Assembly: GCA_945873395.1 (NCBI GenBank)
Contig: CAMCCW010000003.1
Span: 1-38,472, forward strand
DNA: 38,472 nucleotides
Direction of reading: 5' to 3'
Source of the DNA: an uncultured Lactobacillus sp.
Lineage (GTDB): Bacteria; Bacillota; Bacilli; Lactobacillales; Lactobacillaceae
Below the pieces are notes generated by a model. The model ran no database searches, was not told where the DNA came from, and saw only the letters and a program-made list of their open reading frames with translations. Below are positions 1 to 38,472 of this stretch, in pieces. Numbering within the stretch: position 1 is the first letter of the stretch; every line of letters begins with the position of its first letter. The position numbers and the translations under genes are program-made.

Positions 1-1
1 A

Positions 2-121
2 TATAAAAAAATGAGTCCAGAATAGTAGTATGACCAAGTAACTAAGCAATCTAAGCAGGACGACTGGGAAGGGATTAAGAAGTTTACGGCCGTATTACCT
101 GTTGTGAAAGATAAGGAATGA
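2..121 (+). pseudogene. Possible 3' remnant of a decayed gene
   Basis: The frame starting at base 2 reads YKKMSPE**YDQVTKQSKQDDWEGIKKFTAVLPVVKDKE*. It is protein-like on both sides of two adjacent TAG codons (23-28). The 5' part lies outside the window. Confidence 0.3.
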
Positions 122-530
122 GTTCGGATGTTTATCTTGACGATTTAAGTATGACTAATCAACTTAACTAAAAGAATCGCTTAGATAACTGCCCAGTAGA
201 ACACAGACTTTTCCAAACCTACGCTGGAATAAGATTATACTCAGGAATGTCATAGTTGTTTATTATGAAGTGTAATTCAGGCCATAAAAATCATTTTTGA
301 TAATTTTAGAAGTAAGATTTTCCGTAAATCGTTTGACCATAATTAAATATGATTAGATCATCATATGTTAATTAAAGAAACAAATTTTATCTATTGATAA
401 AGAAGCATTACTGATGAATAATAGTAAATTGTAGAATAAATAATCCAAATGCCATGATAGCAAGCTTTGCAAATCTTGCTGTTTACTAAAAAAGCCTTTT
501 CAAATTAACGATAGGATGAATAAATTCATC

Positions 531-574
531 CACAACATATAGGGGTCAAAATGTCAATACTTTCTATAGGTAGT
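531..574 (+). promoter_or_regulatory. Two candidate NrdR-box-like sites upstream of nrdD
   Basis: CACAACATATAGGG (531-544) and TACTTTCTATAGGT (558-571) resemble the NrdR box (acaCwATATAtwGtgt). They lie upstream of an RNR operon, but the spacing (27 bp) is not the usual ~31 bp. Confidence 0.35.
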
Positions 575-620
575 ATTTTGCGCTATGATAAGCACCGTTA
601 ACTTGAGAGGTGGAATTTGT

Positions 621-2855
621 ATGAAGGTACAAATAATTAATGAAAAAGACTTGAACAACCTGACCAACTTGAAGGTTGTTAAACGTGATGGAACGGTAAC
701 TGACTTTTATGCTTACAAGATTGAATTAGTACTAAAGGAATTGCATGCTGACGAAGCAACGCGGCAGATGGTGGCGTTGACGCTTGTTGATGCGCTAGAT
801 AATGAATCAACTGTTGATGCTTCGCGGATTGCCGAATTGTTTGTGGCTGGTCTTAAGAAGGCTGACCACCCAGAATTAGCTAAGATCTACCAGGACTACC
901 GGCGGCGTGATGAAGAGGCCTTTGCGGAAGCTACTAATCCGCAACACAAGCTGGAACAGCTCTTTGACCGGAATTCTCGTGTTGTTCATGAAAATGCCAA
1001 TAAGGATAGTAAGGTCTTCAATACCCAACGGGACCTTGAAGCGGGGGTTGTTAGCCGGGCCCTTGGTTTACGGATGCTTCCAGGTATCGTTGCTAAGGCG
1101 CATCTTCGTGGTGATATTCACTGGCATGACCTTGACTATTCACCAGTTACTCCAGAGACCAATTGTTGTCTGATCGACTTCGATGAGATGTTCAAGCATG
1201 GCTTTAAGATCGGAAATGCCTGGGTATCTTCACCACGGTCAATTCAGACCGCCACAGCCCAGATGTCCCAAATCATCGCTAACGTGGCTTCTCTACAGTA
1301 TGGTGGTTGCTCAGCTAACCGGATTGACCAATTGCTAGAACCATATGCTAAGCTGAACTACGAGAAGCACATGAAGGATGCTGAAAAATGGATTGCTCCG
1401 GATAAGCGGGAAGACTTTGCCCGGGCCAAGACCAAGAAGGATATCTATGATGCCATGCAGGCCCTGGAATATGAGATCAACACCCTCTATTCCAGTCAGG
1501 GTCAAACCCCATTCACAACCATTAACTTCGGTTTGGGAACCAGCTGGATTGCGCGGGAAATTCAACGGGCCATTCTCCAGATCCGGATCAAAGGTCTGGG
1601 TAAGGAACACCGGACTGCGATCTTCCCTAAGCTGATCTTTACCCTCAAGCGGGGGCTAAACCTCAACCCTGGTGATCCTAACTATGATATCAAGCAACTG
1701 GCCCTGGAGTGCTCCACCAAGCGGATGTACCCAGACCTGTTGATGTACGACAAGATCAAGGATATTACGGGAAGTTTCAAGACGCCAATGGGCTGCCGTT
1801 CCTTCCTGCAAGGATGGAAGGATCCTGAGACCGGTAAGGAAGTCAACTCTGGACGGATGAATCTCGGGGTAGTGACGGTCAATCTGCCACGGATCGCTCT
1901 GGAAGCTCACGGGGATAAGCAGCTCTTCTGGCAGATCTTCAAGGAAAAGATGCACATCTGCAAGATTGCCCTGGATTACCGGATCAAGCGGACCAAGGAA
2001 GCCAAGCCGGAAAACGCTCCTCTTCTTTATATGTATGGGGCATTCGGTAAGCGGCTGAAGAAGACTGACAGCGTTGATGAGGTCTTCAAGAACAGCCGGG
2101 CCACAGTTTCTCTGGGCTACATCGGTCTCTACGAAGTCTGCACGACCTTCTACGGGCCAAATTGGGAACACAATAAGGAAGCCCATGACTTCGCTGTTTC
2201 CATCACCAAGGCTATGCACGACCTCTGTGCTAAGTGGGAAGATGAGGAAGGCTACCACTTTAGTCTTTACTCCACGCCAGCCGAATCGCTGACGGATACT
2301 TTCTGCCAGGATGATATCAAGAAATTTGGCCGGATTGAAAACATTACGGACAAGGAATACTACACGAACAGTTTCCACTATGATGTTCGGAAGCACCCAA
2401 CCCCGTTTGAAAAGCTCTCCTTTGAAGAGGACTTCCCTTACCAGGCGGCTGGTGGCTTCATCCACTACTGTGAATATCCGAACCTGCGCCAGAATCCTAA
2501 GGCCCTGGAGGCAGTTTGGGACTGGGCCTACGATCACGTTGGCTACCTCGGTACCAACACTGCCATTGACCAATGCTTCAAGTGTGGCTTCAAGGGTGAA
2601 TTCGAGGCCACTGCTCGCGGCTTCAAGTGCCCACAGTGCGGCAACCATGATCCAGCAACCTGTGATGTGGTTAAGCGGACCTGTGGCTACCTCGGTAACC
2701 CACAACAACGGCCAATGGTTCACGGTCGGCATGAAGAAATCATTCACCGGGTTAAGCACATGAATCCAGGGATGATCGCTAACGCTGCCGAATTTGAAAA
2801 GAACCGGCAGATGGATGCGAAGGCCCACGCCAACATCACTGGTGACCAAATTTAA
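621..2855 (+). CDS. nrdD: Anaerobic ribonucleoside-triphosphate reductase
   Basis: 744-aa protein from ATG 621 (RBS gagagg). Contains the C-terminal Zn site CFKCGF...CPQCG and the glycyl-radical motif RTCGYLG. Confidence 0.96.
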   Translation: MKVQIINEKDLNNLTNLKVVKRDGTVTDFYAYKIELVLKELHADEATRQMVALTLVDALDNESTVDASRIAELFVAGLKKADHPELAKIYQDYRRRDEEAFAEATNPQHKLEQLFDRNSRVVHENANKDSKVFNTQRDLEAGVVSRALGLRMLPGIVAKAHLRGDIHWHDLDYSPVTPETNCCLIDFDEMFKHGFKIGNAWVSSPRSIQTATAQMSQIIANVASLQYGGCSANRIDQLLEPYAKLNYEKHMKDAEKWIAPDKREDFARAKTKKDIYDAMQALEYEINTLYSSQGQTPFTTINFGLGTSWIAREIQRAILQIRIKGLGKEHRTAIFPKLIFTLKRGLNLNPGDPNYDIKQLALECSTKRMYPDLLMYDKIKDITGSFKTPMGCRSFLQGWKDPETGKEVNSGRMNLGVVTVNLPRIALEAHGDKQLFWQIFKEKMHICKIALDYRIKRTKEAKPENAPLLYMYGAFGKRLKKTDSVDEVFKNSRATVSLGYIGLYEVCTTFYGPNWEHNKEAHDFAVSITKAMHDLCAKWEDEEGYHFSLYSTPAESLTDTFCQDDIKKFGRIENITDKEYYTNSFHYDVRKHPTPFEKLSFEEDFPYQAAGGFIHYCEYPNLRQNPKALEAVWDWAYDHVGYLGTNTAIDQCFKCGFKGEFEATARGFKCPQCGNHDPATCDVVKRTCGYLGNPQQRPMVHGRHEEIIHRVKHMNPGMIANAAEFEKNRQMDAKAHANITGDQI

Positions 2856-2862
2856 CGATGAT

Positions 2863-2892
2863 AAAGGGACCGCCACCACTACGGTCCTTTTT
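2863..2892 (+). terminator. Rho-independent terminator or attenuator between nrdD and nrdG
   Basis: GGACCG...CGGTCC stem followed by TTTTT. The nrdG RBS (aggagg) follows immediately. Confidence 0.7.
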
Positions 2893-2913
2893 ATATAGGA
2901 GGAAAAGAGAAAG

Positions 2914-3501
2914 ATGCCAAAAGAACGAGCAACTCGATTGCCAAATAATCCTAAACCTAAGGAATGGCTGGCTAAGGACCATTCACTGCAATATATTGCG
3001 GACTACAAGCCCTTTAACTTTGTGGATGGGGAGGGGGTCCGGTGCAGTATCTACGTCAGTGGCTGCCTCTTCAACTGTCCCGGCTGCTACAATAAGGCTG
3101 CCCAGAACTTCCACTATGGACAACCATATACAAAAGAGCTAGAAGACCAGATCATGGAGGATCTCTCCCAAAGCTACGTTCAAGGACTGACACTGCTGGG
3201 TGGAGAACCCTTCTTAAATACCCAGGTATGCTTGAAGTTGGTTCATCGCCTGCGTAAGGAATTTGGGCATACAAAGGACATCTGGGTTTGGTCTGGTTAT
3301 ACCTGGGAAGAATTGCAACAGGAGTCGGCTGACAAGCTAGAACTCCTGCATAATCTGGATATTCTGGTTGATGGGCGTTTCCTGTTAGCTAAGAAGGACC
3401 TGACTCTCCAGTTCCGGGGAAGTTCCAACCAACGGATTATCGATGTCCCTAAGTCCCTCGCTGCCGGTAAGGTCGTTATCTGGGACAAGCTTGTTCACTA
3501 G
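2914..3501 (+). CDS. nrdG: Anaerobic RNR activating protein (radical SAM)
   Basis: Radical-SAM CX3CX2C-type motif (CLFNCPGC), GGEPF motif, directly downstream of nrdD. Confidence 0.95.
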   Translation: MPKERATRLPNNPKPKEWLAKDHSLQYIADYKPFNFVDGEGVRCSIYVSGCLFNCPGCYNKAAQNFHYGQPYTKELEDQIMEDLSQSYVQGLTLLGGEPFLNTQVCLKLVHRLRKEFGHTKDIWVWSGYTWEELQQESADKLELLHNLDILVDGRFLLAKKDLTLQFRGSSNQRIIDVPKSLAAGKVVIWDKLVH

Positions 3502-3512
3502 GGGAGAAGAAA

Positions 3513-4457
3513 ATGGCAGATTTAAATAGTGCAATTTGGCAACAGGAGCCTGGCTGGCTACAGAAGAAACGCCAGCTGGCAACGATGTTACGCGCTCGTT
3601 TTCCGCAGCAAGATAACCAGACCGACTGGCTAGGAGCATGGCAAGATGAACAAGCTAAGTCCAGGCACTCGACGGGGTTGATTACCCATAGTGGCGATTA
3701 CATTGCTCAGCCTCTCAGTCAGGCCGTCAATGAATACTCTGAAATGCTACAGGAGAACCTGATGGAGAAGGCGATCTTTTGGCAGGATGGTCAGTTAAAT
3801 GCTGCCCATCTTGCTAGGATTGATAGTGGCCAGTTCATCTATGTGCCAAATGAAACTACGCTGACGGTTCCCATTGCGTTCGCGCCGACCCTGGATGGGG
3901 AGAATCCCCATAATGTGATTATTGTGGGTGCTGGTAGTCGGGTAACGATCCAGGAGACCACTCAAATAACAAATACCGGAGCAGTGTATGCTGGAACTGA
4001 ACTTCTGGTGGGGAACGGCGCAACGGTTACTTATCGTCAATTTAACCATTTCGCAGGCAAGCGCGCCCTACAGGCGGTCCATATTTACCAGGCGCAAGGG
4101 TCACAGGTTCACCTCGAGTATGGTCAGGCGAGTGCGACGGACCTGACGACGAGTCTGTACAGCTTTCTTGATGGTCGGCAGACCCAGTGGACAGCCGATG
4201 TTGCCTTAAGGGTACCAGGAGAAGCCCACTACGAATGCCGGCCGGTCCTTGATGGTTACGGACAAGGAACCGCTGGCCATCTCCACCTCTGGGGGCAATC
4301 AACCACCCCGGCGGACCTTCAGCTTGACCACCTCAAGACTGGCTCTGGGGAACCACTAGCGATTACCGAACAATTGAAACGCTTGGCGCCGGAAAATGCG
4401 ATCGCTGACGCTCTTCCTGCGGCTAGTTGGTTAAAAAATAAGTTTGAGTATGCCTAA
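3513..4457 (+). CDS. SufB/SufD-family Fe-S cluster assembly protein (SufD-like)
   Basis: 314-aa beta-helix-like protein (VGAGSRVTIQETTQ..., LTTSLYSFLDG..., LDHLKTGSGEPLAITEQLKR). Starts 11 nt after nrdG, with an RBS. Confidence 0.75.
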   Translation: MADLNSAIWQQEPGWLQKKRQLATMLRARFPQQDNQTDWLGAWQDEQAKSRHSTGLITHSGDYIAQPLSQAVNEYSEMLQENLMEKAIFWQDGQLNAAHLARIDSGQFIYVPNETTLTVPIAFAPTLDGENPHNVIIVGAGSRVTIQETTQITNTGAVYAGTELLVGNGATVTYRQFNHFAGKRALQAVHIYQAQGSQVHLEYGQASATDLTTSLYSFLDGRQTQWTADVALRVPGEAHYECRPVLDGYGQGTAGHLHLWGQSTTPADLQLDHLKTGSGEPLAITEQLKRLAPENAIADALPAASWLKNKFEYA

Positions 4458-4500
4458 AACATGTTACGTCCTTGTTACAAAGAAGCTATTTTTTCGCTAA

Positions 4501-4546
4501 AAGAAGCCGATTCAATCTTTTAATTGATTAAATCGACTTCTTTTTT
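4501..4546 (+). terminator. Rho-independent terminator
   Basis: AGAAGCCGATT...AAATCGACTTCTTTTTT stem plus T-tract. Confidence 0.75.
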
Positions 4547-4685
4547 GTCACTAATATTACAAATTATCAGAATAAGACGGATAGGGGTAAAAGCCTATCA
4601 TAACAACGTTTAGCATCTTAAAATGAGAAAAAATGGGTGGAATTGTTACAAGTTATTACGTTAATGGGGGAATTTGTTATTCCTG

Positions 4686-4718
4686 AGTAACTCGCCTGTA
4701 ATTTACGGAGTGTATAGT
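4686..4718 (+). promoter_or_regulatory. apf1 promoter with WalR-like direct repeat
   Basis: AGTAAC-N5-TGTAAT (4686-4702), then a 10-bp gap, then TATAGT (4713-4718). Confidence 0.45.
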
Positions 4719-4811
4719 ATAAACCGTTGATTGATATGAGCGATCAACATTCCAACAAAGATAATAAAAATTAAAAACTAATAGAACTAAAAAGGATGGG
4801 ATTGAATCTTT

Positions 4812-5564
4812 ATGAAGTTATCTAAACACATCGCTAAAATTACTGCCGCTGTCGCTGGTGCTGTTGCGCTGGGAACTATCGCAACTGCTACTACCGCTAA
4901 CGCCGACTCAATTTACACGGTGCAAAGTGGTGATACTTTATCAGGAATCTCCTACAAGTTCGGTCACGACCTGAGCTTCGTTGATACGCTGGCATCCACT
5001 AACCAAATCGCTAACAAGGACCTGATCTATGTTGGCCAAAAGCTGGTTATCAAGGATAACGGTGAAGTTGCTCCAGCAACCCAAGCAGAAGTTGCTACTC
5101 TTCCTAGTGCAACCCCTGAATCTGCTTCTGCTGCTGAGAACTCAGCCGCTACTAGCCAAGCTGTCGCTAGCCAAGCAACTAGTGCTGCTAGTCAATCTGC
5201 TACTACTCAAGCAACGGTTGCTGCTACTAGTGCTACCCAAGCACAACCTTCAGCTGCACAAACTGCAACTACGACTACCCAGGTACGGACTGCCGCTGCT
5301 ACCAACACTGCCAATGTAAACTACACTTCCAGCGTTTCCGGTAACGATGCTGCTGCTAAGGCATGGATCGCTGCTCGTGAATCTGGTGGTAGCTACACTG
5401 CCCGGAACGGTCAATACGTTGGTAAGTACCAATTATCTGCATCTTACCTGAACGGTGACTACTCCGCTGCTAACCAAGAACGGGTTGCTGACCAATACGT
5501 TGCCAGCCGTTACGGTTCTTGGTCTGGTGCCCAAGCCTTCTGGCAATCACATGGTTGGTACTAA
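4812..5564 (+). CDS. apf1: LysM-domain aggregation-promoting factor / lysozyme-like cell-surface protein
   Basis: Signal peptide, LysM ([22 protein letters not shown]), A/T/S/Q-rich linker, C-terminal [12 protein letters not shown]...[17 protein letters not shown]. Confidence 0.9.
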
Positions 5565-5589
5565 AATCAACTTTAATAACTAAATTTCA

Positions 5590-5626
5590 AAGAATCATGG
5601 TGGATTACCGCCATGGTTCTTTTTTG
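5590..5626 (+). terminator. Rho-independent terminator
   Basis: AAGAATCATGG...CCATGGTTCTTTTTT. Confidence 0.85.
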
Positions 5627-5737
5627 CTATAGTCCTTACCAATTAGTAAGTTACTTACAATAAAGTGGCTACTTGTTGACTGCCTTGTACTAATTTATAG
5701 TAGATAGTGAAGAAATAAACAAAAGGAGTGCATGACT

Positions 5738-6991
5738 ATGGCTAATCTAAATGACACATTGACGTTCCGGCACGGGGCAACGGTGGCAAACCGCTTTGTT
5801 CAGCCACCAATGCTGACCAACAGTGGTGAGGATGGTTACGCAACAACGGATACCATCAACTACTATAACGCTCACGCCAAGTCTGGTGGACTGATTATTA
5901 CGGAGTACATGTACGTTACCGAGAACGGTGGCCCAGCCCTGACTTGGAAGCGGGGTCGCGAACAGCTGGCGGTCTACGATGACAAGTTCATTCCCCAGCT
6001 CAAGAAGGTTGCCCAGGCGATGAAGCACGATGGCAATAAGGCGATTATGCAGATTGCCCACACTGGTCGTGAGGCCAATTACCGGGCGATGGAGGGCAAG
6101 AAGGTCTACGCTCCAACCGGCCTTGAGGATGGCATGGACTTCCCATTCCTACCATACAAGGTGCATTCACTGTCCGATGATCAGATCAAGGAGATCATTG
6201 CCGGATTTGGCCAGGCTACGAAGCGGGCAATTGCGGCTGGTTTTGATGGTGTTGAGATCCACGGTGCTAACCATTACCTGATTCAGCAGTTTGTTTCGGC
6301 TTACTCCAACCGGCGGACTGACCACTGGGGCGGTTCCGTTGAGAAGCGGATGAACTTCCCATTGGCAGTGGTCAAAGCGGTGATGGATGTTGTTAAGAAG
6401 GAAGCACCAAAGGACTTTATTGTCGGCTACCGGATTTCTCCGGAAGAGATCCATGGAAAAAACGTCGGTTACACCTGGCATGAATCCACGCACCTGATCG
6501 ATACGATCACCAAGAACTACGACTTAGACTACATTCACCTCTCCATGCCGCATTACAATGCCAAGCCAGGAGATGTTATGCTTCTCGATACTGATAAGGC
6601 GGATGCTAGCTTCAAGGATTCTCAGAAGCCATTTGCCACGCTCTTCAAGCCATACTTGAACGGTGCCAAGGAAATTATCGTCGGCGGCATCAACAACCGT
6701 GCAAAGGCAGAGGATGCCTTGTCCTTAGCTGACCTGGTTGCCGTCGGACGGGAAACCATCATTGATCCACTCTTTGCTGAGAAGATTCTGAACGGTGAGG
6801 ATGACCAGGTTATTGATGAGATCACCGTTGATCAGGTTAAGAAGAACCATATGACCCAAGGACTGATTGATACTTATTCTGGTCCAGCCGCAGGGATTCC
6901 ACTTCCCGGTGCAGAGAACATTAAGTCCTTGCATCAGGGCTTCGGTGGCTGGAGCGAAATGAAGTACCCTAAGAATGACGAGACTAAGTAG
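5738..6991 (+). CDS. NADH:flavin oxidoreductase / Old Yellow Enzyme family
   Basis: (beta/alpha)8 OYE motifs: HGANHYLIQQFVSAYSNRRTDHWGGSVEKRM and VGGINNRAKAEDAL...VAVGRETIIDP. The alternative start is 5732. Confidence 0.92.
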   Translation: MANLNDTLTFRHGATVANRFVQPPMLTNSGEDGYATTDTINYYNAHAKSGGLIITEYMYVTENGGPALTWKRGREQLAVYDDKFIPQLKKVAQAMKHDGNKAIMQIAHTGREANYRAMEGKKVYAPTGLEDGMDFPFLPYKVHSLSDDQIKEIIAGFGQATKRAIAAGFDGVEIHGANHYLIQQFVSAYSNRRTDHWGGSVEKRMNFPLAVVKAVMDVVKKEAPKDFIVGYRISPEEIHGKNVGYTWHESTHLIDTITKNYDLDYIHLSMPHYNAKPGDVMLLDTDKADASFKDSQKPFATLFKPYLNGAKEIIVGGINNRAKAEDALSLADLVAVGRETIIDPLFAEKILNGEDDQVIDEITVDQVKKNHMTQGLIDTYSGPAAGIPLPGAENIKSLHQGFGGWSEMKYPKNDETK

Positions 6992-7046
6992 TCCTAATTA
7001 AAACGGATGCCCAGCAGATATTGTATAATGATAGAAACAATATAGA

Positions 7047-7457
7047 ATGGCTGTGTGTGGCATGGAAAAACGAAATTACTTTTTGGGTTGTAACTACATT
7101 ATTGAGATGGTTAGTGGTAAATGGAAACCATCGATTATTTGTTCACTTGGCTTAGCACCTAAGCGTTTTGGAGAACTGCGTCGTTACCTACTGAATCTCT
7201 ATGGAACTGCACCTGCGGAGAAGGTCCTAAGCCAGCAGCTCCATCAACTGATCGATGAACAAATTGTTAAGCGAACCAATTACAGCACCATCCCACCTAA
7301 GGTTGTATACTCACTGACGGATCGGGGAAAGCAACTTAAGGGCCTGCTGATTCAGATGACTGAATTTGCTGAAAGTATCCAAGACGACTCGGTTAGCTTT
7401 GAGTACAGTTCTGCTGTGATGAAGGGAGAAGCCAAGGCCACCCATCAGAAGAAATAA
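7047..7457 (+). CDS. HxlR-family winged-helix transcriptional regulator
   Basis: IIEMVSGKWKPSIICSLGLAPKRFGELRR...VLSQQLHQLIDEQIVKR...YSLTDRGKQL. Confidence 0.9.
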   Translation: MAVCGMEKRNYFLGCNYIIEMVSGKWKPSIICSLGLAPKRFGELRRYLLNLYGTAPAEKVLSQQLHQLIDEQIVKRTNYSTIPPKVVYSLTDRGKQLKGLLIQMTEFAESIQDDSVSFEYSSAVMKGEAKATHQKK

Positions 7458-7471
7458 GATACCTAAAGTAA

Positions 7472-7508
7472 AAGGTAATCAGGAAGGGAAACTTCCTGGT
7501 TGCTTTTT
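7472..7508 (+). terminator. Rho-independent terminator
   Basis: GTAATCAGGAAGggaaaCTTCCTGGTTGCTTTTT. Confidence 0.75.
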
Positions 7509-7607
7509 ACTTTGTGGAAGTATTTGATCAATAATATTGCCCAGCGGGGAGTGAGGCTATATAATCATAGCAATTCAACAGCATGATCATGAGAAAGGGT
7601 GAATGAG

Positions 7608-8126
7608 ATGTTAGATACGGCAATCTTTGCGGGCGGTTGTTTTTGGTGCATGGTTAAGCCATTTGACACCTATCCCGGAATTAAAAAGGTGGAGTCCGGC
7701 TATACCGGCGGCCACGTTGCCAATCCCACCTATGAACAGGTGAAAACAGGAACCACCGGCCATACGGAGGCAGTCCGAATCACCTTCGATCCTGATGTGG
7801 TCTCCTATGCGGACCTGGTGGAGATCTACTGGCACCAGACGGACCCAACCGACGCGATGGGGCAGTTTCAGGACCGGGGCGATAATTACCGACCGGTGAT
7901 CTTCGTCAAAAATGACGAGCAACGACAAATTGCCGAACATTCTAAGCAACGACTGGCAGCTAGTGGGCAGTTCGATCAGCCGATCGTCACCCAGATTGAA
8001 GATGCTCAGCCCTTCTACCTAGCAGAAGATTATCATCAACAATTTTATAAGAAAAACCCGGCGCGATTTGCAATGGAAGAAGCAGGTGGTCGTGAGCAAT
8101 TCAAGCGCGACCATTGGCAGAAATAA
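7608..8126 (+). CDS. msrA: Peptide-methionine (S)-S-oxide reductase
   Basis: GGCFWC active site; [39 protein letters not shown]. Confidence 0.97.
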
Positions 8127-8127
8127 A

Positions 8128-8164
8128 AAATCCCTGGACCATCATTTTGGTGATCCAGGGATTT
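8128..8164. terminator. Bidirectional terminator between convergent genes
   Basis: AAATCCCTGGA...TCCAGGGATTT, with A/T tracts on both sides. Confidence 0.8.
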
Positions 8165-8178
8165 CACTATTTTAAATA

Positions 8179-9885
8179 CTAGTTGTTCATCAGAACATCA
8201 AGCAGTTCTTGAGCGGATTCCTTGAGGGCATCCTTGGACTTATCGTTGCCCAGGTGAGTGTAAATTTCACCGACGTAAACGCCGTCGTTAAAGAGGTTGT
8301 TGAAGACCTTGTCAATAATTGGCTGGGTCTTCTCTTGCTCTTGAACGGGGCCGAATGGGTTGGCAAAGAAGGTGGAACTCATACCGACCTCATCAGTAGT
8401 ACCTAAGGCCTTCCGCTTACCAGCGATGAAGACCTTCTTAGCATCTTCTTCAGTGTCGAAGCGGTGAATTCCAACTTCATCACTGTAGTTGTTAGCGTAG
8501 AGCCACATGTCAACAGGATGGTGTTCGACAACGTGCTCGTAGGTGTCAGCTGGGATGATAACCCGGGCGTTTTGCCGTTCAGGATTGAGGTAGACACCAC
8601 GGTCCATGTTGTTAAAGGCGACCGCACTAGATAGATCATCGAGCCGGACGAAGGCACCAGTTTCGGTCCCTTGGGCGTAGAGCTTGCCGTCGTCACCGAT
8701 GGTAAAGCTTCCCATGTCATCGAAGATCGTTTCCATGTCGACAATCTTGTCATCGGCGATTTCCTGTAATGCTTCAATTGATTCGGACTTCCCGGCACCG
8801 GAGTCACCGAAGAAGACGACATTCTTTTCCTTACCATTAGTGAAGCGGATCTTCAGCATGGAGCCGTGAATTGGCAGACGGCCGTTGTTGATCTGGTGCA
8901 GGTTGTGCAGGGTCAGGCACATCTTCTTCATGTAACCGAAGTAAGTGGTCTTGTCTGTGTATGGTACTTCACCGACCCAGATCTTGTTCTTCTTGTCGAG
9001 GTAGTAGTGAGAAACCATGCCTTCAGTCTTCTTCAAACCGAAGAGAAGGATCAGGTCAGGCTTTTGACCTTCAACCTCGTCTGGGGATGCCAGTTCAAAC
9101 AGGTTAGAAAGAGCAATCCCGTTGACCAGATAGTCAACATTGAAGTAGATGTAGGCGAGACTCTCACCAATCTTAGCAGGGTAGCAGTACCACTGACCCT
9201 TTTGACCGTGGAAACGCTTGATTGGGTTTTCTTCAACTGCGGAGAAGACCCCTTCACGCTTGTTACTCTTGGTGTGCATCATCATAGGTGGACGAAGCAT
9301 GACCGTGTTGATAAAGTCAATATCACGGAGTTCTTCGTAGCCCTCTGGAATTGGCCAGTCATGTGGTTGGACCAACATGGAAGCGTTAGTAGCAGCGTTG
9401 ACCTGCCGGTAAGTCCGGTTGGTGAACCCTTGCAGCTTCTCTTCGATTACCCGGTAGAGCTTCCGAACAAGCTCGTTCAGGTGGGTATCGATTGACTTGA
9501 ATTCATTACCGGCGATCTTACTGTTGCTGTAGTTAATAACAGAAACCCGCAGCAAGGAACGGTAGAATGAGTAAAGTGCTTCGATACTTGCTAAAATTTC
9601 TTTTGGATCATAGTTATCGTAAGCACTACCGTCGTTGACTAAGATCTTCTTGAGAACTTCGACGTATTCTTCAGGTGTAGCATTATCAAATGCATCATCA
9701 TCATAGTCTGGATTGCGTGAGCCCAGGTAAAGCTTGACGATATCAAGCAGTTCATCACTGTTGATCAATGAGTAGATATCATTATAATAGGCTTCACTAA
9801 GGTTAAGCGTCGCAACGCCCCGGTCAAGGTTGACATAGAGGGCATTGGTTTGAATCTTTTGACTGTTTTCCGTCATCTGTACCAT
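8179..9885 (-). CDS. P-loop protein of the PEPCK/HPr-kinase-like superfamily, function uncertain
   Basis: Central RLPIHGSMLKIRF...VVFFGDSGAGKSESIEAL. The long N-terminal half shows no family motif I recognise. Confidence 0.7.
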   Translation of the reverse strand: MVQMTENSQKIQTNALYVNLDRGVATLNLSEAYYNDIYSLINSDELLDIVKLYLGSRNPDYDDDAFDNATPEEYVEVLKKILVNDGSAYDNYDPKEILASIEALYSFYRSLLRVSVINYSNSKIAGNEFKSIDTHLNELVRKLYRVIEEKLQGFTNRTYRQVNAATNASMLVQPHDWPIPEGYEELRDIDFINTVMLRPPMMMHTKSNKREGVFSAVEENPIKRFHGQKGQWYCYPAKIGESLAYIYFNVDYLVNGIALSNLFELASPDEVEGQKPDLILLFGLKKTEGMVSHYYLDKKNKIWVGEVPYTDKTTYFGYMKKMCLTLHNLHQINNGRLPIHGSMLKIRFTNGKEKNVVFFGDSGAGKSESIEALQEIADDKIVDMETIFDDMGSFTIGDDGKLYAQGTETGAFVRLDDLSSAVAFNNMDRGVYLNPERQNARVIIPADTYEHVVEHHPVDMWLYANNYSDEVGIHRFDTEEDAKKVFIAGKRKALGTTDEVGMSSTFFANPFGPVQEQEKTQPIIDKVFNNLFNDGVYVGEIYTHLGNDKSKDALKESAQELLDVLMNN

Positions 9886-10046
9886 CAATCCTTTCATCTA
9901 TACCTTGTCACCTATTATAGTTTATTTTTAGAGTAAAATGAAAATAAAATTAAAAAATATTAGAATAATTTCTAGTTAATGATGAATTATCGTTCGGCAA
10001 AATTGTGCTAGAATGTTAGTATTACCACAATGTAAGGGGTTAAACT

Positions 10047-10550
10047 ATGGAAATTAAGTGTAATGATACGCTGGCGGTTTCACTCCACCGGGTTTTTAAT
10101 GCAGATTTAAATGAACACGGAACGGTCTTTGGCGGACAGATTTTGAAATTGGTTGATGGCGAGGCCTCGGTAGCAGCGATGCGGGTGACCCGGTCAGTCG
10201 TTGTTACGGCGGCAATGGACCATGTTCAATTTTTGCGGCCCTTCAAGCTTCAGGATTCTATGTGTATGGAAGCTTATGTCACTGGGGTTGGTCGGCGCTC
10301 ACTTGAAGTATTCGTTAAGGTGATTGGGGAACACCTAATGACTGGTGAACGCTTTCTCGGCTTTACCTGTTTTATGACCTACGTGATTCAGGATCCTAAT
10401 AAACAAATTAAATATGACCGGGTTATCCCGCAAACGCCGGAGCAGGAAGCAATGATTGCTGGATACCAGACCCGGCGCCTTCACCGTAAGGAAAATCGTC
10501 AACGGCAGAAGATCATTTTGAATTCTATTAATATAGATAAGCCATGGTAA
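10047..10550 (+). CDS. Acyl-CoA thioesterase (hotdog fold)
   Basis: HRVFNADLNEHGTVFGGQILKLVDGEASVAAMR...MDHVQFLRPFKLQDSM. Confidence 0.88.
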   Translation: MEIKCNDTLAVSLHRVFNADLNEHGTVFGGQILKLVDGEASVAAMRVTRSVVVTAAMDHVQFLRPFKLQDSMCMEAYVTGVGRRSLEVFVKVIGEHLMTGERFLGFTCFMTYVIQDPNKQIKYDRVIPQTPEQEAMIAGYQTRRLHRKENRQRQKIILNSINIDKPW

Positions 10551-10600
10551 AACGTTATATTACAGCGGCTTTACAGATATGACGGAAAATGATAACTCCT

Positions 10601-10633
10601 GGTAACCCGTCCGTAACGACAATCGTGTATAGT
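10601..10633 (+). promoter_or_regulatory. apf2 promoter with WalR-like direct repeat
   Basis: GGTAAC-N5-CGTAAC (10601-10617), 10-bp gap, TATAGT (10628-10633). Same geometry as upstream of apf1. Confidence 0.45.
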
Positions 10634-10700
10634 ATAAAGCATCAAAGCGATCAGCCTTGCTGGTCACAATACTAAAGTACAAAGGATGGATTGATTTTTA

Positions 10701-11321
10701 ATGAAGTTATCTAAGAAAGCCGCCAAGATTACAGCAGCCATTGCCGGTGCCGTTGCACTAGGAACTGTTGCTACTGCAACTACTGCCAACGCCGACTCTA
10801 TTTACACGGTGCAAGCAGGTGACACCCTTTCTGGAATTTCTTACAAATTAGGCCATGATTTAACATTCGTTGATACGCTGGCTTCCAACAACCAAATTGC
10901 TGACAAGAACGTCATCTACGTTGGTCAGAAGTTAGTGATTAAGGACGATGGAGAAGTTGCTCCTGCAACTGCCCAACAAGTAGCAACGCTGCCAGCTGCA
11001 ACTAGTCAAAACACTACGGGTCAAACCCAGACTAGTCAGGCACCGGCTCAACAAACTGCTACTGCTACGACTACCAACTACAACTCTGGCGTATCTGGTA
11101 ACGATGCTGCTGCCAAGGCATGGATCGCCGGTCGCGAATCTGGTGGTAACTACGGTGCTCGGAACGGTCAATACGTTGGTAAGTACCAATTATCCGCATC
11201 TTACCTGAACGGTGACTACTCCGCTGCTAACCAAGAACGGGTCGCTGACCAATACGTTGCTAACCGTTACGGTTCTTGGTCTGCCGCTCAGGCCTTCTGG
11301 CAATCACATGGTTGGTACTAA
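10701..11321 (+). CDS. apf2: LysM-domain aggregation-promoting factor (paralog)
   Basis: Nearly the same signal peptide, LysM and C-terminal domain as 4812-5564, with a shorter linker. Confidence 0.9.
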   Translation: MKLSKKAAKITAAIAGAVALGTVATATTANADSIYTVQAGDTLSGISYKLGHDLTFVDTLASNNQIADKNVIYVGQKLVIKDDGEVAPATAQQVATLPAATSQNTTGQTQTSQAPAQQTATATTTNYNSGVSGNDAAAKAWIAGRESGGNYGARNGQYVGKYQLSASYLNGDYSAANQERVADQYVANRYGSWSAAQAFWQSHGWY

Positions 11322-11347
11322 AATAATAGTTAAACAGTAATGTTTAT

Positions 11348-11378
11348 GCCGTCTCAGTCAAGTGAGGCGGCTTTTTTG
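11348..11378 (+). terminator. Rho-independent terminator
   Basis: GCCGTCTCAgtcaagTGAGGCGGCTTTTTT. Confidence 0.85.
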
Positions 11379-11514
11379 TTGATTATATATGATTAAATTT
11401 TCATATAAAAATAAATATTTAAAATTTTTTTGCTGTGGATAACTAAAAAGACAACATGTAAAACCCTTGGGAGAGTAAGAGTTTAGCAATTGATCAATAT
11501 TGGTTAAATAAAAA

Positions 11515-11541
11515 TTAGCACTCAATGACGATAAGTGCTAA
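11515..11541 (+). promoter_or_regulatory. CIRCE element (HrcA operator)
   Basis: TTAGCACTC-AATGACGAT-AAGTGCTAA: one mismatch to TTAGCACTC-N9-GAGTGCTAA, upstream of hsp20. Confidence 0.92.
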
Positions 11542-11622
11542 TTAACTATTGTATTTTCAATTGGGAGGATTAAGATAATAAGTGTAATCAAGATCAAGGT
11601 AATCAGAAAGGAAGAATCAATT

Positions 11623-12054
11623 ATGGCTAATGAAATTCAACGTCGTGGTAACTTATTTGATAACTTGATGAACATGCGTGATTGGATGAATGATGATTTC
11701 TTCTCTGACTTAACACCAGCAGCTGATCACATGAAGACTGATGTCGCTGAAGACGATAAGGCTTACCAAGTTAAGATTGATATGCCAGGCTTTGACAAGA
11801 AGGATATCCACATCAACTATGCTAACAACATTCTGTCTGTCACTGGTCACCGGGACACCTTCTCCGATGAGAGTGATAAGAAGGGTAACATTTTGCACAG
11901 TGAACGGCGTTACGGTCAGATGAGTCGTCAATACCGTCTCCCAGATGTTGATCGTTCTAAGGTTTCTGCCCACTATGAGAACGGGGTATTGACTCTTGAA
12001 TTGCCAAAGATGCAGGCTAGTGACGAAAACGATAGCCGGATTGACATCGACTAA
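11623..12054 (+). CDS. hsp20: Hsp20/alpha-crystallin family small heat-shock protein
   Basis: Alpha-crystallin domain: YQVKIDMPGFDKKDIHINYANNILSVTGHR...RQYRLPDVDRSKVSAHYENGVLTLELPK. Confidence 0.96.
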   Translation: MANEIQRRGNLFDNLMNMRDWMNDDFFSDLTPAADHMKTDVAEDDKAYQVKIDMPGFDKKDIHINYANNILSVTGHRDTFSDESDKKGNILHSERRYGQMSRQYRLPDVDRSKVSAHYENGVLTLELPKMQASDENDSRIDID

Positions 12055-12080
12055 TTTCCAAATCCACATCCATAAATACC

Positions 12081-12118
12081 CAAAAGGGGTTGTCCAATTG
12101 CTGGACAACCCCTTTTTA
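12081..12118 (+). terminator. Rho-independent terminator
   Basis: AAAGGGGTTGTCCAattgcTGGACAACCCCTTTTT. Confidence 0.9.
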
Positions 12119-12123
12119 TGATA

Positions 12124-12158
12124 AAGAAGGTACCGTCGATTGGCGATACCTTCTTTTG
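12124..12158 (-). terminator. Terminator of the HdeD-family gene
   Basis: AAGAAGGTA...TACCTTCTTTT inverted repeat just beyond the CDS at 12166. Confidence 0.65.
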
Positions 12159-12165
12159 CAATTAG

Positions 12166-12690
12166 TTAGAATGCTTGAATAACGTGCATGATCCCGAAGA
12201 CCATCAACATTGCTGATACCAGCCAGACAATTGTCATGGCAGAGAGCATCGGACTGAAGAGAAGGATGATCCCTAAGATAATGCTGATAACCCCAAGGAT
12301 AACCAGCCAGGTGGCGTAACCACGGTGGAAGGCCTTAAACAGACCGGCTGCCTTGATTTCCATGATGGAATCGATGATGAACCAGATGGCGAACAGGATG
12401 GCTATGTAGAGAGCACCAAAGTTTGGGTAGACCAAGACAATGATCCCTAGAATGATATCTAAAATAGCTGCAAAGATGATCCATCCTGAGCTTTCGCCGA
12501 GGGTCCGGTTAACAAACTGCCGGAACCACAGCTCATAGATTCCCCGCAAAATGAAGGCAATCCCCACTAGAATTGTTAAAAAGTGCAACGTCTTATCTGG
12601 GTGCATGAATGATGCCAATCCTGCCAGGATGAACAGGATCCCGACAATCAGACTGAACCAGTCAAATCCCCGCTTTTGTTCAGTAAACAT
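12166..12690 (-). CDS. HdeD/DUF308-family membrane protein
   Basis: Six hydrophobic segments in repeated pairs; FILRGIYELWFRQF, ILDIILGIIVLVYPNFG. Confidence 0.82.
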   Translation of the reverse strand: MFTEQKRGFDWFSLIVGILFILAGLASFMHPDKTLHFLTILVGIAFILRGIYELWFRQFVNRTLGESSGWIIFAAILDIILGIIVLVYPNFGALYIAILFAIWFIIDSIMEIKAAGLFKAFHRGYATWLVILGVISIILGIILLFSPMLSAMTIVWLVSAMLMVFGIMHVIQAF

Positions 12691-12773
12691 GACAAAAACT
12701 CCTTTCTAGTAAAGTATTTGTTATCATCATAGTTCAATTGAACAGGTGAAACAATAACCTTTATAATCAAAAA

Positions 12774-12807
12774 GCCCAGTAGCGGGATAGTCGTCGCGCT
12801 ACTGGGT
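12774..12807 (-). terminator. Hairpin terminator downstream of the small ORF
   Basis: CCCAGTAGCGggatagtcgtCGCTACTGGG, with a T-rich tract on the minus strand. Confidence 0.6.
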
Positions 12808-12813
12808 ATTTGA

Positions 12814-12981
12814 TCAGGGGTTTTCCTTGATGCCGTGAGGGAAGTCCTTGTTGATTTCCCGCAGGATTGGCAGAAGATAATTAACATATTGATGATAGGC
12901 ATCGATTGGCTTTAGGTTACCGTCGTTAGCCTTCATCAGGGCGATTGCAATATCGTGTGCCCGCTGTTCGTTTGAAATCAT
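12814..12981 (-). CDS. Small hypothetical protein (55-57 aa), absent from the ORF track
   Basis: Reads M(RM)ISNEQRAHDIAIALMKANDGNLKPIDAYHQYVNYLLPILREINKDFPHGIKENP*. GAGGTG RBS upstream and its own terminator. Confidence 0.6.
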   Translation of the reverse strand: MISNEQRAHDIAIALMKANDGNLKPIDAYHQYVNYLLPILREINKDFPHGIKENP

Positions 12982-13013
12982 TCTCATCACCTCAAATACT
13001 TAGTGTAACAAAT

Positions 13014-13550
13014 CTAGTGCTGAATGATCATAAATCGTCGCAAAAATTTTTGCCAGCCATTTTGATATAGGATCAGCATCAGTGAAAAGCCAATTACTGC
13101 TCCCAAGGTGTTGGTAATTAGGTCGTCGATGTCGGCGAGGCGTTGCAGGTTGAGAAAGTAATCCCAGATGAATTGGTTGCATTCGATGAAGAGGCTGAAG
13201 CAAAAACCATATAGGATGGCACGCTCAAAGGCCGTCCGGTAGTTGAAGAGGAAGATGTAGACTCCTAAAGGAAAGGTCATCACGATGTTTAGGAGAAATT
13301 CAATACTGAATCCTTGGAAGGGGATGGCGTTGTAAGGAATGCCATGGAAGTGGAAGAGGATCTTTTGGGCCGACGGAACATCGACATGGGCGGGGGTCAG
13401 GCATAGCCACATCACTGCAGTAATATAAATGAGAAATGAGATCGTAGTGAGCCGCTCGCCCCAACTGGAATAGCGTTGCCAGCTTCGGGTATGGAAAAAT
13501 ATCAACAGTATAAAGCAAAAGTAGACAATAAAAGGAAGATAAGCACGCAA
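13014..13550 (-). CDS. VanZ-like family membrane protein
   Basis: NIVMTFPLGVYIFL...SLFIECNQFIWDYFLNLQRLADIDDLITNTLGAVIGF. Probable TTG start near 13550 after AGGAG; the ORF-track start at 13781 overlaps the divergent permease gene. Confidence 0.75.
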   Translation of the reverse strand: MRAYLPFIVYFCFILLIFFHTRSWQRYSSWGERLTTISFLIYITAVMWLCLTPAHVDVPSAQKILFHFHGIPYNAIPFQGFSIEFLLNIVMTFPLGVYIFLFNYRTAFERAILYGFCFSLFIECNQFIWDYFLNLQRLADIDDLITNTLGAVIGFSLMLILYQNGWQKFLRRFMIIQH

Positions 13551-13671
13551 AAGAAAAATGCTCCTAACTGAAAAAAGTGTTATACAATATAGTTTCGATA
13601 GTTCGTTATTATATCTCAAGGTGGGCCAAATTTGTAGCCAGCGGCCCACTTTAATATTGGAGGAATTAAAA

Positions 13672-15033
13672 ATGGAAAAGAAGCAGCAGATGAATCGGCG
13701 TCTTAAAAGCCGACACATCGAGCTGATGGCCCTCGGGGGAACGATCGGGACTGGTCTGTTCCTGGGGTCAGGAAAAGCCATTCGGGAGGCCGGACCGGCG
13801 ATCCTGTTGGCCTACCTAATCACCGGGATTATCTGTTTTGGTATCATGCGAGCGTTAGGTGAGCTTCTGCTATCAAATCTGCACTACCGGTCATTCATGG
13901 AGGCCATTCGGGATTACCTGGGTCCCCGGGTGAGTTTTGTGGCCGGATGGGCTTATTGGGCTTGTTGGTTAGCACTGGCCATGGCCGAAATCACGGCGGT
14001 GGGGTTGTACATCCAAATCTGGTTGCCCCATGTTCCTCAGTGGATTCCCGGTGTAATTACGCTGGTTATCTTCCTATGTCTGAACCTGATCACCGTGAAT
14101 GTGTTCGGGGAGATTGAGTTCTGGTTTGCCTTGATCAAGATTCTGGCGATTGTCATTCTGGTGGTGGTTGGAATCCTGATGATGGTCCTTCATTTTAAGA
14201 CGGCCGATGGCTATGTAGCCTCGCCGCTGAACCTGGTCCGTTACAATGGTTTCTTTGCGACGGGGCTGGGCGGATTTGCCCGCTCCTTCCAGATGGTCGT
14301 TTTTGCCTTTGTCGGTATTGAAATGGTGGGTGTCACCGCGGCGGAGGCCGAGAATCCGCGGAAAGTGATTCCACGAGCAATTAATGGAATCCCTATTCGA
14401 ATCTTGCTCTTCTACATTGGTGCCTTAGCAGTGATCATGTGCATCTATCCGTGGGACCACTTGTCGCCAAACAACAGTCCCTTTGTCCTGGTTTTCCGGG
14501 ATGCGGGACTGCGTGGGGCAGCTAGCATTGTCAACTTCGTGGTCATCACGGCGGCGGCCTCGGCTTGCAACAGCTCGATTTATACAACGGGACGGATGTT
14601 GGCCGAGTTGACTTCCAATGCTCACCGACCAGCCATTCAACGGATTAGTCACCTATCCAAGCGGGCGGTACCAGCCCGAGCCGTTGTGATTTCGTCACTG
14701 GTCATCGGGCTAGCTGCAATCCTGAACCTGGTGATGCCCGGTGAGGTCTTCACCTTTATCTCCAGCATTGCCACCACCAGCTTCCTCTTTATCTGGGCGG
14801 CCATTATCTTCGCCCACCTGCGCTACATTCGTCTTCATCCGGATGAACGGACATTCAAGATGCCGGGGGCGCCGGTGACGGACTACCTGGTCCTAGCATT
14901 CTTAGCCTTTGTCATGGTGGTCCTATGTCTGGAGCGCCAAACGCTCGAAGCCCTAATCTTGACCCTAGTCTGGTTTGCGATCCTCAGTGTTGCTTCGCTG
15001 AGCCAGCCGAAATATAATCCCACAAATAAGTAA
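13672..15033 (+). CDS. Amino acid permease (APC superfamily, AAT type)
   Basis: LKSRHIELMALGGTIGTGLFLGSGKAIREAGPAILLAYLITG. RBS ggagg before ATG 13672. Confidence 0.93.
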   Translation: MEKKQQMNRRLKSRHIELMALGGTIGTGLFLGSGKAIREAGPAILLAYLITGIICFGIMRALGELLLSNLHYRSFMEAIRDYLGPRVSFVAGWAYWACWLALAMAEITAVGLYIQIWLPHVPQWIPGVITLVIFLCLNLITVNVFGEIEFWFALIKILAIVILVVVGILMMVLHFKTADGYVASPLNLVRYNGFFATGLGGFARSFQMVVFAFVGIEMVGVTAAEAENPRKVIPRAINGIPIRILLFYIGALAVIMCIYPWDHLSPNNSPFVLVFRDAGLRGAASIVNFVVITAAASACNSSIYTTGRMLAELTSNAHRPAIQRISHLSKRAVPARAVVISSLVIGLAAILNLVMPGEVFTFISSIATTSFLFIWAAIIFAHLRYIRLHPDERTFKMPGAPVTDYLVLAFLAFVMVVLCLERQTLEALILTLVWFAILSVASLSQPKYNPTNK

Positions 15034-15039
15034 ACTAAA

Positions 15040-15080
15040 TAACGGTCCAGCATTTTGCAATTGAAGTGCTGGACCGTTTT
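15040..15080. terminator. Terminator between convergent genes
   Basis: ACGGTCCAGCA...TGCTGGACCGTTTT. Confidence 0.75.
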
Positions 15081-15084
15081 GAAT

Positions 15085-15543
15085 TTAATGGTTATGTAAA
15101 TGTAGCTTGCGTTGACAATCAGGACAGATCCCGTGGACCTCGATGTGGCAGCCTGTGACCAGGTAACCTGTCTTCTCCCGTGACATCGCCTGCAGTTCCT
15201 TCGTAATTTCTGAAAAATGTTCATCAAAGACATCGGAAATTTTGCCACAATTATCACAGACGACGTGGTAATGGGGGTGCCCAAAGTAATCGTAGTGGGT
15301 ACTGCCGTCGCCGTTCTTTAGCTCGATAACGAGGTTGTAATCAACGAATAGCTTCAGGGTATTGTAGACGGTTGCCATGCTGATGTTATCAACGTTGTCC
15401 TTGAGGTCGTCATAGATCATCTCCACGCTGGGGTGGGTATGGTGGTTGATCAGGTATTCTAAGATCAGTTTCCGTTGGGGGGTGAGCCGAACCTTGTTAG
15501 CACGTAGAATCGAAATGGCGTGATCAAATTCAGCCTCTGCCAT
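15085..15543 (-). CDS. Fur-family transcriptional regulator, PerR-like
   Basis: VRLTPQRKLILEYLINHHTHPSVEMIYDDL...SMATVYNTLKLF..., HYHVVCDNCGK, CPDC zinc site. Confidence 0.9.
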   Translation of the reverse strand: MAEAEFDHAISILRANKVRLTPQRKLILEYLINHHTHPSVEMIYDDLKDNVDNISMATVYNTLKLFVDYNLVIELKNGDGSTHYDYFGHPHYHVVCDNCGKISDVFDEHFSEITKELQAMSREKTGYLVTGCHIEVHGICPDCQRKLHLHNH

Positions 15544-15667
15544 GAACATCTCTCCTTTCTTACAACAGTTATAAATTAACAATATTATATCATTTACAAT
15601 CGTGAAAGCAAAATATATAATGTTCGTTGGCTAGTTAATAATTGTTCTAAAGAAGGATGATAAGAAA

Positions 15668-17104
15668 ATGGAGAAGAGTATTGATCAAAACGGTCGCCCG
15701 TACAGCCGCTTTTGGTTCATTTTTACCTTGTTAGTCGGGACGTTTACCATGTCGATTAGCCAATCGTCATTGTCAACCGCGTACCCAACCTTGATGCGAG
15801 CTTTCGGTATTTCTGCCTCGACCGTGCAATGGTTAACGACGGGGTTCATGCTCGTCATGTGTGTCAGTATGCCAATCAGTCCCTGGATGCTGAACAACCT
15901 CAATTTCAAGACCATGTTCATGGGGGCATTAGCACTGTTTGATGTTGGGTCATTGATGATCATTCTGACTCCAGCGAGTTGGGGCGTCAGTGGTTTCTGG
16001 TTCATGATGATTGGTCGGGCAATGGAGGCCTTTGCGGTGGGCGTCCTGTTCCCATCCTATCAGTCTGTCCTGCTGGAGATTACACCGAAAGAGAAGCGGG
16101 GAACGGTCATGGGAGTGGCCGGCCTGGTTATGGGTTCGGCCCTCGCCTGTGGTCCGATTGTCTCCGGGATTGTACTGAAGTTCTTCGATTGGAAGAGTCT
16201 GTTTGTCCTCTTCATGCTCGTGATCACCGTGATCATCATAATGGCCGGGACCGGCTTAATCCGTGACGTTATGACTCGCCATACCAGTAGTCTTGACTGG
16301 CTTTCAGTGATTCTGTCAATTGGCTTGATTGGGGTCATGTACGTGGTAAACCTCATTGGTAAGCGAGATGTCAACTGGTTATCTGCCTTTGTGATCCTAC
16401 TGGTCAGTGTAGCCGCCATTGTAGCTTTCTGTTATCGGCAGCTCCATCTCAAACAACCACTGTTGGAACTGCGAGTGATGAAGACTTTTAACTACGACCT
16501 GGCAATCCTTTTGACGTCCATTTCATACATTGCCCTGATCGTCACCACGATTATCTTTCCCTTGTACTATCAGGGAGTACTGCATGTCAGTCCCTTTGTT
16601 TCGGGGATGTCCCTGGTTCCCGGAGCGGTCTTCTTGAGCATTCTGAATCCGCTGACCGGGACGTTGGCGGATAAGATTGGCTTCAAACCGACAATGATTG
16701 TGGGGATGCTGATGATCATCGGTGGTTGGCTCGCCGCTTTCTTCGTCCTCGGCCGGCTCAGTCTGTTGGGGATGATCCTGTGTGCCATGGTCATTGAGGG
16801 CGGCAATGCCTTCGTCATGATGCCGGCGGTGACATTGGGGGCCAATGCCTTGCCAAATGAACTGGTTCCCCACGGGACAGCAGTGATCACCACTGTTCGG
16901 CAGGTCCTCGGTTCGGCCGGGGTCGCCGTTTCAACCATTATTCTGACGGTGGGAACCGCGAATGCATTGGGCCGGGGCAGTGCCCAGCTGGCAGCGGCCC
17001 TGCATGGCTACCACCTTGTCTTTACCCTGATGGTGGTTGTCGAAATCATCGGCCTTGTCCTCGCCTTAATGCTGAAGGATGTGCGTAAGAAAGATGTCAA
17101 TTGA
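15668..17104 (+). CDS. MFS transporter, DHA2-type multidrug efflux
   Basis: About 14 hydrophobic segments; STAYPTLMRAFGISASTVQWLTTGFMLVMCVSMPISPWM, MGVAGLVMGSALACGPIVSGIVL. Confidence 0.9.
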   Translation: MEKSIDQNGRPYSRFWFIFTLLVGTFTMSISQSSLSTAYPTLMRAFGISASTVQWLTTGFMLVMCVSMPISPWMLNNLNFKTMFMGALALFDVGSLMIILTPASWGVSGFWFMMIGRAMEAFAVGVLFPSYQSVLLEITPKEKRGTVMGVAGLVMGSALACGPIVSGIVLKFFDWKSLFVLFMLVITVIIIMAGTGLIRDVMTRHTSSLDWLSVILSIGLIGVMYVVNLIGKRDVNWLSAFVILLVSVAAIVAFCYRQLHLKQPLLELRVMKTFNYDLAILLTSISYIALIVTTIIFPLYYQGVLHVSPFVSGMSLVPGAVFLSILNPLTGTLADKIGFKPTMIVGMLMIIGGWLAAFFVLGRLSLLGMILCAMVIEGGNAFVMMPAVTLGANALPNELVPHGTAVITTVRQVLGSAGVAVSTIILTVGTANALGRGSAQLAAALHGYHLVFTLMVVVEIIGLVLALMLKDVRKKDVN

Positions 17105-17191
17105 GTAAGCTTTCGTATTAATATAATAGGGGCAAGTGACTCAGAGTGGCCGGTGCCATCCTGAGTTCTTTTTGATAAAGGAGGAATCATG

Positions 17192-17731
17192 ATGAGTGCA
17201 GTCAAACGACCAGCCTGGGCTGAACAGACGCCCGTAATGCAAGACTATTATGATCACTACTGGGGATTACCGGTGCATGACGAACGGCACCTATTTGAGA
17301 TGCTTAGCTTAGAGCTGTTTCAAGCCGGGTTGACCTGGCGGACGATCTGGGAACGACGGTCGGCATTTAACAAGGCCTTTGCCGATTTCGATGTTGATCG
17401 AGTTGCTGATTTTACTGCGGATGACGTCGAACGACTCTATCAGGATAAGACGATTATCCGGAACCGGCGTAAAATCTGTGCGGTTATTAATAATGCCCGG
17501 GTGGTTCAGCAGATGCATCAGAACGGGCAGACCCTCGATAACTATGTCTGGCAATTTGTTGACTACCAGCCTCAGCGTCTGATACTGGCTCCTGGTGAGA
17601 CCTTGCCCGCCCAGACGACCCAGTCGCAGGCGATGGCCAAGCAATTTAAAAAGGATGGTTTCAAGTTCATGGGACCAACGATTATGTACTCATTTATGAC
17701 TGCCGTCGGGCTAGTTAACGCTCGGAGCTAG
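17192..17731 (+). CDS. tag: DNA-3-methyladenine glycosylase I
   Basis: YYDHYWGLPVHDERHLFEMLSLELFQAGLTWRTIWERRSAFNKAFADFD...FKFMGPTIMYSFMTAVGLVN. Confidence 0.95.
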   Translation: MSAVKRPAWAEQTPVMQDYYDHYWGLPVHDERHLFEMLSLELFQAGLTWRTIWERRSAFNKAFADFDVDRVADFTADDVERLYQDKTIIRNRRKICAVINNARVVQQMHQNGQTLDNYVWQFVDYQPQRLILAPGETLPAQTTQSQAMAKQFKKDGFKFMGPTIMYSFMTAVGLVNARS

Positions 17732-17782
17732 AACTTGATCATTGATTATTGGGCTGATCTTATGCTAAGATGGGTCTCGTTA

Positions 17783-17881
17783 TAAAGCAAATTCCCGATA
17801 GGATTCACGCTTGCCGTGAAGATGCCTTGTAACCGCAACTATAAAACTGTTGAAAAGTTTCACTAGAATATGGGGGAATTA
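17783..17881 (+). ncRNA. SMK box (SAM-III) riboswitch upstream of metK
   Basis: ATTCCCGATAGGAT...GATGCCTTGTAACCGC...GGGGGAATT. The TTCCC anti-SD is complementary to the GGGGGAA SD of metK. Confidence 0.88.
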
Positions 17882-17888
17882 AATTAAA

Positions 17889-19076
17889 ATGGCAGAAAAA
17901 CATTTATTTACATCAGAATCAGTCTCTGAAGGACACCCGGATAAGATCGCTGACCAAATCAGTGATGCCATCCTGGATGCTATGCTCGAACAAGACCCAG
18001 ACGCCCGGGTTGCCGTCGAGACCTCAGTAACGACTGGCCTGGTCCTAGTCTTCGGTGAAGTATCCACTAAGGCTTACGTTAATATCCAAAAGATCGTCCG
18101 GGATACCATTCGCGAGATCGGCTACACCGATGGTAAGTACGGCTTCGATGCCGACAACTGTGCCGTCATCACTGCAATTGACGAACAGTCACCCGACATT
18201 GCTCAGGGGGTCGATGACTCACTGGAAACCCGTGAAGGGGACGGCGATCCGCTGGACAAGATCGGTGCCGGTGACCAGGGGCTGATGTTTGGTTACGCTA
18301 CCGATGAGACGCCAGAATACATGCCACTCTCATTGATGCTGAGCCACAAGCTGATGCAAAAGATTGCTCGCCTGCGTAAGGACGGGACCATCCCATACCT
18401 GCGGCCAGATGCTAAAGCTGAGGTAACGATTGAGTATGACGAGAATGATAAGCCATTACGGGTTGATACCGTTGTCTTAAGTACTCAACATGATCCAGAA
18501 GTTTCACTGGATCAGATCAAGAAGGACGTTAAGGAACAAGTCATCAAAGCAGTTATTCCTGCTAAGTACCTGGATGATGAGACCAAGTACTTCATCAACC
18601 CAACTGGCCGTTTCGTTATCGGTGGACCTCAAGGGGATGCTGGCTTGACTGGTCGGAAGATCATTGTTGATACCTATGGTGGAGCTGCTCACCATGGTGG
18701 TGGGGCCTTCTCTGGTAAAGATGCCACTAAGGTTGACCGTTCTGCTAGTTATGCCGCCCGTTACATCGCCAAGAACCTGGTTGCCGCGGGCTATGCCAAG
18801 AAGCTGGAGATCCAGGTAGCCTACGCTATTGGGGTTGCTGAACCAGTTTCCATTGCCATCGATACTTACGGTACTGGAACCAAGAGCGATGATGAACTGA
18901 TTGCGGCGGTACGGAAGGTCTTTGATCTGCGGCCAGCCGGAATTATCAAGATGCTCGACCTCAAGCGGCCAATTTACAAACAGACGGCGGCTTATGGTCA
19001 CTTCGGCCGGACCGATGTCGATCTGCCATGGGAACACCTGGACAAGGTTGACGAATTAAAGAAGATTTTGGGCTAA
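17889..19076 (+). CDS. metK: S-adenosylmethionine synthetase
   Basis: [57 protein letters not shown]-like. Confidence 0.98.
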
Positions 19077-19138
19077 TTGTTCACGGCGTGCCTTGCAATC
19101 ACAAGGTGGGCTTGTTAGAATAATTGTTAAATATTTTG

Positions 19139-19365
19139 ATCGTAATAGAAGTAGTAGCTGGGGTGATGATCTTCAGAGATCCTGCGGAGCTGTGAGCAGG
19201 AGATCGTTACCAGTGAACTCCTCTAGGTGATTACTGCTGAAGCTAGTAGGCAGTGACGTCTTCCGCGTTAAGGAGCCAAGTGCTATGGCTAGACCATAGA
19301 AAACGGGTGGTACCGCGGATTAATTTTCGTCTCGTAGAAGGACTTTCTACGGGACTTTTTTATTA
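19139..19365 (+). ncRNA. T-box riboswitch (tRNA-Leu), leuS leader
   Basis: GGGTGGTACCGCGG T-box sequence (19305-19318); terminator GTAGAAGGACTTTCTACGGGACTTTTTT; GAA-CTC in the stem I specifier loop (CTC at 19218-19220 = Leu). Confidence 0.93.
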
Positions 19366-19412
19366 CGACCAAAAGAATATTGCTGTGTGATTTTTGATAA
19401 AGGAGCAGAGAA

Positions 19413-21833
19413 ATGGCTTACGATCACAAAATGATTGAAGAAAAGTGGCAGAAGTTCTGGAAGAAGAACAAGACCTTCAAGGCTGAACTGAAGCCGGATC
19501 AAAAGAAGTATTACGCACTGGACATGTTCCCATACCCATCTGGTCAAGGACTGCACGTTGGTCACCCCGAGGGTTACACGGCCACCGATGTAATGTCCCG
19601 GATGAAGCGGATGCAGGGTTACAACGTTCTGCATCCAATGGGTTGGGATGCCTTTGGTCTGCCGGCTGAGCAGTATGCTTTGAAGACCGGCCACAACCCG
19701 AAAGGCTTTACTAACCAGAACATTAACCACTTCCGTAACCAGATCCAATCATTAGGTTTCTCCTATGATTGGGACCGGGAAGTCAACACGACCGACCCGA
19801 AATACTACAAGTGGACCCAGTGGATTTTCGAACAACTCTACAAGAAGGGCCTGGCTTACGAAAGTGAAATCATGGTTAATTGGGCACCTGACTTTATGGG
19901 TGGAACCGTTGTGGCTAACGAAGAGGTCGAAGACGGTAAGACTAAGCGGGGTGGCTACCCTGTTTACCGGAAGCCAATGAAACAGTGGGTTCTGAAAATC
20001 ACCGCTTATGCAGATCGGCTGATTGATGATTTGGACCTGGTTGACTGGCCAGAAAGCGTCAAGGAAATGCAGCGGAACTGGATTGGTCGTTCCGAAGGTG
20101 CTTCCGTCTTCTTCCCAGTTGCCGGTGATGAAGATACCAAGATTGAGGTCTTCACGACCCGGGCCGACACCCTCTTTGGTGCGGCCTACGTTGTCCTGGC
20201 ACCAGAAAATGACCTGGTCGACCAACTGACAACGCCTGAACATGCCGAAGCAGTCAAGGCCTACAAGGAAGAAACTTCCCGTCGTTCTGACCTGGAACGG
20301 ACCGACTTGAACAAGGACAAGACCGGGGTATTCACCGGTTCCTACGTCATCAACCCAGTTAACGGCGAAAAGCTGCCAATCTGGATCAGTGATTATGTTC
20401 TGGCCTCATACGGTACTGGTGCTGTGATGGCCGTACCAGCTGGTGACCAACGTGATTACGACTTTGCCAAGAAATTTGACCTGCCAATTAAGCCAATCAT
20501 TGAAGGCGCGGATCTTTCTGAAGGGGCCTTTGATGGTGACGGCAAGCACATCAACTCTGGTTTCCTGGATGGTCTGAACATTGCTGATGCCAAGGCCAAG
20601 ATGATTGATTGGCTGGAGGAACATAATGCCGGTCATAAGAAGGTCAACTACCGTCTGCGGGACTGGATCTTCAGTCGGCAACGTTACTGGGGTGAACCAA
20701 TCCCGGTTATCCACTGGGATGACGGTCGGACGACCCTGGTACCTGAAGATGAACTGCCACTGAAGTTGCCAGATACCGACAATATTGAACCATCCGGAAC
20801 GGGTGAGAGCCCACTGGCTAACGTTAAGGACTGGGTCAACGTTTACGATGACCAGGGTCGGCACGGTCTGCGGGAAACTAACACGATGCCACAATGGGCT
20901 GGTTCTTCATGGTACTGGCTCCGTTACACTGACCCGCACAATGACAAGGAATTTGCCTCCAAGAAGGCCCTTGACTACTGGTCACCAGTTGACCTCTACG
21001 TTGGTGGGGCAGAACACGCCGTCCTGCACTTGCTCTACGCCCGGTTCTGGCACAAGGTTCTCTACGACTTGGGTCTCGTTCCAACCAAGGAACCGTTCAT
21101 GAAGTTGGTTAACCAGGGGATGATCCTCGGGGCTAACCACGAAAAGATGTCCAAGTCCAAGGGGAACGTGGTTAATCCGGATGACATCGTTGAAAAGTAC
21201 GGTGCCGATACGCTCCGGCTCTACGAAATGTTCATGGGCCCACTGACTGAGTCTGTGCCATGGGACGAAGAAGGCCTACACGGTTCTTACAAGTGGATCC
21301 AGCGGGTATGGCGCCTGCTGATGGATGACAACAACCACCTACGGGACCGGGTTTCCAACTTCAACGACGGTAAGCTGGATAAGGTTTACAACCAGACGGT
21401 CAAGAAGGTTACCGAAGACTATGAGCGGATGCACTTCAACACGGCTATCTCACAACTGATGGTCTTCGTCAACGAGGCTTACAAGGCTGAGGACCTGCCG
21501 GTTGAATACATGGAAGGCTTCGTCAAGATGATCTCCCCAGTTATGCCACACGTGGCTGAAGAACTGTGGAGCCAGTTCGGCATCAGTGACACGATCGCTT
21601 ACCAACCATGGCCGAAGTATGATCCAAAGGCCCTGGTTGAAAACGAGGTCGAGATGATCGTCCAAGTCAACGGTAAGGTCCGGGCCAAGATTAAGATGGC
21701 TAAGGATACTGACCGTGAAGAGGCCCAGAAGATGGCATTGGCCAACGAACATGTCCAGAAGTTTACGGACGGTAAGGACATCAAGAAGGTCATTGTTGTT
21801 CCAAACAAGATCGTCAACATTGTTGCTAAGTAA
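19413..21833 (+). CDS. leuS: Leucyl-tRNA synthetase
   Basis: [18 protein letters not shown] (HIGH) and [13 protein letters not shown] (KMSKS). Confidence 0.98.
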
Positions 21834-21845
21834 GATTTACTAAAT

Positions 21846-21880
21846 GAACCGGACCGTGAATGCACGATCCGGTTTTTATA
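21846..21880 (+). terminator. Rho-independent terminator
   Basis: AACCGGACCGTgaatgcACGATCCGGTTTTT. Confidence 0.8.
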
Positions 21881-21896
21881 TTTGGAGGAAATGAAA

Positions 21897-22160
21897 ATGG
21901 AAATGGTGAGTTATCCGGCCTTCTTCACGCCAAAAGAGGACGAGATTCAAGTGGACTTCCCCGACCTTCCCGAGGCCTTTACCCAGGGGAAGACGATGGA
22001 AGAGGCGATGGACTTTGCTAAGCTCGGCCTGGCCATCACGATTAATGACAAACTCGGTCATTTTGAAAAGGCGCCGGTGGCCAGTGACCTGGCAAAATTG
22101 CGTGCCCAGTATCCGGATCGTAACGTGCAAATGGTGACGGTGGACCTGGACCAATATTAA
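21897..22160 (+). CDS. HicB-like (type II antitoxin-fold) protein without adjacent HicA
   Basis: YPAFFTPKEDEIQVDFPDLPEAFTQGKTMEEAMDFAKLGLAITI. RBS ggaggaaatgaaa. Confidence 0.75.
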   Translation: MEMVSYPAFFTPKEDEIQVDFPDLPEAFTQGKTMEEAMDFAKLGLAITINDKLGHFEKAPVASDLAKLRAQYPDRNVQMVTVDLDQY

Positions 22161-22207
22161 ATGCACTACCAAAGGCTGTGTCTTCTTACCAATATTAAAT
22201 AAAAATT

Positions 22208-22243
22208 AAAAAAGCGGAAACGAATTGCACCCGTTTCCGCTTC
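22208..22243 (+). terminator. Rho-independent terminator
   Basis: AAGCGGAAACGaattgcacCCGTTTCCGCTT. Confidence 0.75.
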
Positions 22244-22352
22244 ACGATAGAATAATTAAGATTGTATTATGTTTTAACAATATAAAATGCCCTGGGGACG
22301 GGAAAAGTTCCCGAGGCTTAATAAAATTAATGAAGGTAGGATATTACAGATC

Positions 22353-23999
22353 ATGAATGAAGAACATAATGATTTGAGTAGTACCGCACCGCAAAATGAT
22401 GCCCGATCGAAAATGCTGAGTGGTTCAGCGTGGATGACGGCCGGAAGTATTGCTTCCCGTATTCTGGGGGCACTTTATGTTATCCCGTGGGTAACCTGGT
22501 TTGGTGCATACAGTAACGAGGCTAACGCGTTATTTGCCCAGGGGTATAACATTTACAACCTCTTCTTGGTGGTGGCGACGGCGGGAATCCCGTCGGCAAT
22601 CTCTAAACTAGTGGCCCACTACAATGGGATTAACCAGTACGGGGTTAGTCGCCGCCTGTATCACTCTGGAATGTATGTCGCCATGGCGATGGGGGTCATC
22701 TGTGCCACGATTATGATGTTTGGCGCGTCGTTGATGGATAATGGGGATCCCAATGTGATTCCGGTTATCAGATCTCTTGCCTGGGCGGTCTTGATCATTC
22801 CAGCAATGGCAATTACCCGGGGATTCTTGCAAGGGTATAACTGGATGGCCCCGTCGGCAATGTCGCAGTTTGTCGAGCAGCTCTTCCGGATTATCTATAT
22901 GCTGGCGGCAACCTATTTCATCATGAAAATCCAGCACGGTAGTTGGGTAGCGGCGGTAACGCAGTCAACCTTTGCTGCCTTCATTGGGGCGATTGGGGCC
23001 ATTATTGTTTTGGCGGCGGCCTGGTTGAAGCACCTTAACGAGATGAATGGACTGGTCGCTAACAGCGTATCCGATCCTGAGGTTTCAACTAGCCGGTTGG
23101 TCTTTAAGATTGCTTACCAGGCCATCCCGTTCATCGTGATTGAATCGGGAATTACCCTGTACCAGTTGATCGACCAGTTTACCTTTCCGCGGATGATGGC
23201 GATGGTTGGCAACTTTACTCACTATCAAGTGACCGTTCTCTATGCCCTCTTCTCATTTAATGCCAATAAGCTTTATATGATTGTGATCTCTCTGGCCTCT
23301 GCTATGGCGGCAACGGTCATTCCGCTGTTGGCCACGGCCCGGGCCCAGAATGATCAGGAGGGGATGCGCAAACAGATTGAAAACGTCTTGCTACTTTTCT
23401 ACTTTGTGATGATTCCGGCGGCCCTGGGGATGGCGGCTGTTGCTCAACAGGTCTACACGGTCTTTTACCGTTATGACCCAGCTGGGGTCACGGTTCTCCA
23501 GTTCGCCTCCTTTGTTTCAATTCCAATGGGGCTTTACACTGTTGCTGCGGCAATGATGCAGGGAATTTCGGAGAACAAGCGGATGATGAAGTTCCTGGGG
23601 ATCGGCCTGCTGATCAAGCTGATTATTCAGCTGCCATGTATTTGGGCGTTTGAGGGCTTGGGACCACTGATGGCCACCTGCATCTCGATGTTCGTGGTCA
23701 ACTACCTGATCCTGCACTCCTTCAATATGGAGTTCAACATGCACTTTGCCCAGATGGCCCAGCCAACTAACCAGATTCTCTGTTTCTCACTGATCATGTT
23801 TGTCTTAACCAAACTGGTAATGTTGGGAATTGGCAGTCTGGTTAGTCCATACGGACGGTTCACGGCCTTCTTCTCCCTGATTCCAGGGGTGATAGTTGGT
23901 GTCGGTATTTACCTCTACCTGGCCCTCAAGTACCGGTTGGCCGATCGCGTCATCGGTGCCCGGTCAGCAGCCCTGCGGCGGAAATTACATATTCGTTAA
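22353..23999 (+). CDS. MOP-superfamily polysaccharide / lipid II flippase-like protein
   Basis: SGSAWMTAGSIASRILGALYVIPW..., ITRGFLQGYNWMAPSAMSQFVEQLFRI..., many hydrophobic segments. Confidence 0.88.
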   Translation: MNEEHNDLSSTAPQNDARSKMLSGSAWMTAGSIASRILGALYVIPWVTWFGAYSNEANALFAQGYNIYNLFLVVATAGIPSAISKLVAHYNGINQYGVSRRLYHSGMYVAMAMGVICATIMMFGASLMDNGDPNVIPVIRSLAWAVLIIPAMAITRGFLQGYNWMAPSAMSQFVEQLFRIIYMLAATYFIMKIQHGSWVAAVTQSTFAAFIGAIGAIIVLAAAWLKHLNEMNGLVANSVSDPEVSTSRLVFKIAYQAIPFIVIESGITLYQLIDQFTFPRMMAMVGNFTHYQVTVLYALFSFNANKLYMIVISLASAMAATVIPLLATARAQNDQEGMRKQIENVLLLFYFVMIPAALGMAAVAQQVYTVFYRYDPAGVTVLQFASFVSIPMGLYTVAAAMMQGISENKRMMKFLGIGLLIKLIIQLPCIWAFEGLGPLMATCISMFVVNYLILHSFNMEFNMHFAQMAQPTNQILCFSLIMFVLTKLVMLGIGSLVSPYGRFTAFFSLIPGVIVGVGIYLYLALKYRLADRVIGARSAALRRKLHIR

Positions 24000-24002
24000 A
24001 AT

Positions 24003-24046
24003 CAAAGAGCCTTGTGATTGCTGTTTTGGCAACCACAAGGCTTCTT
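24003..24046. terminator. Terminator between convergent genes
   Basis: GAGCCTTGTGATTGC...GCAACCACAAGGCTTCTTTT. Confidence 0.75.
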
Positions 24047-24059
24047 TTAGTTATTCAAA

Positions 24060-24920
24060 TTAGTCCAAGAACCCAATGTGCTTCTCTTTGCCGGCACTTT
24101 CCATCTTTTTCATGAAAACAGGGAGGGCCCGGCTGATCTGGTGAGGCAAGACGATGTATTGATTTTTGGCAATGTTTTCAGCAATCGCACTATGGGCGTA
24201 CACTGCTGCCAGGACGGCTTTCAATGGGGTCTGATGGAACTCAGCCACGAAGCCACCAACCATTCCGGCCAGGGTGTCACCCATGCCGCCGACGGCTTGA
24301 GCAGGAGTCCCAATGGTTAGTTGGTAGGTTTGGTCGGCTGCGTAGATCTCGGTGTGGTGCTTTTTAAGGACAACTGTGGCACCGAGTTGGTCCCGTGCTG
24401 CTCGATTGCGTTCCGGCGTTTGGTCGGCAATCTTGATTCCAGAGAGTCGCTGCCATTCCATCTCGTGCGGTGTATAGATGATATTGCCCTGTGGTGCGGT
24501 TAAGTGCTCACGGGCCATCAGGGTGATCGCTGAACCGTCGATGACCACGTTTTGCTCACTGCCGATGTGGGCGAAGACGTTTTTAAGGATGTGTAAACTT
24601 TGGTCATCATCCCCGAGTCCGGGACCGACCACGACCGTTGTTGCGGCGGCAACGAGGCTGGCAACCTGATCGTCATCGGTGAAGTCGGCAAACATGGCCT
24701 CGGGGAGCTGGGAGTGCAAGGCACCAGAGTTACTCTGATCGGTGCAGACTGTGACCAGTCCGGCCCCAGCACAAACTGCTGCGGTGGCTGCCATGATGAT
24801 GGCACCACCGAAGTTGCGGTTACCACCGACAAGGGTGACCTTGCCGAAGGTACCCTTGAAGCTATGTTCAGGCCGGGGCTTGATGACATCATGCAAAATT
24901 TGGTCGGTTAACTTTTCCAT
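24060..24920 (-). CDS. nnrD: ADP-dependent NAD(P)H-hydrate dehydratase
   Basis: FGKVTLVGGNRNFGGAIIMAATAAVCAGAGLVTV..., NIIYTPHEMEWQRL, GGMGDTLAGMVGGFVA. Confidence 0.93.
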   Translation of the reverse strand: MEKLTDQILHDVIKPRPEHSFKGTFGKVTLVGGNRNFGGAIIMAATAAVCAGAGLVTVCTDQSNSGALHSQLPEAMFADFTDDDQVASLVAAATTVVVGPGLGDDDQSLHILKNVFAHIGSEQNVVIDGSAITLMAREHLTAPQGNIIYTPHEMEWQRLSGIKIADQTPERNRAARDQLGATVVLKKHHTEIYAADQTYQLTIGTPAQAVGGMGDTLAGMVGGFVAEFHQTPLKAVLAAVYAHSAIAENIAKNQYIVLPHQISRALPVFMKKMESAGKEKHIGFLD

Positions 24921-25012
24921 AAAAAACACTTCCTAAATGATTTCGATTTTTTTAATCGACACTTTAATGGTATCATTATTTTAACAAATTAAATAATTGG
25001 AGGAAAAATAAA

Positions 25013-26413
25013 ATGACAGACTGGTTAAAAGCGGCACAGAGTCAGGAAAAAGATTATCTGAACGATTTAACGGCCTTAATGAAGATCCCGAGTGTCCGGG
25101 ATGACTCAGCGGCTACCGATGAATACCCACTTGGTCCCCGGCCCGCACAGGCCCTGGCAGCTTTCTTGGAGATGGCTGAGCAGGATGGCTTCCGCACTAA
25201 GAATATCGATAATGTGGTCGGCTATGCTGAATGGGGTGAGGGTGACGAAACCCTGGCAATTTTGGCCCACCTGGATGTTATGCCGGCCGGTAAGGGGTGG
25301 GACACCGATCCATTTGATCCCGTGATCAAGGATGGTAACCTTTATGGTCGTGGTGCCTCCGATGATAAGGGACCGGGAATGGCTGCTTACTACGCTTTGA
25401 AGTACCTCAAGGACCAGGGCGTGACCTTTAACAAGCGGGTCCGGTTCATCGTTGGGACCGACGAAGAAAGTAACTGGACCGGGATGCACCGTTACTTCGA
25501 AGTGGAACCAGCACCAACGCTAGGCTTTTCACCTGATGCCGAGTTCCCCGTGATCAATGGTGAAAAGGGTCAAGTCTCTTTGAAGGTCGGTGCACCGGCT
25601 ACTAACGGCGACCAGTACGTCTTGAAGAGCTTCCACTCCGGTCTGCGCTTCAATATGGTGCCCCGTGAAGCCGTGGCCCTCGTAACGGTTCCTGATCGAC
25701 AAGCTGTGACGACAGCCTTTGCTCAGTTTGTTGACGACAATCCAATTTCCGGATCAGCTGAAGAAACCGAAGACGGCTTGCAGTTGACAGTAATTGGTAA
25801 GGCGGCTCACGGGATGGAACCAGAACAAGGGATTAATGCTGGTACTTACCTGGCAAAGTTCCTTGACCAGTATGAGTTTGCTGCAGGTGCCAAGAGCTTC
25901 ATTCACTTCTTGGCTAAGTATCTTCACCTTGACACCCGGATGGACGGGTTCGATGGAGCCTTTACTGATCCGGTAATGGGTGAATTGACGATGAATGCCG
26001 GAATTCTGAACTTTGATCAGGAAAACGGGGCTGATATTGACATGAACTTCCGCTTTCCTAAGGGGATCACACCGGATGAGCTTGAGGCCACTGTTAAGAA
26101 AGTCACCGATCAACTCGGGATGACGGTTGCTCAGGGCGCCTCCCAGAAGCCACATTACGTTGATCCGGAAGACCCAATCGTCAAGACGTTGATGCAGGCC
26201 TACATTGATCAGACCGGTGACACAGATGCCAAGCCGGAAGTTGTTGGTGGGGGAACCTATGGCCGCCTGATGGAGCGGGGGGTTGCCTTTGGTGCCCTGA
26301 TGCCGCAGATGCCGAACACGATGCACCAGGCCAACGAGTACCAGCCAGTAGCTGACCTGATCAAGTCAATGGCGATCTATATGGAAGCGATTAACAATTT
26401 AGTGACTGACTAA
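25013..26413 (+). CDS. pepV: Dipeptidase PepV (M20 family)
   Basis: LAILAHLDVMPAGKGWDTDPFDPVIKDGNLYGRGASDDKGPGMAAYYAL; GTDEESNWTGM. Confidence 0.96.
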   Translation: MTDWLKAAQSQEKDYLNDLTALMKIPSVRDDSAATDEYPLGPRPAQALAAFLEMAEQDGFRTKNIDNVVGYAEWGEGDETLAILAHLDVMPAGKGWDTDPFDPVIKDGNLYGRGASDDKGPGMAAYYALKYLKDQGVTFNKRVRFIVGTDEESNWTGMHRYFEVEPAPTLGFSPDAEFPVINGEKGQVSLKVGAPATNGDQYVLKSFHSGLRFNMVPREAVALVTVPDRQAVTTAFAQFVDDNPISGSAEETEDGLQLTVIGKAAHGMEPEQGINAGTYLAKFLDQYEFAAGAKSFIHFLAKYLHLDTRMDGFDGAFTDPVMGELTMNAGILNFDQENGADIDMNFRFPKGITPDELEATVKKVTDQLGMTVAQGASQKPHYVDPEDPIVKTLMQAYIDQTGDTDAKPEVVGGGTYGRLMERGVAFGALMPQMPNTMHQANEYQPVADLIKSMAIYMEAINNLVTD

Positions 26414-26478
26414 TGCACATTTTTGCTACTGTGGTAAAATAGAGATGTAGCATAGTAGTTGATTTTGGAGGTGTTTTT

Positions 26479-26976
26479 ATGAGTTATCAAAAGATCCTCG
26501 TGGGAATTGATGGTTCGACACAGTCAGATATGGCCTTCAACAAGGCGGTTGAGGTGGCATTGCAAAACAATGCTGAGCTTCACCTGTTGAGTGTCATCAA
26601 CGGTGAACGTTACCCAACAACAGGACCGAGTGGTTACGGCTTCGTAGACCACAGTATCTATGAGTCCGCGGTTGAAGTAATGAAGAAACGTCTGGGATCT
26701 TATCGGACCAAGGCTGAGAATGCTGGTGTCAAGGATGTTAAGACCGATGTTGTTATCGGTAATGCTAAGCTTGAGCTAGCTGAACATTACCCATCTGAAA
26801 ACGACATTGATTTGATCGTAATCGGGGCCACCGGGTTGAATGTAGTTGGCCGGCTGATTGTTGGTTCAACTGCCGCATATACGATTCGTGAAGCACCTTG
26901 CGATGTCACAGTTGTTAAGACCGATATGAAGAACAAGAAACTGGAAGTTAAGAAGAACAGTTATCCAGAAATTTAA
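26479..26976 (+). CDS. Universal stress protein
   Basis: ILVGIDGSTQSDMAFNKAVEVA...DLIVIGATGLNVVGRLIVGSTAAYTIREAPCDVTVVK. Confidence 0.95.
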   Translation: MSYQKILVGIDGSTQSDMAFNKAVEVALQNNAELHLLSVINGERYPTTGPSGYGFVDHSIYESAVEVMKKRLGSYRTKAENAGVKDVKTDVVIGNAKLELAEHYPSENDIDLIVIGATGLNVVGRLIVGSTAAYTIREAPCDVTVVKTDMKNKKLEVKKNSYPEI

Positions 26977-26984
26977 TTTCTAAT

Positions 26985-27019
26985 GAATCCGGATGCCAAC
27001 AGGCGTTCGGATTTTTCAA
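26985..27019 (+). terminator. Rho-independent terminator
   Basis: ATCCGgatGCCaacaGGCgttCGGATTTTT. Confidence 0.75.
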
Positions 27020-27113
27020 TTGTGACTAAAACATGGCAAAATAATTAAAAACTAGTATAATCATGTTTGTTAGGTGGCAACACCATTATTTTGACGATGG
27101 GAGTAATCCTGAA

Positions 27114-28520
27114 ATGCAATTACGACTCAAATATTTAATCACAACGGTTGTAGTATTATTAATCGTGCTCTTGGGGGGGATGTCCTGGCACCAGCACACC
27201 CACTTTAACCGGAACGTCACGATTAACGGAGTGCCAGTTGGCGGGATGACCGCTCAGCAGGCATATGATAAGGTGAAGAGTACCAAGCGGACTAACAAGG
27301 TCTACTTGAATGGTCAGCTAATCTACCATGGAAATGCTACTGATTCGGGTATCAGTAGTCAAGATCGTGACCAGTTTACGAAGGTCCTGAAGAAGCAGGT
27401 AACCTTCTTCCCTTCTGGCAAGCAACGGAACATGTTGGTGTGGACCGATCAGATTAGAAATGACCAGCAGTCCGCAGCCAAGCGGCAGGCGGTTACTAAC
27501 CGTATCCAACAGATGAATCAGGGCCGGCGGGCACCAGTTGATGCCTATGCCGTTCTGGAACATGGTCACGTAAAGCTGGTCGCTGGTAAGGCCGGTAACC
27601 AGTATGACCAGGCAGCTTTACTACGGCAGTTCAACCAACGCGCGGCCAACGGGACCGTCCGTCTGACGGCTCGTCAGGCCCAACCACTGTCAACGCAAAG
27701 TGCTACGGTTCAAAATGAAAAGAAGCAGCTTCAAAAGCTCGCTGGACGGAGTGTTCAGTATAAGGTTGAAAATAAGCAATATCGCCTTACTAGTGACGAC
27801 GTGATCACCAAGGCAACCTATCAAAATGGTAAGTACCAGTTTGATACTGCTGCTGTGGCTGGAAAGATCAAGCAGATTAATCGTTCTCAAGCTACCCTCG
27901 GTCGGGCCTTTAAGTTTAAGACCCATGCTGGTAATGTTATTACTACTAATCGGAAGGGAAGCTACGGCTGGAAGATCAGTCCAGAACGGGCCGGCCAAAC
28001 CTTAGCACAGGCACTTGCCGATGGTAAAAAAGAAGTTAGTGCGGAACATGACATCTACGGGATCGGCTATAACACGCGGGGAACCGGCTACGGTGTTACC
28101 AGCAACGATGGCCTGGGTAACACCTATGCGGAACTTTCAATCGCAGATCAGCATGTCTGGTTCTACCGCGATGGAAAGTGTGTCTTTGATGCCGATGTGG
28201 TAACGGGTGCTAATAACCCTGAACAGGAAACTCCTAAGGGGGTCTGGTATATCATGTACCAGCAATCACCATCAGTCCTGCGTGGTAAGAACAGTGATGG
28301 CTCTAACTATGCCAGCAAGGTTCAATACTGGTCACAGTTTACCGACAGCGGTTGTGGCTTCCACGATGCTAGCTGGCGGAAGAACTGGTCAAAGACGGCT
28401 TACCTTAGTGGTGGCGATGTTTCTACTGGGGGTTCGCATGGTTGTGCTAATATGCATCCAAGTGATGCCGGAACGGCATATCACGATCTTCAGGTCAATG
28501 AACCAGTAATTGTCTACTAA
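27114..28520 (+). CDS. L,D-transpeptidase (YkuD domain) with N-terminal membrane anchor
   Basis: TM helix LKYLITTVVVLLIVLLGGM; catalytic GGSHGCANMHPSDA. A -10-like TAGTATAAT abuts ATG 27063, so ATG 27114 is the likelier start. Confidence 0.92.
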   Translation: MQLRLKYLITTVVVLLIVLLGGMSWHQHTHFNRNVTINGVPVGGMTAQQAYDKVKSTKRTNKVYLNGQLIYHGNATDSGISSQDRDQFTKVLKKQVTFFPSGKQRNMLVWTDQIRNDQQSAAKRQAVTNRIQQMNQGRRAPVDAYAVLEHGHVKLVAGKAGNQYDQAALLRQFNQRAANGTVRLTARQAQPLSTQSATVQNEKKQLQKLAGRSVQYKVENKQYRLTSDDVITKATYQNGKYQFDTAAVAGKIKQINRSQATLGRAFKFKTHAGNVITTNRKGSYGWKISPERAGQTLAQALADGKKEVSAEHDIYGIGYNTRGTGYGVTSNDGLGNTYAELSIADQHVWFYRDGKCVFDADVVTGANNPEQETPKGVWYIMYQQSPSVLRGKNSDGSNYASKVQYWSQFTDSGCGFHDASWRKNWSKTAYLSGGDVSTGGSHGCANMHPSDAGTAYHDLQVNEPVIVY

Positions 28521-28529
28521 AATACTCGA

Positions 28530-28562
28530 AAGTCTCAGAGAAAATCTGAGGCTTTTTTCTTT
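28530..28562 (+). terminator. Rho-independent terminator
   Basis: AGTCTCAGAgaaaatCTGAGGCTTTTTT. Confidence 0.8.
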
Positions 28563-28631
28563 TGAAATGACGTCGGTTAGTTGATTTCCCGTAATTAATT
28601 ATTAGAGGTATGAAAAACGGGAGGATTAACA

Positions 28632-29747
28632 ATGAAGAAGCCACTTTTAATCAGTACGGTTGCCGCACTCACTATTGCTAATACGGGAGTATCTGGGATG
28701 GCCAGTACGTTAGATGATCCGCGTCAAGAGGCTGAGCATGTGATTATTGATCAGTCACCGGTTGACGAGCAGGGCGTTCAACAACGGGGACTAGCCTATG
28801 CTAATGAGTTTCTGGCGGCTTTTCGCCAAGCTAGTGGGACCTATGAGCAGGCGTTTAAGCAAGGAGAGATGGATGGCCAACAGGGGTGTCGGCGGTCAGT
28901 AGGAGGCGGCTTGGCAGGTGTAGCCTATCAACGTGGTTGGGAGCGTGGGCGACAGCTAGCGCTTGGTAATAATATCAGCGATAGTTCACCGCAGGCAACC
29001 GGCCCGGACACCCCAGTAACAGCTAGCGATCAGTCACTGCCACCGACCACTAACTCGACCGTCGACCAGGACTTTTACGCCATTCAGGAACCAACGAATA
29101 GTCAACGGGCCTTTATCAATCGCCTGGCGACCGCTGCTCAACAGGTCGGGGCCGAATACGATCTCTATCCCTCAGTGATCATCGCTCAGGCAGCATTGGA
29201 GAGTGACTGGGGTAATAGTCGTCTGGGACGCGCGCCCTTTTATAATCTCTTTGGCGTGAAGGGGTATTTCGCTGGACGGACTACCAGCCAGCCAACCAGT
29301 GAGTATCAGGATGGCCACCATCTGATGGTTGTCGATAATTTTCGCCGCTACCAGAATGACTACGAGGCACTACGAGACTATGCGCAGACACTTGAGAACC
29401 CGCTCTACCGGGATGTTCACCGTCAATATGCTAAAAGCTATCGACAGGCTACGCACGCCTTACAGGGACGGTACGCAACCGATCCCCAGTATGAGCAGAA
29501 GTTGAATCGGCTGATTGATGGTTACCAACTGACGCGTTATGATCACCAGCCACGGCGGGCGGGAGCAGCCCATCAATCACCAGTTAAGGTTAAGCTGGCC
29601 AAAGACCAAGTACCCCGGGGTGTTCAGCATACTGAGCCTACGCATAAACATTCCAAGCAGCACCATATTCCAACCGTGCTCTCGATCGCTGGTGGTCTGG
29701 GATCGGCGGGGCTGGTGGAGCTTGGTCGCCGGCTATTTTTAAAATAA
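28632..29747 (+). CDS. Secreted N-acetylglucosaminidase-type peptidoglycan hydrolase (LytG-like)
   Basis: Signal peptide; AQQVGAEYDLYPSVIIAQAALESDWGNSRLGRAPFYNLFGVKG...YEALRDYAQTLENPLY; C-terminal hydrophobic segment plus R/K. Confidence 0.9.
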   Translation: MKKPLLISTVAALTIANTGVSGMASTLDDPRQEAEHVIIDQSPVDEQGVQQRGLAYANEFLAAFRQASGTYEQAFKQGEMDGQQGCRRSVGGGLAGVAYQRGWERGRQLALGNNISDSSPQATGPDTPVTASDQSLPPTTNSTVDQDFYAIQEPTNSQRAFINRLATAAQQVGAEYDLYPSVIIAQAALESDWGNSRLGRAPFYNLFGVKGYFAGRTTSQPTSEYQDGHHLMVVDNFRRYQNDYEALRDYAQTLENPLYRDVHRQYAKSYRQATHALQGRYATDPQYEQKLNRLIDGYQLTRYDHQPRRAGAAHQSPVKVKLAKDQVPRGVQHTEPTHKHSKQHHIPTVLSIAGGLGSAGLVELGRRLFLK

Positions 29748-29780
29748 AAAAGACCGAGAAAATTTCTCAGCCTTTCTATA

Positions 29781-30413
29781 TTAACGGATTGAAGCCAGTC
29801 GTTCGTCGATCATCCCCAGAACTGTTTCCACGTTCTTAGGATCTTCCAGATCATAGGTCTCAAGATCGATCTTCATCTTGGGACTGGCGTCGTAATCCTT
29901 GTACCATTGCTTGTAGGCACTCCACATTTTGTAGTAGTAGTCCTTCAGCTCTGGGTTATTATCGATCTGCTCATAGTCCCGGCCCCGTTTCTTGATCCGG
30001 TAGAGGATCGTTTCAAAGTCGGTTTCGGAGTAAACCATGAGGTCTGGTGCCTTCTTTGGCAGCTGTTGTAAGTCCTTCATCATGTTATCGAGGAGGTTAA
30101 GATATACCTCGAGCTCGGTATCAGTGATGTTACCTTCCGCATTGTTCTCCCGAGTAAACAGGGCATCCTCGTAGATGGAACGGTCGAGGACGTTGTTGTC
30201 GTCAGACAGTGCCTGCTTGATCATTGAGAACCGCTTGTTTAGGAAGTAGATCTGAAGCAGGAAACCGTATTGCTTCGGATCTTTGTAGTACAGTGGTAAA
30301 ACGGGATTTTCACCGACTGGTTCGAAAAATGCTTTAGTATTTAAGTGTTCGGCAATCTTTCCCGTAAGTGTAGTTTTGCCGACACCAATCATTCCTGCTG
30401 TAATAATCACCAT
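29781..30413 (-). CDS. Deoxynucleoside kinase (dAK/dGK family)
   Basis: GMIGVGKTTLTGKIAEHL P-loop; NVLDRSIYEDALF (DRS); IKKRGRDYEQ. Confidence 0.95.
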   Translation of the reverse strand: MVIITAGMIGVGKTTLTGKIAEHLNTKAFFEPVGENPVLPLYYKDPKQYGFLLQIYFLNKRFSMIKQALSDDNNVLDRSIYEDALFTRENNAEGNITDTELEVYLNLLDNMMKDLQQLPKKAPDLMVYSETDFETILYRIKKRGRDYEQIDNNPELKDYYYKMWSAYKQWYKDYDASPKMKIDLETYDLEDPKNVETVLGMIDERLASIR

Positions 30414-30604
30414 GATGGCCCCTCTTTACTTTTAATAGAACAAAAACCATCTTACTACAAAATGTTGTGGATTCCTATGGTAAATTTTGCTAGATTTAGT
30501 AGGAAGGATGGTTTATTTATGATTTTAAATCTTATAAAAGTCCGGCTGTTCAAGGTTTAGGACCCGGTCGGAGACAAAAATATTAATAGTAAGGTGAAGA
30601 AAAA

Positions 30605-31218
30605 ATGGAGAAAATGACGGAGAATATGATCCGTGAACAACTGGCCCTCGCAAAACAGCAGGGCTACCTGGTGGAAGTCCATAACCTGCCAGGGGATGAT
30701 TACTTTAATGTCGGCTTTGTGGTTGGCATGGACCCAGTCTTCTGTCTGTTGATCAGCATTAATTGGGACGGGACGGTAAGATCAACGGTTTAATTGTGAT
30801 TCGGATCAGCAGTATTCAGGCCGTGATTAGGCAGACCGACTACCTGACGACCGTCTCGGAGAAGACCAAGGTGGCCCACCGTTACCACTATTTTGATGTC
30901 TGGCACGTGCAGGAGTTCTTGGATGAACATCCAGAGATCACCAGTGGCAACTTGTTGGAAAATGCCCTGCAGGACTCCTACACTAACCAGCTCCCCGTGG
31001 TGATTGGAACCCGCAAATACAAGGGGGCTGATGATTTTACCGGAAAAATTGCCCAGCTTGATCGTATTCAGTTGGTACTGCACTACTTTAATGAGCATGA
31101 CCTGTCGTCGTTGTGGGAATACCAGGTCCTTTTGGCGCAAGTTGACTACCTGCGTTTCCGGGGGACCCAGATGGCTACCGGTCAGCAGATTTTTGCGGAT
31201 ATTTTTCCTGAAGATTAA
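30605..31218 (+). pseudogene. Frameshifted conserved hypothetical gene (two overlapping ORFs)
   Basis: ORFs 30605-30793 and 30763-31218 join into one reading (..LLISINWDGKINGLIVIRISSIQAV..) if one copy of the tandem GGGAC (30765-30774) is removed. Confidence 0.8.
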
Positions 31219-31280
31219 TTGCAACGATCCCCAAATTAATATAAAGTTAGAGAGTAATAAACGAAAGTGGTGGGATCAAA

Positions 31281-32294
31281 ATGGGGAAAAAAGTAACAAT
31301 TCGCGACATCGCCCGGCTTGCTGGTGTCTCAGTAACGACGGTGTCACAGATCCTGAATGGTAAGGGGGAACGCTTCAGCAAGAAGACCCGGGACAAGATT
31401 CTCAAGCTACGGGATGAGTATGGATATGTGCCAGATTTTAATGCCCGGAGCCTGATTCTACGCCAGTCATCAAGCATGATTGGGGTTTTAGTGCCAAACA
31501 TCAGCAGTCCCTTCTTTGGCACCTTTGTCGAAGGGGTTCAGCATGTTGCCCAGCATGAGCGGATGATTCCGTTGATTTTCAGTGCTGATCGAAATGCCGA
31601 ATTGGAACAGAACTACCTTTCACAAATGCTGGAACGTTCAATTGACGGGCTGATCATTGCCAGCGCGACCATGACCACCGATACGATTGATCGGATCATC
31701 GGTGCCCGGGATGTCCCATACATCCTTTTTGACCAGAACTATGCGCAAGAGGGGACTCGGGTGCTGACCGACGACTACCGCGGCGGGACGTTGGCAGCCC
31801 AACACCTGGCCGACCTCGGTCACCAGAAGATCGCCATTCTGGAACCCAACGAGCTGAGTGAAAACTTCACCCAGCGTCTGACCGGCTTCCAGGATTGCCT
31901 GCGTAAAAATCACATTGAACTCGATGTCGATCATAATGTTATCAAGGCTCCACTGAGTCGGCGCGGGGGTTACGATGCCACTGCGGCAGTTATAAAGACT
32001 GGGGCAACGGCAGCCTTTGCCGGTAATGACGACATGGCTATCGGCCTGATGCGGGGACTGAAAGAGCAGGGGGTCAAGGTACCTGACCAGGTTTCCGTAA
32101 TGGGGTATGACGATATCTACCTGGATGAGTATGTCTCACCACAACTGACAACTATTCGTCAGCCAATCATGGACCTCGGAATTGGGGCCGCTAAGATGCT
32201 GCTAAATAAGATCCATTCCGACCAGGAACAAGAACAAATTCAACGCTTCCCTGTGGAATTAATTCAGCGTCAGAGTACGGTGCGGGTTCGCTAA
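31281..32294 (+). CDS. LacI/GalR-family transcriptional regulator
   Basis: VTIRDIARLAGVSVTTVSQILNGKGERFSKKTRDKI; periplasmic-binding-like domain ...SVMGYDDIYLDEYVSPQLTTIRQP. Confidence 0.96.
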   Translation: MGKKVTIRDIARLAGVSVTTVSQILNGKGERFSKKTRDKILKLRDEYGYVPDFNARSLILRQSSSMIGVLVPNISSPFFGTFVEGVQHVAQHERMIPLIFSADRNAELEQNYLSQMLERSIDGLIIASATMTTDTIDRIIGARDVPYILFDQNYAQEGTRVLTDDYRGGTLAAQHLADLGHQKIAILEPNELSENFTQRLTGFQDCLRKNHIELDVDHNVIKAPLSRRGGYDATAAVIKTGATAAFAGNDDMAIGLMRGLKEQGVKVPDQVSVMGYDDIYLDEYVSPQLTTIRQPIMDLGIGAAKMLLNKIHSDQEQEQIQRFPVELIQRQSTVRVR

Positions 32295-32324
32295 TTTGGT
32301 TATAGGGAGAGCAAAATTAAAAAG

Positions 32325-32361
32325 GGATCACATTCGTTTGGGTTGTGATCCATTTTTAATT
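32325..32361 (+). terminator. Rho-independent terminator
   Basis: GGATCAC...GTGATCC followed by ATTTTTAATTTT. Confidence 0.7.
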
Positions 32362-32395
32362 TTAGTAAACTAGGTGAAAAAAAGAGGTAAGATGA

Positions 32396-32623
32396 TTGAA
32401 AGCAGAATACCTAATTAAAATTATTCTCCCCACTTTTATTATTTTTGCCGTTTTGGTTTGGCTCACGGCCACCAATATTATTTCCGGTTGGCTGATGTAC
32501 CTTTTATGGGTTCTGGGTTTTGTCGGCGCTAACCTATGGGTAACTCGGGTGACGGCTAAGCGTAGTTACCACCGGTTACGAAAACAGCGGGAGAAGGAAG
32601 CAGAACAGCGTAAAAATGAGTAA
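32396..32623 (+). CDS. Small two-helix membrane protein, hypothetical
   Basis: TTG start with upstream AGAGG; two hydrophobic segments then a charged tail. Overlaps the next gene by 8 nt. Confidence 0.65.
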   Translation: MKAEYLIKIILPTFIIFAVLVWLTATNIISGWLMYLLWVLGFVGANLWVTRVTAKRSYHRLRKQREKEAEQRKNE

Positions 32624-33287
32624 GCTTGCAAACTTTTTTGATTTCATATACCGGGTTGGGATCATGTTGATCCTATTTTTATTGATCCAGTTACCGCCGG
32701 TGGCAATTTCAATTGCTAATCGGCACCCGAATAATCTCTGGTTAACCATCTTGCTGTTAGCGATCTTCCTGATGATGTTTGCCTTCATCATTGGCTGGGC
32801 CCAACGATTGTATAATCAGTACAATCAATTGCGGGGCGGCCAATTTCGAATTGGAATGGTAATACTGGGTTATTTTGTATTGTTGCTTGGGATGGACTTC
32901 TTTGGCCAATTGAATATGTTACTGTTCCACCAGACACAGACCGCTAATAACCAAGCAATTGCCCAGATGCTTACCCATAACCAATTAGCAACCGTGGTTT
33001 TTGCTATCTCGTCCTTTACGTTGACGCCGGTAGCTGAGGAGTTGATCTTTCGGGGCGTACTGACGAATCTGTTCTTTAAGCCCGATTGGTTTTGGCCAAA
33101 GATAATTTTGTCGGGATTGGTCTTCTCGTTTGCGCACATCAGTACCAACATTGTCAGCTTTTGTACCTATTGTTTCATGGGGATGGTGCTGGCATATGTC
33201 TACCGGAAGTCCGGTTCGTTAAAGAACTCCATTGCCCTCCATGCTCTTAACAATATCGTGGCGATGGCGGCGCTTTTAAAAATTTAA
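32616..33287 (+). CDS. CPBP-family intramembrane metalloprotease
   Basis: TPVAEELIFRGVLTNLFF...SGLVFSFAHISTN...NSIALHALNNIVA (EExxxR, FxxxH, HxxxN). Confidence 0.93.
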   Translation: MSKLANFFDFIYRVGIMLILFLLIQLPPVAISIANRHPNNLWLTILLLAIFLMMFAFIIGWAQRLYNQYNQLRGGQFRIGMVILGYFVLLLGMDFFGQLNMLLFHQTQTANNQAIAQMLTHNQLATVVFAISSFTLTPVAEELIFRGVLTNLFFKPDWFWPKIILSGLVFSFAHISTNIVSFCTYCFMGMVLAYVYRKSGSLKNSIALHALNNIVAMAALLKI

Positions 33288-33295
33288 AATAGCAC

Positions 33296-33324
33296 TTGTA
33301 ATCGCTTCCATGAGGTGGTATATT
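33296..33324 (+). promoter_or_regulatory. Candidate sigma-70-type promoter for a non-coding transcript
   Basis: TTGTAA, 17 bp, TATATT. Confidence 0.55.
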
Positions 33325-33329
33325 AAAGA

Positions 33330-33638
33330 CGTGGAAGGAAATAAGAACGAAAGAGGACATGATCCGTCATGGTACCTCCCACTTGATCAAAGCGCCGAAG
33401 GAAGTTATGGAGTAGGCTAGAAGCAACGTAAGTGTGACCAGAAATATCGATTAAAGTTTTGAGTTCGTTTAAGTTCTGTAATAAGGTCACCAGGGTGCAC
33501 TTTGACAGTGGTAAGAAATGCGACTTTGCGGAAGTTTAGAATCAAAGAGATAATGAAATGTAGTTAGTTCCAGTGCAAAGTGGCAAGATTCCTTCCGTGA
33601 GTTATTGAAGGACGCAGGTATTGTACCTGCGTCCTTTT
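33330..33638 (+). ncRNA. Candidate structured ncRNA of unknown family
   Basis: No ORF above the track cutoff on + strand. 5' CGTGGAAGGAA pairs with 3' TTCCTTCCGTG (11 bp incl. G-U); internal GTGACC/GGTCAC and GAGG..CATGA-TCCG-TCATG..CCTC hairpins; ends at an 11-bp terminator stem plus TTTT. Confidence 0.6.
33609..33638 (+). terminator. Rho-independent terminator of the candidate ncRNA
   Basis: GGACGCAGGTA-TTG-TACCTGCGTCC-TTTT. Confidence 0.9.
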
Positions 33639-33665
33639 GTGTATAATAGGGCATGAGGTGATTAG

Positions 33666-33959
33666 ATGTTTTTATCAACCGAGGCTTTTCCGCAGGCCCA
33701 CCGGATCTTAGGAATTGTTAACGCAACTAGCCATTTGATGTTACCGAGCGAGGAGATTGATGCCTTTGAATCTATGGACCAGCTTTTTAGTGACGTTGAG
33801 GCCAAGCTCAAGTCACGGGCGACGGCTAAGGGGGCTGATGGGGTGGTCAATGTCCGCTTCACTACCAATGTTGCCAACGTTCAGGTTGCTCCGAAGTTTC
33901 TGGTGGTCACCGGGTATGGCACGATGATTCAATTGATTGATAAGAAAAAGGGACTGTGA
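33666..33959 (+). CDS. YbjQ/UPF0145-like protein
   Basis: ILGIVNATSHLMLPSEEIDAFESMDQLFSDVEAKLKSRATAKGADGVVNVRFTTN. TATAAT -10 at 33642 and GAGGTG RBS. Confidence 0.65.
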   Translation: MFLSTEAFPQAHRILGIVNATSHLMLPSEEIDAFESMDQLFSDVEAKLKSRATAKGADGVVNVRFTTNVANVQVAPKFLVVTGYGTMIQLIDKKKGL

Positions 33960-34000
33960 CATAGGTCCCCTTATATAGATTAAAAACGAACTACGCGGTA

Positions 34001-34102
34001 CACAAATGAGGCCCAAAGCCCAGCAAAAGCCGAACTCTGGACCTCTATTTGTGCTCGCGGGGGCTCGAAAACGAAGTCGTAAACGACTTCTGTCTCGCTC
34101 CC
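34001..34102. repeat. Hairpin-rich, probably dispersed, intergenic repeat element
   Basis: CACAAATGAGG/CCTCTATTTGTG stem, then GGGGGC...[GAAGTCGT-AA-ACGACTTC]...GCTCCC nested stem. Only one copy is in this window. Confidence 0.5.
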
Positions 34103-34821
34103 TTTTCTTTTTGATCAGTTTTGAGTTGTTTGATCTCGGCGGTGAGCTCACGGTTAGTCTTTTCGATTTGATCGAGCTTGTTCAGAATCTTTTGCATCTG
34201 ATCTTCTGTGTGGTCATGGATAAAGAGATTGGTCAAGGAGCTGGTCAGCACCCCAACGATCCCGATCCCAACGATCATTAAGAAGATTGCGGCAAGCTTA
34301 CCGATGAAGGTGTGGGGCGAGATGTCGCCGTAACCAATGGTGGTTGCCGTGGCGATGGCCCACCAAAGGGAACGCCCATAGGAGACGTGTTCACTGATTG
34401 AGTACATTGACGCAGCGATGACCAGGATACAAATGCTAGTATAAATGATGTAGATCAGACCGTTGGTGTGGAGGAGGCGGTTGAGTTTCCCGGTCAGCCC
34501 AATCAGGCGCAACAGGCGAAAAATCTGGAAGAACCGTGCCAGACGACCTAGTCGGAAGATATTAAAGGCTGGCGATACTGGAATAATCGACAGGAGGTCA
34601 AAGATGTTGTCCTTGAAGAACTTACGCTTGTCTTTAGCAAGTGCCAGGCGGCCAAAGTAGTCGATCGTGAAGATGATCAGGAGAACATTGTTGAGCAGCT
34701 CGGGGTAGCCAGTGTTCAGGTTAATCACACCACCGAAGTTCAGAATGATCAAAAAGATCGATATAAGGGCGAGAATGGCCATCGCAATGTCGTATAGTTT
34801 GTTTTTTGTCAAAATACTCAC
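34045..34821 (-). CDS. Voltage-gated-type potassium channel (6TM, Ion_trans family)
   Basis: Selectivity filter ATATTIGYGDISP; S4-like NIFRLGRLARFFQIFRLLRLIG; C-terminal coiled coil. Confidence 0.93.
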   Translation of the reverse strand: MSILTKNKLYDIAMAILALISIFLIILNFGGVINLNTGYPELLNNVLLIIFTIDYFGRLALAKDKRKFFKDNIFDLLSIIPVSPAFNIFRLGRLARFFQIFRLLRLIGLTGKLNRLLHTNGLIYIIYTSICILVIAASMYSISEHVSYGRSLWWAIATATTIGYGDISPHTFIGKLAAIFLMIVGIGIVGVLTSSLTNLFIHDHTEDQMQKILNKLDQIEKTNRELTAEIKQLKTDQKEKGARQKSFTTSFSSPREHK

Positions 34822-34968
34822 AGTCTTTTCGTTGGATTTGCGTTAATTATAGCAGATCTGTGTAGCGGTCTAATGCATTGGACAAAGATAAAAAACTAAA
34901 TTACATATCCAATATCCATAAATGAGAGCATAATAAGACTGCAAACATTTGTATTGGGGGGTCTCAGA

Positions 34969-35511
34969 ATGAAAAAGATAGGTTTAGCTTGTATTTCTAT
35001 ATTAGCTGGGCTTAGTTTAGCCGGGTGTAATAATTTGGCATCACAGTCGCATAAGACCGCCAGCAGCTCGTCTGCTACGTCTACGAAGGTAGTTAAGCAT
35101 CATAAGACTCATAAAAAGGCCATTAGTGAAAGTCGTAAGGATAAACAGTCCAATAGTAGCAGTCAGTTGTCCAATAGTGGTATTGCTGGCCAGCAAAGTA
35201 ACGATAGCCAGCATACAACTGCTCAGTCTAATAATGATGGTAATAATAATCAACAACAGTCACAGGACAGCAGTTCGCAGCAGGGGAGTATCAATAGCGC
35301 AGAACAAGCATTAGCCGCCGCTCGTGCAAAGTATGGTGATGGTAATGGCAATTATCACTGGACAGTAATGTATGATGCGGACACTGGTCAACCAATTCGT
35401 AATGATGATGGTTCTTATTTCGTTAAGGCGATTGACCCGACTCAGGGGACAATGACAGGTACCGCTCAAAGTGTTAATGTATATCCAGATGGCTCGATGA
35501 CTAACAATTAA
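34969..35511 (+). CDS. Putative lipoprotein with low-complexity S/Q/N linker
   Basis: Lipobox LSLAGC; S/Q/N/H/K-rich middle; C-terminal globular segment. Confidence 0.8.
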   Translation: MKKIGLACISILAGLSLAGCNNLASQSHKTASSSSATSTKVVKHHKTHKKAISESRKDKQSNSSSQLSNSGIAGQQSNDSQHTTAQSNNDGNNNQQQSQDSSSQQGSINSAEQALAAARAKYGDGNGNYHWTVMYDADTGQPIRNDDGSYFVKAIDPTQGTMTGTAQSVNVYPDGSMTNN

Positions 35512-35516
35512 AAAAG

Positions 35517-35555
35517 TAGAAAAGTGATGGCCGAATGAGGCTCATCCCTTTTCTG
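35517..35555 (+). terminator. Rho-independent terminator
   Basis: AGAAAAGTGATG...CATCCCTTTTCT. Confidence 0.6.
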
Positions 35556-35583
35556 ATGCACATATGTTGCACGAAGAAAACAA

Positions 35584-35614
35584 AAAAGCCTGGTAGAATA
35601 ACATCTACCGGACT
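35584..35614 (-). terminator. Terminator of the integrase transcript
   Basis: Minus strand CCGGTAGATGTTATTCTACCAGGCTTTTTT. Confidence 0.65.
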
Positions 35615-35695
35615 TATCTTATGCCCCAAACAGGAATACTAAACCCTGATATATCAACGTTTAGGGCGTGCTTTTCCACACTTTTTCCGCAATCT

Positions 35696-36781
35696 TTATA
35701 ATTCCGCTAATTCATTGATGATTAGCTCATCATTTTTAGCTTTGAATTCGTCCACCAGATACGAGTACGTATTCAATGTGACCGTGATATTTGAATGACC
35801 TAACCGTTTAGAGATAGCGTAAATATCCACGCCCTTACTCAACAAGTAGGCCACATGAACGTGGCGCAGTGAGTGAAAGTGAAAACCTTGCTTTTCTAGC
35901 TTGCATGAAGCCATAATAGAGCGTAAACATTTATTCAACGCAGTTCCGGTTGGGACTGTTCCTAGCACATTCTGAAATACCATAGTCGTGCAATTAGCTT
36001 TCAGATCAGCTAAACGATTCAGCAACTCACGATTGACCTTGATCGTCCGCTTGCTTGATTCTGTTTTAGTCGGTTTGAAAGCTTTTTTCTTTTCGTCCCA
36101 CGATTTGTTAATGCTGATCGTTGCATGGAGAAAGTCTATATCTTTCCATGTGAGCGCCTGTATCTCACTTTTCCGCATTCCAGTATAAATGGCCGTGAGT
36201 ATCATGTAACGGCTCGTATTGTGTCTGGAGAGCTTAGCTAGGACCTCTTTTTTGAGTGTCTGTAACTCGTTGTTGGTTAGGTATTCGACTTTCTTTTCCT
36301 GGTCCTTGCTATAAACCAGCTTGACGTTGTGAGTGAAGTCTTTGGTGATAATATCATCATCCATCGCATAGCCAACCGCTGACCGGACCGCATTATTTAG
36401 CTTTGATACGCTATCGTGAGCATGATTTTTGCCATACCAGTTAATGAATGCTTGATAGTCTGATCGCTTAATGGCCCGCAGCTTAGTATCTTTCCAGTAT
36501 TTATCTAGGACGTTGCCAATAACAGTATAACGATTTTGAGTGATCTCACTAATACCATCTTTTTCGTAAAGCTCATACCAGCGCTGGTAATACTTGGCCA
36601 GTGATACGTCTTTCAGATCTTGGTTGATTGCATTTAACTGTTTTTCCAATGCAACGGCAGCAGATACCGCTTCACGTTTTAACTTAAAGCACCCGGCAGA
36701 TCTTTGCCGCCGTTTCCCGTTCTCGTCACGATATACCGCAACGCCGTAGTATCCTTTTTTAGCTTTCCTTACATAACTCAT
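35696..36781 (-). CDS. int: Prophage tyrosine recombinase / integrase
   Basis: TGMRKSEIQALTWKDIDF, FHSLRHVHVAYLLSKGVDIYAISKRLGHSNITVTLNTYSYL (R..HxLR..H..Y). Confidence 0.96.
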   Translation of the reverse strand: MSYVRKAKKGYYGVAVYRDENGKRRQRSAGCFKLKREAVSAAVALEKQLNAINQDLKDVSLAKYYQRWYELYEKDGISEITQNRYTVIGNVLDKYWKDTKLRAIKRSDYQAFINWYGKNHAHDSVSKLNNAVRSAVGYAMDDDIITKDFTHNVKLVYSKDQEKKVEYLTNNELQTLKKEVLAKLSRHNTSRYMILTAIYTGMRKSEIQALTWKDIDFLHATISINKSWDEKKKAFKPTKTESSKRTIKVNRELLNRLADLKANCTTMVFQNVLGTVPTGTALNKCLRSIMASCKLEKQGFHFHSLRHVHVAYLLSKGVDIYAISKRLGHSNITVTLNTYSYLVDEFKAKNDELIINELAEL

Positions 36782-36892
36782 AAGATAACCCCTTTTCATT
36801 CGCACAGCTCCCCAGCGTGGCAATGAGAGGGGTATTTTTTATGAGCGGACCAAGCCGGACGTGTACCCGGTCCAGTCCATGATATGAAATAG

Positions 36893-36979
36893 CATCCCCA
36901 GAAGTGGGGAAATTTAACGGGCGCAATTTTGCGCTGGTTGGTATTCCCGGCATCATCCCCACAAGCGGGGAAGATAAAC
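36893..36979. repeat. Pair of CRISPR-repeat-like dyads with a 61-bp period
   Basis: CATCCCCAGAAGTGGGGAAATTTAAC (36893-) and CATCCCCACAAGCGGGGAAGATAAAC (36954-). A weaker relative, CATCCCAGCAGGAGGAAATGAAAC, starts at 37084. Confidence 0.45.
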
Positions 36980-37153
36980 AGCGTGTTCAAATTGACCACG
37001 CAGGGCAAGGCAATATCCCAAACTATCGACCCCTTAGATCTATCAAGAGGATGGTTAATCACCGTATTAAATAAAACGTTATTCATCCCAGCAGGAGGAA
37101 ATGAAACATAACAACCTACAAAAAACACGGTTAAAATATTTGATAAAAATTAA

Positions 37154-37981
37154 TTATTTTAGTTCGTTTAGCTTTTCCTTAGTTTGATTTAGTATGTCCA
37201 TTACCTTCTTATAAACGTCAACACTAAGTCCTTCTGGTAATTTGTTTAGGTCTTCAGAATTGATAAATCGTTTTCCCTCACTAAACGAAGTTGTCGTTCC
37301 GAAAACGTCCGCCCTTGCTTGTTCTATAACGAAGTATGACAAATCATCATTAACCATATCAATAAAAGAGCCATTATCCATGAACTGTAAATACTTTTCT
37401 CTAACAGCTTCATAAAATTGAAGAATTGTTTCTTCTATGTCTTTTCGACTGGCTACCTTTTTCAAAGAATTATCTTCTGAATGTTTAGCTAGAACTTCAG
37501 TTTCAATTTTATTCAAGAGCTCAGTTGGTTTTATAGTAATTGAAGTTTTTAGCAACATATTAGCCGTGTCATAAATGCATGACCTTTCAGCATAATTAAA
37601 CGGGTTTCCACGTCTAGCTCGTGGGTGCGGTATGCTAGGAATAATGTCATAACGGCCTAAATTATTAAAAGCACTTCCATACATTATCTTAATATAAGTT
37701 GCTGTTATAGAAATAATTTCCTCGATAGAATAATGTTGCTTATTAGCTGAGTTCTGAGAACTTCTTGATAGCCCTTGTAAATAGGAAGTAGAAACGCCTA
37801 AATAATCAGCTAATTTGACCCAGCTTTTAAGCGATGGCTCCCGCTGTGCTTTTTCATAATAAGCAATTGCTTGCTCAGATACGCCTAATAATTTTGCTAA
37901 GTCTTTTTGCGTTTTATGCTGTGACAATCGAACTTCTTTGATTCGGTTATTGTTCATAGGCGCTTTTTTATTTTGTGACAT
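37154..37981 (-). CDS. XRE-family (cI-like) repressor
   Basis: N-terminal HTH KEVRLSQHKTQKDLAKLLGVSEQAIAYYEKAQREPSLKSWVKLADYLGVSTSYLQG; divergent to a Cro-like gene. Confidence 0.88.
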   Translation of the reverse strand: MSQNKKAPMNNNRIKEVRLSQHKTQKDLAKLLGVSEQAIAYYEKAQREPSLKSWVKLADYLGVSTSYLQGLSRSSQNSANKQHYSIEEIISITATYIKIMYGSAFNNLGRYDIIPSIPHPRARRGNPFNYAERSCIYDTANMLLKTSITIKPTELLNKIETEVLAKHSEDNSLKKVASRKDIEETILQFYEAVREKYLQFMDNGSFIDMVNDDLSYFVIEQARADVFGTTTSFSEGKRFINSEDLNKLPEGLSVDVYKKVMDILNQTKEKLNELK

Positions 37982-38033
37982 AATACTCACCACTCTTTCA
38001 TTAAACCATAATATGACTATTTGGCGCTTTTAT

Positions 38034-38134
38034 CAACAAATAGTTGACCTAACAATTTGTTGGGTATATATTTAACTTGTAAGCTCAACAAATAGTTGGG
38101 CTGTATTTTTAGATGACAACCCAACTATTTGTTG
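38034..38134. promoter_or_regulatory. Phage operator cluster (four CAAC-N5-GTTG-type sites)
   Basis: CAACAAATAGTTG (38034-38046), TAACAATTTGTTG (38050-38062), CAACAAATAGTTG (38086-38098), CAACTATTTGTTG (38122-38134), between divergent repressor and cro-like genes. Confidence 0.88.
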
Positions 38135-38159
38135 GCAAGGCAAAGGAGATGATACTTAA

Positions 38160-38405
38160 ATGTCTATGAACTTATCTGATAAGCAGGTAACAGCTATCAA
38201 GCGCAAACGTGGGGAGCTTAACTTGTCCACAGTAGCGCTTGGCCGTCAACTTGGTTTAAGTCGTTGGACGCTGGATAACATTTTCAAGCGTAACCATCGC
38301 AAGGTAACACCAGCTACCTACAAAAAGTTAAGTGATTGGCTTATTGATGAATACGCAACGGCTGACATTAACGACAGCCGGGCGGTAGCAACGCAGGATA
38401 AGTAA
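38160..38405 (+). CDS. Cro-like small HTH protein
   Basis: KQVTAIKRKRGELNLSTVALGRQLGLSRWTLDNIFKRNHRKVTPATYKKLSDWL. RBS aaaggag. Confidence 0.75.
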   Translation: MSMNLSDKQVTAIKRKRGELNLSTVALGRQLGLSRWTLDNIFKRNHRKVTPATYKKLSDWLIDEYATADINDSRAVATQDK

Positions 38406-38419
38406 AGGGGATGGACCGA

Positions 38420-38472
38420 ATGAATGATTTAGTGTTCATGCACGGCTTGAATGAAGAACCGTACACTACCGA
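38420..38472 (+). CDS. Partial ORF, probable phage antirepressor/Rha-like protein (truncated by window end)
   Basis: MNDLVFMHGLNEEPYTT.., immediately downstream of the Cro-like gene. Confidence 0.5.
   Translation, partial: MNDLVFMHGLNEEPYTT

Follow-up and report, generated by a model that had tools for sequence, protein, structure and literature searches.

The window analysed here, a 38,472-nt stretch of contig CAMCCW010000003.1 from a lactic acid bacterium of the gut, an uncultured Lactobacillus sp., carries a structured RNA that, on balance, we regard as a trans-acting, catabolite-repressed RNA of an undescribed family. It occupies the gap at 33288-33665, between the end of a gene for a CPBP (Rce1-like, PF02517) protein at 33287 and the start of a YbjQ-like gene at 33666, where the + strand holds no coding ORF over the RNA. 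Judged from its sequence elements, all on the + strand, the RNA appears to be a stand-alone gene with its own promoter and terminator. The predicted transcript spans 33330-33638, its ends (a start at about 33330 and an end in the T-run) being deduced from these two signals, and a covariance-model match to 33330-33599 (248.7 bits) delimits the conserved body. A first-pass annotation of the same DNA had proposed a stand-alone structured non-coding RNA of unknown family; this proposal is upheld by the negative Rfam search, the covariation across two genera, the RNA's own promoter and terminator and the changing neighbours described below.

The promoter TTGTAA-17-TATATT lies where the first-pass annotation had placed it, with the -35 box TTGTAA at 33296-33301 and the -10 box TATATT, preceded by an extended TG, at 33319-33324. 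Homologous promoters have the form TTG-AA, a 17-nt spacer (kept by all but one of the 48 promoters matched) and a -10 box close to TATATT, before which TG stands in most. Overlooked at first reading was a predicted cre (CcpA) box, TGTAATCGCTTCCA (33297-33310), which overlaps the -35 box in such a way that TTG-AA doubles as its left half; it is the main clue to how the RNA is regulated, and it stands at the promoter, as expected of a CcpA-regulated non-coding RNA. A relaxed cre consensus was found in 47 of 49 homologous promoters, while 0.04 were expected from the background (the rest of the same loci), the exceptions being L109, with one mismatch, and L073. The latter (G013:C39:28480-28688) is a degenerate copy, in which the promoter elements and the cre box are damaged and core parts are altered or missing, which suggests recent decay. 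In the 6S RNA genes of lactic acid bacteria, cre boxes over the -35 region were judged inhibitory, and the 6S RNA of L. lactis is up 3-fold without ccpA (PMC8414754). By analogy, CcpA may repress the RNA promoter when a preferred sugar is present, the step from cre box to repression being based on the position of the predicted box. Since this box is built into the promoter, the RNA is probably made once preferred sugars run out.

Downstream, the intrinsic terminator (33608-33638) consists of a 12-bp stem (33608-33636; first described as 11 bp) followed by TTTT. Almost every copy has a terminator-like hairpin on the 3' side, in some about 60 nt further away. That the RNA serves the YbjQ-like gene as a 5' leader or attenuator is very improbable. 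In many species ybjQ does begin 66-156 nt past the RNA on the same strand, but the terminator separates the two, ybjQ has its own TATAAT (at 33642 in the window, as claimed by the earlier annotation), and the gene was not detected just downstream of one in three Limosilactobacillus copies or of any copy in a second genus, g3. Thus the constant downstream gene expected of a cis-leader or riboswitch is lacking, the downstream genes being variable. The upstream side is steadier in Limosilactobacillus, where the CPBP gene lies 45-131 nt from the RNA at nearly all loci (about 1.2 kb in two), while only some of these loci have YbjQ on the other side. In g3, in which genes were named from their translations, without a family search, five copies (L109-L113) are located just downstream of alsD (alpha-acetolactate decarboxylase), preceded in three of these five loci by acetolactate synthase; of the other two, one is near cardiolipin-synthase-like and aminotransferase genes and one near a gene for a sugar-binding protein. 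Every g3 copy retains the promoter, the cre box (with the single mismatch in L109) and the terminator. Because the neighbours change while promoter, cre box, RNA and terminator stay together, the locus is best read as a stand-alone gene and not as a leader. The RNA of g3 adjoins als genes and RsaD of S. aureus targets alsS (PMC9266662), so a link with acetoin metabolism offers a lead.

DNA similarity to the window RNA was detected in 43 of 54 Limosilactobacillus genomes. A covariance model (R1) built from 27 sequences likewise found a single copy in each of 43 of the 54 species genomes of this genus (37 of the 45 of high quality), including divergent copies scoring 69-106 bits. A second model, R2, applied to 401 Lactobacillaceae genomes of 40 genera, matched Limosilactobacillus and all seven sampled genomes of g3, with zero matches in the 38 other genera. 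A search at a weak threshold in 40 genomes, of which 10 were Limosilactobacillus that had given no hit and 30 came from other genera, returned chance-level matches alone, and the RNA was on none of the plasmids searched. A DNA pattern for the P5 hairpin (see below), applied to one genome per GTDB species, gave 24 loci. Almost all of them bear the label Limosilactobacillus or Lactobacillus/Lactobacillaceae, and the species represented include L. reuteri, L. vaginalis, L. pontis, L. oris, L. panis, L. frumenti and L. caviae; this strict pattern did not reach g3, for which the covariance model was required. One short contig with the pattern is labelled Clostridiales and is probably a misbinned fragment.

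No copy could be detected in seven high-quality Limosilactobacillus genomes (G004, G010, G014, G017, G018, G019 and G047), and other sequence, devoid of a cre box, follows their best CPBP homologue; since some species do without it, the RNA is not essential to the genus. For another genome, G037, a natural deletion was considered and rejected, the stretch examined containing no intergenic DNA whatsoever. Within 3.6 kb of this genome (G037:C1, locus L135) every stop codon abuts either a tRNA or the start codon of the following gene, and a real 6S RNA match is missing as well. The assembly seems to have been stripped of its intergenic DNA, so the absence of non-coding elements from it is meaningless.

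The RNA is strongly structured. Its single-sequence fold (-90.1 kcal/mol) is more stable than those of all 100 shuffled versions (-72.5±4.8 kcal/mol; z -3.7). In the alignment of 48 copies from both genera, 91.1% of the pair cells hold standard pairs (36-45% in slid controls), 26 pairs show two-sided changes (239 two-sided cells vs. 83±8 after shuffling) and the covariation score is 0.269 vs. 0.126±0.005 in shuffles, with slid controls at or below 0.092; the covariation thus exceeds what chance would give. An alignment of 41 copies gave similar values (91.0% standard pairs vs. 37-45% in slid controls; covariation 0.224 vs. 0.113±0.005 shuffled). Both alignments were fitted to the model and therefore lean towards the structure, while the P3 duplexes compared between species were folded without a model-fitted alignment.

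In the resulting layout, helix P1 closes the domain, hairpins P2 and P5 lie inside it, and the long arm P3 ends in a three-way junction from which P3a and P4 branch. P1 pairs GTGGAAGGAA (33331-33340) with TTCCTTCCGT (33589-33598), with compensations of G-C by A-U; the closing helix described before, CGTGGAAGGAA (33330-33340) with TTCCTTCCGTG (33589-33599), is indeed in the sequence. So are the CATGA-TCCG-TCATG hairpin inside GAGG/CCTC, which forms the variable P2 (33353-33378) with two-sided changes in most pairs, and the GTGACC/GGTCAC arm (33434-33439/33485-33490). The latter belongs to P4 (33423-33498), an arm with a GCA..C/G..UGC base, a GUAAG internal loop and a GUGACC/GGUCAC helix that bears a variable end loop; P4 shows G-C to A-U changes in 11 sequences. 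P3a (33394-33417) is a small GCC...GGC hairpin with a purine-rich loop, in which C-G to U-A and other changes occur.

One arm of the first-pass annotation, GCACTTTG (33497-33504) with CAAAGTGGC, proved to be mispaired: CTTTGACAGTGG (33500-33511) pairs with CCACTTGATCAAAG (33379-33392), forming P3, and the partner of GCAAAGTGGC is GCGACTTTGC (33520-33529). P3 is the most strongly covarying helix, with two-sided changes in 12 of 12 model pairs, and its strands vary widely between species while staying complementary (CCATCTGAATGAG/CTCGTCAGATGG vs. TTATTATTTGG/CCAAATGATAA). P5 (33520-33584) is the hairpin GCGACUUUGCGGAA...UUCC...GCAAAGUGGC, with 98-99% paired cells; in divergent copies it is altered on both strands, e.g. 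UUACUUUGCG/CGCAAAGUAA in L078. Together with the strands joining P3a and P4 (AGAAGCARCGUAAG and CAGNGUGC), P5 is the most conserved part of the RNA. A pseudoknot, P6, may form between GAAUC in the P5 loop (33539-33543) and GAUUC (33587-33591), before the last P1 strand. Its register is common to most Limosilactobacillus copies and has co-changed in L074, L075, L077 and L078; per-sequence significance was not reached and the pairing was not evident in g3, and we regard P6 as a plausible but tentative element in Limosilactobacillus.

The near-invariant junction strands and the tentative pseudoknot are reminiscent of aptamers and ribozymes, which raises the prospect of a free transcript that senses a small molecule or is catalytic. 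We consider this quite unlikely, as the RNA has neither an expression platform nor a constant linked gene and no Rfam riboswitch or ribozyme matches it. A dual-function RNA or small mRNA deserves very little credence: an ORF of 22-24 codons (MRQEIYT..LVGQKQHKSNL) recurs in one divergent clade, but no ORF is common to the family and single-base indels break the frames. In L074, L075 and L077 the short ORF, M(R/Q)QEIY..L..E.LVGQKQ.K, runs over P2-P4 and tracks conserved RNA motifs; it is probably not coding.

The family is new to the copy of Rfam searched. As cmscan had been named as a check on the first-pass call, the window was compared with Rfam, and no family matched the RNA at gathering thresholds, nor did any meaningful hit appear up to an E-value of 10; nine divergent copies searched along with the window gave scattered sub-threshold matches, none recurrent at the RNA. 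The sole Rfam hits of the window, both above gathering scores and far from the RNA, are a T-box leader (19130-19337) and a SAM-III (SMK box) riboswitch (17775-17891). RNase P RNA (RF00010/RF00011) had no match in the RNA region; in the window's own genome (G000, 93% complete) neither model matched anywhere. Lacto-usp RNA (RF01710) also gave no match in the RNA region, the genus-wide RF01710 search yielding no control match either. No earlier report of the family was found in the open-access literature, to which the search extended (subscription papers and supplements lay outside it).

The earlier suggestion of a divergent 6S or Lacto-usp RNA did not hold. In favour of a 6S RNA one may cite the cre box, which covers the -35 region of 6S genes in about a third of lactic acid bacterial species (PMC8414754), but RF00013 found no match at 33200-33750 up to an E-value of 10, the window RNA is branched (with covarying P1-P5) where 6S RNA is rod-shaped with a central bulge, and its flanking genes encode CPBP and YbjQ proteins, not rarA/uspA products. 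In L. vaginalis, RF00013 matches another locus, between usp-like and rarA-like frames, and the DNA of this 6S gene matches 52 of the 54 genomes (in G037 over just 24 bases). The Rfam model found no 6S RNA in the window's own genome, where it was detected by DNA similarity instead (G000:C107:1035-1239, sharing 86% identity with that of L. vaginalis). Since canonical 6S RNA coexists at a different locus here and in nearly all relatives, we reject the 6S identity and regard a divergent 6S or Lacto-usp RNA as extremely improbable.

Starting from what is directly supported (the fold, promoter, cre box, terminator, independence of neighbours and difference from 6S RNA), we infer expression of the RNA, the direction of CcpA control and protein binding. 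When a preferred sugar is present, CcpA on the cre box that overlaps the -35 element would block the promoter; upon exhaustion of the sugar the RNA would accumulate and would act through its folded core, binding a protein or ribonucleoprotein by the logic of 6S RNA and not through a linear pairing seed. This mode of action is the most likely, its protein binding being a guess from conservation, and it is favoured because the conserved positions cluster in junctions and hairpins, not in an exposed seed rich in pyrimidines. Purines prevail in the conserved unpaired segments, and invariant positions are found in the junctions and P5; such a pattern would resemble that of protein-binding or tertiary-folded RNAs. 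A further proposal, which as a whole we think unlikely, is a new class of ribonucleoprotein or of 6S-like global regulator. In this view a structured RNA specific to the lineage would work beside 6S RNA and, as the cells leave growth on plentiful sugar, titrate or retarget a core protein machine; in Limosilactobacillus this may be RNA polymerase, the ribosome or an RNase.

The main rival to folded-core action, possible though doubtful, is a CcpA-repressed base-pairing sRNA similar to RsaI, whose exposed seed silences or activates carbon-metabolism mRNAs and whose fold serves as a stabiliser. The fold of the window RNA is larger and more constrained than that of a usual pairing sRNA. Many copies have in P2/P3 a CUCCC stretch that could bind ribosome-binding sites by pairing, but it is mostly paired in the model and absent from several clades, the conserved unpaired segments are Shine-Dalgarno-like and not anti-Shine-Dalgarno, and no Rfam sRNA family matches the window RNA. 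The precedent is RsaI itself, which is repressed by CcpA, derepressed in glucose starvation and acts by pairing with mRNAs, in two cases at the Shine-Dalgarno sequence (PMC9266662).

Limosilactobacillus, L. reuteri included, gains an RNA family that is well supported and for which a structure and a working covariance model are now available. The cre box provides a testable prediction, that the RNA is switched on when glucose is gone, and carrier and non-carrier species constitute a natural comparison. Should the RNA bind a core machine, it would join 6S RNA as a second global RNA under catabolite control.

Among known systems, GOLLD, ROOL and OLE are larger than the window RNA. Like it they are highly structured bacterial RNAs, but none of them matched it in cmscan; they are described as large ornate RNAs that form homo-oligomeric complexes, GOLLD being partly of Lactobacillales origin (PMC12286853). 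RsaI of S. aureus shares with the window RNA CcpA repression that is released once glucose is gone, in our case as a prediction; it differs in acting by mRNA pairing (PMC9266662), whereas the fold and conservation of the window RNA point elsewhere. The 6S RNA of lactic acid bacteria (RF00013) is similar in being a stand-alone stable RNA gene with a promoter and a terminator, to which about a third of the species add a cre box that covers the -35 region; that of L. vaginalis has a cre box inside the coding region only (PMC8414754), unlike the window RNA with its cre box at the promoter. The two also differ in form and place, 6S RNA being a rod with a central bulge encoded near rarA and uspA, and the window RNA a branched molecule of another locus.
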